Shown here piece by piece: positions 1 through 64,000 of a stretch of 64,000 nucleotides of DNA. Below the pieces are notes generated by a model. It ran no database searches. It saw nothing but the letters and a program-made list of their open reading frames with translations, and had not been told where the DNA came from. Origin of the DNA: Deltaproteobacteria bacterium (GTDB lineage Bacteria > Myxococcota > Myxococcia > Myxococcales > SZAS-1); assembly GCA_018266075.1 (NCBI GenBank), contig JAFEBB010000016.1:1-64000 (forward strand), written 5' to 3'. Numbering within the stretch: the stretch's first letter is position 1; every line of letters begins with the position of its first letter. Made by a program: the position numbers and the translations under genes.

Positions 1-2
1 CC

Positions 3-77
3 CCCGGGAGCACCGCCGCGGCGCCGCCGAACGGGGCCACCTCGGGTGACGGGGCCGCGAACGGAGCCTCGCATTGA
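3..77 (+). CDS. C-terminal end of a gene entering from the left edge
   Basis: The window opens inside an open frame that ends at a TGA at 75-77. The visible 24 residues are a low-complexity Ala/Gly/Pro/Asn tail ending in GASH. That fits a disordered C-terminus and the codon use fits a real gene, but no domain is visible. Given the T3SS genes downstream it could be an upstream member of that locus. This is a guess, because nothing in the tail identifies it. Confidence 0.45.
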   Translation, partial: PGSTAAAPPNGATSGDGAANGASH

Positions 78-113
78 TGCGCCGGTTGCAGGGCACGACA
101 GGGCGCCGCGCTC

Positions 114-233
114 GTGAAGGCGGCGCCCTTCGTGTCTTCGCCGCCCGAGGAGACGCGTTCACCTCTCGAGCTCCACGCCGCCGAGGCACGGAAGTTGGTG
201 CGCCTCGCCCTCGGCGACGAGATCCCGTGGTGA
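114..233 (+). CDS. short unidentified ORF
   Basis: A 39-codon frame with a GTG start encodes a small protein with a charged helical C-terminal half (LHAAEARKLVRLALGDEIPW). The frame stays open from the stop at 77, so it could also be the 3' end of a decayed gene. I do not recognise it. Bases 234-373 to its right hold no convincing gene. Confidence 0.2.
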   Translation: MKAAPFVSSPPEETRSPLELHAAEARKLVRLALGDEIPW

Positions 234-373
234 GAGGAGCATCGAGGCGAGGGCCAGCACACGGGCGGCTCGGCGAAGCAAACAGGGCCGCAAGCAAGGC
301 TTGGCCGAGCGCTTCCAGCCAATGGATGTGGGCCCGGTTGCCTCCCAAGGCTCGCCCCCACTACCCTTTCGGC

Positions 374-661
374 ATGGCGAACGTCGACGAGACCGGCCCG
401 GTGGAGATCGACTGGAACGGCCACGACGTGCCGTCCGAACTCGCGCACCTTCCCCCGGGGCGCTACCGCGTCGAGCCGGTTGGCGAGTGGGATCTGCCCC
501 CAGAAGAAGAAGCGGGCCTCGAGGAGGCCGCGGCCGCGCTCGAGCGTGGCGAGGGCATTCCCTCTGAGCAGGTCGCCGATGAGATGCGGCAGCTTCTTGC
601 GGCGAGGTCCGCATCTGGCGGCTGTACCACCACGCCCGGCGCCCGCTTCACTGAGCGTTGA
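374..661 (+). CDS. orphan antitoxin-like protein with a scrambled C-terminus
   Basis: A 95-residue acidic protein. Residues from about 45 to 77 have the pattern of the helical C-terminus of type II antitoxins (EEAAAALERGEGIPSEQV, then ADEMRQLL). The last roughly 18 residues (Ser/Gly/Thr/Arg-rich) look unlike any antitoxin. They are an out-of-frame reading of a toxin-like remnant at 601-654, so a deletion seems to have fused the antitoxin to the toxin's 3' end in the wrong frame. No Shine-Dalgarno is visible before the ATG. The product is probably a non-functional or solitary antitoxin. The family call rests on pattern only. Confidence 0.45.
   Translation: MANVDETGPVEIDWNGHDVPSELAHLPPGRYRVEPVGEWDLPPEEEAGLEEAAAALERGEGIPSEQVADEMRQLLAARSASGGCTTTPGARFTER
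604..654 (+). pseudogene. 3' remnant of a ParE/RelE-type toxin gene
   Basis: In the frame shifted relative to the antitoxin-like ORF, codons 604-654 read EVRIWRLYHHARRPLH followed by TGA. This closely resembles the end of ParE/RelE toxins, where a final beta strand is followed by a YH(G/H)AR motif. The rest of the toxin is missing: this frame has stops at 565 and 580. Antitoxin and toxin remnant therefore appear joined by a deletion of most of the toxin. This is inferred from 16 residues, so the call is tentative. Confidence 0.4.
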
Positions 662-663
662 GC

Positions 664-699
664 GATCGCCCCACGGACACCCCTGTCCGCCGCGCGATC
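664..699. promoter_or_regulatory. inverted-repeat enhancer (UAS) copy 1
   Basis: A 36-bp imperfect palindrome with 16-bp arms around a CCCC spacer; the core is CGGACA-CCCC-TGTCCG and the outer ends are GATCGC and GCGATC. It starts 2 bp after the antitoxin-like ORF and lies 41 bp ahead of a sigma-54-like element. The same element recurs at 2963, 3001 and 6447, always ahead of a T3SS transcription unit. It is probably the binding site of a sigma-54 enhancer-binding protein. It could fold as a terminator hairpin, but it has no T-run. Confidence 0.7.
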
Positions 700-739
700 A
701 CCCTCCGAAAAGCCGCACGAGATTCCAGCGGTTTGACGC

Positions 740-755
740 TGGCACGTTCGCCGCA
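740..755 (+). promoter_or_regulatory. sigma-54-like promoter for the sctI-sctJ operon
   Basis: The sequence TGGCACGTTCGCCGCA matches the -24/-12 consensus TGGCACG-N4-TTGCW. The GG and GC doublets are at the correct spacing and only the two T residues before the -12 GC are replaced. The predicted start of transcription, near 766, leaves a leader of about 19 nt that carries a GGAGG ribosome site at 775-779 before the ATG at 785. Confidence 0.65.
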
Positions 756-784
756 ATGACGCCCTCCATCACCCGGAGGACGCC

Positions 785-1288
785 ATGTCGGACAGCCACC
801 GCATCAACCAGGTCTCGATTTCGTCGGAAGGCCCGCGCCAGACGCCGAATGAGAGCTTTGGCAACACCCTCTCGAAGACGCTCGCCAAGGGCGCCTCGAC
901 CACGCTCGGCCTCGCCTCGCCGCTCTTGGGCGCGGTGAACCCGGCGCTCTCGGCGCCCGTGAGCCAGGCCGCCCAGACCATCGCGCAGTTCGCGAATTCT
1001 GGTCCGGCGACCACGCCGCGCGCGCTCACCAGCGTGCCCTTGCCCAACGCGAGCGCGCCCTCGGGCAGCTCGGGCGAAGCGTCGATTGGCGCGAGCGCCG
1101 GCGGGACCGACTCGGCGTCGCTGCTTCAGGCGCAGCAGGCCATGAACGAGCAGTCGCAGCAGTTCAACATGATGTACCTGCAGCTCCAGGACAACATGCA
1201 GCGCGAGTCGCGGGAGTACGAGACCATCTCGAACATCATGAAGGTCCGCCACGACACCGCGAAGAACGCCATCAACAACATCCACTAA
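785..1288 (+). CDS. T3SS-associated small protein, candidate needle/secreted component
   Basis: A 167-residue protein, first gene of the sigma-54-controlled operon that continues with sctI and sctJ. Residues 1-110 are Ser/Ala/Gly/Pro-rich with no signal peptide, as is common for T3SS-secreted proteins. The C-terminal 55 residues are polar and helical (QQFNMMYLQLQDNMQRESRE, then a KVRHDTAKNAINNIH end), resembling the amphipathic C-terminal helix of needle, rod and filament proteins. Needle proteins (SctF) normally have only about 80 residues, so this one would carry a long extra N-terminus. The start is supported by GGAGG at 775-779. The role is inferred from position and helix character; no family match was made. 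Confidence 0.6.
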   Translation: MSDSHRINQVSISSEGPRQTPNESFGNTLSKTLAKGASTTLGLASPLLGAVNPALSAPVSQAAQTIAQFANSGPATTPRALTSVPLPNASAPSGSSGEASIGASAGGTDSASLLQAQQAMNEQSQQFNMMYLQLQDNMQRESREYETISNIMKVRHDTAKNAINNIH

Positions 1289-1312
1289 CTCGAAATCCCC
1301 CGGGAGGACGCC

Positions 1313-1729
1313 ATGATCGACAAGGTCGCAGGCGCCGCGGTCCAGGGCGCGAGTGAAGTGGCCAAGGCGCCGAAGGCCCAGTCCTTCGGCAGCGTGATGA
1401 AGCAGCCGAACGTCGCCAAGGCCCAGGCGCCGCAGCAGATCCAGAAGGCGCAGCACGCGCAGCCCAAGCCGAAGCCGGAGCCGGTGGCGAAGACGCAGGC
1501 GGTGCAGTCGAAGCCGCAGGCCGCGGCGCTCATCAACGAGGTCGGCGCGGCGCAGGCGAAGCTGGACCAGATCTTGAAGATGGCTGAGTCCGGTCGGACG
1601 TTCTCGCCTGCGGAGCTCCTGGCCTTCCAGACCCACGCGTACCGCGCGAGCCAGGAGCTGGATCTGGCGGGCAAGGTCGTCGAGAAGGCCACCAGCGGCG
1701 TGAAGCAAACCCTCAACACCCAGGTGTAG
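1313..1729 (+). CDS. sctI: T3SS inner rod protein SctI
   Basis: A 138-residue protein with a disordered Lys/Pro/Gln-rich N-terminal half. The C-terminal 50 residues are diagnostic for the YscI/PrgJ/SctI family: FSPAELLAFQTHAYRASQEL, then AGKVVEKATSGVKQTLNTQV. SctI links the needle to the export gate in the periplasm and is itself exported early. The start has a GGGAGGA ribosome site. It sits 24 bp after the candidate needle gene and 2 bp before sctJ, so they are one operon. At about 140 residues it is slightly long for the family because of the N-terminal extension. Confidence 0.85.
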   Translation: MIDKVAGAAVQGASEVAKAPKAQSFGSVMKQPNVAKAQAPQQIQKAQHAQPKPKPEPVAKTQAVQSKPQAAALINEVGAAQAKLDQILKMAESGRTFSPAELLAFQTHAYRASQELDLAGKVVEKATSGVKQTLNTQV

Positions 1730-1731
1730 CC

Positions 1732-2502
1732 ATGAAAAAGCTCATTCTTGCCGCGGCGATGGTGCTCTCCGCCTGCTCCACCAAGATCCAGCACGGGCTC
1801 GCCGAGCGCGACGCCGACGAGATCCAGGCCGTCCTCGGCGACCACGGCATCACCGCGACGCCGGTGCCCGAAGGCAAGGAGAAGTGGGCGCTCGAGGTGC
1901 CGCAGTCGAGCGCTTCCGAGGCGGTGCGCATCCTCCACGAGAACAACCTGCCCCGGCAGCAGGCGCCGGGCTTCGCGGAGGTCTTCGGCCAGGGCTCGAT
2001 GGTCCCGACCGCGACCGAAGAGCGCGCCAAGCTGATTCAGGCGCTCTCGGGCGAGAACGCGCGCCTGCTCCAGGGGCTCGAGGGCGTGATCGCGGCGAAG
2101 GTGATCGTGGTCCCTGAGTCGAAGGCGAGCGCGTTCGGCCAGGTTGAGCCGGCGCGCGCGTCGGTCCTGCTCAAGGTGGCCGCGCCGCACGCGGATTCAC
2201 TCGAGAAAAAGAAGCCGGAGATCCAGCAGCTCGTCGCTGGCTCGGTGCCCGGGCTCACGCCGGATCACGTGGCGCTGCTCGTGGAGTCGGTCGAGGTGAA
2301 GGCGCGGCCCACAGTCGTCGAGACCAAGGACCGCACGGCTGCGGTGCTCGTGGCTTCGGTCGCGGGCGTGCTCCTCGCGCTGCTCGCGGGTGGCCTGGTG
2401 GCTGCAGTGCTCCGGGCTCGCAAGCTGCGGCTCGAGCTCGACGGCGATGAGGACGAGGACGAAGAGCCGACCGCCAAGCCCGCGCCCAAGAAGGCCGCCT
2501 AG
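1732..2502 (+). CDS. sctJ: T3SS inner-membrane ring lipoprotein SctJ
   Basis: A 256-residue homologue of YscJ/PrgK and of the FliF N-terminus. A lipobox (VLSAC, lipidated Cys15) is followed by the ring-building fold with the family motif NNLPRQQAPGF near residue 71, a linker, and a second ring domain (residues 95-190). A single membrane helix lies at about 203-227 and is followed by a short acidic/basic tail (DEDEDEEP, then KKAA) facing the cytoplasm. SctJ forms the inner ring that surrounds the export gate. It is directly behind sctI, and the next gene encodes a protein that may dock on this cytoplasmic tail. Confidence 0.92.
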   Translation: MKKLILAAAMVLSACSTKIQHGLAERDADEIQAVLGDHGITATPVPEGKEKWALEVPQSSASEAVRILHENNLPRQQAPGFAEVFGQGSMVPTATEERAKLIQALSGENARLLQGLEGVIAAKVIVVPESKASAFGQVEPARASVLLKVAAPHADSLEKKKPEIQQLVAGSVPGLTPDHVALLVESVEVKARPTVVETKDRTAAVLVASVAGVLLALLAGGLVAAVLRARKLRLELDGDEDEDEEPTAKPAPKKAA

Positions 2503-2511
2503 GAGCCCGCC

Positions 2512-2964
2512 ATGGAGCCCATGCGATTCTTCCCGAAGCCGCAGAACCCCAAGGAGACGCGCGTCATCGCCGCAGCTCCGCGGGCCCGGCTGGCGCGGCT
2601 TCCCGAGGCCGACCGGCAGCTGGTGATGCTGCTGGTTTCGCTGGGCGCCGAGCAAGCCCGGACGCTGCTCGCGGGACTCTCGGACGAGCGCCGCGAGCTG
2701 TTGGCGCCGCTGGTGGCCGAGGCGATGTCGCTGCCCGATGCCGAGCGGCACGCGCTCTTCGCCGTGCCCGAGCGCCGGACGGACTCGAGCAAGCTGAATG
2801 CGCGCCTGCGCACCGAGCGGCCCCGGCTTGCGAATCTCCTGGTGCATGAGCTCGCACCTCGGCGCGCCCCGGCGAACCTGGTGCCGGCCAAGGCCTCCAG
2901 CGAGACGTTCGGACGCACCCTGGCCGCCATCGCGCGCAGCTGGAAGGCCGAAGCCACGAAGTGA
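2512..2964 (+). CDS. small T3SS protein with FliG-N-like helices
   Basis: A 150-residue, apparently cytoplasmic protein with no signal peptide or membrane helix, 9 bp after sctJ. Residues 28-85 (LPEADRQLVMLLVSLGAEQA, then LLAGLSDERRELLAPLV) have the spacing of the N-terminal helical domain of FliG, which in flagella binds the C-terminus of FliF. Gene order also parallels fliF-fliG. In other T3SS this slot often holds SctK or SctL, but this protein is shorter than either and has no stator-like coiled coil. The FliG comparison is by eye and should be held loosely. The stop codon overlaps the first base of the enhancer repeat that follows. Confidence 0.6.
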   Translation: MEPMRFFPKPQNPKETRVIAAAPRARLARLPEADRQLVMLLVSLGAEQARTLLAGLSDERRELLAPLVAEAMSLPDAERHALFAVPERRTDSSKLNARLRTERPRLANLLVHELAPRRAPANLVPAKASSETFGRTLAAIARSWKAEATK

Positions 2965-2998
2965 TCGCCGCGCGGACACCCCTGTCCGCCGGACGATC
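2963..2998. promoter_or_regulatory. inverted-repeat enhancer (UAS) copy 2
   Basis: A 36-bp palindrome with arms GATCGCCGCGCGGACA and TGTCCGCCGGACGATC around CCCC. It begins inside the stop codon of the preceding gene. Together with copy 3 it forms a tandem pair, 38 bp centre to centre, the only doubled site of the set. This may make the sctQ operon more responsive to the activator. Confidence 0.65.
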
Positions 2999-3000
2999 GC

Positions 3001-3036
3001 GATCGCGCCGCGGACACCCCTGTCCGCCGCGCGATC
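3001..3036. promoter_or_regulatory. inverted-repeat enhancer (UAS) copy 3
   Basis: The best conserved copy: arms GATCGCGCCGCGGACA and TGTCCGCCGCGCGATC around CCCC, with a single mismatch between the arms. It lies 33 bp before the -24 element of the sctQ operon. It is probably a dimer-binding site for a sigma-54 activator. Confidence 0.7.
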
Positions 3037-3068
3037 ACCTGCTTGCGGGCTACCCCAGGGAACTCGTC

Positions 3069-3084
3069 GGGCACGCGCCTTGAA
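3069..3084 (+). promoter_or_regulatory. sigma-54-like promoter for the sctQ-sctT operon
   Basis: GGGCACGCGCCTTGAA matches TGGCACG-N4-TTGCW except for the first T and the C of the -12 GC. The GG doublet and the TTG are correctly placed. The predicted start near 3095 leaves a leader of about 19 nt with a GGAG ribosome site before the ATG at 3114, the same geometry as at the first operon. Confidence 0.6.
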
Positions 3085-3113
3085 CTACCGGCCGCCATCG
3101 ACCGGAGTTCGCG

Positions 3114-4220
3114 ATGTTGAAGCCCCTCACCCAGGCCAAGAAGCTCGCGAAGTTGGGCTCGCGCTCGCTCACGCGCGCGCACGTGGCGCTGCAGCGTCGA
3201 CCCGCGCTGAAGGCCGCTTTCGCCGAGGCCGTGCAGGCGGTCGCGACCGCGCTCGGCAAGCGCCTCGACGCCGAGGTCACCCTCGAATCGCAGCTCCTCG
3301 ACGCCGCCGTCAAAGGCCCGAATTCGCTCGCTTCTCCCGGCGTGTTCGCGCTCGTGTCGCTCGATGAGGTCGGCGGCTTCGCGGTCGTCGAGCTCGAGCC
3401 GCAGCTCTGTTCCGCGCTGGTCGACAAGCTCGCTGGCGGCAACGGGGAAAGCCTCGCCCCGCTTGCACTTTCCGAAGCCGAGCGCGCCGGGACCTCGCTG
3501 CTCGTGCTCGACGCGCTCGCCGCCCTTCGCAACAGCCCCGTGGAAAAAGCCCTGGGACCGCGCCTGGTTCGCATCGTCACCAGCGCGGCCGAGGTCACGG
3601 CCGTCACCGACCTGCGCGCGGCGCACTTGGCCGTCCGCGTGAAGCTCTCCTGCGGCCCAGCGACGGGCTTCGCCCGCGTGCTCATCCCCGCGAGCGCACT
3701 GAGGTTCTGGGTGGAGTCGGTGCCGGCCGAGGTGGTCGTGCCGGCGCCCGAGGTCGCCGCCGCCAGCGTGCCCGTGAGCGTCATCGCCGGGCGCGCCACG
3801 CTCACCACCGCCGACATCGACACGCTCACCGGCGGCGACGTGGTCCTGCTCGAGGGCCTCTCTGGCACCCGCGAGGCGCTCACCGGACCCGCCCGGCTGG
3901 TGGGCACGACCTTCGCAATCACCGGTCACATCGGCCCCGACGCCTTCACCGTCGCGGCCCTCCACACGGAGCCCGCCATGAACGACGCCACGACGATCCA
4001 GAAGGCCCCCGAGCTGCCGGTCGAGGTCGAGGTCGAGCTGTGCAAGGTGCGCCTGACCGTCGCCGAGCTGGGCGCGCTCCAGGTGGGCGGGGTGATTCCG
4101 CTCCGCGTCGGCGCGGGCGAGCCGGTGGCGCTCAAGCTCGGCGATGCGGTGGTCGCGATCGCGGAGCTCGTGGAGATCGAAGGCGAAATCGGCGCTCGCA
4201 TCCTTCGGCTGGCCAAGTGA
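3114..4220 (+). CDS. sctQ: T3SS sorting-platform (C-ring) protein SctQ
   Basis: A 368-residue protein of the YscQ/FliN-FliM group. The C-terminal 70 residues form a clear SpoA domain (VEVELCKVRLTVAELGALQV, then GEPVALKLGDAVVAIAELVE and a terminal ARILRLAK). The upstream part is a divergent region with a second, weaker beta-rich domain. SctQ forms the cytoplasmic sorting platform that receives substrates. It is the first gene of the second operon, behind tandem enhancer repeats and a sigma-54-like promoter. Its usual partners SctL and SctN are not in this window. Some SctQ genes have an internal start yielding a free SpoA protein; the ATG at 3978 (AACGACGCC follows) is a possible one here. Confidence 0.85.
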   Translation: MLKPLTQAKKLAKLGSRSLTRAHVALQRRPALKAAFAEAVQAVATALGKRLDAEVTLESQLLDAAVKGPNSLASPGVFALVSLDEVGGFAVVELEPQLCSALVDKLAGGNGESLAPLALSEAERAGTSLLVLDALAALRNSPVEKALGPRLVRIVTSAAEVTAVTDLRAAHLAVRVKLSCGPATGFARVLIPASALRFWVESVPAEVVVPAPEVAAASVPVSVIAGRATLTTADIDTLTGGDVVLLEGLSGTREALTGPARLVGTTFAITGHIGPDAFTVAALHTEPAMNDATTIQKAPELPVEVEVELCKVRLTVAELGALQVGGVIPLRVGAGEPVALKLGDAVVAIAELVEIEGEIGARILRLAK

Positions 4221-4228
4221 GGACCGCC

Positions 4229-4615
4229 ATGAACCCCAAGTTCTCCCTCGACCTGAAGAACCCCATGGGCCGCAAGCTCTGGGCAATCGGCGGCTGCATC
4301 GGCGCTCTCGTGTTCGCCCAGCTGAGCTCGCCCAGTTCGGCGAACGCGTCGCTCGGGCTCGCGCCGTTCAAGATGCTCGCGGTGCTGGGCTGCTTCGGGG
4401 CGCTGGCATGGTGGCTGCTTAAGAAGCTCCCGAACGCCGGCGCACAGCAGCTCGAACCGGCGCTCAAGGTCGTGAGCAAGACCGCGCTGAGCCCGAAGAA
4501 CGGATTGGCGCTGGTCGAAGCAGATGGAATCCGCGTGCTCGTCGCGTACGGCGACGGCTTCGCCCGCGTGCTCCCGCTCGATGCGGTGGGCGCGCAGAAG
4601 GAGAACGCGTCATGA
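4229..4615 (+). CDS. FliO-like membrane protein of the T3SS
   Basis: A 128-residue protein with two hydrophobic segments (about residues 20-36 and 48-66, the second ending in WWLLKKLP). A small soluble beta domain follows (LKVVSKTALSPKNGLALVEA, then VLVAYGDGFARVLPL), the usual layout of FliO, the assembly chaperone of the flagellar export gate. It lies between sctQ and sctR, exactly where fliO sits in flagellar operons (fliN-fliO-fliP), and overlaps sctR by ATGA. Most host-directed T3SS lack a FliO homologue. Its presence supports an early-branching system. The assignment uses size, topology and position. Confidence 0.7.
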   Translation: MNPKFSLDLKNPMGRKLWAIGGCIGALVFAQLSSPSSANASLGLAPFKMLAVLGCFGALAWWLLKKLPNAGAQQLEPALKVVSKTALSPKNGLALVEADGIRVLVAYGDGFARVLPLDAVGAQKENAS

Positions 4616-5349
4616 GCTCGCTCCACCACGTCGCCGCCGCTGCCCTCCCCCACGTCGAGCCGGTGATTCACCAGCCCGCGCAGATGGCCGACCTGAACTT
4701 CACCACGCACCCGCTGATGATGATGGGCCTGCTCGGCGCGATGGCGCTGGCGCCCTTCGTGGTGCTGATGCTCACCAGCTTCGCGAAGATGAGCGTGGTC
4801 CTGTCGATCACCCGGAACGCGCTGGGCTCGCCCTCGCTCCCGCCGACGACCGTGCTCACCGGACTCGCCGTGATCCTCAGCGCCTTCGTGATGGCGCCCG
4901 TCGGGCAGGACATGTACGCGGCCGGCAAAGCCGCCTACGCCACGAGCGCCACCGGGGAAATCGACGACGCGCTCCACGCGGCCGCCGTCGCCGCGGGCCC
5001 GCTGCGCGCGTTCCTGCTCAAGCACGGGCACGCCGAGGATCGCTCGATGTTCCTGGAGCTTGCCCAGCAGCTCCGCGGCGAGAAGGGCGCCAACGACGTC
5101 ACTGCCGAGGACGTGGTGGTCATCGTGCCGGCCTTCGTGATCAGCGAGCTCAAGGAGGCGTTCCAGATCGGGTTCTTGATCTTCCTGCCCTTCCTCGTGG
5201 TCGACATGCTCGTGGCCAACGTGCTGATGGCGCTGGGGATGAGCTCGCTCTCGCCGACGCAGGTGTCGCTGCCCTTCAAGCTGCTGCTCTTCGTGATGGT
5301 CGACGGCTGGCACCTCCTCGCCCAGGGCCTCGTGCTCGGCTACCGCTGA
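4612..5349 (+). CDS. sctR: T3SS export gate protein SctR
   Basis: A 245-residue FliP/SctR family protein, the five-copy core of the export gate. The N-terminal 30 residues are hydrophilic, the first membrane helix starts near residue 35, and a soluble loop separates two helix pairs. The family signature is plain: ELKEAFQIGFLIFLPFLVVD near residue 180, and LPFKLLLFVMVDGWHLL near the C-terminus. It overlaps the FliO-like gene by ATGA and is followed by sctS after 30 bp. Confidence 0.95.
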   Translation: MSSLHHVAAAALPHVEPVIHQPAQMADLNFTTHPLMMMGLLGAMALAPFVVLMLTSFAKMSVVLSITRNALGSPSLPPTTVLTGLAVILSAFVMAPVGQDMYAAGKAAYATSATGEIDDALHAAAVAAGPLRAFLLKHGHAEDRSMFLELAQQLRGEKGANDVTAEDVVVIVPAFVISELKEAFQIGFLIFLPFLVVDMLVANVLMALGMSSLSPTQVSLPFKLLLFVMVDGWHLLAQGLVLGYR

Positions 5350-5379
5350 TTGGCCCGACGGCTGCAAAGGAGCCTGGTC

Positions 5380-5646
5380 ATGAACCCCGACACCTTCCTC
5401 GCCCTCGGTCGCGAAGCCCTGACGATGCTCGTCATCGCCTCCGCCCCGCCGCTGCTGGCCTCGCTCGTGGTGGGCGTGCTCGCGTCGCTGTTCCAGGCGA
5501 CCACGCAGATTCAGGAGAGCACGCTCTCGTCGGTGCCCAAGCTGCTCGCGGCGATCGGCGCCCTGGTGCTCGCGGGTCCGTGGATCGGCCAGCACCTGGC
5601 GCGCTTCACCCAGGACCTCTTCGCTGTTCTCCCGCAGCTCCACTGA
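5380..5646 (+). CDS. sctS: T3SS export gate protein SctS
   Basis: An 88-residue FliQ/SctS protein with two membrane helices and the family motif LFQATTQIQESTLSSVPKLL. The start is set at the ATG at 5380 because it has a good ribosome site (AAAGGAG at 5365-5371) and gives the normal family length. An earlier in-frame TTG at 5350 would add ten non-conserved residues. SctS wraps the SctR-SctT core. It is followed by sctT after 7 bp. Confidence 0.93.
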   Translation: MNPDTFLALGREALTMLVIASAPPLLASLVVGVLASLFQATTQIQESTLSSVPKLLAAIGALVLAGPWIGQHLARFTQDLFAVLPQLH

Positions 5647-5653
5647 GCCCGCC

Positions 5654-6448
5654 ATGAACTTGCCCTCCGCGCTCACGGTTCTCGCGAACCAGCTCCAGCC
5701 GCACCTCTGGCCGGTGGCGCTCTGCGGCGCGCGGCTGCTTCCGGTGTGCTTGATGTGCCCGGTCTTCGGCGGCGGACAAGCGCCGTCGCAGGTGCGCCTG
5801 AGCCTTGCGCTGATGCTCGCGCTCTTCGTGCACGTGGGGTGCGGGATCGCGCTGCCTGCGACCTTCGTCGCGAATCCGGAGACGCTGATTCCCGCCTTCG
5901 CGACGCAGCTCTTCGCGGGCTTGTGCATGGGCTACGTGGCCGCCTTGCCCTTTGACGCCGCGCGCATCGGCGGCCGGCTCCTCGACACGCTCCGCGGTGC
6001 CAACGCCGAAGCCTCGCTTCCCGAAGTCGGACAGAAGGACGCCGCCACGGCAGGCATGCTCCACCAGCTCCTCTGCGCGACGCTCTTCGCCTGCGGCGGC
6101 TATCGGCTGGTGATGGGCGCGGTGGTGAAGAGCTTCGGCGCCCTTCCGCTCGTGGGCGGCGCCATGAACATGACCGCGGCCGTCGAGCTGTGCGCCGCGG
6201 GTGCGCTCGCGGCGATGGCCACTGGGCTCGCGATTGGTGCTCCGGCCGCTGCGGTGTCACTGGTCGTCGACGTGGGACTTGGGCTCGCGGCTCGCGCCGC
6301 ACCTCAGCTCAAGCTCGCCGACACGGGCGCGCCGGTGAAGCTTGGCCTCGGCGCTGCGGCGATTCTGTTGTCGCTCGGAGCCGTCAGCGAGCGGCTGCTG
6401 GGCGTCGCGGCGGAGAGCGTCCAGACGCTCGGGCTGCTGGTGAGGTGA
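5654..6448 (+). CDS. sctT: T3SS export gate protein SctT
   Basis: A 264-residue FliR/SctT protein with about seven hydrophobic segments and typical length for the family. The plug-region motif is RIGGRLLDTLRGANAEASLP near residue 105, and the helix APAAAVSLVVDVGLGLAARA with PQLK follows at about residues 197-220, as in FliR. It caps the SctR-S-T cone. The stop codon overlaps the enhancer repeat that precedes sctU, so this is the last gene of the second operon. Confidence 0.92.
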   Translation: MNLPSALTVLANQLQPHLWPVALCGARLLPVCLMCPVFGGGQAPSQVRLSLALMLALFVHVGCGIALPATFVANPETLIPAFATQLFAGLCMGYVAALPFDAARIGGRLLDTLRGANAEASLPEVGQKDAATAGMLHQLLCATLFACGGYRLVMGAVVKSFGALPLVGGAMNMTAAVELCAAGALAAMATGLAIGAPAAAVSLVVDVGLGLAARAAPQLKLADTGAPVKLGLGAAAILLSLGAVSERLLGVAAESVQTLGLLVR

Positions 6449-6483
6449 TCGCGCGGCGGTCACCCCCTGTCCGTGGCGCGATC
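6447..6483. promoter_or_regulatory. inverted-repeat enhancer (UAS) copy 4
   Basis: A 37-bp palindrome with arms GATCGCGCGGCGGTCA and TGTCCGTGGCGCGATC, here with a C5 spacer instead of C4. It starts at the stop codon of sctT and lies 51 bp ahead of the sigma-54-like element before sctU. It is the fourth copy of the family in this locus. Confidence 0.65.
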
Positions 6484-6533
6484 ACTTGCCCGGAGGGGTC
6501 ATCCAACCACCTGGAATCGCTCGAACTCTGAGT

Positions 6534-6549
6534 CGGCACGGGCATCGCA
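6534..6549 (+). promoter_or_regulatory. sigma-54-like promoter for the sctU-sctV operon
   Basis: CGGCACGGGCATCGCA matches TGGCACG-N4-TTGCW except for the first T and the second T of the -12 box. Unlike the other two promoters it sits very close to the gene. The predicted transcription start falls at about 6560-6562, essentially at the ATG of sctU, so the transcript would be leaderless or nearly so. Confidence 0.5.
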
Positions 6550-6561
6550 ATTGCGCGGTGC

Positions 6562-7614
6562 ATGTCCTCCGAGAAGACCGAGCAGCCCACCGAGAAGCGC
6601 AAGCGCGAAGCCCGGGAAAAGGGCCAAGTCGCGCGCTCGAAGGCGCTCTCCGCCACCGCTTCCGGCAGCGCGGCCATGCTCGCGGCCTTCGGCACGCTCT
6701 CGGGCTCGGCGGGCGAGGCCGTCCACTACACGCGCGCGGCGCTCGAGCAGGCCACTGCGCTCGGCCAGAGCCCCGACCAGGCCGTCCACGCGGCCGTCTC
6801 GATGCTCCTCGCGCTGGCAATTCCCACGCTGGCGACTGCAGTTGCGGCCGCTGCGCTGGTCACCGCGGCGCAGGTCGGGCTGCAGCTCAACCTTGGCCAC
6901 GTCGCGCCCAAGCTCGAGCGGCTCGATCCCAGCGCCGCCTGGAAGAAGATGTTCGGCGTCCAGAGCGTGATCGAGGTGCTGCGCTCGCTGGTTGCCGTGG
7001 CGGTCGTCGGCGGGATTGGCTGGGCGACGCTGCGCAACAACGCGGCGATGCTCGCGAATCTCGCTTCGACACCCGGCGACGCTGCCATGTGTGCCGGCCT
7101 CGGGCTCGCGCTGCAGATCGCCAAGAAGGCCGCGTTCGCCCTGCTCGCGCTGGGCGCCATCGACTACGGCATCCAGCGCTGGCAGCACCTGAAGTCGCTG
7201 ATGATGACCCGCGAAGAGGTCAAGCAGGAGCACAAGAATTCCGAAGGAGATCCGCACATCAAGGGCAAGCGGAAGCGCCTCGCCAAGGAGCTCCTCAACG
7301 CCGCTGGCAAGGGCGTGAAGGGCGCCACGGCGGTGGTCGTGAACCCGACCCACGTCGCGGTGGCGCTGCTCTACGACACCAAGATCGCCGAGGCGCCGGT
7401 CATCGTGGCCCGTGGCACCGAGGCCGAAGCGCTGCAAATCCGCCTGGAAGCGCGACGCTACGGCGTGCCGATCGTCAAGGACGTCCCGCTCGCGCGGACC
7501 CTGGTGAACTTCCAGGTCGGCGAAGAGGTGCCCGAGGAGCTCTACCAGGCGGTGGCAGGGATCTTGAAAGTGGTCTTCGAACAGCAGCTCACGACGACGG
7601 AGCACACGCCATGA
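6562..7614 (+). CDS. sctU: T3SS export switch protein SctU
   Basis: A 350-residue FlhB/SctU protein. The start MSSEKTEQPTEKRKREAREK is the family N-terminus, so the ATG at 6562 is right although no ribosome site precedes it. Four membrane helices follow (residues about 33-205), then the cytoplasmic switch domain with the self-cleaving NPTH motif at residues 261-264. Cleavage between N and P changes substrate class from rod/needle to later substrates. It overlaps sctV by ATGA. It has its own enhancer repeat and sigma-54-like promoter, separate from sctT. Confidence 0.95.
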   Translation: MSSEKTEQPTEKRKREAREKGQVARSKALSATASGSAAMLAAFGTLSGSAGEAVHYTRAALEQATALGQSPDQAVHAAVSMLLALAIPTLATAVAAAALVTAAQVGLQLNLGHVAPKLERLDPSAAWKKMFGVQSVIEVLRSLVAVAVVGGIGWATLRNNAAMLANLASTPGDAAMCAGLGLALQIAKKAAFALLALGAIDYGIQRWQHLKSLMMTREEVKQEHKNSEGDPHIKGKRKRLAKELLNAAGKGVKGATAVVVNPTHVAVALLYDTKIAEAPVIVARGTEAEALQIRLEARRYGVPIVKDVPLARTLVNFQVGEEVPEELYQAVAGILKVVFEQQLTTTEHTP

Positions 7615-9686
7615 AGCTCGACCTGAAGAAGCACGCGGACATCGTCCTGGCCATCGCGGTGGCGGGAATCGTGGGGGCGATGATCGTCCCGCTGCCCACC
7701 TGGCTCCTCGACGGCTTCCTCGCGCTCAACCTCGCCGCCGCTGCCACGCTGCTCGTCGCGGCGCTCTACGCGAAGGACGCGCTCAAGGTGGCGAGCTTCC
7801 CCACGCTGCTGCTCATCACCACGCTCTTCCGGCTCGCGCTCAACGTGAGCTCCACCCGGCTCGCGCTGCTCAACGGCGACGCTGGCGAGGTGATTCGCGC
7901 GTTCGGCGAGTTCGCGGTGCAGGGCGAGTACGTGGTGGGCTTCGTCATCTTTGCCATCCTCACGCTGGTGCAGTTCCTCGTGGTGGCCAAGGGCGCGGAG
8001 CGCGTGAGCGAGGTGGCCGCGCGCTTCACCCTCGACGCCATGCCGGGCAAGCAGATGTCCATCGACGCCGACCTGCGCGCAGGCGCCATCAACCAGGCCG
8101 AGGCGCGCCGCCGCCGCCGCGCGCTCGAGCGCGAGAGCCAGCTCTTCGGCGCCATGGACGGCGCCATGAAGTTCGTGAAGGGCGACGCCATCGCGGGCAT
8201 CGTCATCGTGGCGATCAACTTGATCGGCGGCCTCTGCATCGGCGTGCTCGTGCACGGCATGAGCGTGGGCGACGCGGCCAAGACCTACTTCCTCCTCGCC
8301 ATCGGCGACGGCCTCGTGTCGCAGATTCCGGCGCTCTGCGTGGCCGTCTCGGCCGGCCTGGTGGTGACGCGCGTCGCGAGCGAGGACGAGAACGCTTCGC
8401 TCGGCCTCGACATCGGCTCGCAGTTCTTCAGCCAGCCGCGCGCGCTGTACGTGGTGGCCGGGCTGCTCTCGCTCCTCGGGCTCCTCCCGGGCATGCCGAT
8501 CGTGCCCTTCTTCGGGCTCGCGTTCGGCGCGGCGTTCCTCGGCTTCCGGCTCGACCGCAAGCACAAGGCTGCTGCCGCGGCGCTCGCCCAGGCCCAGGCC
8601 GAGGCCGGCATCCACGCCGCGCACGGTGCGACGCCCGCCGCTGCCGCGACGCCCAGCGCTCCCGCGCAGGTGACCGTGGGCACCGTGCCGCTGCTCGTGG
8701 ACCTCTCGGTGTCGCTCACGGCCATCGCGAAGGAGGACGACGGCCGGCTCGCGGTCAAGGACCTCCCGCAGCTCCGCGACGCGCTCTTCCTCGACACCGG
8801 CCTGCGCTTCCCGCCGGTGCGCGTGCGCCAGAATGCCGGCAACCTGCCCGCGAACGCGTACGTCATCGCCATCGACGAGGTGCCCTGCGCCCGCGGCTCG
8901 CTCGACCCGACCAGGCTCTACACCGGTGCGAGCCCGTCGGACCTGAACATGCTCGGCATCGCCTTCACCCAGGCCAAGGATCCGGCGAGCGGCCGCGCCA
9001 TCTGCGCCGTCGACCCCAGTGAGAAGGAGCGGCTCCAGGCCATGGGCGCGGTGGTGCGCACCGCCCGCGAGCTCTTCCTGGTGCACCTCGCGGCCGTGCT
9101 CCGCCGCAACGCCAGCCAGTTCCTCGGGGTGCAGGAGACGCAGGCGCTCCTCGACGGCCTCGAGCAGAGCTCGCCCGCGCTGGTCCGCTCGGTGGGCGAG
9201 AAGGTGCCGGCCACGCTGCTCACCGAGGTGCTCAAGACGCTCGTCGACGAGGGCGTGAGCATCCGCAACCTGCGCTCGGTGCTGGAGGCGCTGGTGGAGC
9301 CGGGCGTCGAGGGCGACGCGGCCGCGCTGGCCGAGCGCGCGCGCACCTCGCTCAAGCGGCACCTCTCGCACAAGTTCGCGCCGGAGGGCACCCTGCTCAC
9401 GCTGCTGGTGGATCCGATGGTCGAGGAGACGCTCCGCTCGGCCACGCGCGAGGGCCGCGGGCTGGCGCTGGAGCCTGCGCAGGCGATGGGCATCCTCGAC
9501 GGGCTCAAGGCCGCGCTCCGGGGCAACCCGCACGGCGTGATCCTCGCCTCGCCCGACATCCGCCGCTCGCTGCGCCGGCTCATCGCCGCGCACTTCCCCG
9601 AGGTGGCGGTGCTCACCTTCGGCGAGCTGAACTCGGATCTCGCGGTGAAGCCGGTGGGCAAGCTGGCGTTCGCGAAGGCGGCGTAG
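7611..9686 (+). CDS. sctV: T3SS export apparatus protein SctV
   Basis: A 691-residue FlhA/SctV protein, normal length for the family. The membrane half (about residues 1-310) carries the FHIPEP signature (AARFTLDAMPGKQMSIDADL near residue 139) in the loop that helps couple proton flow to export. A short Ala/Gln/Pro linker precedes the cytoplasmic domain that forms the nine-part substrate-docking ring (about residues 360-691). It is the last gene of the locus and is followed by a terminator and a convergent HU-like gene. No secretin, ATPase or chaperone gene follows. Confidence 0.95.
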   Translation: MKLDLKKHADIVLAIAVAGIVGAMIVPLPTWLLDGFLALNLAAAATLLVAALYAKDALKVASFPTLLLITTLFRLALNVSSTRLALLNGDAGEVIRAFGEFAVQGEYVVGFVIFAILTLVQFLVVAKGAERVSEVAARFTLDAMPGKQMSIDADLRAGAINQAEARRRRRALERESQLFGAMDGAMKFVKGDAIAGIVIVAINLIGGLCIGVLVHGMSVGDAAKTYFLLAIGDGLVSQIPALCVAVSAGLVVTRVASEDENASLGLDIGSQFFSQPRALYVVAGLLSLLGLLPGMPIVPFFGLAFGAAFLGFRLDRKHKAAAAALAQAQAEAGIHAAHGATPAAAATPSAPAQVTVGTVPLLVDLSVSLTAIAKEDDGRLAVKDLPQLRDALFLDTGLRFPPVRVRQNAGNLPANAYVIAIDEVPCARGSLDPTRLYTGASPSDLNMLGIAFTQAKDPASGRAICAVDPSEKERLQAMGAVVRTARELFLVHLAAVLRRNASQFLGVQETQALLDGLEQSSPALVRSVGEKVPATLLTEVLKTLVDEGVSIRNLRSVLEALVEPGVEGDAAALAERARTSLKRHLSHKFAPEGTLLTLLVDPMVEETLRSATREGRGLALEPAQAMGILDGLKAALRGNPHGVILASPDIRRSLRRLIAAHFPEVAVLTFGELNSDLAVKPVGKLAFAKAA

Positions 9687-9704
9687 TCGAAGCGGAAAAA
9701 CGAA

Positions 9705-9735
9705 GAGCGCGGCGACCTCTCGGTCCGCCGCGCTC
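9705..9735 (-). terminator. terminator between sctV and the HU-like gene
   Basis: A perfect 10-bp stem (GAGCGCGGCG pairing with CGCCGCGCTC) with an 11-nt loop lies in the gap between two convergent genes. On the minus strand it is followed by TTCGTTTTT, making a good intrinsic terminator for the HU-like gene. On the plus strand no T-run follows, so it would serve sctV only weakly. Confidence 0.7.
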
Positions 9736-9758
9736 GCGTGCTTCAGCTGAGTGATTTC

Positions 9759-10124
9759 TCACTCGCCGTCGTCATCACCCTCGTCATCACCGTCGTCGCC
9801 GTCGTCGGCGCCGTCGGAGCCGGCCTCGGTGATGGGCGAGGTGGTGCGCCCGTGGTTCACGCGCTCGCGCAGCTCCTTGCCGGTGCGGAAGAGGATGCCG
9901 CGCTTGGGCTTGACCGGAATCACCTGGCCGGTCTTGGGGTTGCGGCCCTGGTAGCCTTGGTAGTCCTTGACGTGGAACGCGCCCAGGCCGCGGATCTCGA
10001 TGTTGTCGCCCGCGCAGAGCGCCGTGGTCATCGACTCGAAGATCGTCTCGACGGTCGTCTCGGCCTGCTTCTGGGTGATCCCGCGCTTGTTGACCAGGAT
10101 CGCGATGAGGTCGCTCTTGAGCAT
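9759..10124 (-). CDS. HU/IHF-family DNA-binding protein with an acidic tail
   Basis: A 121-residue nucleoid protein. Residues 1-92 form a complete HU/IHF fold (MLKSDLIAILVNKRGITQKQ, GDNIEIRGLGAFHVKDYQGY, then RNPKTGQVIPVKPKRGILFR; the RNPKTG arm intercalates DNA). The last about 22 residues are almost wholly Asp/Glu/Gly, which normal HU and IHF lack. Such a tail could loosen DNA binding or contact basic partners. The ribosome site AGAGGA precedes the ATG. The gene ends at a strong terminator. The call as HU/IHF is firm; alpha or beta subunit type is not assigned. Confidence 0.93.
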   Translation of the reverse strand: MLKSDLIAILVNKRGITQKQAETTVETIFESMTTALCAGDNIEIRGLGAFHVKDYQGYQGRNPKTGQVIPVKPKRGILFRTGKELRERVNHGRTTSPITEAGSDGADDGDDGDDEGDDDGE

Positions 10125-10193
10125 CGTTTCCTCTTGGGCGTTCCGAACTGAGGGGCTAAAGCTACCAGATGCCTGGGGAATTGCAAAACCGAC

Positions 10194-11582
10194 CTAGGCG
10201 GTCTCGGCGGCCTGCCCGAGCAGCGGCTCGGCCAGCGCGCGCAGGTGCAGCTGGGCGAGGCTCTGCTGCCCTGCCCGCTCCGACTCCTCGAAGATCGCGG
10301 CGATGGCGCGCGAGGCCGGGTCCTGGCCGAGAACGGTCGGATCCTCGCGGGTTGCCTTTCGAGCCGCCGCCGCGACTTCCGCGAGGGTGATCGTTTCCAG
10401 CGGGCGCGCGGGGATCAGGCCGCCGTCCGGGTCCTCGCCGAGCAGGCCGGCGTCCTGGAGCAGGCGCGCGCTCTCGGCGATGGCGGCCTCGTTGACGCCG
10501 CTCGTCCGGGCGATGGTGTGGATGCCGGGCGCCGGGCGTTTGCACGCTTGAGCGACGGCGGCGGCGAGCATGGTCCGCGCGGCCAGGCGCGCGCGCATGC
10601 CCTCCGAGTGTGGCAGCGCCGCGTAGCCCCAGCTCCCCGAGTGCTGCACGGCGTACGCGAGCCGCGCGCCGAAGAGCACCACCATCCACGTGAGATAAAC
10701 CCAGATGAGGAACAGCGGGATCGCCGCGAGCGAGCCGTAGATCATCGAATAACGCACGAAGTGGTGCGTGTAGATGACGTAGCCGTGCTTCGCGATCTCG
10801 AAGCCGATGCCCGCCACCATCGCGCCCGGGAACGCGGCACGCCAGCGCACGGTCGCATTCGGCGCAACTTTGTAGAGCACGGTCAGGCCCGCCACCGCGG
10901 CCACGAAGGGCGCCAGGGTGAGCAGCAGATCCGGGAGGGCGTCGTTCTCCTGGAGCGCGCCGCGAATGGCGCCCGTCGCCGCCAGCGAGACGCCGAGGAG
11001 CACCGGCCCGAAGATTAAGACCGTGAGGTACACGCCCACGCGCACGAAGAAGCCGCGCTCCTCGGGCACGCCCCAGATGGCGTTGATGGCGTCTTCGATG
11101 CTGCGCAGGAGCATGAGCGCGGTCACGAAGAGCGCCGCGCCGGAGATGGAGATCACGCCGCCCGAGGTGGCGTTGTCGATGAAGCGCTCCAGCACCTCCA
11201 GCGAGCTGCGGCGGATGCCGGGCGCGAGGAAGTCGAAGGCGAAGTCCTGCACCTGCTGCCGGAGCGCGTCGTGGCCCACGGCGGTCGCCACCGAGAGTGA
11301 GACGGCGAGCAGCGGCACCAGCGCGAGCACGGTCGAGTACGAGAGCGAGCTCGCCCGCTCCAGCACCGACTCGCTCCGCAGATGGTGCAGCACGGTGAGC
11401 GCGGCGCGCATCACGTCGAGCACGAAGCGGCCGCCGCGGGTGCGGTCGAGCTTGCCGCCCACGCGGTCGTAGACGTCGCCGGCCTGGGCCTTGAGGCGGT
11501 CGAAGGCGTGCACAGTTGGCCCTAGCTTGGCCCAAAACGTCGCGGGCCGCGCGGTCCGGAAAACCGGCGCCGCACGGCCCAC
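10194..11582 (-). CDS. YihY/BrkB-family inner-membrane protein
   Basis: A 462-residue protein. About six membrane helices between residues 80 and 320 carry the YihY/UPF0761 pattern (ERASSLSYSTVLALVPLLAV, then AINAIWGVPEERGFFVRV and RYSMIYGSLAAIPLFLIWVY). The family was once called ribonuclease BN, which is incorrect for YihY itself. The extra C-terminal 130 residues are soluble and helical and may form a winged-helix-like domain (IHTIARTSGVNEAAIAESAR). The function of the family is unsettled. The true start may lie further in; the ATG used here gives a 50-residue basic N-terminus. Confidence 0.88.
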   Translation of the reverse strand: MGRAAPVFRTARPATFWAKLGPTVHAFDRLKAQAGDVYDRVGGKLDRTRGGRFVLDVMRAALTVLHHLRSESVLERASSLSYSTVLALVPLLAVSLSVATAVGHDALRQQVQDFAFDFLAPGIRRSSLEVLERFIDNATSGGVISISGAALFVTALMLLRSIEDAINAIWGVPEERGFFVRVGVYLTVLIFGPVLLGVSLAATGAIRGALQENDALPDLLLTLAPFVAAVAGLTVLYKVAPNATVRWRAAFPGAMVAGIGFEIAKHGYVIYTHHFVRYSMIYGSLAAIPLFLIWVYLTWMVVLFGARLAYAVQHSGSWGYAALPHSEGMRARLAARTMLAAAVAQACKRPAPGIHTIARTSGVNEAAIAESARLLQDAGLLGEDPDGGLIPARPLETITLAEVAAAARKATREDPTVLGQDPASRAIAAIFEESERAGQQSLAQLHLRALAEPLLGQAAETA

Positions 11583-11601
11583 GCGCTACATCAAGGTTTG
11601 G

Positions 11602-12186
11602 CTAGTGCCGGAGCAGATCGCCCCAGCCGCTGGCCACGTAGCCGCGCACGCGCCAGCCGGCGGGCTCGCGGGTCCAGATCTGGCTCACCTTCCACTGCTT
11701 CTTGAACATCTGCTTGCCCGCGCCCTGCTGCAGGGTGACCTGGTCGCTCACGACGGCGAGGGTGTGCGAGACCCACTCGATCTTCTGGCCGCCGAACTTG
11801 AGCTCCGCGGCCTTCTGGCCCGGGCCGGGCTTGGGGATGCTGTTGAACATGGCGGTGAACGCGCCGCGGATGGCGGCGTCGTCGACCTGCACGTAGCTGG
11901 GGTTGCCCACGGCGTCGGTGGTGACGACGGCGGCGGGGAGCACCCACGCGTTCAGGATGGCCTGCACGTCCTGGTGGTCCCAGGCCATGTTGTTGGCCTT
12001 GATGGCCTCGTTCAGGCCCTTCACGTCCTCGGGGCCCTTCTGCGCGTCGGGCGAGAACTGGGCGGCGGGCGCCTGCGGCTGCTGCGGCGGAGGCGGCTGG
12101 CCCGGGGGCGGCGGGTTGTTCATCATCTGGGCCTGCGCGGTGGCGGCAAAGCCCATCACCATGGCGATCGTGAGCAGCTTCTTCAT
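11602..12186 (-). CDS. exported NTF2/SnoaL-like protein
   Basis: A 194-residue protein with a signal peptide (MKKLLTIAMVMGFAATAQAQ) followed by a Pro/Gln-rich linker and a cone-shaped NTF2-like domain (about residues 60-194; AIKANNMAWDHQDVQAILNA, then a C-terminal KVSQIWTREPAGWRVRGY strand). Such domains often bind small ligands or serve as non-catalytic scaffolds. The start at 12186 is chosen because GGAGGG precedes it and the signal peptide begins there. It may be co-transcribed with the YihY gene 19 bp downstream. Confidence 0.75.
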   Translation of the reverse strand: MKKLLTIAMVMGFAATAQAQMMNNPPPPGQPPPPQQPQAPAAQFSPDAQKGPEDVKGLNEAIKANNMAWDHQDVQAILNAWVLPAAVVTTDAVGNPSYVQVDDAAIRGAFTAMFNSIPKPGPGQKAAELKFGGQKIEWVSHTLAVVSDQVTLQQGAGKQMFKKQWKVSQIWTREPAGWRVRGYVASGWGDLLRH

Positions 12187-12239
12187 GTGAGTCCCTCCTG
12201 TGCGGCGGGCGCCGCGGGTTTTCGGATGACTTCGAAAGG

Positions 12240-12575
12240 TCACTCGCCGAGGCGCCGGCGGGTCATGAGCTGCTCGATGAGCCGCTTCGAGTAGGCGTTC
12301 AAGGTGGTGAAGACCACGCCCATGCCGCCGCGCCGCGCGCCGCCGGGCTTCACCACGCGGACGACCTCGCCCTCGCCCTCGATGGTCTCGATCTCGTCGA
12401 GGATGAGGGTGAAGCGGAGCTGCACGCGGGTGCCCACGGGCAGCGGCTCATCGGTGCGGATGAAGGCGCCGGTGCGCGAGATGTTGCTCACGTACTCGGC
12501 GATGAACTCCTCGACCGAGCGGAACTCGCGGTTCACCACCAGTCGCGGATCGCGGCGCCGCACGGGCTTGGCCAT
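12240..12575 (-). CDS. PilZ-domain protein
   Basis: A 111-residue single-domain protein. An Arg-rich start (RRRDPRL) and the NISRTGAFI motif give the RxxxR plus (D/N)xSxxG pair typical of c-di-GMP-binding PilZ domains, followed by beta strands ending in GGMGVVFTTL. It belongs to the PilZ-like group expanded in myxobacteria, many of whose members act in motility or signalling. It lies downstream of rng on the same strand, separated by a hairpin repeat. Confidence 0.85.
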   Translation of the reverse strand: MAKPVRRRDPRLVVNREFRSVEEFIAEYVSNISRTGAFIRTDEPLPVGTRVQLRFTLILDEIETIEGEGEVVRVVKPGGARRGGMGVVFTTLNAYSKRLIEQLMTRRRLGE

Positions 12576-12691
12576 GCTTCATCCCCTGAAGACACGCGGG
12601 TCTCCCGCGCGCGGCGCGCATGAGAACCGCATCAGCGGCTGCTGATCAAGCGCTTTGGGCTGCTTCGAACGAAACCGCGCTACCCACTCAG

Positions 12692-12720
12692 CTCCATCCC
12701 CGCGTGAGACGGGGATGGGG
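12692..12720 (+). repeat. 29-nt hairpin repeat, copy A
   Basis: Stem CTCCATCCCCG with CGGGGATGGGG around the loop CGTGAGA (one T-G wobble pair). A second copy at 40972-41000 has the same loop and stem length. It differs at one stem pair by a compensated A-T to T-A change and at another by a wobble becoming C-G. This copy sits in the gap after rng and before the PilZ gene. Confidence 0.65.
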
Positions 12721-12733
12721 TCCGCGGAACGGC

Positions 12734-14959
12734 TCAGGCGTCGGCCTTCTTATCCGTCGCCTCGCCCTTCGCCTCCGCCGCCGGGCTCTCACCCGTGCGC
12801 GGCCGATCCTCGCGGCGACCCTGCTGCGGCCCCTTCTGCTTGGGCTCGCGCATGCCGACGATGTCGTACTGCTCCTGGTGGTAGTTGCCCTGCGGCCGCA
12901 CCTGGATGCTCTTGTTGAAGCGATCCATGAGGTGCCGCAGCTCGGCGCGCTCGTCGCCCTGGAGGAGGTCGGCCACGCCGGGGTTGCAGTTCACGATGAG
13001 GGTCTGCTCGCGGTACGCCTTCGCGTCGCGGCGGATCTCGCGGAAGATCTCGTAGCAGACGGTGGTCTTGCTCTTGATGAAGCCCTTGCCGTCGCAGTAG
13101 CTGCAGCCCTCGTGGAGGGTGCGGCCCAGGCTCTCGCGCACGCGCTTGCGGGTGAGCTCGATGAGGCCGAGCTCGTTGATCTTGAGCACGTTGGTCTTGG
13201 CGCGGTCGCGGCCAAGCGCTTCCTGCATGGCCTTGAAGACCTTCTCCCGGTTCTGCTGCTTATCCATGTCGATGAAATCGCAAATGATGATTCCACCGAT
13301 GTTGCGCAGCCGGAGCTGGTAGACGATCTCCTTCGCCGCCTCGACGTTGATCTTGGTGATCGTCTCCTCGAGGCTCTTCTTGCCCACGTAGCGGCCCGAG
13401 TTGACGTCGATGGCGGTGAGCGCTTCCGCCTGATCGATGATCAGGTAGCCGCCGCTCTTGAGCCACACTTTGCGCGCCGTCGCGCGCTGCAGCTCCTGCT
13501 CGATGCCGTAGGCGTCGAAGACGGGCTCGTCGGTGTCGTGCAGCTCGACCTTCGCCTTCAGCGCCGGATCCTGCGCTTCGACGAAGCTGAGCACGCGCTG
13601 GTACTCGTCGCGGTCATCGATGACGAGCTTCTCGACATCGCGCGCGAAGAGATCGCGGGTCGAGCGGAGCACGAGGTCGAGGTCGGGGTGCAAGAGGCAG
13701 GGCGCGCCCTTGCGGTCCTTCTTCTTGCCGATCTGGTTCCACACCTCGATGAGGAAGCGGATGTCCGCCTCGATCTTCTCGCTGGGCACGCCCTCGGCCA
13801 CGGTGCGGACGATGAAGCCGGTTCCGGGCGGGCGCATGCGGTCCACGATCTCGCGCAGGCGGCGGCGCTCGCCCTCCTTCTCGATGCGGCGGCTGATGCC
13901 CACGTGATCGACGGTCGGCATGAACACCAGGTGCCGGCCGGGGATGGAGATGTGGCTGGTGATGCGCGCGCCCTTGGTGCCGATGGGATCCTTGGCGACC
14001 TGGACGATCACCTCCTGGCCCACCTTGAGCAGGTCCTGGATGTTCACGTCCTTGCCGGCCTTGCGCGGCATCTCGTGCTTGCCGTGCGGCCGCTCGATCT
14101 TCTTGTCGTCGCGGCGCTCAGCGCGCTCGGGACGCTCCCCGCGCTCGCCCTGCGGACGCTGCGCTTGCTGCTGACCCTCCGCGCCCGGCTGGGCAGCCTT
14201 GTCGCCACCGCCACGACGACGGCGGCGGCGCCGACGACCCCGACCCGGCTCGCGCGGCGCGCGGACCTCGCCCTTCACCTCACCCGGCGCAGCGGGCGCA
14301 CCCGGCGCGGCAGCGGCAGCAGCTGGAGCGGCAGCACCATCGCCAGCAGGCGTCGCGGCAGGCGCAGCAGCGGCCTCGGGGGCCTCGTCGTCGCCTTCGT
14401 CATCGCCCTCCTCGCCCTCGTCGTCACCCTCGTCTTCGGCGGCGGCCGGAGCAGCCTCGGCTGCGGGAGCCGGTGCAGGGGCGGCTTCAGCGACGGGAGC
14501 GGGCGCGGCTTCGGCGACGGGCGCCGGAGCAGGAGCAGGAGCAGCCTCGGCAGCAGGAGCCGGCGCAGCTTCCATCGGAGCCGGCGCAGGCGCGCCTTCC
14601 GCGGGAGCAGCAGCAGCGGGCGCGGCCTCGGCCTCCTTCTCCTTGGCCTCGACGGTGGCCTCGTCCGGCGCCTCGTCGTGCTCCTCGTGCTCGCCCTCGG
14701 TGAGGTCGAACTGCTGCTCGGAGAAGTCCGGGTCGTAGAAGACGTCGCTCACGTAGAGGAACGCGGCCTTCTCCAGCCCGATGTCGACGAACGCGGCCTG
14801 CATGCCCGGGAGCACCCGGACCACGCGGCCCTTGTAGATGTTGCCGACGATCCCCTTGTCCTTCTTCCGCTCGAGGTAGAACTCGGTGATCGTTCCGTTG
14901 TCCACGAGCGCGACGCGGTTTTCGGCTCCCGCGGCGTTGATGACCAGAATGCTCGACAT
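12734..14959 (-). CDS. rng: ribonuclease E/G
   Basis: A 741-residue endoribonuclease of the RNase E/G family, acting in mRNA decay and rRNA processing. The N-terminal S1 domain (residues 1-75) is interrupted by about 225 residues of Ala/Pro/Glu-rich, then acidic, then Arg-rich sequence (eight Arg near 242-249). It resumes at 305-350 (VGQEVIVQVAKDPIGTKGAR). The DNase I-like catalytic part has both metal-binding Asp residues (D518 in TAIDVNSG, D561 in ICDFIDM) and the zinc-link CSYC (619-622). The C-terminal tail is short, so there is no RNase E-type scaffold. The start MSSILVINAAG is the family N-terminus. The gene follows the radical SAM gene on the same strand. Confidence 0.95.
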   Translation of the reverse strand: MSSILVINAAGAENRVALVDNGTITEFYLERKKDKGIVGNIYKGRVVRVLPGMQAAFVDIGLEKAAFLYVSDVFYDPDFSEQQFDLTEGEHEEHDEAPDEATVEAKEKEAEAAPAAAAPAEGAPAPAPMEAAPAPAAEAAPAPAPAPVAEAAPAPVAEAAPAPAPAAEAAPAAAEDEGDDEGEEGDDEGDDEAPEAAAAPAATPAGDGAAAPAAAAAAPGAPAAPGEVKGEVRAPREPGRGRRRRRRRRGGGDKAAQPGAEGQQQAQRPQGERGERPERAERRDDKKIERPHGKHEMPRKAGKDVNIQDLLKVGQEVIVQVAKDPIGTKGARITSHISIPGRHLVFMPTVDHVGISRRIEKEGERRRLREIVDRMRPPGTGFIVRTVAEGVPSEKIEADIRFLIEVWNQIGKKKDRKGAPCLLHPDLDLVLRSTRDLFARDVEKLVIDDRDEYQRVLSFVEAQDPALKAKVELHDTDEPVFDAYGIEQELQRATARKVWLKSGGYLIIDQAEALTAIDVNSGRYVGKKSLEETITKINVEAAKEIVYQLRLRNIGGIIICDFIDMDKQQNREKVFKAMQEALGRDRAKTNVLKINELGLIELTRKRVRESLGRTLHEGCSYCDGKGFIKSKTTVCYEIFREIRRDAKAYREQTLIVNCNPGVADLLQGDERAELRHLMDRFNKSIQVRPQGNYHQEQYDIVGMREPKQKGPQQGRREDRPRTGESPAAEAKGEATDKKADA

Positions 14960-15326
14960 GTGCTGACTTTCTCGACCCGCGACGCGCCATGCGCCGCGCG
15001 GCCGCTTCAGCACGCGCCTCCTCCTCCGACGTAGCTCACGGTCCTGAATCGAGATGACATCGCTCGAGATCCGTAATGCTCCGCCGACGGTGGCGGGCGT
15101 GCGCGGCGCTCGGTCGTCCGGGGTGCACGCTTTCGAGCCGCTGCCAGTCTCTCCGCCCGATTCGCGGGCGGGCGCGCGGCACTCGCACAAACACGAGCGC
15201 GGCGCCTGGAGGCGGCCCCGGGCGCGCGCCCGGAGCACGAAGCCGCTGGTTGTAAATCCGCGCCATCCCCGTGGGACGGCTTCCTCAAGGTGCAAACTAC
15301 TGCGAACTGGGTAGAAACCGCAAAGT
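14960..15326 (-). other. 367-bp gap upstream of rng
   Basis: No convincing gene lies here. A short ORF at 15036-15266 on the minus strand is Arg/Pro-rich and looks like chance. The gap contains a perfect 16-bp palindrome, CCGGGCGCGCGCCCGG at 15218-15233, and is long enough to hold an rng promoter and a structured leader. RNase E is known to control its own mRNA through its leader in Escherichia coli. Whether that happens here cannot be told from the sequence. Confidence 0.4.
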
Positions 15327-23125
<7,799 letters not shown>

Positions 23126-23371
23126 TCCCGCATCGCCGCAGACCACCACGGCCCCGCCCGGCGACGCCGAGCAGGGCCGCGCTGTTTCACGACGGCGTCG
23201 ACGTCGGCAAGCCACTGTCCGATTCAAAATTCGGGAGCAATATCCCCGCTGAAAGAGCCTTGCGCCCCTGGACGGTCGCCCGGGAATGCCGCGGGGCGAG
23301 CGCGAGCGGCGCGAAAGTGTCGCCGCCGTCGCGGCGAGCGACTAAGTTCCGCGCAAACGCCGAGCTCCGCC

Positions 23372-24627
23372 ATGCCCGCCAAGCGCGCTGCGACCAAGAA
23401 GCCCACCCAGAAGGCTGCTCCTGCCAAGAAGAAGACCGCCGCGCGGCTCGCCACGGCGAAGGCGAAGAAGCCCGCGCCGAAAAGGGCTGCTGCGAAGGCG
23501 AAGCCGGCGCCGAAGCCCAAGCCCGCCCCGCCGCCGAAGCTGGATCCCATCTCCGCGGCGCTCGATTCGAAGAATCCCAAGGACCGCGTGGCCGCCGCGC
23601 GCAAGGCCGAGGCGCTGGGCTCGCACGCGCCGCCGGCCGTGGCCCAGGCGTTGGTGCGCGCGCTCAACGGCGCCGACGTCGAGACCCGCCGCGCCGTCGT
23701 GGCTGCGCTCATCGCGCTCGGGCCGGCGGCGCACCCGGCGCTGGCGCCGCTCTCTGCCGCGCTCGCCGAGCCTTCGCCGGTGCGCAAGCGCGCGCCGCTC
23801 GCGCTCGCGCTCGCGCGGATCGATCACGATCACCTCCCTGCGGCTCTGCCGGTGCTCGCCGAGCTGGTGGCGGTGGGCGCCGGCTCGGACAAGGCGCTGG
23901 TGCAGGAGACGCTGCAGCTCGTGCCCGCGCTGGGCGTGCATGCCGTGCCGCTCTTGCCCGCACTGCTCTTGCGCCTCGAGGACGCCGCCGAGTCGGAAGC
24001 GGCCGCGCTCACCGAGGCGGTGAAGGCCGCGGGTCCGCTCGGCGCCGATGCCGTGCACCAGGCGGCGAAGAGCGCGGGCGGCCCGTTCGGCGCGCAGCTG
24101 GTGCGATTGCTCGACGCCTACGATCGTCCGGAGCACGTGCTCGCGCTGGGCGAGCTCTCGCGGCACCCGGACCTCGCCGTGCGGCTCGCGGCGGTGGAGG
24201 CGCTGGGCCGGCGCAAGGCGCGCGAGGCCGTGCCGGATCTGTTGCGCGCGCTTCAGGATCCGAGCCCCGAGGTCGTGGCCGCGGCGCAGCTGGAGCTGAA
24301 GCGGTTGCCGGCCTTGGTGGTCGAGCCCATCCTCGGCGCGTTCTTGATGCGGCTGCGCCAGGATCCGCCCGAGAAGCGCAACCGCGCCGTGGTGGCCGCG
24401 GGTGAGCTCGGCGTGGGCACCTTCGACGACCTCGGCCCGCTGCTCCTCGACGGCCTCGCCGATCCCGACGTGGCCATCCGCGTGCGCGCCGCGAACGGTC
24501 TGACCGCGCTCGCGCCACTGGCCCGCTCGGCGCTCCCGCGGCTGCGTGGCCAGCGCAAGGACTCGTCGGAGGCGGTGCGCAAGGCCGTGGAGCAGGCCAT
24601 CACCGCCATCGAGCAGTCGGCGCCGCG

Positions 24628-24631
<4 letters not shown>
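23372..24631 (+). CDS. HEAT-repeat protein with a histone-H1-like basic N-terminus
   Basis: A 419-residue protein. The first about 55 residues are Lys/Ala/Pro-rich (AAPAKKKTAARLATAKAKKP), like histone H1 tails and the AlgP type of DNA-binding tails. The rest is a helical solenoid of HEAT-type repeats (for example SRHPDLAVRLAAVEALGRRK and DGLADPDVAIRVRAANGLTA). It may bind nucleic acid through the tail and proteins through the solenoid. No enzymatic motif is present. The stop codon overlaps the GTG of the next gene, so the two are co-translated. Confidence 0.8.
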
Positions 24632-25427
<796 letters not shown>

Positions 25428-25440
<13 letters not shown>

Positions 25441-26126
25441 GCCGGGCTCTGTCGCGGCAGGCCGCCGAAGAGGTCGAGCACGCGCCCGCGCCAGGCGGCG
25501 ATGGGATCGTCGGGCGTCAACAGCTCGAACGCGCTCACGCAGCGCGCCCACTGGAAGATGCCGAAGACCGCGTAGTCGGCGAAGAGCGGCGCCGCGCCGC
25601 CGATGAACGGCTGGGCCGAGAGCGTCGCGCGCAGCGGCGCCAGCAGCTGGTTTCGAATCGGGAGGATTTTCGTCTCGCGGTTCTCCGCACCCTGCTCCAG
25701 CGTGTGCCCCACGCGCGCCTCGCGCGACTTCCGGTAGTAGGCCTTGTCCTTCTCGTGCGACGCGCGCCAGACGTCGATGCCCAGCAGCGGCCCGAGCGCG
25801 GGGTTGAAGGCGTTCTCCGCCCAGTCGCTCACGAACGCCGAGACCGCGCGCCCCGATGCGCCGCCAAACAGCGAGGGCCGCTCCGGGTACGTGTCTTCGA
25901 GATATGTCGCGATGTCCCACGAGTTGGCGATGACCTTGTCGCCGTCCTGCAGCACCGGCACTGCGCCCTGCCCCGAGAACGCGAGGCGCTCCGTCTCCGT
26001 GAAGCGCCAGGGGATGGTCGTGAAGTCGAGCCCCTTGTGCCAGAGCGAGAGCTTGGCCCGCCAGCAATAGGGCGAGAAGCGCCGGTCCTCTTCCTGGCCC
26101 GCGAGATCCCAGAGCTGGATGGCCAT
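25428..26126 (-). CDS. glutathione S-transferase-like protein (LigE type)
   Basis: A 232-residue GST-fold protein. The N-terminal thioredoxin-like domain reads EDRRFSPYCWRAKLSLWHKG, then GQGAVPVLQDGDKVIANSWD (the VPVL and NSWD glutathione-site motifs). A helical C-terminal domain follows with GGAAPLFADYAVFGIFQWAR. The closest pattern is the beta-etherase/LigE group, which can cleave ether bonds using glutathione. Ser in FSPYCW may serve as the active residue. Substrate is unknown here. Confidence 0.82.
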
Positions 26127-26136
26127 GCTCGACTCC

Positions 26137-27129
26137 CTAGAAGCGGTAGCTCTCGCCCTGCTCCGGCAAGACGAGGTCGAGCCCTTCGTGCTGCAGCGCG
26201 GTCACGTCGGCCTTCACCGCGTCGTAGCTCAGGGCCTTCACGTGGATGACGAAGATGCGGCAGTCCTTGAAGTGCGGCGCGAGCGTGCGCGCGAGGGCCA
26301 GCGCGTCGGCGTCGGTGATCGCGGCAGCATCTTTCTCCACCGCCACGCCGGCCAGCTTCGCCAGCTGCTTCAAGAACGAGCCGCGCGCGAGGTGCCCGGT
26401 CATGGCCGCGAGCTTCTCGTCGACGGGGAACGACCACTCCACCGACACCGCGCGCAGCTGGTGGGCCGCGAGCAGCGGACGGGCCGCCTCCCAGACGGCA
26501 TCGGTGTCGCCCGTGTCGCCGAGGTGGAGATAGGCCGCGTCGCCCGCGCGCACCAGAAACGCCGCGCTGGGCACGGTGTGGTGCAGCAGAACGACGGACA
26601 GCGCGAAGCCGCCCAGCGACAGCGTCTCGCCGGGCTTGAGCGGATGCAGCGCGAGCGCGGGGTTCTTGGGCGGCGCGGTCGTGAAGTCCACCCACAGCGG
26701 CGACTGGAAGAGGTGCGCGTGGAGCGCGTCGAGCGTATCCGGCAGGCCCACGATCGGCAGCGACGGCTTGCCGCCCATGGCGAGGGAGAAGGCGAGCGTG
26801 CTGTCATCCACGAGCCCGCCCCAATGGTCGAGGTGCGCGTGCGTGAGGAGCACGCCCTGCAGCGCCTTCACGGTCTGCATCGCGGCCTGCGCGCGAACGG
26901 TCGGCGACGCATCGGGCTTGAGCAGGCCGCGCCTCTCCTGCCAGCGCGCGAGCCCGGACATCACCGAGCCGCCGTCGATCATCAGCGTGGGCGCGTCGCC
27001 GGGCTTGCCCAGCAGGTAGCAGGACAGGTTCGTGTCGGTGTCGCCGCCGAGCACGCCGAGCGCGTGCAACTCGAAGGCGGGCGCGCGCGGAGCGGTGGCG
27101 AGCAGGGCGAGCGCGAGCAGGGCGTGCAT
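26137..27129 (-). CDS. exported class II cAMP phosphodiesterase-like metallo-beta-lactamase-fold protein
   Basis: A 330-residue protein with a signal peptide (MHALLALALLATAPRAPA). The metal-binding motif is THAHLDHWGG near residue 105 and the neighbouring strands (VLGGDTDTNLSCYLL, then LMIDGGS) match class II cyclic-nucleotide phosphodiesterases (PF02112), which in bacteria may be periplasmic. Later His and Asp residues (LLHHTVPSAAF, YLHLGDTGDTD) complete the site. It probably hydrolyses cAMP or a related phosphodiester outside the cytoplasm. The start at 27129 is chosen for the signal peptide; upstream codons look non-coding. Confidence 0.75.
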   Translation of the reverse strand: MHALLALALLATAPRAPAFELHALGVLGGDTDTNLSCYLLGKPGDAPTLMIDGGSVMSGLARWQERRGLLKPDASPTVRAQAAMQTVKALQGVLLTHAHLDHWGGLVDDSTLAFSLAMGGKPSLPIVGLPDTLDALHAHLFQSPLWVDFTTAPPKNPALALHPLKPGETLSLGGFALSVVLLHHTVPSAAFLVRAGDAAYLHLGDTGDTDAVWEAARPLLAAHQLRAVSVEWSFPVDEKLAAMTGHLARGSFLKQLAKLAGVAVEKDAAAITDADALALARTLAPHFKDCRIFVIHVKALSYDAVKADVTALQHEGLDLVLPEQGESYRF

Positions 27130-27228
27130 GGCGTGCACGCTATCGCAGTTCGAAGCGCCGACCCGCAGTTCCGCCGGGGTGAAGCGGATGGTAATCAAGC
27201 CCGCTCACCTCGCCCGGAGACGGCGCGC

Positions 27229-29718
27229 ATGAACTCCACCCGAATCGTCGCGACGCTCGTGCTGTTCGCGCCTGTGCTGGCCCACGCCCAGGCCGGCGCG
27301 CCGCCCGTCGGCAAGGCGACGCCCCCGCAGGCCGTCGCGCCCGCTCCGGCTCCCGCACCTGCTGCCGGTCCTGCTGCACACGCTGCGCCACCCGCAGGCG
27401 CTCCGGCTGCACCGGTCGCTCCGGGCGCCTTCGAAGGCCAGCTCGCCGGCAACGGCACGCACGCGTGCTTCCTGCGGCCCACGCACGACGTGGTCTGCTG
27501 GGGGCTCGACCTGCAGAACGTGCACGTGCCCTCGCCCTCCGGCGAGCCGCGCCTGGTGAACGGCCTGACCGACGCCCAGGAGATCGCGGTGGGTGTCGCG
27601 CACGCGTGCGCCATCCGCGCGGGCGGCCAGGTGGTGTGCTGGGGCTACAACGGCCTGGGCCAGCTCGGCGCGGCGCCGGAGCGCATCTTCCACGTCGATC
27701 CGCAGCCGGTGGCGGGCATCGCCGACGCGGTGCACATCGCGAGCGGCGCCAACCGCACCTGCGCTGCCCGCGCGAGCGGTGGCGTGGCCTGCTGGGGCAG
27801 CTGGGATCCCTTCGTGGCCCGCGATCCCGAGGTGGCCATCGTGCCCAACCTCGCCAACGTGACCGCGCTGACCATGAGCGACACGCACGTCTGCGCGCTC
27901 CAGTCGAACGGCCACGCGGCCTGCTGGGGCGACGACCTCCGCGGCGAGTGCGGCAACGGCCGCGCGGAGAAGACGTCGTTCACCGTGGAGGCGCCCGAGC
28001 CGGTGGTGGGCCTCGAGGACGCCGTCCAGATCGCCGCCGCCCACACCGACACCTGCGCGCTCCGCAAGAGCGGCCAGGTGGTGTGCTGGGGCGAGCGCAC
28101 CGGCCAGTTCGCGCCCGCCGACAAGCGCGCGGGCAGCAAGTTCGCCGTCGTCCCCACCGAGATTCCCGGCGCCACCGGCGCGAAGGCCGTGCTGCTCACC
28201 GACAAGACCGGCTGCCTGCTCCGCGCCAAGGACAACCAGCTCGCCTGCTGGTGGCCGCTCACCGAGCCCTGGAACCAGAACGACTTCGCCAAGCAGCACT
28301 TCACCGGCACCAAGCTCACCGAGGTGAAGCTCCCCGCGCTGGCGAAGTCGACGCGTCAGCTGCTGCACGCCGAGGAGAGCTACGCGCTCGTCGCCGGCGG
28401 CCGGGTGCTGCACTGGGGCGGCCGCGGCGCGCGCCTGGCGGCCACGCCGGTGAAGGGCATCGCCGACGCCGTCGCCGTCTCCACCGGCGCCGCCCAGAGC
28501 TGCGCGGTGCGCTCCAACGGAACCGTCACGTGCTGGGGCGCCATCGGCACCGGCCTGGAGTCGAGCGGCATCATGGCCACGCTGACCTCGAAGTTCAGCC
28601 CCATGCCCATCACCGTGCCCAAGGTGACCAACGCGGTCGCGGTGTCCACGGGCGCCGCGCACGCGTGCGCGCTCGACAAGTCCGGCGGCGTCACCTGCTG
28701 GGGCCACAACGGCATGGGCCAGCTCGGCAACGGCAAGAAGGGCGCCACGCTCTCCGCCGCCGCGCGCGCCAAGGCCAAGGTCTCCAGCCCCACCCCGCCG
28801 CCGGACCTGCTGCCCCGCGAGGCCGCGAGCAAGGTGAAGCTCCCTGCGCGCGCCGTCCAGGTCTCCGCAGGCGGCGACTCCACCTGCGCGGTGCTGCAGA
28901 CGGGCGCGCTCGCGTGCTGGGGCGCCAACAACCACGGCCAGCTCGGCACCACCGGCCCGGCGAGCCTCTCGCCTGCGCTGATCCCGGGCATCGTCGACGC
29001 CGCGCGCGTGTCCGTGGGTGACGCATCCGCGTGCGCGGTGCGCAAGGACGGCTCGGTGGTCTGCTGGGGCCGCGATCAGCTCGCGCTCACCGGCGATGGC
29101 AACGCGGCGGTGGATCTGCGCGCGCCCACGCCCGTGCCCGGCGTGGCCGGCGCGGTGGACGTGGCCGTGGCCGAGGGCGCGGTCTGCGCCACCCTCAAGG
29201 ACGGCACGGCGCACTGCTGGGGCCACCGCAGCCGCTTCCTGGGCGACGACGATCCCCAGGTCCGCGGCGGCGCCTCCGTGGCCGTGAAGGACGTGACCGA
29301 CGCGGCCGCGCTCGCCGTCGGTCCCGAGCAGCGCTGCGTTCGCCACGCGAGCGGCACCGTGAGCTGCTGGGGTCACAACTTCTGGGGCGCCATCGGCGAC
29401 GGCACGCGCGTGGATCGCCTCGCGCCGGTCGACGTGGTCGGGCTCGGCGCCGTCCAGGCCATCTCCGCGGGCACGGAGCAGACCTGCGCGCTGCGCGGCG
29501 GTCAGGTGGTGTGCTGGGGCGCGTACACCTCGGGCGGCCTGGGCGATGGCATGGACGCCTCGGCGCCGCGCGACCTGGCGATCGTCCCCACCACCACGCC
29601 CGCACTGCCGCTGCCCGCGCCCGCTCCCGGAACGACCGCCGTCGCGCCCGAGCCGGTCTGGCAGCAGCCGCAGGGCGCGCCGCCGGTGACGCACGCCAAC
29701 GCGCCCGGGCACAACTGA
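27229..29718 (+). CDS. secreted RCC1-repeat protein with 14 repeats
   Basis: An 829-residue protein with a signal peptide, an Ala/Pro linker (residues about 20-65) and 14 RCC1-type repeats, each ending near a CW(G) motif such as AGGQVVCWGYNGLGQLG. Repeats 6 and 7 are degenerate (CWWPL; LHWGGRG). Fourteen repeats equal two seven-bladed propellers. Each blade keeps a Cys pair (for example HACAIRAGGQVVCWG), which suggests disulfides outside the cytoplasm. The C-terminus is Pro/Ala-rich. Such proteins are abundant in myxobacteria; partners are unknown. Confidence 0.88.
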   Translation: MNSTRIVATLVLFAPVLAHAQAGAPPVGKATPPQAVAPAPAPAPAAGPAAHAAPPAGAPAAPVAPGAFEGQLAGNGTHACFLRPTHDVVCWGLDLQNVHVPSPSGEPRLVNGLTDAQEIAVGVAHACAIRAGGQVVCWGYNGLGQLGAAPERIFHVDPQPVAGIADAVHIASGANRTCAARASGGVACWGSWDPFVARDPEVAIVPNLANVTALTMSDTHVCALQSNGHAACWGDDLRGECGNGRAEKTSFTVEAPEPVVGLEDAVQIAAAHTDTCALRKSGQVVCWGERTGQFAPADKRAGSKFAVVPTEIPGATGAKAVLLTDKTGCLLRAKDNQLACWWPLTEPWNQNDFAKQHFTGTKLTEVKLPALAKSTRQLLHAEESYALVAGGRVLHWGGRGARLAATPVKGIADAVAVSTGAAQSCAVRSNGTVTCWGAIGTGLESSGIMATLTSKFSPMPITVPKVTNAVAVSTGAAHACALDKSGGVTCWGHNGMGQLGNGKKGATLSAAARAKAKVSSPTPPPDLLPREAASKVKLPARAVQVSAGGDSTCAVLQTGALACWGANNHGQLGTTGPASLSPALIPGIVDAARVSVGDASACAVRKDGSVVCWGRDQLALTGDGNAAVDLRAPTPVPGVAGAVDVAVAEGAVCATLKDGTAHCWGHRSRFLGDDDPQVRGGASVAVKDVTDAAALAVGPEQRCVRHASGTVSCWGHNFWGAIGDGTRVDRLAPVDVVGLGAVQAISAGTEQTCALRGGQVVCWGAYTSGGLGDGMDASAPRDLAIVPTTTPALPLPAPAPGTTAVAPEPVWQQPQGAPPVTHANAPGHN

Positions 29719-29734
29719 CCGCTAGAATCGCGCC

Positions 29735-32413
29735 ATGCGGCGCACGCGTCGGAACCTGGCGCTCCTGGGCGGGCTGATCGCGCTCGGCGCGCTGATCGCG
29801 CTCTGGTCCACCGAGCGCGCGGAGCCGTCGACCGAATCCAGTTTGCCCACGACCCCGCCGTCGACGACTGAGGTCGACGCGCCGAGCCGCCTGGCGCTGT
29901 CCGCCGACGCCGGCGTGCACGCGGGCGTCGACGCCGGCGAGGGCGCGCCGCCGAGAACGATCAAGGTGAAGGTCCTCGCGCAGCATGTGCCGCTCGCGGG
30001 CGCGACCGTGGAGCTCTTCGCCGCGGACGACCACAGCATCCCGCCCTGCCCGTGCCCGCTCGCCACGCCCTCGGCGCCGCACGACGGCCTCACCTGGATG
30101 CTCGACGCGCCCGACTGCGACTGTCCCGCCGCGCTCGACGCCCTGCGCGCCGAGGCCAAGGGGAGCGGGCACCTGTCGGCGCTGCGCGGGAGCGCGATCA
30201 CCTCGGGAGACGGGCTCGCCGAATTTCCGCTCGGCGCCGCCGACTTCGCCAACGTGCGCGTGCGCGCGAGCGGCTTTCGCACCGTGCTGCGGGTGATCCT
30301 GTCGCCCGAGACAGCCACGGTGCTCAACCGCGTGCGCGGCGCTGCGCAGTACGTCGACGACCTCACGTTGGAGCTGATGCCGCAGGCACCGCTCACCCTC
30401 GCGGTCATCGACGACGACACCGAAGCGACGATTCGCAACGCCGAGTTGCTCGTCTTCGACAGCGTGTTCTTCGCGCCCATCGCGGTGCGGCACGCGGGCG
30501 ACAAGCTCGAGCTGGTGGATCCCGTCGACGCGCCGCTGGTGCTGGTGGCGTCGGCGCCGGGCTACGCACGCTCCGTCGAGCCGAGCGACTTCGAGGATCT
30601 CGTGAAGCGGCCCACGGTCTCGCTCGAGAGGTCGACGACGGTGACCGGCCGCGTGCTGGAGGACGGCAAGCCCGCGGAAGGCGCGCAGGTGCAGGTGCTG
30701 GGCTCGCTGGGCGTCGTGGGCGTGACCGACGCCCACGGCGCGTACCGGCTCGCGCTGCCGAAGGAGGCGCGCGGGCTCGTTGCGCGGCGCGGCTCGCGCG
30801 TGGGCTCGATCGTGTTCGAAGACCGGGCGCCCGAGCACGTACCGGACATCGTCCTCGCCAGCGCCGCGGCGGTCGACGTGCTGGTCCTCGACGCGGCGAG
30901 CGGCGCGCCCGTGGAAGGCGCGGAGATCTTCTTGCGGGACGACGCCAACGACCTCTCCGCCACCAGCGACCCCGACGGGCGCGCGAGCCTCGAGGGCCTC
31001 GTCGACGGCGCGTTCGAGGTGGTGGCCATGCGCCGCGAGGGACCGGGCGCGAGCGCGCAGGTGGCGCCCAAGCCCGGCGAGCGCGTGAGCGTGGTGTTGA
31101 AGCTCCCGCCGTCGCTGAGCGTGCACGGCCGCGTGCTCACCGCGGATAGGAAACCCGCGGCCGACGTCGACGTCACCGGGCGCTGCGAGGACCTGCGTGA
31201 GGTCTCGCGCGCGGCGTACTCCACGACCGACGCCGAGGGGCGCTTCGTCCTCACGGGCTTGCCACCGGGGACCGCCAGGATCTCCGCGAGCTCGGGTCGA
31301 GGCAGCGCCGAGGCGAAGGCCAGGCTACCGACCGACGAGGAGGTGGTGTTGACCTTCCAGGCGCCCGGCTCGATCGACGTGCTGGTGCAAGGCCCCGACG
31401 GTCCTGTTGCCGGCGCGCTGGTGACGATCGACGGCGTCGACGGCGGCCTGAAGCCCACCGATTCCGACGGGCACGCCCGCGCGGACGAGCTCATTCCCGA
31501 CGTCTACACGCTCCGCGCCACGGCGCCCGGCCTGGTGCAGCACGCGTTTCCCTCGACGGCGCTCGAGTCGGGCGAGACCGCGCACGTGACGATCACGCTC
31601 GCGGCCCTGGCAACGATCCGAGGCAACACCGTCGACGCGACCGGCGCGCCGATGGCCGGCGTCGCCGTGGTGGCCGACGGCGACAGCCCGGAGTGGACGG
31701 ATGAAGGGCCGCACGCGGTCTCCGACGCCGACGGCAAGTTCGAGCTCTCGCTGGCAGCCGCCGGCTCGTACGCGATCACCGCGAGCACCGACGAGATGGA
31801 GTCGAACACGCTCCAGGTCCGCACGGGCGACACCCACGTGAAGCTCGTGCTCACCTCGAAGCGGCACGTGCGCGGGCGGGTGGTGACGGCGCACGGCGCG
31901 CCCGTGACCACATTCTCCGTCGACAACGTGGAGGTCAACGCGCCCGACGGCCGCTTCAATCAACGCGCCACCGCGGCCGCGCACGGCATCTCCATCAGCG
32001 GCCCCTTCGTGGGACGCTTCGTGCCCCTGCCGGCGGGAACCGGCGACGTCGAGCTCGGCGACGTAATGGTCGGCGACGGCGCCACCCTCGAGGGCCACGT
32101 GATCCAACCGAATGGCAAGCCCGCGGCCGCGCGCGTGCACTGCTTCAACGACGACGACGAGGTGAGCGAAGGCGTGGTGCAGGTCAGCGCGGATGACTCC
32201 GGCACCTTCACGCTCGCGCACCTCGCGCCCGGTCACTGGTCGTGCTCGGGCTTTGCCTCGCGCCGCGGCGGCAACCTGCTCCGCGACGCCGAGCTCACCA
32301 TCTCGCCCGGGCAGGCGCGCGCCACCGTGCAGCTGCAGGAGCTCACGGCTGAGGAAGCGAAGGAGGTTCGCCTCGATGACCTCGCGCCCGACGACCCGAA
32401 CACGCCGCCTTGA
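29735..32413 (+). CDS. large membrane-anchored carboxypeptidase-regulatory-repeat protein
   Basis: An 892-residue protein with an N-terminal membrane anchor (LALLGGLIALGALIALWS), a disordered Thr/Pro/Asp stretch, then about eight tandem beta-sandwich domains of the carboxypeptidase regulatory (CarboxypepD_reg/CNA-B-like) kind. Examples are TVTGRVLEDGKPAEGAQVQV and DAHGAYRLALP, and SVHGRVLTADRKPAADVDVT with DAEGRFVLTGLP. It is probably an extracytoplasmic adhesion or scaffold protein. It lies 16 bp after the RCC1 gene and may be co-transcribed. It ends 2 bp from the convergent deformylase gene. Confidence 0.82.
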   Translation: MRRTRRNLALLGGLIALGALIALWSTERAEPSTESSLPTTPPSTTEVDAPSRLALSADAGVHAGVDAGEGAPPRTIKVKVLAQHVPLAGATVELFAADDHSIPPCPCPLATPSAPHDGLTWMLDAPDCDCPAALDALRAEAKGSGHLSALRGSAITSGDGLAEFPLGAADFANVRVRASGFRTVLRVILSPETATVLNRVRGAAQYVDDLTLELMPQAPLTLAVIDDDTEATIRNAELLVFDSVFFAPIAVRHAGDKLELVDPVDAPLVLVASAPGYARSVEPSDFEDLVKRPTVSLERSTTVTGRVLEDGKPAEGAQVQVLGSLGVVGVTDAHGAYRLALPKEARGLVARRGSRVGSIVFEDRAPEHVPDIVLASAAAVDVLVLDAASGAPVEGAEIFLRDDANDLSATSDPDGRASLEGLVDGAFEVVAMRREGPGASAQVAPKPGERVSVVLKLPPSLSVHGRVLTADRKPAADVDVTGRCEDLREVSRAAYSTTDAEGRFVLTGLPPGTARISASSGRGSAEAKARLPTDEEVVLTFQAPGSIDVLVQGPDGPVAGALVTIDGVDGGLKPTDSDGHARADELIPDVYTLRATAPGLVQHAFPSTALESGETAHVTITLAALATIRGNTVDATGAPMAGVAVVADGDSPEWTDEGPHAVSDADGKFELSLAAAGSYAITASTDEMESNTLQVRTGDTHVKLVLTSKRHVRGRVVTAHGAPVTTFSVDNVEVNAPDGRFNQRATAAAHGISISGPFVGRFVPLPAGTGDVELGDVMVGDGATLEGHVIQPNGKPAAARVHCFNDDDEVSEGVVQVSADDSGTFTLAHLAPGHWSCSGFASRRGGNLLRDAELTISPGQARATVQLQELTAEEAKEVRLDDLAPDDPNTPP

Positions 32414-32415
32414 CC

Positions 32416-32919
32416 TCAGTCCTCGTCGCGCTCGGACTTCTGCAGCTTCACCATGCGGCGACGGATGATGTCGCGCTTCATGGGCGAGATGCGCATCACG
32501 TAGACGGTGCCGTCGAGGTGATCCACCTCGTGCTGCACCACGTGCGCGAAGCGCTCCTTCGCCACTTCGGTGTGCGGCTTGCCGTCCCGGTCCTGCCAGG
32601 TCACTTCGACCTCTTCGTCGCGCGTGACCTCTTCGGATTCGCCCGGTACCGAGAGGCAGCCCTCGCCCCAGACCTTCTCGCCGTGCCGCGCGGTGATCTT
32701 GGGGTTCACCATCTCCACGAAGGTGCCGTCGCCGCGGCCCACGATGGCCACGCGCTGCGACACGCCGATCTGGTTCGCAGCGATGCCGATGCCCTTGGCC
32801 GCGTGCATGGCCTCGCGCATCTCGTCGAGGAGCGCGTGCAGCTCGGGGCCGAACGTCTTCACTTCGCGTGTGGGCGAGCTGAGGACCTTCGCGGGCCAGA
32901 TGACGATCGCGCGGGGCAT
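32416..32919 (-). CDS. def: peptide deformylase
   Basis: A 167-residue enzyme that removes the formyl group from new N-terminal Met residues in the cytoplasm. All three family motifs are present: GIGIAANQIG (GxGxAAxQ), EGCLSVPG (the metal-binding Cys) and QHEVDHLDG (HExxH, metal and catalytic Glu). The C-terminus is Arg/Lys/Asp-rich and slightly long. It is the last of three tightly spaced minus-strand genes; the common neighbour fmt is not adjacent. Confidence 0.95.
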   Translation of the reverse strand: MPRAIVIWPAKVLSSPTREVKTFGPELHALLDEMREAMHAAKGIGIAANQIGVSQRVAIVGRGDGTFVEMVNPKITARHGEKVWGEGCLSVPGESEEVTRDEEVEVTWQDRDGKPHTEVAKERFAHVVQHEVDHLDGTVYVMRISPMKRDIIRRRMVKLQKSERDED

Positions 32920-32920
32920 G

Positions 32921-33334
32921 TCAGTGGATGAGGAAGCCGTAGAAGATCACATCGACGAGCAGCCCAAGACCCGTGAGGCACAAGCCCGTGACGGAGCGCC
33001 AGCGCACAGCGAGCGTCTCGGGCTGCTTGGCCCGCGCGATGCCCAAGACGGTGACGATGAGCGCCGCGATCTGCAGGCCCGGCAAAGGAAGGACCGCGAT
33101 GCAGCCCAGCACCAGACCCGAAGTCTGAAGCGCGGTGCTCACCTTCTCCGGCTTCTGCGGACCCACCGCTTCGGTGCGGAATCCCCAGCAGGCAGGACAC
33201 ATCGGCTGCGCGTCCGGACGCGTGCGGCGCTCGCAGCTCTGGCACATGAACGCGCCGCAGCGCGGACAGATCCACGCGGCCTCGTTGCCGGGGTGCTGCG
33301 CGCAGGGCGCTTGCGCTGGGGCCCGCTGGATCAT
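32921..33334 (-). CDS. small zinc-ribbon membrane protein
   Basis: A 137-residue protein. A B-box/zinc-ribbon-like N-terminus has paired Cys and His (CAQHPGNEAAWICPRCGAFM, then CQSCERRTRPDAQPMCPAC). Two hydrophobic segments follow (about residues 72-95 and 112-136). Proteins with this layout (Cys-rich head plus DUF4190-like membrane part) are common in myxobacteria; the role is unknown. It starts at an ATG and ends 1 bp before def. Confidence 0.7.
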   Translation of the reverse strand: MIQRAPAQAPCAQHPGNEAAWICPRCGAFMCQSCERRTRPDAQPMCPACWGFRTEAVGPQKPEKVSTALQTSGLVLGCIAVLPLPGLQIAALIVTVLGIARAKQPETLAVRWRSVTGLCLTGLGLLVDVIFYGFLIH

Positions 33335-33335
33335 C

Positions 33336-33875
33336 TCAGGCCGTGGGCATCGCGATGGCCGGCGCCACCGCCGGCGTGCCCGCGTGCAGGTGCCGCTGGA
33401 TCTCGAGCGCGGCCTGGCCGCTGGGAACGTTGAGGGTGATGAAGCCGTCGGCGATCTTGAGGCACTGGACGGTCTTGCCGCGCACCATCGTCACCCACAC
33501 CGCGATGGGCCCGCCGATGCTGGCCAGCACGCCGAGGATGCCGAATACCGGCACGTCGTTCCCGAAGGCGACCATCGAGGCGATGAAGACCACGATCGCC
33601 GCGATCACCGAGAGGGTCATCACCGTAATGCCGCGGCGCCAGGTCGCGAACGCCTCCTCGGTGAACGGCAGCTTGCCCTTCACCTTCTTGGTGAGCGCCA
33701 TCGCCACCACCGCCATCACCAGCACGTTGATGAGGATGAGCGCGGCGACCCAGCGCGGGTACCACTGGAACTTGACGTCCTTGAACACGACGTTCTCCGT
33801 CGCGCCGGTCACCACGCACACGCGCGGGAGATCGAACTCGGTGAGCTCTTGGGAAGGAATGACGATCTGGGCCAT
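33336..33875 (-). CDS. small membrane protein, unidentified
   Basis: A 179-residue protein with about four hydrophobic segments (around residues 43-61, 83-104, 110-127 and a weaker one) and a soluble N-terminus containing LPRVCVVTGATENVVFKDVK. That N-terminus resembles the short Cys-containing heads (CxxTG) seen in myxobacterial membrane proteins paired with zinc-ribbon genes. It ends 1 bp before the zinc-ribbon gene, so the three genes down to def probably form one unit. No function is recognised. Confidence 0.65.
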   Translation of the reverse strand: MAQIVIPSQELTEFDLPRVCVVTGATENVVFKDVKFQWYPRWVAALILINVLVMAVVAMALTKKVKGKLPFTEEAFATWRRGITVMTLSVIAAIVVFIASMVAFGNDVPVFGILGVLASIGGPIAVWVTMVRGKTVQCLKIADGFITLNVPSGQAALEIQRHLHAGTPAVAPAIAMPTA

Positions 33876-33939
33876 GGGTCCCCGCCGGAGGTTTGAGGCC
33901 TCGCTTTAGCCCAGGCGGCCGCCGCAAACCAAGTCCCGC

Positions 33940-36228
33940 TCAGGGGCGCCTGAGTGGCCGGCCCGAGAGGTACGGCTTCGGCCAGGCGACGCCATAGAAG
34001 CCCTGCTCCGCCGCCGCGCGCAGCGTCCAGTGCGGATCGAGCAGGTGCGGCCGCGCGAGCGCCACGAGATCCGCGCGCCCCGCGACGAGCACCGAGTTCA
34101 CGTGATCCGCCGTGGAGATGTTGCCCACGGCGATCGTCGGCACCTTGGCCTCGTGGCGAATCTGGTCGGCGAAGCGCGTCTGCCACATGCGACCGAAGAC
34201 GGGCTTCTGGTCCGGAACCGTCGAGCCCGTGGAGACGTGGATGATGTCGGCGCCGTGCGCAGCGAGGGCGCGCGCGATGACCACCGCGTCGGGGCCATCG
34301 TTGCCGCCCGGCGCCCAATCGGTCGCGGAGATGCGCACCGAGATGGGCCGATCGCTGGGCCATGCGGCGCGGACGGACTCGAGGACTTCGATGGGGAAGC
34401 GCAGTCGATCTTCGATCGAGCCGCCGTACGCGTCGGCGCGGCGGTTGGTGAGCGGCGAGAGGTACGTCGCGAGCAAATAGCCGTGCGCCATGTGCACTTC
34501 GAGCCAGTCGAAGCCGGCGGCCGCGGCGCGCTTCGTCGACGCCACGTACTGCTCGCGCACCCGATCCATGTCGGCGCGGGTCATCTCGCGCGGCGCGGGC
34601 AAGCGCGGGTGATACGGAATCGCGCTGGGCGCCAGCGTCTCCCACGCTTCGCTCGCGGGCAGCGGGAAGTCTTCGCCGCCGCTCTCCCAGGGCAAGCGCG
34701 TGCTCGCCTTGCGTCCCGCGTGGCCAAGCTGCACGCCAATCTTCGACGCCGTCCGGGTGTGCACGAAATCGACGACGCGCTTCCACGCGGCCTGGTGCGC
34801 GTCGGTGTAGAGGCCCGCGCAGCCGGGCGTGATGCGGCCCTCGGGCGAGACGTCGGTCATCTCCGTCATCAAGAGGCCCGCGCCACCGAGCGCGCGCGCC
34901 CCCAGGTGCACGAGGTGGAACTCGTCGATCTGGCCGTCCTTCGCCGAGTACATGCACATCGGCGACACGACGACGCGGTTCTCGAGCTTCACGCCGCGCA
35001 GCTGGAACGGCGTGAACATCGGCGGCCGCGGCGGTTCGGCCTTGCGCTCGTCGGCTGGCAGCGCCTCACACTGCTTCTGGAACCAGCGCGAGAGATCCTC
35101 GACGAGCTTGGGATCGCGCAGCCGCAGGTTCTCGTAGGTGATGCGCAGCGATCGCGTGAGCAGCGCAAACGCGAACTGCAGCGGCTCGAGGCCCACGTAG
35201 CGGTGCGTGTTCTCGAACCAGAGCAGGCTCTCTTGCGCTGCACGCTGGATGCGCTCCACGGCCGGCCGCCGCTCGCTCTCATACGCCGCGAGCGCGGTGG
35301 GCAGGTCGTCGTTGTTCTGGGCGAGCGCCTTGTCGAGCGCGATGGCGTCCTCGAGCGCGAGCTTGGTGCCCGAGCCAATGGAGAAGTGCGCGGTGTGCGC
35401 CGCATCTCCGAGGAGGACCACCCACGGCCCCTTGCCGCCGCCATTCGACGCCAGGTGCCGCCAGCTCCCGTTGCGCAAGGTGCCGAAGCTGATCCACGCG
35501 CTGTTGTTGGAGAGCAGCGGCTTGCCGTTGAGGTGCTTGGCGAAGATGCGCTCCAGCTCGCGGATGCTCTGCTCCACCGGCATCGAGTCGAAGCCGGCGC
35601 GCTTCCAGGTGTCCTCGTGCAGCTCGACGATGAAGGTGCTCGTCTCGCGGTCGAAGCCGTAGGCGTGCACCTGCATCACGCCGTGCGGGGTGTTCTCGAA
35701 GATGAACCGAAAGGTTTCAAACTTCTGCGGCGTGCCCAGCCAGATGTACTTGGCCTGGCGCGGATCGATCGACGGCTGGAACACGTCGGCGAAGAAGCCG
35801 CGAACCTTCGAGCGAACGCCGTCGGCGGCGAGCACCAGGTCGTAGCCCTTCAAGTCGTCGGGGCTCTGCAGCTCCTTCTCGAAGACCAGCTTCACGCCCA
35901 GTGAAGTCGCGCGCTCCTGCAGGATGCGCAGGAGCTGCATGCGCGCCACGCCGGAGAAGCCGTGGCCGCTCGAGCGGATCATCTGGTCGCCGAGGTGGAT
36001 GTCGATGTCGTTCCAGTGCGAGAAGGCGCTGGTGATCGCCTGGTGCGTGGGCTTGTCGGCCTCGAGCAGGTTGCCGAGCGTCTCGTCGGAGAAGACCACG
36101 CCCCAGCCCCAGGTCTGGTTGGCGGGGTTCTTCTCGAGCACGGTGATGTCGTACGCCGGGTTGCGCTGCTTGAGCAGGATGCTGGTGTAGAGCCCGGCTG
36201 GGCCGCCGCCGACGGAGAGCACTTTCAT
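33940..36228 (-). CDS. bifunctional salicylyl-CoA 5-hydroxylase/oxidoreductase
   Basis: A 762-residue fusion. Residues 1-390 are a group A FAD monooxygenase (GGGPAGLY dinucleotide motif, LVLAADGVRS, and VVLLGDAAHTAHFSIGSGTK). Residues 395-762 are an Old Yellow Enzyme-type flavin oxidoreductase barrel (RVVVSPMCMYSAKDGQIDEF, GVQLGHAGRKAS, VHMAHGYLLATYLSPLTNRR, GNISTADHVN). This arrangement is that of the salicylyl-CoA 5-hydroxylase, which makes gentisyl-CoA in aromatic breakdown; related proteins may act on other CoA-aromatics. No CoA ligase or ring-cleavage gene is adjacent. The start ATG at 36228 is the family N-terminus (MKVLSVGGGPAGLY). Confidence 0.9.
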   Translation of the reverse strand: MKVLSVGGGPAGLYTSILLKQRNPAYDITVLEKNPANQTWGWGVVFSDETLGNLLEADKPTHQAITSAFSHWNDIDIHLGDQMIRSSGHGFSGVARMQLLRILQERATSLGVKLVFEKELQSPDDLKGYDLVLAADGVRSKVRGFFADVFQPSIDPRQAKYIWLGTPQKFETFRFIFENTPHGVMQVHAYGFDRETSTFIVELHEDTWKRAGFDSMPVEQSIRELERIFAKHLNGKPLLSNNSAWISFGTLRNGSWRHLASNGGGKGPWVVLLGDAAHTAHFSIGSGTKLALEDAIALDKALAQNNDDLPTALAAYESERRPAVERIQRAAQESLLWFENTHRYVGLEPLQFAFALLTRSLRITYENLRLRDPKLVEDLSRWFQKQCEALPADERKAEPPRPPMFTPFQLRGVKLENRVVVSPMCMYSAKDGQIDEFHLVHLGARALGGAGLLMTEMTDVSPEGRITPGCAGLYTDAHQAAWKRVVDFVHTRTASKIGVQLGHAGRKASTRLPWESGGEDFPLPASEAWETLAPSAIPYHPRLPAPREMTRADMDRVREQYVASTKRAAAAGFDWLEVHMAHGYLLATYLSPLTNRRADAYGGSIEDRLRFPIEVLESVRAAWPSDRPISVRISATDWAPGGNDGPDAVVIARALAAHGADIIHVSTGSTVPDQKPVFGRMWQTRFADQIRHEAKVPTIAVGNISTADHVNSVLVAGRADLVALARPHLLDPHWTLRAAAEQGFYGVAWPKPYLSGRPLRRP

Positions 36229-36364
36229 GCGCCCCCGTTCTGCCAGATGTGCGGGCGCGGCCCAAGCGGCGCGACGGTCGTCGGCTTGACCGGGCTCAAC
36301 GCGCGCTCGACGATCCTTGCAGTCGGCGTCGGAACAGCTCGAGCAGGAGCGCTGTCGAAGAGCC

Positions 36365-37075
36365 ATGGACCCCAAGCCCACCAAGCATGAGCTCGGGCTC
36401 TTCCACGCCATCCTCGCGGTGACGCTCGTCGCGGCCGTGATCTTCGTGGCCTTCGTGAAGACGCAGCCCGCGCGCTCGCTGCGCCACCGCGAGGCCGCGT
36501 GGAACCACGTCATCTCGCCCGGCGACCTGCTCTTCCAGGACATCGACTGCGGCCTGCGCTGCGACTTGATTCGCCTGGTCACGCACAGCCCGTACACGCA
36601 CGTGGGCCTGGTGCTCGCCGACGCGAAGAATCGGCCGGTGGTCTGGGAGGCGTTTGAACCGGTGGGGCCCACGCCGCTGGTGGACTTCGTGGAGCGCGGC
36701 CGGGGCAAGTTGCTCGCGATATATCGCTTGGAGCCCGCACTGCTCGAGAAGCTGCCCGCGATCGCGGCGTCGGCCGAAGCGATGCGCGGCAAGCCCTACG
36801 ACGCCGACTACCAGTGGGACGACGACCGCATCTACTGCAGCGAGCTCATCGAGAAGGCCGTGGAGCAAGGCGCGGCCGTGCAGCTCGCGGCGCCGCACCC
36901 GCTGGGCCCGGGCGCGTTCGGGCACTACGCGGCGACCATCAAGCGCGTGAGCCAGGGCAAGCTCACGGAGCAGACGCCGCTCACCTCGCCGCTGGATCTC
37001 ACGCGCTCGCCGCACGTGCAGCGCATCGTCGACGAGCTCGAAGGTTCTCAGATCGTCGACGCCGGGCCGCCGTAG
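36365..37075 (+). CDS. YiiX-like permuted papain-fold peptidase
   Basis: A 236-residue protein with one N-terminal membrane helix (FHAILAVTLVAAVIFVAFV) and a periplasmic domain. Motifs of the YiiX/NlpC-P60-related group are present: SPGDLLFQD, the active His in SPYTHVGLVL, and the active Cys in DDDRIYCSELIEKA. Length is typical. Likely substrates are peptidoglycan stem peptides or lipid-linked amides, but this is not shown. It is divergent from the hydroxylase gene; the next gene (GNAT) follows after 10 bp. Confidence 0.82.
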   Translation: MDPKPTKHELGLFHAILAVTLVAAVIFVAFVKTQPARSLRHREAAWNHVISPGDLLFQDIDCGLRCDLIRLVTHSPYTHVGLVLADAKNRPVVWEAFEPVGPTPLVDFVERGRGKLLAIYRLEPALLEKLPAIAASAEAMRGKPYDADYQWDDDRIYCSELIEKAVEQGAAVQLAAPHPLGPGAFGHYAATIKRVSQGKLTEQTPLTSPLDLTRSPHVQRIVDELEGSQIVDAGPP

Positions 37076-37085
37076 AATGCGCGGC

Positions 37086-37652
37086 ATGAAGATCGTCACC
37101 CGCGAGCTCACGCCCGAGCGCTGGCCCGACTTCGAGGCGCTCTTCGGCGCGGCGAACGGCGTCTGCGGCGGCTGCTGGTGCGTGTTCTGGCGACTCGACG
37201 AGGGCGAGACGTACGCGAACCTCAAAGGCGCCAAGGCCAGGCAGCGCATGAAGGCGCTCATCCTCGACGGCAAGGCGAAGGGCGTCCTCGCATTCGACGG
37301 CGCACTTCCGGTGGGCTGGCTCAGCTACGGCCCGCGCCGCGAATATCCCAAGCTCGATCGCGCGCCGAGCCTCGCCTGCGATGACGCGGACGACGTGTGG
37401 AGCATGCCCTGCTTCTTCGTGAAGGCCGGCTACCGCGGCAAGGGCGTGGCCACCGCGCTCCTTTCACACGCCGTGAAGTCGGTGAAGAAGGCTGGCGGCA
37501 AGGTCGCGGAGGGATATCCCTACAAAGTATCGGGCAAGAGCGCGGCGGCCTTCATCTACACGGGCGTGCCGCAGCTCTTCCAGCGCGAGGGCTTCGAGGT
37601 CGTCGAGAAGCGCGCCAAGGGCAAGCAGCGCATGCGCAAGCGGCTGCGGTAA
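37086..37652 (+). CDS. GNAT-family acetyltransferase
   Basis: A 188-residue acetyltransferase. The acetyl-CoA-binding loop FVKAGYRGKGVATALLSHAV is clear. The start carries the unusual CGGCWCVFWR segment (residues 25-34) found in a distinct bacterial GNAT group. A late YTGVPQLFQREGFEVVEKRA segment precedes a very basic end (KGKQRMRKRLR). The substrate is unknown. The ATG at 37086 gives the start; the next gene begins 3 bp after the stop, so they are likely co-transcribed. Confidence 0.8.
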   Translation: MKIVTRELTPERWPDFEALFGAANGVCGGCWCVFWRLDEGETYANLKGAKARQRMKALILDGKAKGVLAFDGALPVGWLSYGPRREYPKLDRAPSLACDDADDVWSMPCFFVKAGYRGKGVATALLSHAVKSVKKAGGKVAEGYPYKVSGKSAAAFIYTGVPQLFQREGFEVVEKRAKGKQRMRKRLR

Positions 37653-37655
37653 TTC

Positions 37656-38027
37656 ATGAGACGAGTTCTTATACTTTGTCTCCTGCTCTCCGCGTGCGCG
37701 ACCCCGCGCGCCACGCCGCCCGGGTTCGTGGCCATCTATCGCTGGCAGGTGAAGCCCGGCTGCGAGCAAGACGTGGAAGCCGCGTGGCGCGCGGAGGCCG
37801 AGCGCTACCGCGCCAAGTATGGAAGCTGCGGAGCGCGGCTGCATCGCGAGGACGACGGCACGTTCGTGTCGACGGCGTTCTGGCGTACGCGCGCGGCGTG
37901 GGCGGGCGCGCCGCGGCCGATCGATGTGCCCGAGGCCGAGGCGACGCTCGATCGCTGCATCATGGCGAAGGTCGAGGAGCTGCACCTGACGCCGGTGGTG
38001 GACGTGGCCGCGCCGACTTGTGAGTAA
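37656..38027 (+). CDS. lipoprotein with antibiotic-monooxygenase-like (ABM) domain
   Basis: A 123-residue lipoprotein (lipobox LLLSAC). The mature part resembles a ferredoxin-like ABM fold (VAIYRWQVKPGCEQDVEAAW, then STAFWRTRAAWAGA). Members usually dimerise and may bind small molecules; catalysis cannot be inferred. It starts 3 bp after the GNAT stop. Confidence 0.6.
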   Translation: MRRVLILCLLLSACATPRATPPGFVAIYRWQVKPGCEQDVEAAWRAEAERYRAKYGSCGARLHREDDGTFVSTAFWRTRAAWAGAPRPIDVPEAEATLDRCIMAKVEELHLTPVVDVAAPTCE

Positions 38028-38103
38028 CCGCAAGCGTTTGCGCCCCGAACTTCCCACGCGTGGCCGCTCAGGTGTCAGACTTGGGCAACGATGGATGGAT
38101 CCA

Positions 38104-39090
38104 ATGAGGCGTACCTTGGTCTTGCTGGGTCTCTTCGCCGCCGGCTGCAACCAGCCGCTCTACGAAACGGCCATCGGCGCGACGGGCACCAGCGCCACCG
38201 GTGGCGAGAAGAAAGGCACGACCTCGACGACGAGCTCGGCGGGTGCGACGACTGGCGCGGCGAGCGCGACGACAGGCACGTCGGGAACCTCTGGGCCAAG
38301 TGCGGGCGCGACGACGACCGGGACCAGCGGGCTCCCGAACACCTCAACGACGACCACCGGCGGAAGCGGCCCGAGCACAGGCGGCCCGGCGCAGTGGTGC
38401 GGGACAGTGGGAACCCAAGGCGCAACGGGTGGCAGCCCGATGACCTGCAACATGTCCGAGGTCGATTGCGCCACGAATGTGGAATACGGGTTCGAGTGTT
38501 CCCAGGGGAATTGCCGCTGCCTGATCAATGAGCAAGAAGTCCAGATTGTACAGTTGCCTGGAATGTACTGCGGCGGCACCGAGTGGAACGCCTGCGGCTT
38601 TCCAGCGAATGACCAGATAGCCGGGGCCTTGCCGGTCCCCTCGATGACCGATGCCGGCCTCGGCGGAGCTGCTTCGGTGCAAGGTCTGACGACCTTCGAG
38701 GCCACGTCAAACGGCTATCAACTCACGGATGACGGCACGGAAAGCCACATCGACCTTGCGCTCGCCCAGAACGGCCTGTGTCAGGGCTACGAAGCAACGG
38801 GCCCGTGGATCCTGATGAGGCTCGTGGGAGCGTCGCCCCTCGCGCCACAGACCTTCACCATCATCGACGGCAGCGAGACGATTCCATACTTCACGATGAG
38901 CCTGAACGAGTGGGACGACGATGCCGGCATCTACGGGTCCATCGGGTGGGCGAATTCCGGCAACGTCACCGTCGACAGAGTCGACGGCGGGCTCTCCGGT
39001 TCCTTCGACGTCACCCTCTCGCTCAACGACGGCGGCAGCGCGGCGCTGCAAGGCAGCTTCGCGGACGTTCCGGCCTGTACGCACGAGTAG
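38104..39090 (+). CDS. surface lipoprotein with Thr/Ser/Gly linker
   Basis: A 328-residue lipoprotein (MRRTLVLLGLFAAGC). After the lipid Cys comes a linker of about 75 residues of Thr/Ser/Gly/Ala, then a Cys-containing region (CNMSEVDCATNVEYGFECSQ, then GNCRCL) and a beta-rich C-terminal domain of about 150 residues. No enzyme motif is seen. The linker resembles those of the proteins at 47409 and 63684 and may be glycosylated. It converges with the GH25 gene, leaving 12 bp. Confidence 0.7.
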   Translation: MRRTLVLLGLFAAGCNQPLYETAIGATGTSATGGEKKGTTSTTSSAGATTGAASATTGTSGTSGPSAGATTTGTSGLPNTSTTTTGGSGPSTGGPAQWCGTVGTQGATGGSPMTCNMSEVDCATNVEYGFECSQGNCRCLINEQEVQIVQLPGMYCGGTEWNACGFPANDQIAGALPVPSMTDAGLGGAASVQGLTTFEATSNGYQLTDDGTESHIDLALAQNGLCQGYEATGPWILMRLVGASPLAPQTFTIIDGSETIPYFTMSLNEWDDDAGIYGSIGWANSGNVTVDRVDGGLSGSFDVTLSLNDGGSAALQGSFADVPACTHE

Positions 39091-39102
39091 CGCAGCAGAA
39101 GG

Positions 39103-40791
39103 CTACCGTCGGCGCCGCACCAGCAACCCGAGCACGAGCAGCGGCATCAACGAGGCCGCAGGAGCGCTCTGGCAACCGCCCTTCACCGGTGGCGCGCGAC
39201 CACCGGCCGGCGTCACCTTGCTCGAGCCCGTGCTGCCACCCGCCGTGAGGCTCGCGCTGGTGTGACCCGCGTCCGGCTCCGCGCTCGACGCGCCTGCATC
39301 CGGCACCGGCTCGCTCGCGCCCGCGTCGACCACCTCGGTGGAACCGGCGTCGGGCTGCGGCAGCGCGGGCAGCGCATCGTCGAGCTCGTAGATCGCGTCG
39401 CCACTGCCCTTCACGAGCGTCGGCCGATAGCGGATGTCCGGGCCTTGCGGCATCGCGAAGACTTGATCGTGTGGCTGCACCTGCACCGTTGACAGATCGA
39501 ATCCCCAGTACGACGCCGAGGTGGGATCCACCACGTGCCGTCGGAACGCGCCATCGACGATCCACACTTCCGGCGTGCCGTCGCCCTGGATGAGCACCGG
39601 CGCAGAAGGCCAGTCGCCCGCAACGGACCAACTGTTGAGGTCGCTGTCGCTCACGGGCCGCACATCCATGAAGCTGTCGAACTTCCAGGCGGCGTAGCTG
39701 GCGGGATCGGTCACGTGGCGGAGGACGCCGGTCTCGCTGGGCGCGCAGGTCAGCGCCTGCGGGCTCGAGCCGAGCTCCGGATTGTTCCCGCCCGCCGTGT
39801 CGATGCCGTACGCGTGGATGTCGTGCGACGCGCCGTCCATCACGCCGCGCGGGGTGAGCTGCGAATAGCCGTGGTTGCACGAGCCAATCGCACTGCACAG
39901 ATCCGTTCGATCGTTCCCCGCGACCGTGCGAATTCCTGGCGCACCCGAACCCGCCGGGCCTCCAAAGTAGATATCCACATTGATGGGATCATTGGGCGCG
40001 TCGGGATCCTGCGCCCAGCCGGCGATCGCGTCGCAGCCCGCGCTGTCGAGATAGCCGCGCGGCGCCGCGTTCGTGACCGCGCCGGCAAAGTTCTGAAGAT
40101 CCTGCAGCGAGCCGTTGAACACATCGCCGTCGACATTGCCGGAGATGCCCGGCACGCCGGTGTTGTCCGCGTACTGCCAGAAGCTCCAGCCGCCCCAGTT
40201 CGCCGGCAGGCCCGGACAACTCACTCCATAGTTTGCAACCCAGAGCGGCAGCGATTCGAACCCGCCTTCGGGGATCCACTGATTCCACAGTCCCCAACCG
40301 GCGTAGATCATCGGCGTCTTGCCCGTGCCGGCCTGCACCGCGTTCACCCAGGTCCAGATCTCATCGGGCGTGGGCGTGGCGGTCTCGACGTCGAGCACCA
40401 CGGGCAAGTCGCCCGGCCCGAGCTGGCCCACCACGCGAACCACGAGATCCGCTTGCGCCGCCGCGTCCTCGCTTGGCTCGAAGAACTGATATGCGCCGCG
40501 CACGAGGCCCACGCGCTTCATCTCGCTCCAGTTCCGATCGAACTGGCCGTCGTAGTAGCCGGTGCCATCGCTGATGCGCGCGATGGCGAAGGTGAGTCCA
40601 GAAGCGGCCACGGCGTCCCAGTCGATCGTGCCCTGCCACGTGGAGACGTCGATGCCGTTCACGGTCGCGCCGCCGGCGCACGCGGTGGCCACCGCGTCGT
40701 GTCGCGAGAACTCTGCGGGCTTGAAGCGCCCTGATTCCGGGCTGCACGCCACGAGCGAAACGACAATGGCGATGGGGGCAAGTGCGCGCAT
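39103..40791 (-). CDS. GH25-type lysozyme with MYXO-CTERM anchor
   Basis: A 562-residue exported protein. An N-terminal lipoprotein-like signal peptide (IAIVVSLVAC) precedes a GH25 muramidase domain with the catalytic Asp/Glu pattern (GIDVSTWQGTIDW, then LPVVLDVETATPT). The middle 270 residues are beta-rich and may be a propeller-like or binding region. An Asp/Ala/Ser linker leads to a C-terminal Cys, hydrophobic helix and RRRR (ASLMPLLVLGLLVRRRR), the MYXO-CTERM sorting signal. The enzyme probably cleaves peptidoglycan at the cell surface, perhaps of prey. Confidence 0.87.
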   Translation of the reverse strand: MRALAPIAIVVSLVACSPESGRFKPAEFSRHDAVATACAGGATVNGIDVSTWQGTIDWDAVAASGLTFAIARISDGTGYYDGQFDRNWSEMKRVGLVRGAYQFFEPSEDAAAQADLVVRVVGQLGPGDLPVVLDVETATPTPDEIWTWVNAVQAGTGKTPMIYAGWGLWNQWIPEGGFESLPLWVANYGVSCPGLPANWGGWSFWQYADNTGVPGISGNVDGDVFNGSLQDLQNFAGAVTNAAPRGYLDSAGCDAIAGWAQDPDAPNDPINVDIYFGGPAGSGAPGIRTVAGNDRTDLCSAIGSCNHGYSQLTPRGVMDGASHDIHAYGIDTAGGNNPELGSSPQALTCAPSETGVLRHVTDPASYAAWKFDSFMDVRPVSDSDLNSWSVAGDWPSAPVLIQGDGTPEVWIVDGAFRRHVVDPTSASYWGFDLSTVQVQPHDQVFAMPQGPDIRYRPTLVKGSGDAIYELDDALPALPQPDAGSTEVVDAGASEPVPDAGASSAEPDAGHTSASLTAGGSTGSSKVTPAGGRAPPVKGGCQSAPAASLMPLLVLGLLVRRRR

Positions 40792-40971
40792 GAACCACCT
40801 CGGACCCGAGGGTTATCGAGCGCGCACGCAAAGAAGTTGTCGTCGATTGCCAACTTTGTTGACGCGCGTGGCAAACCAACAGTTTCCGGGCGCCAACGCT
40901 TGCCGCAGCGCAGCGTGATGAAGAACCTTTCCGGGTCGGCGAGCGGGCGTGCCCTCGGAAGTAATCGGACT

Positions 40972-41000
40972 CCCCTTCCCCGCGTGAGACGGGGAAGGGG
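40972..41000 (+). repeat. 29-nt hairpin repeat, copy B
   Basis: A perfect 11-bp stem (CCCCTTCCCCG with CGGGGAAGGGG) around the loop CGTGAGA, the same loop as at 12692-12720. It sits in the 257-bp divergent gap between the GH25 gene and the ABC permease gene. It has no T-run on either side, so a terminator role is unlikely; it looks like an interspersed hairpin family. Confidence 0.65.
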
Positions 41001-41048
41001 TTCGGGGGATGGGGTTCTGGTTCTGGGCGGCGTCGGGGGCGGACGGTC

Positions 41049-42185
41049 ATGCGCGGACTCTTCGCCGTCGCCTTCAAGCTTCTGGTGAACGACAAGGCCA
41101 AGTTCGCCGCGCTGCTGGTGGGCATCACCTTCGCCGTCTTCTTGATGGTGATGATGACCTCCATCTTCAGCGGCATCCTCGCCAAGTCCTCGGCCACGGT
41201 GACGAACGTGGGCGCGAAGATGTGGATCATGGATCGCTCGGTGACCACGCCGGCGAGCAGCATCCCCCTCCCCGACTACGTCCTCGACGCCGCGCGCAGC
41301 ATGGACGGCGTGCGCTTCGCCGTGCCGCTCTACTCCTCGGCCGCGCTGGTGAAGCTCGCTGACGGCACCTTCCAGCCCGTGACGGTGATGGGCCTCGACG
41401 ACTCGAGCCTCCTTGGGAGGCCCGAGCTGATCGAAGGAAACATCCAGGACATCTATGCGGAGAACGGCTTCATCGTGGTGAAGGATCAGGAGTTCGCCAA
41501 GCTCGAGGAGCCCAGTCTGGGCTCGGTGATGGAGATCAACGATCACCGCGCGGTGATCGTGGGCATCGCCAAGGTGGCCGACAGCGGGCTCTTCGGCTTG
41601 CCTACGCTCTACACGACCTTCAATCGCGCTCTACAGTACCTACCGAACACGCGATTTACGATTTCCTACATCCTCGTCGAGCCCAAGGACGCGGCCGCCA
41701 TTCCCGGCATCAAGGCGCAGGTGGAGAAGCTCGGCTACGTCGCGCTGACCGATCAGGACTTCATCAAGCGGATTACAAACTTCTACGTTCACAAGACCGG
41801 CCTGGGCACGAACATCCTCTTGATGACGGCCATCAGCTTCCTGGTGGGGCTCTCCATCTCGGGCCAGACGTTCTACACATTCATCATCGAGAACCTGGAG
41901 CGCTTCGGCGCGCTCAAGGCCATCGGCGCGCGGAGCAGCGAGCTGGTGGCGATGATCTTGTTCCAGGCGAGCTTCGCGGCGCTCGTGGGCTACGGGTTGG
42001 GCGTGGGGCTCTGCACGCTGCTCATGACCCTCGCCAAGCTCAAGATCCCCGACTACGCCTCCATCATCACCTTCAAGAACCTCGGCCTGGCCTTCGGGAT
42101 GGTGGTGTTGATTGCCGGCATCTCGAGCGTGGTCGGCGTGCGGCGCGTGCTTCGCATCGAGCCCTTCGACATCTTCCGGAGCTGA
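41049..42185 (+). CDS. DevC/FtsX-type ABC transporter permease
   Basis: A 378-residue permease with an N-terminal helix (AALLVGITFAVFLMVMMTSI), a periplasmic domain (residues about 50-250), and a three-helix FtsX domain with LERFGALKAIGARSSELVAM and a C-terminal VRRVLRIEPFDIF. This layout fits DevC-like exporters, as in the DevBCA system that exports glycolipids in cyanobacteria. It is the first of four tightly packed genes. The cargo is unknown. Confidence 0.87.
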   Translation: MRGLFAVAFKLLVNDKAKFAALLVGITFAVFLMVMMTSIFSGILAKSSATVTNVGAKMWIMDRSVTTPASSIPLPDYVLDAARSMDGVRFAVPLYSSAALVKLADGTFQPVTVMGLDDSSLLGRPELIEGNIQDIYAENGFIVVKDQEFAKLEEPSLGSVMEINDHRAVIVGIAKVADSGLFGLPTLYTTFNRALQYLPNTRFTISYILVEPKDAAAIPGIKAQVEKLGYVALTDQDFIKRITNFYVHKTGLGTNILLMTAISFLVGLSISGQTFYTFIIENLERFGALKAIGARSSELVAMILFQASFAALVGYGLGVGLCTLLMTLAKLKIPDYASIITFKNLGLAFGMVVLIAGISSVVGVRRVLRIEPFDIFRS

Positions 42186-42187
42186 TC

Positions 42188-42881
<694 letters not shown>

Positions 42882-42889
<8 letters not shown>

Positions 42890-44009
42890 CCGCCTCCTGA
42901 TTGGTCTCGCGATCGTGGGCATCTCTGCGGGGCTCTTCACCGCGTTCGTCCACGGCAAGGAAAAGCGTCCGCCGCCGCCCGTCTTCAACCCAGCTCCGAA
43001 TCCATACGCGCGAGGCGTGTATGCGAACGGGATTGTCGAGAGCGTTCAGCCCAGCGGCGAGAACATCAATCTCTTCCCCGAGGTCGCGGGCCGCGTGGTT
43101 CAAATCCTCGTGCACGAGGGCGACCACGTTCGGCAGGGCACGCCGCTGCTCCGAATCGACGACTCGATTCAGCGGGCGAACACCGAGCAACTCAAGGCGC
43201 AGTCCGAGGCGGCGCACGCGGTGTTGCAGGAACTGCAGGCGCAGCCGCGACCCGAGGTGCTCGCGGTGTCGCAGGCGCAGCTGGTCGCAGCTCAGGCTTC
43301 GCGAAAGACCGCGCAGGACGAGCTCGACAAGCAGATGACCTCATACAAGTTGAACCCCAAGTCGGTGAGCAAGGAGACACTTGATAACGCGGTCAATACT
43401 TTGAAGTCGGCCTCCGCAAACGTCGACGTCGCACAAAAACAGCTCCAGCTTACCGAGGCCGGCGCCTGGAGCTACGACATCGAAAATCAGCGAAAACAGT
43501 ACGAGGCGCTGCAGAAGTCCTACGAAGCCGCCAGCGCGCTCCTCGCCAAGTATGTGCTCTATGCGCCCACGGACGGCGTGGTGATGAGCATTCGTGCGCC
43601 GGTCGGCGGCTACGTGGCTTCGAACGGCATCTACGACACCTACACCCAAGGCCTGGCCCCGGTGATCACCTTCGGCACCGAGCAGACCGATCTTCAAGTG
43701 CGCTGCTACGTCGACGAGATCTTGATTCACAACTTGCCGCCCGGCGCTGCGCTCCAGGGGAAGCTCTTCATTCGCGGGACGGACATCAGCATCCCGCTCG
43801 AGTACGCGCACATTCAGCCCTATGTGATTCCCAAGATTCAGCTCTCGAACGCCCTCACCGAGCGCGTGGACGTGCGCGTGCTGCCGGTGCTCTTCCACTT
43901 CGTGAAGCCGACGGATGTCTCCATGTATCCGGGGCAGCTCGTGGATGTGTACATCGAGGCGCCCGGCGGTCCGCGCCAGCCGGTGATGGGCAGGGCGCCG
44001 CCGCCATGA
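42882..44009 (+). CDS. membrane fusion protein of the ABC exporter
   Basis: A 375-residue HlyD/DevB-like protein with an N-terminal membrane helix (LLIGLAIVGISAGLFTAFVH), a lipoyl-type segment (FPEVAGRVVQILVHEGDHV), a long coiled coil (residues about 95-210) and the second lipoyl half (YVLYAPTDGVVMSIRAPVGG), then beta domains. It bridges the inner-membrane ABC part to the outer-membrane factor. It overlaps both neighbours, so translation is coupled. Confidence 0.9.
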
Positions 44010-45475
44010 ATCGCTCCGCGCGTGCGCTCGCGACGGCGCTCATCTTGGGAATCGGCTGCGCCGTCGGGCCGAACTTCGAGCGACCCGCAGCGCCGACCCA
44101 GCAGCAGTACGTGCAGCATCAAGCTGCCGCCACGTCGAGCGCAGACAGCCTGGTGCAGCGCTTCGAGACGGACGCTGGCGTCCCGACCAACTGGTGGGCG
44201 CTTTACGGCTCGCCGCAGCTCGACGCCGTCATGAACGATGCCCTGGCCAACAACGCCAACCTCGCGGCAGCGCAAGCCAGCCTGCGACGCAGTCAGGACT
44301 TGCTCCGCGCGGGCTACGGGGTGTTCTTCCCGCAGCTCGACGGCAACGGCTCTGCAGAGCGCCGACGGTTCTCCGGCCAGCAGTTTGGAATCAACACGAC
44401 CAGCGTCTTCAATCTATTTACTTTGCAATCCACCGTGAGCTACGCGCTCGACGTGTGGGGCGGCGAGCGCCGACAGGTGGAAGCGCTCCAGGCCCAGGCC
44501 GACGTGCAGCGCTACACGCTCGCGGGCACGTACCTGAGCCTCACCGGAAACATCGTGAACACCATCGTCGCGCGGGCGGCCTATCGCGCGCAGATCCGGG
44601 CCACCGAAGAGCTGGTGAAGCTCGAGGCGGAGCAAGTGGACATCACCACCGCGCAGGCCGAGGCGGGCACGACTCCGTGGGTGAACCTGCTCGCCATCAA
44701 GAGCCAGCTCGCTGCGCTCCAGGCCACGCTCCCACCGCTCCGTCAGAAGTACGACCAGGCGGATCACCTGCTCGCGGTGCTCGCCGGTCACACGCCCGCT
44801 GACTGGACGGCGCCCGACGTCGAGCTCGCGAACCTCAGGCTGGCGCTCGATCTGCCGGCGACCGTGCCGTCCGAGTTGGTGCGGCAGCGTCCCGACATCC
44901 TCACCGCCGAGGCGGGCCTGCACCAGGCGAGCGCCGAGATCGGCGTGGCCACCGCCGCGCTGCTCCCGAGCTTCACGCTCAGCGCGAACGCGGGGCTCAA
45001 CAGTAAGAACATCTCCGATCTCTTCATGGGCTCGAGCGGCTTCTGGGCCTTCGGCGGCGGCCTCACCGCGCCGCTCTTCCGTGGCGGCACGCTCTGGTAC
45101 GAACGCAAGGCGGCCATCGAGGCGCACAATCAGGCGATTGAGCAGTACCGCCAGACCGTGCTCGGCGCCTTTCAACAGGTCGCCGACGCGCTCCAGGGCC
45201 TCGGCAATGACGCCGAGCTCGTTCAGGCGCAGTCCGATCAGCTGGCCGCCTCGGGCGAGCAGCTCCACTTGATACAATTGAATTACCAAGCCGGGACTGC
45301 CAACTACCTGCAGGTGCTCCTCGCAGATGGGCAATACCATCAGGCCGTGATCGGGCACCTTCAGGCGCAGGCGCAGCGGCTGCAAGACACCGCCGCGCTC
45401 TACCTCGCGCTCGGCGGCGGCTGGCAGGGCAACGAAGCGCGCGTCGAGGGCAAGCCGCAAGCCGCCAAACCTTGA
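44006..45475 (+). CDS. NodT-type outer-membrane efflux lipoprotein
   Basis: A 489-residue TolC-fold factor. A lipid Cys in GCAVGPNFERPA gives the CAVGP-type start of the NodT/CusC group, and the two repeat halves contain typical motifs (GYGVFFPQLDGNGSAERRRF, then LPATVPSELVRQRPDI and ALLPSFTLSANAGLNS). NodT factors usually serve RND pumps; here it overlaps the ABC fusion gene by 4 bp (ATGA), so it probably completes this ABC exporter as its outer-membrane duct. Confidence 0.92.
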   Translation: MNRSARALATALILGIGCAVGPNFERPAAPTQQQYVQHQAAATSSADSLVQRFETDAGVPTNWWALYGSPQLDAVMNDALANNANLAAAQASLRRSQDLLRAGYGVFFPQLDGNGSAERRRFSGQQFGINTTSVFNLFTLQSTVSYALDVWGGERRQVEALQAQADVQRYTLAGTYLSLTGNIVNTIVARAAYRAQIRATEELVKLEAEQVDITTAQAEAGTTPWVNLLAIKSQLAALQATLPPLRQKYDQADHLLAVLAGHTPADWTAPDVELANLRLALDLPATVPSELVRQRPDILTAEAGLHQASAEIGVATAALLPSFTLSANAGLNSKNISDLFMGSSGFWAFGGGLTAPLFRGGTLWYERKAAIEAHNQAIEQYRQTVLGAFQQVADALQGLGNDAELVQAQSDQLAASGEQLHLIQLNYQAGTANYLQVLLADGQYHQAVIGHLQAQAQRLQDTAALYLALGGGWQGNEARVEGKPQAAKP

Positions 45476-45493
45476 GCGTGCTATGGCAGGCGC

Positions 45494-46453
45494 ATGACCA
45501 GCCCGCTCCGAACGCTCTACCCGCCCATCGAGCCCAACCGCTCCGGGATGCTCAAGGTCTCCGACGTCCACACCCTCTACTGGGAAGAATCCGGAAATCC
45601 GAACGGCAAGCCGGTCGTGTTCCTGCACGGCGGTCCGGGCGGCGGCACCGAGCCCAAGCAGCGCCGCTTCTTCGACCCGGCGGCGTACCGCATCGTGCTC
45701 TTCGATCAGCGCGGCTGCGGGAAGTCCACACCGCACGCGAACCTCGAGGACAACACCACCTGGCACCTGGTGCAGGACATCGAGGCGCTGCGCGAGCACC
45801 TCGGCATTCAGAAGTGGCAGGTCTTCGGCGGCTCGTGGGGCTCGACGCTCGCGCTCGCGTACGCCGAGAAGCATCCCGAGCGCGTATCGGAGCTGGTGCT
45901 GCGCGGCATCTTCCTCTTGCGCAAGCAGGAGATCGACTGGTTCTACCAGCGCGGCACCAGCGCCATGTTCGCCGACGCGTGGGAGCACTACCTCGAGCCC
46001 ATTCCCGAGGCCGAGCGCGGCGACTTGCTCCACGCCTACCACCGCCGGCTCACCAGCGATGACGCGGAGACGCGCATGCGCGCCGCCCGCGCGTGGAGCA
46101 TCTGGGAGGGCGCAACCTCCACGCTCCTGCCCAACCCCGAGCTCATGCAGCGCTACAGCGGCGACGCGTTCGCCATCGCCTTCGCGCGCATCGAGTGTCA
46201 CTATTTTGTTAACAAGGGCTTCATGCGCACCGATGCGCAGCTGCTCGAGGACGTGCCGCGCATTCGCAGCATCCCCGGCGTGATCGTCCAGGGCCGCTAC
46301 GACGTGGTCTGCCCCATGGAGAGCGCTTGGGCGCTGCACCGCGCCTGGCCGGAGGCGAAGCTGGTGATCGTCCCGGACGCGGGCCACTCCGCCAACGAGC
46401 CCGGAAACACCAGCGCGCTCATCGAGGCGACGGATTCCTTTCGCCCGCGTTGA
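45494..46453 (+). CDS. pip: proline iminopeptidase
   Basis: A 319-residue alpha/beta-hydrolase of peptidase family S33 that removes N-terminal proline from peptides. The oxyanion region FLHGGPGGG, the nucleophile elbow GGSWGSTLALAYA (Ser near residue 113), Asp in VQGRYDVVCP and the terminal His in DAGHSANE form a complete site. The RGIFLLRK and INPELM-like cap motifs match bacterial Pip; length is typical. It lies 18 bp after the efflux gene but is probably unrelated in function. Confidence 0.94.
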   Translation: MTSPLRTLYPPIEPNRSGMLKVSDVHTLYWEESGNPNGKPVVFLHGGPGGGTEPKQRRFFDPAAYRIVLFDQRGCGKSTPHANLEDNTTWHLVQDIEALREHLGIQKWQVFGGSWGSTLALAYAEKHPERVSELVLRGIFLLRKQEIDWFYQRGTSAMFADAWEHYLEPIPEAERGDLLHAYHRRLTSDDAETRMRAARAWSIWEGATSTLLPNPELMQRYSGDAFAIAFARIECHYFVNKGFMRTDAQLLEDVPRIRSIPGVIVQGRYDVVCPMESAWALHRAWPEAKLVIVPDAGHSANEPGNTSALIEATDSFRPR

Positions 46454-46534
46454 ATGACGTCGCGGCTCGCGCGTCCAAACGCGTTGAACCGGCCACCGAG
46501 CCGGGCGATCATGCGCTTGCGTCCGGGAGGGCGA

Positions 46535-47365
46535 ATGCGCCGTCTGGTCTTTGGTCTTGTAGCCGTTCTGTTCATGTCCGGGACGCTGGGCTGCTCGCTC
46601 ATCCGCAGCTTCTGCGGCGGCTTCCACGCCCCCGAGCTCAGCTTCAACCGCGTCGACCTTCAGGACATCTCGCTCACGGGCATCACCGTGAACGTCCACT
46701 TCAACCTGAAGAACGACAACCCCGTGGGCATCCGCATCGCCCAGCTGGCCTACGACTTCCGCGTGAACAACCACCCGTTCCTCGCGGGCCACCCGCCCAA
46801 CGGGCTCACCATCAACCCCGACACCATCAGCGATCTCTCCTTCCCCGCGCACGTCGAGTTCAGAGATCTCGCGGCGACGATTGAAGAGTTCCTGCACCAG
46901 GACACCGCGAACTACACCGCGTCGGGGAACATTGGCGTGCAGACGCCCATTGGCGTCCTCACCTTCCCGCTCTCGCACTCGGGCTCGTTCCCGGTGCCCA
47001 AGCTGCCGGACATCCAGATCCAGCAGCCCACCCTGAACAACATCACGCTCTCGAGCGCGCACCTCACCGTGCCCATCGCGCTGCACAACAAGAACGGCTT
47101 CTCCATTCCGTTCGGCGGGCTGAGCACGCAGGTGTTCATCGGCGGCGCGCCGGCGATTGCGCCGACCATTCCGAACCAGAGCGCGCTCGCGCCCAATGAG
47201 ACGCGCGTGGTGCCGCTCGGCGTCGACGTGAACTTCATGCAGGCGGGCATGGCCGTGGCCAACGCCATCCGCAACCGGCAAGCGAACGTGCAGCTGCGCG
47301 GCACCGCCAACATCGGCGGGCTCCAGGTGCCCATCAACCTGAACCAGAACCTCGTGTTCCACTGA
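46535..47365 (+). CDS. LEA/WHy-domain lipoprotein
   Basis: A 276-residue lipoprotein (lipobox MSGTLGC). Two WHy/LEA-14-like beta domains follow: residues about 35-150 (VDLQDISLTGITVNVHFNLK) and about 165-275 (IQQPTLNNITLSSAHLTVPI, then a late NIGGLQVPINLNQNLVFH). Such domains are linked to desiccation or envelope stress. The start at 46535 is chosen for GGGAGG ahead of it; upstream in-frame ATGs lack a ribosome site. Confidence 0.8.
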   Translation: MRRLVFGLVAVLFMSGTLGCSLIRSFCGGFHAPELSFNRVDLQDISLTGITVNVHFNLKNDNPVGIRIAQLAYDFRVNNHPFLAGHPPNGLTINPDTISDLSFPAHVEFRDLAATIEEFLHQDTANYTASGNIGVQTPIGVLTFPLSHSGSFPVPKLPDIQIQQPTLNNITLSSAHLTVPIALHNKNGFSIPFGGLSTQVFIGGAPAIAPTIPNQSALAPNETRVVPLGVDVNFMQAGMAVANAIRNRQANVQLRGTANIGGLQVPINLNQNLVFH

Positions 47366-47408
47366 CGTGCGAAGATGTCTCCTCCGGCGCTCGCCGGAGG
47401 AGGCGCAC

Positions 47409-48815
47409 ATGGCCAAGCGACTCGCTGCACTCCTCGTGCTGCTCGCAGGCTGCAACTCCGCGACCGTCGAGCCGCCCAGCAGCGCGAGCTCGGGGGCGTC
47501 GACCTCGAGCGGAGGCCACGGCGCCACGAGCGGCACGTCGTCCACCGGCGGCGCGTCGACGGCGACCTCGACGAGCGGCACGTCCCACGGCGCCTCGAGC
47601 GGAACCGGAACCACGACGAGCAGCACGAGCGGCGCGAGCTCCACCAGCACATCGACGACGGGCTCGAGCGGCAGCACCGGCGCCAACGGCGACACGTACC
47701 TGCCGTGGGAGGGCGGCCCCAGCTACTACACGCAGTGGTCGCACGGCCCGTCGAGCGATCCGTCGTTCTTCCCGATCGCTGTTTGGCTGCAGAGTCCGTC
47801 GAACGCGGCCGCGTACCAGGCGCTCGGCGTGAACACCTTCATTGGCCTCTGGGACGGCCCCACCAACCAGCAGCTCAGCGATCTCACCAGCGCGAACATG
47901 CCCGCGCTCTGCGACCAGGACGTTGATTGGGCGAGCCACTTGAACGATCCCATCGTGATCGGCTGGACCCAGCAGGACGAGCCCGACAACGCGCAAGCGC
48001 TGCCCGATGGCGGCGGCTACGGACCGTGCGTCGATCCGAGCGTGATTCAGCAAATTGGAAGTACCTATCGTTCAAATGATCCAACGCGGCCGGTGTTCCT
48101 CAATACCGGCCAGGGCACCGCGTGGGCCGACTACTACGGCCGCGGCTCGGCGTGCGCGGGCGTCGATGATTACGCGCAGTACGCACTCGGCGCCGACATC
48201 CTCAGCTTCGACATCTATCCCGTGAACTCCACCGATGCGCCCGTGCAGGACAAGCTGGAGATGGTGGCGGCGGGCGTCGATCACTTGCGGACGGCGTCGA
48301 ACAACCAAAAGGCCGTGTGGACCTGGATCGAGACCACCGGCATCAGCGACCCGAGCGCCACGCCCACGCCCGATCAGATCCGCACCGAGGTGTGGATGGC
48401 GCTCGTGCACGGCGCGCGCGGCTTCGGCTACTTCTGCCACATCTTCTCGCCGAGCTTCGACGAGACCGGGCTCCTCGACACGCAGAGCTCCGCGACCGCA
48501 GTCACCGACATCGACGCGCAGGTGCAGCAGCTCGCGCCCGTGCTCAACCAGCCCTCGCTGGCGAACGGCGCCACGGTGCAGAGCTCGGACACGAGCGTGC
48601 CCATCGACCTCATGGCCAAGCGCAACCAGGGCACGCTCTACGTCTTCGCGGTGGACATGCGCCCCACGGCCGTCGATGGCACGTTCACCATTCGCACGCC
48701 GACGAGCGGCACCATCACCGTGCTCGGCGAGAACCGCACCATCGCCCTCAGCGGCGGCACGTTCACCGATCACTTCGACGGCTACGCGGTGCACCTGTAC
48801 CAGTTCGGCCCCTGA
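47409..48815 (+). CDS. lipoprotein with a TIM-barrel glycosidase-like domain
   Basis: A 468-residue lipoprotein (LLVLLAGC). A Thr/Ser/Gly/Ala linker (about 75 residues) leads to a barrel domain of about 300 residues and a C-terminal beta domain (VDGTFTIRTPTSGTITVLGE). Possible catalytic pair of clan-A glycosidases: Glu in IGWTQQDEPDNA and Glu in VWTWIETTG. Aromatic-rich segments (GFGYFCHIFSPSF) fit a sugar site. No known family was fixed. It may trim glycans at the cell surface. The barrel call is by pattern only. Confidence 0.65.
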   Translation: MAKRLAALLVLLAGCNSATVEPPSSASSGASTSSGGHGATSGTSSTGGASTATSTSGTSHGASSGTGTTTSSTSGASSTSTSTTGSSGSTGANGDTYLPWEGGPSYYTQWSHGPSSDPSFFPIAVWLQSPSNAAAYQALGVNTFIGLWDGPTNQQLSDLTSANMPALCDQDVDWASHLNDPIVIGWTQQDEPDNAQALPDGGGYGPCVDPSVIQQIGSTYRSNDPTRPVFLNTGQGTAWADYYGRGSACAGVDDYAQYALGADILSFDIYPVNSTDAPVQDKLEMVAAGVDHLRTASNNQKAVWTWIETTGISDPSATPTPDQIRTEVWMALVHGARGFGYFCHIFSPSFDETGLLDTQSSATAVTDIDAQVQQLAPVLNQPSLANGATVQSSDTSVPIDLMAKRNQGTLYVFAVDMRPTAVDGTFTIRTPTSGTITVLGENRTIALSGGTFTDHFDGYAVHLYQFGP

Positions 48816-48887
48816 GCGCAGCCGAGCGGCCTTCACGGCGCGTCGAGTTGACGAAGCGCGCCGCTGGGTGCAAATAGATGGGATCCC

Positions 48888-49382
48888 ATGCATCGACCGG
48901 ACTCCGACGCTCGCCTGGCCATCGACGCACTCCGCCGCATCGTCCGCGCGCTCCGGCTCGCGGCCGGTGACGTGGACCGCAAGCTGGGCATCTCCATGGC
49001 CCAGCTCTTCGTGCTCCAGCAGCTCGCCGACGACGTGCCCCGCTCGCTGCGCGACCTGGCCGCCGACACGCTCACGGATCCCAGCTCGGTGTCCGCAGTG
49101 GTCAAGCGCCTGGTCGATCGCAAGCTCGTGGCGCGGCGCGCCGACCACCAGGACGCGCGCCGCGCCCAGCTCACGCTCACCCCGCTCGGCCGCCGGTTGA
49201 TCGCCCGCGCGCCCGAGCCGGTGCAGGCGCGGCTGGTGCAGGCCGTGGGCAAGCTCGGGACCGCGCAGCGCAAGAACCTCGCGGCCTCGCTGAACGAGGT
49301 GGCGCAGCGCATGGGCGCAGGTGAGCCGGGGCTGTTCTTCGAGGAGCCGACGCACCCGCGCCGGAGGAGTCGCAAGTCGTGA
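48888..49382 (+). CDS. MarR-family regulator
   Basis: A 164-residue winged-helix protein: dimer helix at the start (LRRIVRALRLAAGDVDRKLG), DNA helix SLRDLAADTLTDPSSVSAVV, and the wing with DHQDARRAQLTLTPLG. The DxRxxxLxLT-type wing is that of MarR. The basic C-terminus (HPRRRSRKS) is unusual. Its stop overlaps the GTG of the ClC channel gene, so the two are one unit; it may control that channel, possibly in response to a small ligand. Confidence 0.88.
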   Translation: MHRPDSDARLAIDALRRIVRALRLAAGDVDRKLGISMAQLFVLQQLADDVPRSLRDLAADTLTDPSSVSAVVKRLVDRKLVARRADHQDARRAQLTLTPLGRRLIARAPEPVQARLVQAVGKLGTAQRKNLAASLNEVAQRMGAGEPGLFFEEPTHPRRRSRKS

Positions 49383-51238
49383 GTGAAGGAGACCCGCTCA
49401 AGGCCACCGTCGCCCGGGAAGCGCTTCCGGTGGCGCCGTCGTTGTCCGCGCTGCACGTGCCCTCCGAGCCTGCGCTGGTCGACGGGCGCGTGGTGTTCAT
49501 CAGCGCCCTCGCCATCGGCGTGGCGCTCGCGGCGGGCCTGGTGGCGCAGCTGCTCACCCGGCTCATCGGGCTGATCACCAACCTGGCCTACTTCGGCCGC
49601 TGGTCGACGGCGTTCGTCTCGCCGGCGGGAAATCACCTCGGGCTCTGGGCCATCGGCGTGCCGGTGGTCGGCGGCATCCTGGTGGGCTTCATGGCGCGCT
49701 ACGGCTCCAAGGCCATTCGCGGGCACGGCATCCCCGAGGCCATGGAGCAGGTGCTCTACAACCAGAGCCGCATTCCCGCGCGCATCACCTTCCTCAAGCC
49801 CGTCTCGGCGGCCATCGCCATCGGCACCGGCGGCCCGTTCGGCGCCGAGGGCCCGATCATCGCCACGGGCGGCGCGCTGGGCTCGCTCGTTGGCCAGCTG
49901 ATCCCGGTCTCGGCTGCGGAGCGAAAGGCGCTCCTCGCGGCTGGCGCTGCAGCGGGCATGGCGGCCACGTTCGGCAGCCCGGTCTCGGCGGTGCTGCTCG
50001 CGGTGGAGCTGCTGCTCTTCGAGTACCGGCCCCGCTCGCTGATCCCGGTGGCGCTGGCCACCGCCACGGCCACCGCGGTGCGCATGGCCTTCGTCGGCTC
50101 GGCGCCCGTGTTCGCCATGAGCGACGCGAAGCAGCCGGGCGGCGAATCGCTCATCTTCTACATCCTGCTCGGCGCGGTGATGGGCGTGGTCTCCATTGGC
50201 GTGACGCACGCGGTGTACGCGGTGGAGGACGCCTTCGAGAAGCTGCCCATCCACTGGATGTGGTGGCCGGCGCTCGGCGCCATCGCGGTGGGCGTGTGCG
50301 GCATCTTCGCGCCGCGCTCGCTCGGCGTGGGCTACGACAACATCGAAAACATCGTCACCGGCTCGCTCGCGGGCTGGACCATGGTGTCGCTGGTGGCGTG
50401 GAAGTTCACGTCGTGGTGCATCTCGCTCGGCAGCGGGACCTCGGGTGGAACGCTGGCGCCGCTCTTCACCATCGGCGGCGGCATCGGCTCCGCGATTACT
50501 GCGATCTTCGTGTGGCTCGCGCCCAACGTGGGCCTCGACATCCGCATCGGCGCGCTGGTGGGCATGGCCGCCATCTTCGCGGGCGCCTCGCGCGCCATGC
50601 TGGCCTCGGTGGTGTTCGCCTTCGAGTGCACCCGCCAGCCGATGGGGCTCTTGCCGCTGCTCGGCGGCTGCACCGCGGCGTTCATGGTGTCGTGCCTGTG
50701 GATGCGCAACTCGATCATGACCGAGAAGATCGCCCGCCGCGGCGCGCGCGTGCTCGGCGAGTACTCCGCCGACTTCCTCGACCAATTGCTCGCGCGCGAC
50801 CACGCGCTCAAAGAGGTGGTGACCCTGGCCGCCGAGTCCACGCTCGGCGAGATCCGCGCCCGCCTCCACGCGGGCGAGGCCGCGCTCAAGCACCAGGGCT
50901 TTCCCATCGTCGACGGCGCGGGCCTGCTGGTGGGTGTGCTCACCCGCCGCGACCTCGTGGAGGGCACCGCGGACGACGCCAAGCTCGCCTCGCTCATTCG
51001 CCGGCCGCCCGTGGTGGTCTACTCCGACAGCTCGCTCCGCGACGCCGCCGATCAGATGACGCGCGCCGGTGTGGGCCGGGTGCCGGTGGTCTCGCGCGAC
51101 GCGCCGCACAAGCTGGTGGGCATCCTCACCCGAAGCGACTTGCTCAATGCCCACGGCAAGCGCCTGGACGAAAGCGAGATGGGGACCAGCCGGTTGTCCC
51201 GTCCATTGCCCGCAACCACCGCCCCAGAGCCGGGTTAG
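49379..51238 (+). CDS. ClC-type chloride channel/transporter with CBS domains
   Basis: A 619-residue membrane protein. ClC signatures are present: RGHGIPEAME, GTGGPFGAEGPIIATGGALG (the gating Glu in GAEGP) and GSGTSGGTLAPLFTIGGGIG. About ten to twelve helices span residues 35-445. Two CBS domains follow (about 475-525 and 540-600), which often sense nucleotides. It starts with GTG overlapping marR by 4 bp. Presence of the gating Glu suggests exchange activity, but channel and exchanger cannot be told apart here. Confidence 0.93.
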   Translation: MSEGDPLKATVAREALPVAPSLSALHVPSEPALVDGRVVFISALAIGVALAAGLVAQLLTRLIGLITNLAYFGRWSTAFVSPAGNHLGLWAIGVPVVGGILVGFMARYGSKAIRGHGIPEAMEQVLYNQSRIPARITFLKPVSAAIAIGTGGPFGAEGPIIATGGALGSLVGQLIPVSAAERKALLAAGAAAGMAATFGSPVSAVLLAVELLLFEYRPRSLIPVALATATATAVRMAFVGSAPVFAMSDAKQPGGESLIFYILLGAVMGVVSIGVTHAVYAVEDAFEKLPIHWMWWPALGAIAVGVCGIFAPRSLGVGYDNIENIVTGSLAGWTMVSLVAWKFTSWCISLGSGTSGGTLAPLFTIGGGIGSAITAIFVWLAPNVGLDIRIGALVGMAAIFAGASRAMLASVVFAFECTRQPMGLLPLLGGCTAAFMVSCLWMRNSIMTEKIARRGARVLGEYSADFLDQLLARDHALKEVVTLAAESTLGEIRARLHAGEAALKHQGFPIVDGAGLLVGVLTRRDLVEGTADDAKLASLIRRPPVVVYSDSSLRDAADQMTRAGVGRVPVVSRDAPHKLVGILTRSDLLNAHGKRLDESEMGTSRLSRPLPATTAPEPG

Positions 51239-51277
51239 AGTGTTCCGCCCGCGGCATCGCCCGCGGCCGGAGGCCCG

Positions 51278-52204
51278 ATGAGCTGGCTGGACACGCTGGA
51301 GCAGGTGCGGACGAAGGACTTCAAGAAGGCCAAGCCCGAAGAGCGTGAGCAGGCCTGCCGCGACATCGTGAACACCTGCTCCTACGCCGCCGCGTTCGTG
51401 GCGGTGATGCCCCTGCCCTTCACCGACGTGCTGCTCACCCTGCCCATCCAGAGCGGCATGGTGCTCACCGTGGGCCACATCCACGGGCGCAAGCTGTCGG
51501 GCGCGCAGGCCAAGGACCTGGCGATGGAGCTGGGCACGCTCGCGGGCGCGTCGCTGCTCGCGCGCCAGGGCATCAAGCTGCTCATCCCCGTCTTTGGCGC
51601 GGTGATGACCGTGCCCGCGGCCTTCGCGGCCAACTGGGCCATCGGTCGCGTGGCCATGGAGTACTTCAAGAACCCCGAGGTCTCGAAGGCGCGGCTCAAG
51701 CAGCTCTACGCCGACGCCGTCCGCGAGGGGAAGGCGCGCTTCTCGCGCGAGGAGTTCGAGCGCTTCCGCAAGGAGAAGGGCAACGAGGCCGCGGTGAAGA
51801 AGGTGGTCAAGCCCAAGGGCAAGGCCGGGGCGAAGGGCAAGAAGGCCACGGCGTCGAAGTCGAAGAAGGCCAAGGGCCCCACGGTGGAGAGCATCCTCGA
51901 GGAGGATCTGCCGCGCCGCATCGCCGCGCGCGAGGAGCTCGCGAAGGCAGTGGGCAAGGTGATCCACGTGGAGCTCTCGGGGCCCGGCGGCGGCAACTGG
52001 ACGCTCGATCTCGCGAGCCAGCCGCCCAAGGTGAAGAAGGGCAAGCACGGCTCGCCGGCGATGACCGCGCGCACCACGGCCGACGACTTCGTGAAGCTGG
52101 GCTCGGGCGCGCTCGACCCCGCCGCGGCGATGATGGACGGCGCGCTCACGCTGGAGCCGCTCGACCTCGAGCTCGCGCAGGCGTTCGGGCGGCTGATCGC
52201 TTAA
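51278..52204 (+). CDS. DUF697-like membrane protein fused to an SCP2-like domain
   Basis: A 308-residue protein. Residues 30-125 have two hydrophobic segments in the DUF697 pattern (AFVAVMPLPFTDVLLTLPIQ, then GASLLARQGIKLLIPVFGAV). A Lys-rich linker (about 165-205) leads to a C-terminal SCP2-like domain (residues about 215-308): VIHVELSGPGGGNWTLDLAS, then MTARTTADDFVKLGSGALDP with a late MDGALTLEPLDLELAQAFGR. SCP2 domains hold lipids. The fusion suggests a lipid-handling role at the membrane, which is inference. Confidence 0.75.
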   Translation: MSWLDTLEQVRTKDFKKAKPEEREQACRDIVNTCSYAAAFVAVMPLPFTDVLLTLPIQSGMVLTVGHIHGRKLSGAQAKDLAMELGTLAGASLLARQGIKLLIPVFGAVMTVPAAFAANWAIGRVAMEYFKNPEVSKARLKQLYADAVREGKARFSREEFERFRKEKGNEAAVKKVVKPKGKAGAKGKKATASKSKKAKGPTVESILEEDLPRRIAAREELAKAVGKVIHVELSGPGGGNWTLDLASQPPKVKKGKHGSPAMTARTTADDFVKLGSGALDPAAAMMDGALTLEPLDLELAQAFGRLIA

Positions 52205-52222
52205 CTCTTTGGTTATCTACGG

Positions 52223-53569
52223 CTAGGGAAACCTGCCGGTCGCGCCGAGCAAATCGAGCCGCGCCTGTCGCGCCGTGTTTTCGTCGATGGCGGCTTGCGT
52301 GTCGGCGTCGAGCGCGGCCTTCTCCGCGTCGATGACTTCGATGTTGGTGCTCGCGCCCGCGCGGTAGCTCACGTTCACCAAATCCAGCGCCTCGTGGGCG
52401 AGCTTGGCCGCGTTGCGCGCCGAGAGAAGCGCGGCGTCGGCGTGCTCCAGGCTCGCCAGCGCGGCGCGCACGTCCGACATCGCCTGGCGGTTGGCCGCGT
52501 CCTCATTGATGTGCGCCTCGTTCGCGAGCAGCACGCGCTCGGCTTGCTGGCCGTAGCGAAGCCCACCGTCAAAGAGAGGCCAGGTGAGCGCAGCGGTGGC
52601 CTGCCAGCCGGTCTGCGGCAACGTGATGGTGGGCGGGTCCTGGTAGAAGGGCTGGAAGGCGATCGACACCACCGGCGTGAAGTCGGACCACTGGTTCTTC
52701 ACCGTTTGATCCGCGATCGACGAGCGCACGTTGAGCGCCTCGAGATCCTTTCGGTGCTCACGAACAGAGTCTTGTGTTTGCTCGGAGGGCGCTGGCCTCT
52801 CGGGCAAGTTGGGATCGCCGACCACATCGAGCGGCCGGGTCTCGCCGAGGAGCTGCCCGAGCGCCTCCTGCGAGCGCGCCAGCGTGATGCGCGCCCCGTC
52901 CGCGAGCGAGAGGTCCGACTCGAGCTGCTGCTCGGCGCGCACCACGTCCACGCGATTTCCAACGCCAGCCTTGAGCCGCTCGCGCGCGTAGTCGCGGTGC
53001 GCCGTCGCCGACGAGACAGCACGCAGGTCCGCCTCGAGGATTCGGTGCTCCGCCAGAATCGACAGGTATGCGCGCCCCACCCCGAGCGCCACCAGGCGCC
53101 GCGCGTCCTCGGCGGTCGCGAGCTGCGCGGCCATGTTCTGCTTGCTGATGCCGTAGTTCTGCCAGGCCTTGGGCACGAACACCGGAACGTTCAGCGTGAG
53201 GTTGGCGCCGAACTGGTTCTCCGGCGAGAGGATGTTCTGGGCGAGCTTTCGATCGCTGTCGAGCCGCGTGTAGAGCGCGTTCAGGTTCAGGCCTGGCAGC
53301 CAGCTCGCGCGCACCTGCCGAACGAGCGCGTCGCTGCGCTGGTACTCGTCGACGGCGTTCAGCAACTGCGGGTTGTTCACCAGCGCGCGCTGTAAGGCGT
53401 CGGTGAGCGAGATGGTCGCCACGCCGCCGTCGACTTCGGTGATCGCCGGGAGCTCGGGCTGCGCGGGCGGCTCCGCGAGCGGCGCGTCGAGGCCGCCGTC
53501 CACCGCCTGCGCCTGCGCCGTCGCACCGACCAGCAACGCCAACAACGCCCCGCACACCACGCTACGCAT
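52223..53569 (-). CDS. TolC-type outer-membrane factor of an RND pump
   Basis: A 448-residue protein with a signal peptide and two TolC-fold halves (ALQRALVNNPQLLNAVDEYQ, then a repeat ending AVSSATAHRDYARERLKAGVG, and the second half with WQATAALTWPLFDGGLRYGQ). The start at 53569 overlaps the RND gene by 8 bp, so it is the last gene of the pump operon. Length is typical. Confidence 0.92.
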   Translation of the reverse strand: MRSVVCGALLALLVGATAQAQAVDGGLDAPLAEPPAQPELPAITEVDGGVATISLTDALQRALVNNPQLLNAVDEYQRSDALVRQVRASWLPGLNLNALYTRLDSDRKLAQNILSPENQFGANLTLNVPVFVPKAWQNYGISKQNMAAQLATAEDARRLVALGVGRAYLSILAEHRILEADLRAVSSATAHRDYARERLKAGVGNRVDVVRAEQQLESDLSLADGARITLARSQEALGQLLGETRPLDVVGDPNLPERPAPSEQTQDSVREHRKDLEALNVRSSIADQTVKNQWSDFTPVVSIAFQPFYQDPPTITLPQTGWQATAALTWPLFDGGLRYGQQAERVLLANEAHINEDAANRQAMSDVRAALASLEHADAALLSARNAAKLAHEALDLVNVSYRAGASTNIEVIDAEKAALDADTQAAIDENTARQARLDLLGATGRFP

Positions 53570-56500
53570 GTGCTGCTTCCTCCAACCCGCCCGACTCGTC
53601 TTCACCCTCCTCCGGCGCTTGCCGCTTCAAGAACGCGAGCAGCGTGTACAGCGACGGCACGAGGAACAACGTAAAGAACGTGGAGAACGTGAGGCCGCCG
53701 ATCACCGCGCGCGCCAGGGGCAGGTTCGTCTCCGAGCCCTCGCCGATGCCCGCGGCCATGGGAATCAAGCCCACCACAGTCGCGAGCGTGGTCATGAGGA
53801 TCGGCCGCAGACGCGTGCGCCCGGCTTCGATGGTGGCCTCGAGCAGATCCTTGCCGCGGCCACGGAGCACGTTGGCGAAGTCCACGAGCAGCACGCCGTT
53901 CGAGACCACGATGCCCACCATCATGATGATGCCCATGAACGAGTTCACGTTGAGCGTGGTGTGCGTGAGCAGCAGCATGATGATCACGCCCGAGACGCCC
54001 ATCGGCACGCTGAACATGATCACCAGCGGATCGATGAGCGATTTGAATTGGCTCGCGAGCACCATGTAGACGAGCGCCAGCGCGAGCACCGCCGCGAAGA
54101 TGAGGCCCTTGAACGCTTCCTTCTGCGCGGCGGTCTGGCCGCCGAGCTGCGCGCTGAAGTTCTGCGGCGGCGGGATCGAGTCGAGCGCGGCCTGCGCGTC
54201 GCGGCTGGCGGAGCCGAGGTCGCTGCCGGGCGCCACGTTCGCGGTCACGTCGATGATGCGCTGCAGGTACTTGCGATTGATGGTCACCGGGCCGCTGTTG
54301 CGTACCACGCTCGCAACGGTGTCCAGCGCCACCAGCTTGCCCGCGGGCGAGCGCAGATACACGTCGGACAGGTCGGACACGTGGCTGCGGTACGAGTCGT
54401 CGAGGCGCACGTTGATGTAATACTCATTACCCGTCTTCGGATCTGTGAATTGCACCGGCGCGAACTGGGTATTGCCCACCAGGCTGGTGAGCACGGCCTG
54501 CGCCACCTGCTGCTCGCTGATGCCGAGCACACCCGCCTTCTCGCGATCCACCTTCACGTCGAGCTCGGGGTAGTTCTCTTCGCGCGAGATCTGCACGTCG
54601 GTGAGGTGCGAGCTCTTGCGCAGCTCTTCCGCGATCTTCTTCGCGTACGGGCTGCCCTCCTCGAGGTCGTAGCCGAGGATCTCGATGTCGATGGGCGCGG
54701 CCGACCCGAAGTTGAGGATGCGCTTCACGATGCCGCCTGTGAAGAAGTAGACCTGCGTGCCCGGCACGGCGTCCTGCACGGCCTTGCGCACCTTCTCGGT
54801 GGCCTGCACGTCGGTGAGCTTGCGGTTCACGGGCGAGACCAGGTTCACCTGCAGCGTGCCTGTGTACGGACCCACGTTGTTGCTGAAGATGCCCGCGCGC
54901 CCGACCGGCAAGCCCGTGTCGGTGATCATCGTGGTCCAGTTGCCCTCGCTCGCTGCGGGCTTCGGCGTCGCAGCCGCGGCCTCGTCGGGCTTGGCCTTCA
55001 CCGACGCGGCCTCGCTCCCGAGCGCGTCGCGCACGCCCTGCTCCATGCGCTGCGCGAGCATCTCGGTGCTCTCCACCCGCGTGCCGATGGGCGCCTTGTA
55101 GGTGACGCTGAACTGGCTCTCGTCGCTGTCGGGGAAGAACTCGGTGCCCAGCTTCGGTCCGAGAACGACGAGCGAGGTCACGAAGAGCGCAACGATCGCC
55201 ACGGCGACAGCAATGCGGCGGCCGACACTCCCGAGGATCGCGCGCAACGTGGCGGCGTAGGCGTTGTCGAGGCTGGTGAAGAACCCGAGGATCGCGGTCA
55301 CGAAGCGGCCGTGACCGTGTCCGGGCCGCATCCAGTAGTAGCAAAGCAGCGGCGTCACCGTGCGTGACACGAAGAAGCTCATGATCAGCGAGAAGGAGAT
55401 CGTGAGCGCCAGCGGGATGAAGAGGTTGCGCGCGACGCCAGGCAGGAAGAGCACCGGGAAGAACACCACGATGGTGGTGATCGTCGAGACCAGAATCGGC
55501 ATCGCCACTTCTTGAGCCGCATTGAGGACGGCGTTCTTTCTGTTCTGTCCGAGGTCGAGGTGTCGGTGGATGTTCTCGAGCTCCACGATCGAGTCGTCGA
55601 CGAGGCGGCCCACGCCGAGCGCGAGCCCGCCGAGCGTGAACACGTTCAGCGTCTGGCCGGTGAAGTAGAGCAGCACGAACGTGGCCACGATCGAGAGCGG
55701 AATGGCGACGCTCACGATGCCCGTGGCACGCAAGCTCGCGAGGAACAACAGAATCACGAGGATCGCGAGCGCGCCGCCTTGCAGCCCCTCGTGCTCCAGG
55801 CCCTTCACCGCCGCGCGGATGTAGCTCGACTGGTCGAACGAGATGTCGAGGTGCACGTTCTGCGGCACGCCGACGAGGTGATTGAGCTGCACGCGCAGCG
55901 TGTCGACGACGCTGATGGTGTTGGCGCCCGGCTGCTTGAGCACGCGCAGGTACACGCCCCGTCGCCCGTTGATGCGCACGATGTCGTCCTGATCCGCCGT
56001 CGAGTCCTGCACGTGCGCCACGTCGCCGAGTCGCGTGGGCGGCGTGGCATCCGCCGCGAGACCACCACTTCCGGGCCGGAGCACGAGGCTCTCCAGCGGA
56101 CGCGCGGTGTCCACCTGCGTGTTCGCGAAGACGTTGTAGTTGCGACCGCTCGCCTTCAGGGAGCCCGACGGCAGAAGCAGATTGGTCTGCTGCACCGCGT
56201 GCACCACGTCGAGGATGTCGAGGTTGCGCGCGCGCAGCGCGTCGCGCTGGACCTTCACTTCAATCTCGCGCGTCTTGCCGCCGCCCACTGCTGCGCTCGC
56301 CACGCCGGTGATGCGCTCCAGCTGCGGCTCGATGGTGTTGTACGCGAGGTCGAAGAGCTGCTTCTCGTCGAGCCCCTCGGCGCTCACCGCCACCTGGGCC
56401 ACGGGGATGTTGGTGATGTCGAACTTGAGGACGATGGGCTGCTGGATGCCCGGGGGGAGCTGGTTGTTGATCTGCGCGATGCGCTGGCTCACGTCGAACT

Positions 56501-56813
56501 GCGCGTTGTCGAGGTTGGTGCCGTACTGAAAGAAGCAGGTGACGATGCTCGCGCCCTGCTTGCTGATGCTCTCCACGTGCTCGATGCCCGGCGACGCGGA
56601 GACCGCGCGCTCGATGGGCTGGGTGATGGACTTCTCGATGTCTTGCGGTCCGGCGCCCGTATAGAAGGTGGCGATTCGAACCACCGGCAGGTCGATCGTC
56701 GGAAAGAGATCGACCGAGAGCCGCGAGAGCGACACCGCCCCGAGGGCGATGACCATCAGCGACATCATCAAGATGAAGACCGGGTTTCGCAGCGCGAGCC
56801 GGGTGAGCCACAT
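53562..56813 (-). CDS. RND-family inner-membrane efflux transporter
   Basis: A 1083-residue AcrB/HAE1-like pump. The start MWLTRLALRNPVFILMMSLM is the family N-terminus. The first half has LFPTIDLPVVRIATFYTGAG and the periplasmic porter; the helices carry GGLALGVGRLVDDSIVELEN (motif A with paired Asp), and the second half has MGIIMMVGIVVSNGVLLVDF. Overall layout is HAE-type rather than heavy-metal type. It is driven by protons and exports drugs or other hydrophobic compounds; specificity is unknown. Confidence 0.95.
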   Translation of the reverse strand: MWLTRLALRNPVFILMMSLMVIALGAVSLSRLSVDLFPTIDLPVVRIATFYTGAGPQDIEKSITQPIERAVSASPGIEHVESISKQGASIVTCFFQYGTNLDNAQFDVSQRIAQINNQLPPGIQQPIVLKFDITNIPVAQVAVSAEGLDEKQLFDLAYNTIEPQLERITGVASAAVGGGKTREIEVKVQRDALRARNLDILDVVHAVQQTNLLLPSGSLKASGRNYNVFANTQVDTARPLESLVLRPGSGGLAADATPPTRLGDVAHVQDSTADQDDIVRINGRRGVYLRVLKQPGANTISVVDTLRVQLNHLVGVPQNVHLDISFDQSSYIRAAVKGLEHEGLQGGALAILVILLFLASLRATGIVSVAIPLSIVATFVLLYFTGQTLNVFTLGGLALGVGRLVDDSIVELENIHRHLDLGQNRKNAVLNAAQEVAMPILVSTITTIVVFFPVLFLPGVARNLFIPLALTISFSLIMSFFVSRTVTPLLCYYWMRPGHGHGRFVTAILGFFTSLDNAYAATLRAILGSVGRRIAVAVAIVALFVTSLVVLGPKLGTEFFPDSDESQFSVTYKAPIGTRVESTEMLAQRMEQGVRDALGSEAASVKAKPDEAAAATPKPAASEGNWTTMITDTGLPVGRAGIFSNNVGPYTGTLQVNLVSPVNRKLTDVQATEKVRKAVQDAVPGTQVYFFTGGIVKRILNFGSAAPIDIEILGYDLEEGSPYAKKIAEELRKSSHLTDVQISREENYPELDVKVDREKAGVLGISEQQVAQAVLTSLVGNTQFAPVQFTDPKTGNEYYINVRLDDSYRSHVSDLSDVYLRSPAGKLVALDTVASVVRNSGPVTINRKYLQRIIDVTANVAPGSDLGSASRDAQAALDSIPPPQNFSAQLGGQTAAQKEAFKGLIFAAVLALALVYMVLASQFKSLIDPLVIMFSVPMGVSGVIIMLLLTHTTLNVNSFMGIIMMVGIVVSNGVLLVDFANVLRGRGKDLLEATIEAGRTRLRPILMTTLATVVGLIPMAAGIGEGSETNLPLARAVIGGLTFSTFFTLFLVPSLYTLLAFLKRQAPEEGEDESGGLEEAAHA

Positions 56814-56858
56814 CGCTTGGCCTCGGGTGCTGGCGCGCACGCGGCGCGCGGTCGTCGG

Positions 56859-58007
56859 TTACTGGGGCGCGGGGAGCTTGAGCCCGTTCTGGGCCTTGGC
56901 GTTCATGAGCGGATCGTCGACGTGCTGCACGCGGACCTTGGCGCCTTCGCTCAAGCTCTCCAGGCCCGCCACCACCACCTGCTCGCCCGCCTTCAGGCCC
57001 GAGGTGACCTCGAGCCAATCACCATTGTCGACGCCCACGGTCACGCGGCGGCGGTGCACGGTGTCGCCGTCCACGACGTACACGTAGTGCTCGTCGTTCG
57101 AGATCTGCATGGCCTCGGCGGGCGCCACAGGCACGCCGCGGTGGGTCTCGATGACGATGGAGCCCTGGCCGTACATGCCGGGCCGCAGCTCGCCGTCGTG
57201 GTTTTCGATTTGGACTTCCGCGTCGAGCGTGCGCGTCACGGGGTCGAACGTGGGCGAGATGCGCACGACTTTTCCCGCGTACGAGCGGCCAGGCAGCGCG
57301 TCGACCTCCACGTGCGCCTGCTTGTCGAGCGAGAGGCCGGGCGAGTCGTGCTCATTCACGGCCACGAAGACGCGCAGCACATCGGTGCGAACGACCGTGA
57401 GGATCGGATTCGAGCTGCCCTGGTTGCCCACCAGCGCGCCGGGGTCGAGCCGACGCACGGCAACGACACCATCGATGGGCGACTCGATGCGCGTCTCGCC
57501 GAGCCGCGTGGCCACCGCGCCCACCTGCGCCTGTGCAGCCGAGAGCGCGGCCTGGCTCGCTTCGTACTGGCTCTTGGCCTGGTCGAGCTCGCTCTTGGAG
57601 ACGATGCCCTTGGGCTCGAGCTCCTTGGCGCGGTCGTAGTTCGACTTGGCGAGCGCGGCCTGCGCTTCGACCTGCGCAATCGACGAGCGCGCGGCAGCGA
57701 GCTGATCCGGGAGATCGCTCGGCCGCACGATCGCCAGGAGCTGGCCCTTCTTCACCTTGTCGCCTCGGTCGACCATCACCGCGTCGAGGTAGCCGAGGGT
57801 CTTGGAGCCCACGTCGGCGGAGAGCAGCGGACGGAGATCCACGGGCGCGCGGACCTCCACGGGCACGTCGCGCGCGGCGATCTGGGCCACGGCCACCAGC
57901 GGCGGCGGGCGGGGCTTCTTGGCCACCTCACCGCGGCTGCAGGCCCCGAGGAGCGCGGCGGCAGCCAACACGAGCTTGGGCACACGGGACGTCATGGGGG
58001 TGTTCAT
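56859..58007 (-). CDS. RND pump membrane fusion lipoprotein
   Basis: A 382-residue periplasmic adaptor with a lipobox (AAALLGAC). Lipoyl halves (YLDAVMVDRGDKVKKGQLLA and RIESPIDGVVAVRRLDPGAL) flank a coiled-coil hairpin (residues about 95-165), followed by beta-barrel and membrane-proximal domains. It links the RND transporter and the TolC-type factor encoded downstream. It is the first gene of the minus-strand pump operon, divergent from marR with a 90-bp shared gap. An ATG at 57995 is an alternative start. Confidence 0.92.
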   Translation of the reverse strand: MNTPMTSRVPKLVLAAAALLGACSRGEVAKKPRPPPLVAVAQIAARDVPVEVRAPVDLRPLLSADVGSKTLGYLDAVMVDRGDKVKKGQLLAIVRPSDLPDQLAAARSSIAQVEAQAALAKSNYDRAKELEPKGIVSKSELDQAKSQYEASQAALSAAQAQVGAVATRLGETRIESPIDGVVAVRRLDPGALVGNQGSSNPILTVVRTDVLRVFVAVNEHDSPGLSLDKQAHVEVDALPGRSYAGKVVRISPTFDPVTRTLDAEVQIENHDGELRPGMYGQGSIVIETHRGVPVAPAEAMQISNDEHYVYVVDGDTVHRRRVTVGVDNGDWLEVTSGLKAGEQVVVAGLESLSEGAKVRVQHVDDPLMNAKAQNGLKLPAPQ

Positions 58008-58031
58008 CTAACGAGGGACCGGGGGAGCAAA

Positions 58032-58045
58032 CAACGATTTCGTTG
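58032..58045. promoter_or_regulatory. candidate MarR operator
   Basis: CAACGA-TT-TCGTTG is a perfect inverted repeat in the 90-bp divergent gap between the pump operon and marR. A second small palindrome, CAATCATTG, lies at 58052-58060. Size and place fit a MarR dimer site controlling both genes. Confidence 0.5.
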
Positions 58046-58097
58046 CGGATTCAATCATTGCACCAACACCCATTCCGCGAATAGGTTGGGGCTGCCC

Positions 58098-58559
58098 ATG
58101 ACGGCTGCGCGCGCGAAGACCTCTCCGAGAACTCGCCCATCGAGCCGCGCCGCGGAGCTGGGCCCGCTCATCGCCCAGGCGCGGCGGCTCTCGTTCCACC
58201 GCGCGGCGCAGCGGCTCGAGGCCCACGGTCATTCGATGTACGCCTGGCAGCTCCTCAACCAGCTTCGAAAGCTGGGGAGCGCCACCCAGCGCGAGCTGGC
58301 AGCGGCGACCGCGCAGCATCCCGCGGGCGTGTCCCGGCAGCTCGACGAGCTCGAGCACGCGGGCGCCGTGATCCGCCGCCGGGCCAAGAGCGATCGCCGC
58401 AAGATCGAGGTGGGCATGACCGCGCTGGGCAAGGCGCTCTTCGCCACCATGCAGCCCGAGGTGGAGGCCGCGCTGGAAGAGGTCTTCGCCGCGCTCACTG
58501 CGTCCGAGCAGAGCGAGCTCCGGATGCTGCTGGAGAAGGTGCTCGCCGCGTCCCGCTGA
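58098..58559 (+). CDS. MarR-family regulator of the RND pump operon
   Basis: A 153-residue winged-helix protein. DNA helix region ATQRELAAATAQHPAGVSRQ and the wing KSDRRKIEVGMTALGKALFA are typical of MarR. It starts at 58098, divergent from the pump operon, so it probably represses the pump and itself and releases DNA when a pump substrate binds. The N-terminal 25 residues are basic and disordered. Confidence 0.88.
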   Translation: MTAARAKTSPRTRPSSRAAELGPLIAQARRLSFHRAAQRLEAHGHSMYAWQLLNQLRKLGSATQRELAAATAQHPAGVSRQLDELEHAGAVIRRRAKSDRRKIEVGMTALGKALFATMQPEVEAALEEVFAALTASEQSELRMLLEKVLAASR

Positions 58560-58604
58560 GCGCGCGATTCGTGCTTTGCTCTCTCCGGATTTCGGAGGGA
58601 GCCC

Positions 58605-60611
58605 ATGGACAACCGAAGTGGTCTGCGCATCCGGCGCGTCGTGCTCTACAAGCACGGCGTCGCGTTCTTCGAGCGGCGCGGCAAGGTGCAAGGCTCCGCG
58701 GTCGTGCACCTCGACTTCAAGGCGCGCGATATGAACGACGTGCTCAAGTCGATGACCGTGCTCGATCTCTCGGGCGGCACGATCTCGGCCGTCAGCTACG
58801 ACTCGACCAAGCCGCTCGAGAAGCTCCTCGAAGAGGCGACCATCCGCATCCCCGAGCAAGGCAGCCTCACCGCGCTGCTCGGCCAGGTGAAGGGCGCTCG
58901 CGTGCGTGCGCGCGTGGGCGGCTCGCTCGTCGAGGGCAGCATCGTCGGTCTCGAGAGCGCCGAGGTGATGAGCGGCGAAGCCACGGCGACGCGCACGTTC
59001 CTGACGCTGCTCGTGGACGGCGCGCTGCGCACGTTCGACCTGCTCGAGCTGGGCGAGCTCACCTTCCTCGATGAGCCGGTGCGCAAGGACCTCGAGTTCT
59101 ACCTGTCGACGGTGCTCAGCTCGTACAAGAAGGACAGCAAGCGCGTGGCCCTCTTCACTGCGGGTGAAGGCGAGCGCGAGCTGTACACGAGCTACACGCT
59201 GGAGGCGCCGGTGTGGAAGACGAGCTACCGCGTGCTCCTCGACGCCGACGGCAAGCCCACGATGCAAGGCTGGGCCGTCGTCGACAACACCGGCGACGAG
59301 GACTGGGAAGATGTCGCGCTCACGCTCATCGCCGGGCTGCCGATCTCCTTCCGGCACGACCTGTACAGCCCGCGCTACATGACGCGCCCCGAAGTGCGCG
59401 TGCAGACCGAGACCAGCGCCGCGCCGGTGATCACCGAGGAGGGCTTCGCACCGCCTCCGCCTGCGCCGCCGCCGGCGTTCGGAGGTCCCCCGGGGGCCGT
59501 AGCGGCCGGGGCGCCGATGCGGTCGCGCGCGATGGCCAAGGCCGCGCCTGCGCCGATGATGCAGGCCGCGGCGATCGGCGAGGCGATGGAGCGCTCGGCG
59601 AACGTGCAGACCGTGGTGAAGGACGTGGGCGATCTCTTCGAGTACCGCGTGGAGAAGCCGGTCACGGTGCGCCGCAACCAGAGCGCGCTCGTGCCCATCC
59701 TGCACCGCAAGATGGAGGGCGGCCGGGTGCTGCTCTACAACCGCGAGAACCGTCCGAAGAACCCGCTCGCGGCGATCGAGCTCACCAACGCGAGCGAGCT
59801 CACGCTGGAAGGCGGGCCGCTCACCGTGGCCGAGCAGGAGCTCTACGTCGGCGAGGCCATGCTCGACACCATGAAGCCCAAGGACCGGCGCATCGTGCCG
59901 TTCGCGGTGGAGCTCTCGACCGTGGTCGAGGTGGAAGACAAGAACGAGACCGGAAACGCCTTCAAGGCCGTGCTCGCCAACGGCGTGCTCACCACCACCG
60001 CGTGGAGCTACAAGCGCACGCGCTACACCTTCCACAACAAGAGCCCGCGCAAGCACACGCTCTTCGCCGAGCACGCCAAGATGGGCTCGGGTTGGGACCT
60101 GGTGGACACGCCCAAGCCCGACGAGCTCACCGAGCGCTTCTACCGCTTCAAGCTCACGCTCGAGCCGCGCTCGGATCGCGAGCTGGTGGTGACCGAGCGG
60201 AGTACGCGGTACCAGTCGTGGCAGATCGTGGACTTCTCGCGCCAGGACGTCCGCTACTACCTCACGAGCAAGCTCATCGATCCCAAGACGGCCGGGGTGC
60301 TCGAGGAGATCGTCGCGCTGCGCGAGCAGCTCGGCGAGCTCGACCAGGAGAAGAATCGCCTCGACGAGGCACGCTCGACCATCTTCGAAGACCAGCAGCG
60401 CATCCGCGAGAACATGGGCGCGCTCAAGGCGGGCGCGGAGCAGCGGCAGCTCCTGGAGCGGCTCACCAAGAAGCTCGACGCGCAGGAGACGGAGCTCGAG
60501 AGCGTGGACGCCGAGCTCAAGAAGCTCGAAGCCCAGCGCAAAAAGCTCGAGGCGCAGATCGCGAACAAGGTGGGCGATCTCAAGTCGACGAAGGAGATCG
60601 GCGAAGCGTAG
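58605..60611 (+). CDS. DUF4139-domain protein with C-terminal coiled coil
   Basis: A 668-residue protein without signal peptide or membrane helix, so probably cytoplasmic. Early segments (VVLYKHGVAFFERRGKV) and the middle DUF4139-type beta region (LEAPVWKTSYRVLLDADGKP, then VVDNTGDEDWEDVALTLIAG) identify the family. A Pro/Ala/Met-rich linker (about 280-320) interrupts the beta region. The last about 110 residues are a charged coiled coil (LTKKLDAQETELESVDAELK). The family's role is unknown; it may be a scaffold. Confidence 0.78.
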   Translation: MDNRSGLRIRRVVLYKHGVAFFERRGKVQGSAVVHLDFKARDMNDVLKSMTVLDLSGGTISAVSYDSTKPLEKLLEEATIRIPEQGSLTALLGQVKGARVRARVGGSLVEGSIVGLESAEVMSGEATATRTFLTLLVDGALRTFDLLELGELTFLDEPVRKDLEFYLSTVLSSYKKDSKRVALFTAGEGERELYTSYTLEAPVWKTSYRVLLDADGKPTMQGWAVVDNTGDEDWEDVALTLIAGLPISFRHDLYSPRYMTRPEVRVQTETSAAPVITEEGFAPPPPAPPPAFGGPPGAVAAGAPMRSRAMAKAAPAPMMQAAAIGEAMERSANVQTVVKDVGDLFEYRVEKPVTVRRNQSALVPILHRKMEGGRVLLYNRENRPKNPLAAIELTNASELTLEGGPLTVAEQELYVGEAMLDTMKPKDRRIVPFAVELSTVVEVEDKNETGNAFKAVLANGVLTTTAWSYKRTRYTFHNKSPRKHTLFAEHAKMGSGWDLVDTPKPDELTERFYRFKLTLEPRSDRELVVTERSTRYQSWQIVDFSRQDVRYYLTSKLIDPKTAGVLEEIVALREQLGELDQEKNRLDEARSTIFEDQQRIRENMGALKAGAEQRQLLERLTKKLDAQETELESVDAELKKLEAQRKKLEAQIANKVGDLKSTKEIGEA

Positions 60612-60758
60612 GCAGTTCCTGGTTCCTGGTTGGCGATGGGTCCGAGGCGCACGCGTTGCGCCATCGCAGCCCCTCGCGCAAGCCGTGCATAGCGTGTGTC
60701 GCGTCCCCGGGCGCGCCGCTGGCCTGCTTCCTGCTCCCCTGGACGGCTGGACGCCAGG

Positions 60759-63257
60759 ATGCAGACCGAGCCCGCCATCGCCGGAAGCCCCGCCCCTGCG
60801 CCGCTCGCGCACGTTGGGCTCTCGAGCGCCGAGGCCGAGCGCCTGCTGAAGGCCCACGGGCCCAACGTTCTGTCCATCAAGCAGAAGCGCAAGGGGCTGC
60901 TGCGCACCATCGCCGCCGCGCTGCTCGACCCGATGGCGCTCATGCTCCTGATCGCCTCGATCATCTACTTCTTCCTCGGCGACCGATTCGATGCTGCGGT
61001 CGCGCTGGGTGCGCTCATTCCGGTGGTCGGCGTGGAGATCGTGCTCGAGGGCCGGGCTGAACGAGCGCTGGAGAAGCTTGCTGAGCTCGCGGCGCTCCAG
61101 GCGCGCGCCTGCCGCGACGGCAGTTGGGTGCGCCTCGACGCGGCACGGCTCGTTCCCGGCGATCTCATCGAGCTTCGCGAGGGCGATGTCGTGCCGGCGG
61201 ACAGCGAGATCCTCGAGGGCACCCAGCTCCTCCTCGACGAGAGCCTGCTCACCGGAGAGGCCCACCCCGTCGACAAGCGCTTCGGCTGTGGCGAGCGCGC
61301 GCTGGCGGGCACGGTTGTCCTCGCGGGGCGCGCCACCGCGCTCGTGGCAACGACCGGCGTTCACACCGAGTACGGCCGGATCGGCGCGCTCGTCGCCGGT
61401 GTCGCGCCCTCGCACTCGCCGCTTCAGCGCTCGATCCAGAAGCTCTTCGCGCGCCTGGCGGTGGTTGCTGGTCTCGCGTGCGTGGCGGTGGTGGCGCTGC
61501 TGCTCCTCTCGGGTCAGGGCCTCGGCCAGAGCCTGGTCGCCGGCGTGAGCCTCGGCGTCGCGGCCATGCCTGAAGAGTTCCCGATGGTGTTCACGCTCTT
61601 TCTGACGCTCGGCGCGTGGCGCTTGAGCAAGCAGAACGCGCTCGCGCGCAAGCTCACCGCGGTGGAGACGCTCGGCGGCACGACGGTCATCTGCACCGAC
61701 AAGACGGGCACGCTCACCCTGGGCCGCATGGCCGTCGCCGAGGCGATCCCCGTCGGCGGCTGCGACGCACGACGGCTGCGCGAAGCGGCCGTCCTCGCCA
61801 GCGAGCCGACGCCGTTTGATCCCATGGAGCGCGCGCTGCTCGCCGATGCGGCGTCTCACGGCGTCGACGTCGAGTCGCTGCACGCGGGCGCGCTCGTTGG
61901 CGACTACCCCTTCGATCCCAAGCGAAAGCTCGTCACGCACGTGTGGCGTCATGAGCGTGCGCACCGCGTGTTCGTGAAAGGCGCGGTCGAGGGCGTCCTC
62001 GCCGCTGCGCAGATCGACGCCACCGAGCGCGCGCGGCTCCTCTCCGAGAACGCGAGGCTGGCCGAGTCGGGGATGCGGGTGATCGCGGTGGCTGAAGGCG
62101 CGCTCGCAGGTCCGCCGTCGGGCGAGCGCCTGCGCGACGAGTCCGCGCTTCGCGTGCTGGGCCTGGTGGCGCTCGAAGATCCCGTGCGACCTGGCGTGAT
62201 GGAGGCGCTGGCCGCGTGTCGGAGCGCGGGCGTGCGCGTGGTGATGATCACCGGCGACCACCCGCTCACCGCACACGCGGTCGCGAACGGATTGCAGCTG
62301 CCGCACGACGACGCGGATCCAGTCATCACCGGCGACGCGGTCGACGCACTTGACGACACCTCGCTCGCTGCGCGGGCGAAGCAGGTGAGCATCTTCAGCC
62401 GCATGCGGCCTGAGCAGAAGTTCCGACTGGTGAAGGCGTTTCAACGCGATGGCGAGATCGTGGCCATGACCGGCGACGGCGTGAACGACGCGCCAGCGCT
62501 GCGACAGGCCGACATCGGCGTGGCCATGGGCGAGCGCGGCACGGAGGTCGCGCGCGAGGCCGCGAGCCTGGTGCTCCTCGACGACAACTTCGCCACCATC
62601 GTCCAAGCCGTTCGTGGCGGCCGCCGCATCGCCGACAACCTGCGCAAGAGCTTCGCGTACCTCATCGCCTACCACGTGCCGATCATCTTGCTCGCGCTGC
62701 TCGCGCCGCTCCTGGGAATGCCGCTCCTGCTCCTGCCGGTGGAGCTGGTGTTCCTGGAGCTGGTGCTGCACCCGACGGTGGCGCTGGTCTTCGAAGGCGA
62801 GCCCGCCGAGCGGGATCTGATGACCCGTCCGCCGCGGCGACCGACGGCCGCGCTGATCGATGCGCGCAGCACGCTGCGTCCGGTGCTGCTCGGGCTCACA
62901 CTGACGGTGGTCAGCCTCGCCATCTATGCGCGCGAGCTCGCGATGAGCGGCGAGCTGATCGCGCGGGCCATGGCCTTCGTCGCACTGGTCGTGGGCGAGG
63001 CGCTGCTGGTGCTGACGGAGCGCTCACCGGGGTTGCCGTTCTGGCGCGCCAGCTACCGAGGCCAGCGCACGCTCGCGCCGGTGCTCGCCGCCAACGCACT
63101 GGCGCTGGCGCTGGTGCTCTACGTTCCACCGGTCGCCGAGGCGTTCCACCTCGAGTCGCTCTCCCGGATGCAGCTCGGCGCAGCGGTGCTCGCGGGCGCG
63201 GCCGCGACGCTGTGGGGCGAGCCGTGGAAGGTGATCCGCGCTCGGAGGACGACATGA
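60759..63257 (+). CDS. P-type cation-transporting ATPase
   Basis: An 832-residue P-type ATPase. Phosphorylation motif CTDKTGTLT, actuator LTGEAHPV (TGE), hinge [12 protein letters not shown], and a TM4 motif [11 protein letters not shown] in place of the PEGL of calcium pumps. Helix count (about ten) and the short N-terminus fit the P2-like group; there are no heavy-metal CxxC motifs. Transported ion is uncertain (calcium, magnesium or another cation). The ATG at 60759 was chosen; the gene overlaps the next one by ATGA. Confidence 0.92.
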
Positions 63258-63709
63258 GCTTTCAACCGCGCCGCATCCTGGTTGCCACCGACTTCAGCGA
63301 CTTCTCGCGAAAGGCCGCGGACCTCGCCGTCGACCTGGCGCGGACGTACCACGCGACGATCGAGCTCACGCACGTGATTCCCTTCGCGCGCGGCGTGGCG
63401 GCGGCGCTCTCGCTTCACGACACGCGGCCCGAGGTCTTCGCGTTCGAGCGCTCGATGCGACGCCACGCGCTCACCGCGCTGGCCACCGAGGAGACGCGGC
63501 TGCGCGAGCTGGGCGTCGAGGTGAAACCGCATCTCCTCGAAGGCCCGACGCACGCTGCGCTCATCGCCGCCTCACGCGAGGCCGATCTGGTGGTCATCGC
63601 CACGCATGGACGCGGGGGCATCTCCAGGCTCGCGCTGGGTTCGGTGGCGGAGTCGGTGGTGCGCGGCAGTTACGCTCCGGTGCTCACCGTCCGCGCCGAC
63701 GCCCGCTGA
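63254..63709 (+). CDS. universal stress protein (UspA family)
   Basis: A 151-residue UspA-fold protein. The start RRILVATDFSDFSRKAADLA and the ATP-binding loop THGRGGISRLALGSVAESVV (GxxG, then GS) are intact, so it likely binds ATP. Translation is coupled to the P-type ATPase through ATGA overlap, which suggests it senses or tunes ATPase activity. Its last 26 bp overlap the end of a convergent MYXO-CTERM gene. Confidence 0.93.
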   Translation: MSFQPRRILVATDFSDFSRKAADLAVDLARTYHATIELTHVIPFARGVAAALSLHDTRPEVFAFERSMRRHALTALATEETRLRELGVEVKPHLLEGPTHAALIAASREADLVVIATHGRGGISRLALGSVAESVVRGSYAPVLTVRADAR

Positions 63710-64000
63710 CAGCCAAGGCGATCGCGGCGAGCGCGAGGACATCGAGGCCGCCGCCCGCCGAGCCGCAGCCGCCCTTCGTCGCGCCGCTGCCCGTGCTGCC
63801 GCTGCTTGCGCCGGCGGTCCCCGACCCGGTCGTGCCGGTCGCCGCCCCAGTCGTCGTCGCGCCGGCGCTCGTCCCCGTGGTGCTCGCCGTGGTGGTGCCG
63901 GTGGTCCCCGTGGTGGTCGAGGTCGTCGAATCGGTGCTCGACGAGCTGCTCGACGAACTCCCGGTCGTGCTCGAGCCGGTGCCAGTGCTCGTCGTGGTGG
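63684..64000 (-). CDS. C-terminal part of a MYXO-CTERM surface protein
   Basis: The minus strand is open from the right edge to a TGA at 63684-63686. The visible 105 residues are a Thr/Ser/Gly/Ala linker of about 75 residues, then GGCGSAGGG, a hydrophobic stretch (LDVLALAAIALAVS) and GRRRGR: the Cys-helix-Arg pattern of MYXO-CTERM. The protein is therefore probably sorted to the cell surface by the myxobacterial MYXO-CTERM route. Its functional domain lies beyond the window. It overlaps the usp gene end by 26 bp. Confidence 0.8.
   Translation of the reverse strand, partial: TTTSTGTGSSTTGSSSSSSSSTDSTTSTTTGTTGTTTASTTGTSAGATTTGAATGTTGSGTAGASSGSTGSGATKGGCGSAGGGLDVLALAAIALAVSGRRRGR

Follow-up and report, generated by a model that had tools for sequence, protein, structure and literature searches.

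Our data point to a FliG-derived adaptor without a motor in the non-flagellar T3SSs (NF-T3SSs) of myxobacteria. In the window, a 64-kb stretch of DNA that forms the beginning of contig C16 in a 7.84-Mb genome, ORF 2512-2964 on the forward strand encodes a 150-residue protein that has probably retained FliG's N domain and, in reduced form, its M domain, lost the torque-associated C domain, and come to join SctJ to SctQ. This protein belongs to a family that we call gene X, which is found by its members' position after sctJ, resembles the N domain and probably the M domain of FliG, and lacks a C domain; the neighboring SctQ proteins carry a FliM-type segment, and the neighboring SctJ proteins a conserved cytoplasmic tail.

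ORF 2512-2964 is part of an 8.9-kb gene run (785 to 9686, all on the forward strand) that makes up a compact myxobacterial non-flagellar T3SS of the arrangement that we term type A. Flanked by sctJ and sctQ, it is a genuine gene: its start lies 10 nt past the sctJ stop, an AGGAG ahead of the start overlaps that stop, and GC content by codon position (0.75/0.53/0.89) is of the coding type. Upstream lie genes for a SctF-like (needle-like) protein (785-1288; PF09392 E 0.017, below cut-off), a SctI-like inner rod protein (1313-1729; PF17001 E 0.013 and NF038054 E 0.053, both below cut-off), and SctJ, the FliF-like inner-membrane ring lipoprotein (1732-2502; TIGR02544 143 bits, E 8.5e-42; PF01514 E 5.7e-21). 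Downstream are SctQ with a FliM domain (3114-4220; PF02154 FliM 34.6 bits against a cut-off of 27, PF01052 68.7 bits), a FliO-like protein (4229-4615; PF04347 25.5 bits, cut-off 22), and the export gate genes (4612-9686), comprising sctR (4612-5349), sctS (5380-5646), sctT (5654-6448), and sctU (6562-7614), all called by Pfam, and sctV (~7611-9686), called by a FHIPEP match at 7668-9638. SctJ, SctQ, and SctRSTUV are thus matched by profiles, and the SctI match is weak; passages of an earlier survey define a "Myxo" group of NF-T3SSs by SctJ, SctI, SctQ, and SctRSTUV together in one locus without a secretin (PMC3459982). The FliO-like protein sits in a non-flagellar operon, and FliO in Myxococcota NF-T3SSs is already described in the accessible part of PMC12248157. 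We also observed that the palindrome GGACACCCCTGTCC occurs three times around the operon (675-688, 2974-2987, and 3012-3025; 0 expected in shuffles), and it is possibly an operator or a repeat element.

Of the order's 145 genomes, 122 have SctJ, frequently in two copies, and ORF maps of 18 fetched stretches revealed two main arrangements of its genes. Type A has the order F-I-J-X-Q-(O)-R-S-T-U-V, with a gene X of similar size directly after sctJ. Type B, which the window's genome also holds (on contig C96), has the order sctJ-fliG-sctL-sctN. The sequence-only reading of the window had remarked that sctJ followed by this gene echoes fliF-fliG; the sister type B fits that remark, its J-G-L-N running parallel to the flagellar F-G-H-I. 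As a lone query, the gene X protein of the window had no match but itself across 60 relatives and none among viral contigs, so we gathered its relatives through SctJ. A SctJ alignment scan of genome contigs gave 80 named loci, many of them myxobacterial (M. xanthus, Corallococcus, and Archangium included), and 43 of these carry gene X (E<1e-4). The 37 loci without it include 21 that we treated as classical injectisomes, a set that includes Variovorax, Pseudomonas, Chelatococcus, and Halomonas, together with truncated contigs and other SctJ-like loci. Gene X members are 18-32% identical to the window member, and their C-terminal helix is conserved.

Several further features of these loci deserve mention. 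Neither sctN nor sctL was found near type-A loci within the fetched stretches (up to 20 kb); the SctN gene seen in the window's genome sits on contig C96, in type B. A second SctV gene of this genome (G000:C37:11560-13587) lies apart from both the window and C96, and type B may be split across contigs or loci. The SctF-like gene is conserved in type-A and type-B loci, though such systems are called needleless in the literature; within its family, 3 of 19 members match PF09392 (best E 0.0026) and 6 of 19 match HrpF. Three loci of family f5 (L042, L045, and L052) have shorter genes (88-145 aa) at the gene X position, which by eye look like reduced members. Five others (L135, L142, L143, L144, and L157) are of a different kind, with a SctJ-like gene followed immediately by an ABC-transporter ATPase-like ORF. 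Finally, a record labeled Comamonas sp. KCTC 72670 (L100) contains a myxobacterial type-A locus whose gene X shares 70% identity with the M. xanthus member; this genome is probably mislabeled or mixed.

The likeness of gene X to FliG emerges at the level of the family. On its own, the 150-residue window protein has no FliG or SctK match in Pfam or NCBIfam, and its sole Pfam match is tRNA_bind (E 0.28). A blind Pfam scan (24,736 models) of 41 gene X members detected FliG_N in 10 (best E 0.0014) and FliG_M in six (best E 0.0074), all weakly, and MgtE_N, a domain with a FliG-like fold, in four. A gene X HMM built from 28 members was run on 7093 ORFs; outside the family, 15 rows reached E<=1, and each of them was a flagellar FliG or a type-B FliG-like protein. 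An HMM rebuilt from 41 members had 59 matches at E<=10 among 6406 distinct ORFs, and the four of these listed with E>1e-9 were all flagellar FliG (best 9.8e-5); reversed decoy ORFs gave 0 matches, and the type-B proteins, though present with the 28-member HMM, were absent. Profile-profile comparison with hhalign scored gene X against FliG at 28.4, a value that none of 100 column shuffles reached (maximum 20.3), with P 0.0015 over just 45 columns for 41 sequences and a weaker P of 0.018 for 28. Against the type-B protein, with whose first ~120 residues gene X aligns, the score was 36.4 (0/100 shuffles as high, maximum 21.7), and here the result weakened as members were added, from 6.9e-6 with 28 to 6.9e-5 with 41. 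In NCBIfam, 39 gene X members showed no FliG match, the commonest match being MTB_hemophore (10 members), and the best FliG match in a PDB profile search was at E 0.1. The likeness to FliG is beyond chance for the family, and no individual test on the window protein is significant.

We next consider the predicted structure. With the 41-sequence alignment, the window protein was modeled at pLDDT 82.2 and pTM 0.56, with helices at residues 13-28, 32-44, 46-54, 58-72, 76-82, 92-101, 104-113, and 130-149. A Foldseek search of this model against 350,542 PDB chains placed FliF:FliG_N complexes at ranks 1-3 (5wuj_B, 5tdy_B, and 5tdy_D; E 0.36-2.3), and VIA likewise ranked 5wuj_B first, over residues 14-87 (66 residues, rmsd 3.9) with a Z of 5.7, where Z values of 5-6 are modest and, by the tool's own warning, may reflect just a common helical arrangement. 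The M. xanthus member was modeled at pLDDT 77.6; of its 28 Foldseek rows, all at E>=1, 13 were FliG-containing entries and two were MgtE chains, and in VIA, the first 13 rows were all FliG-containing entries. Residues 101-163 of that model lie on FliG 113-186 (3soh_B; Z 5.9, rmsd 2.5), and residues 42-99 on FliG_N (5wuj_B; Z 4.9). The weight of these predicted folds lies in the repeated choice of FliG rather than in the modest Z values. SctK chains are missing from the fold matches of both models, which excludes nothing.

These comparisons suggest a domain layout for the window protein. Its FliG_N-like part spans residues ~28-85 (2593-2766), based on the VIA match to 5wuj_B and the alignment of the family profile to the start of FliG. 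The sequence-only reading had proposed this identity from helical segments spaced as in the FliF-binding domain of FliG, and although the lone protein matches no FliG model, the proposal is supported by the modeled helices, the Pfam scan of 41 members, the HMM with its decoys, hhalign with its shuffles, and the first three fold ranks. A FliG_M-like part, which goes beyond that reading, would follow at residues ~88-125 (2773-2886); for this protein the assignment is drawn from alignments, FliG_M being matched at the family level only. Within it, TERPRLANLLVHEL would occupy the place of the EHPQ helix of FliG. The protein stops after the M-like part and leaves no space for a torque domain; because this C domain is missing, we call gene X FliG-like, not FliG.

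The type-B loci extend this picture with a longer paralogous protein, also beyond the sequence-only reading. The copy in the window's genome is encoded at G000:C96:11198-12574, after sctJ and before sctL and sctN, in a second myxobacterial NF-T3SS. Sequence comparison identifies the type-B protein as an undoubted homologue of FliG. FliG_C (PF01706) is found in 15 of 16 members (best E 4.3e-10) and scores 37.6 bits in the window genome's copy against a curated cut-off of 23.3; the NCBIfam FliG model matches seven of the 16. Aligned with 38 flagellar FliG proteins by hhalign, type B gives E 1.6e-10 over 150 columns, from M through C, and in a PDB profile search FliG chains take ranks 1-5 (best 0.0027). 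Across the order, 61 of 145 genomes match PF01706, and several of the weak matches lie directly behind SctJ. The type-B protein is the only FliG_C match in the window's genome, and therefore no flagellar FliG was found there. A tree with the 38 flagellar FliG proteins gathers type B into a single group (100/100) that falls outside every flagellar sequence; because the branch of this group measures 5.7 changes per column, the tree cannot separate an ancient split from fast evolution. Like gene X, the type-B protein follows sctJ; unlike gene X, it is 458-742 aa long, has FliG_C-type sequence, mostly carries a long low-complexity tail, and is followed by sctL and sctN.

Both presumed partners of gene X show features that fit a FliG-type adaptor. 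The window's SctJ has a cytoplasmic tail past its membrane helix, as the sequence-only reading had noted; we count 33 residues (2401-2499, ending KKAA), near the figure given there, and consider the tail a candidate docking site. In type-A SctJ proteins the tail has a median of 36 residues and a conserved tip, and a C-terminal pattern [RK][KR][VALI][AT], picked after the tails had been inspected, occurs in 38 of 43 type-A loci, in none of 25 type-B rows (one gene appearing twice), and in none of 21 classical loci. In SctQ, we found a FliM-type segment around a GGxG loop, a feature outside the sequence-only reading, in 40 of 42 type-A proteins (the other two being short ORFs), 4 of 4 type-B proteins, and 0 of 19 classical ones. 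The strict GGxG is kept in 4 of 42 type-A proteins, including the window's (GGNG, 3435-3446), and in all four of type B. Pfam FliM matches all six myxobacterial SctQ proteins tested (three over the cut-off) and none of four classical ones. In flagella, the FliM GGxG motif touches FliG_M. Passages of PMC4768692 describe FliG_N as bound by the C-terminal cytosolic region of FliF, and the M and C domains of FliG as binding FliM.

From these parallels we infer the contacts of gene X with SctJ and SctQ, the ring that they would build, and its function. As in the flagellum, the FliG_N-like domain would dock onto the tail that SctJ, the FliF-like ring protein, extends into the cytoplasm, and the FliG_M-like part would attach to SctQ at its FliM-type segment. 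The resulting chain from SctJ tail through FliG_N-like domain and FliG_M-like part to SctQ would amount to a switch-ring connection without a motor, suspending a cytoplasmic ring or sorting platform from the inner-membrane ring. In such an assembly, gene X would take the slot that SctK holds in classical injectisomes.

This shared slot raises the question of whether gene X is itself a divergent SctK, an ordinary sorting-platform adaptor in its usual place. Classical loci carry a gene of ~200-250 aa directly after sctJ, with YscK matches in three of 11 genomes that have such a gene; SctK (YscK/MxiK/OrgA) also has the same presumed role of linking the ring to the SctQ pods, and a review, in the portion available, guesses at a FliG-like role for it, entering SctK as "FliG (?)" (PMC4045390). 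We consider this reading quite unlikely and rejected it, since sequence similarity between the two is undetectable: YscK has no match in the 41 gene X members at E<=1, and hhalign of gene X against 20 SctK proteins scores 14.8, not above shuffles (2/100 as high). The two halves of this SctK protein set are themselves poorly linked to each other (Kv-Kc P 0.016), which makes the hhalign test weak for very distant kinship. A phmmer search of the PDB with P. luteola SctK returned only 2mpe_A (BPSL1050, E 0.006) and an epimerase. A SctL/FliH identity was likewise rejected, as a SctL query matched SctL/FliH genes in many loci and never gene X. The sequence-only reading had named a clear SctK or SctL match beforehand as the result that would speak against it, and the profile searches found neither.

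Two other explanations concern descent and function. Gene X might have arisen independently of FliG, as a helical adaptor of ARM-like or MgtE_N-like type whose fold converged on that of FliG_N and which was recruited to its place next to sctJ; the MgtE_N and MgtE matches noted above would allow this, as would VIA Z values of a size that common helical arrangements can give. Every search with gene X, however, returned more FliG than MgtE matches, the sister type B has a FliG homologue after sctJ to whose start gene X aligns better than 100 of 100 shuffles, and SctQ retains its FliM-type segment; we regard convergence as unlikely. The older view that myxobacterial loci are degenerate secretion loci, reported in passages of PMC3459982, would instead cast gene X as a functionless, decaying remnant of type-B FliG. 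Its fast evolution and the lack of SctN and SctL within the fetched type-A stretches are in keeping with decay, yet gene X is intact in all 43 loci that carry it, in a constant place and with a conserved C-terminal helix, and the window copy has intact codon-position GC, making this explanation very improbable. We favor descent from FliG with retention of an adaptor role.

FliG itself is ~340 aa long and includes the C (torque) domain that the ~150-residue gene X lacks; the two share N-domain likeness, a probable M-domain likeness, and a place directly after the FliF-like ring gene, and the presumed partner SctQ retains its FliM-type segment. A related case is a fusion of FliF with FliG(M) in Chlamydia, described in part of PMC4768692, where a piece of FliG likewise persists in an injectisome bearer not thought to be flagellated; there it is fused to a flagellar-type FliF, whereas gene X stands as a gene of its own within a T3SS operon. 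The 2012 survey, in the passages available, places Myxo systems as the deepest NF-T3SS branch and states that they are without FliG and that flagellar proteins, if present, should have been detected (PMC3459982). The accessible text of PMC5043178 gives MxiK no clear flagellar homologue. Our literature search, with most subscription papers outside its reach, found no report of a FliG homologue in these loci. By gene content alone, the type-B FliG seems to be part of the same kind of locus as M. xanthus MXAN_2434-2464, which acts in prey lysis according to passages of PMC10433427; this paper and PMC12075869 treat the M. xanthus T3SS* in predation, and the word FliG does not occur in the available portion of the latter.

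FliG is regarded as a rotor protein of flagella only, believed lost from injection machines. We tentatively suggest that myxobacterial NF-T3SSs could keep a motor-less FliG-FliM ring as an ancestral sorting platform, with the type-A adaptor marking a stage in the loss of the torque domain and SctK, in the same slot, being its replacement or its unrecognizably diverged successor. Gene X may be a living remnant of the evolution of injection needles from flagella. If pieces of FliG do persist in these systems, the passage from a rotor ring to a sorting platform could be studied in living bacteria amenable to genetics, and the older suggestion of SctK as a stand-in for FliG (PMC4045390, as far as its available text goes) would become testable.
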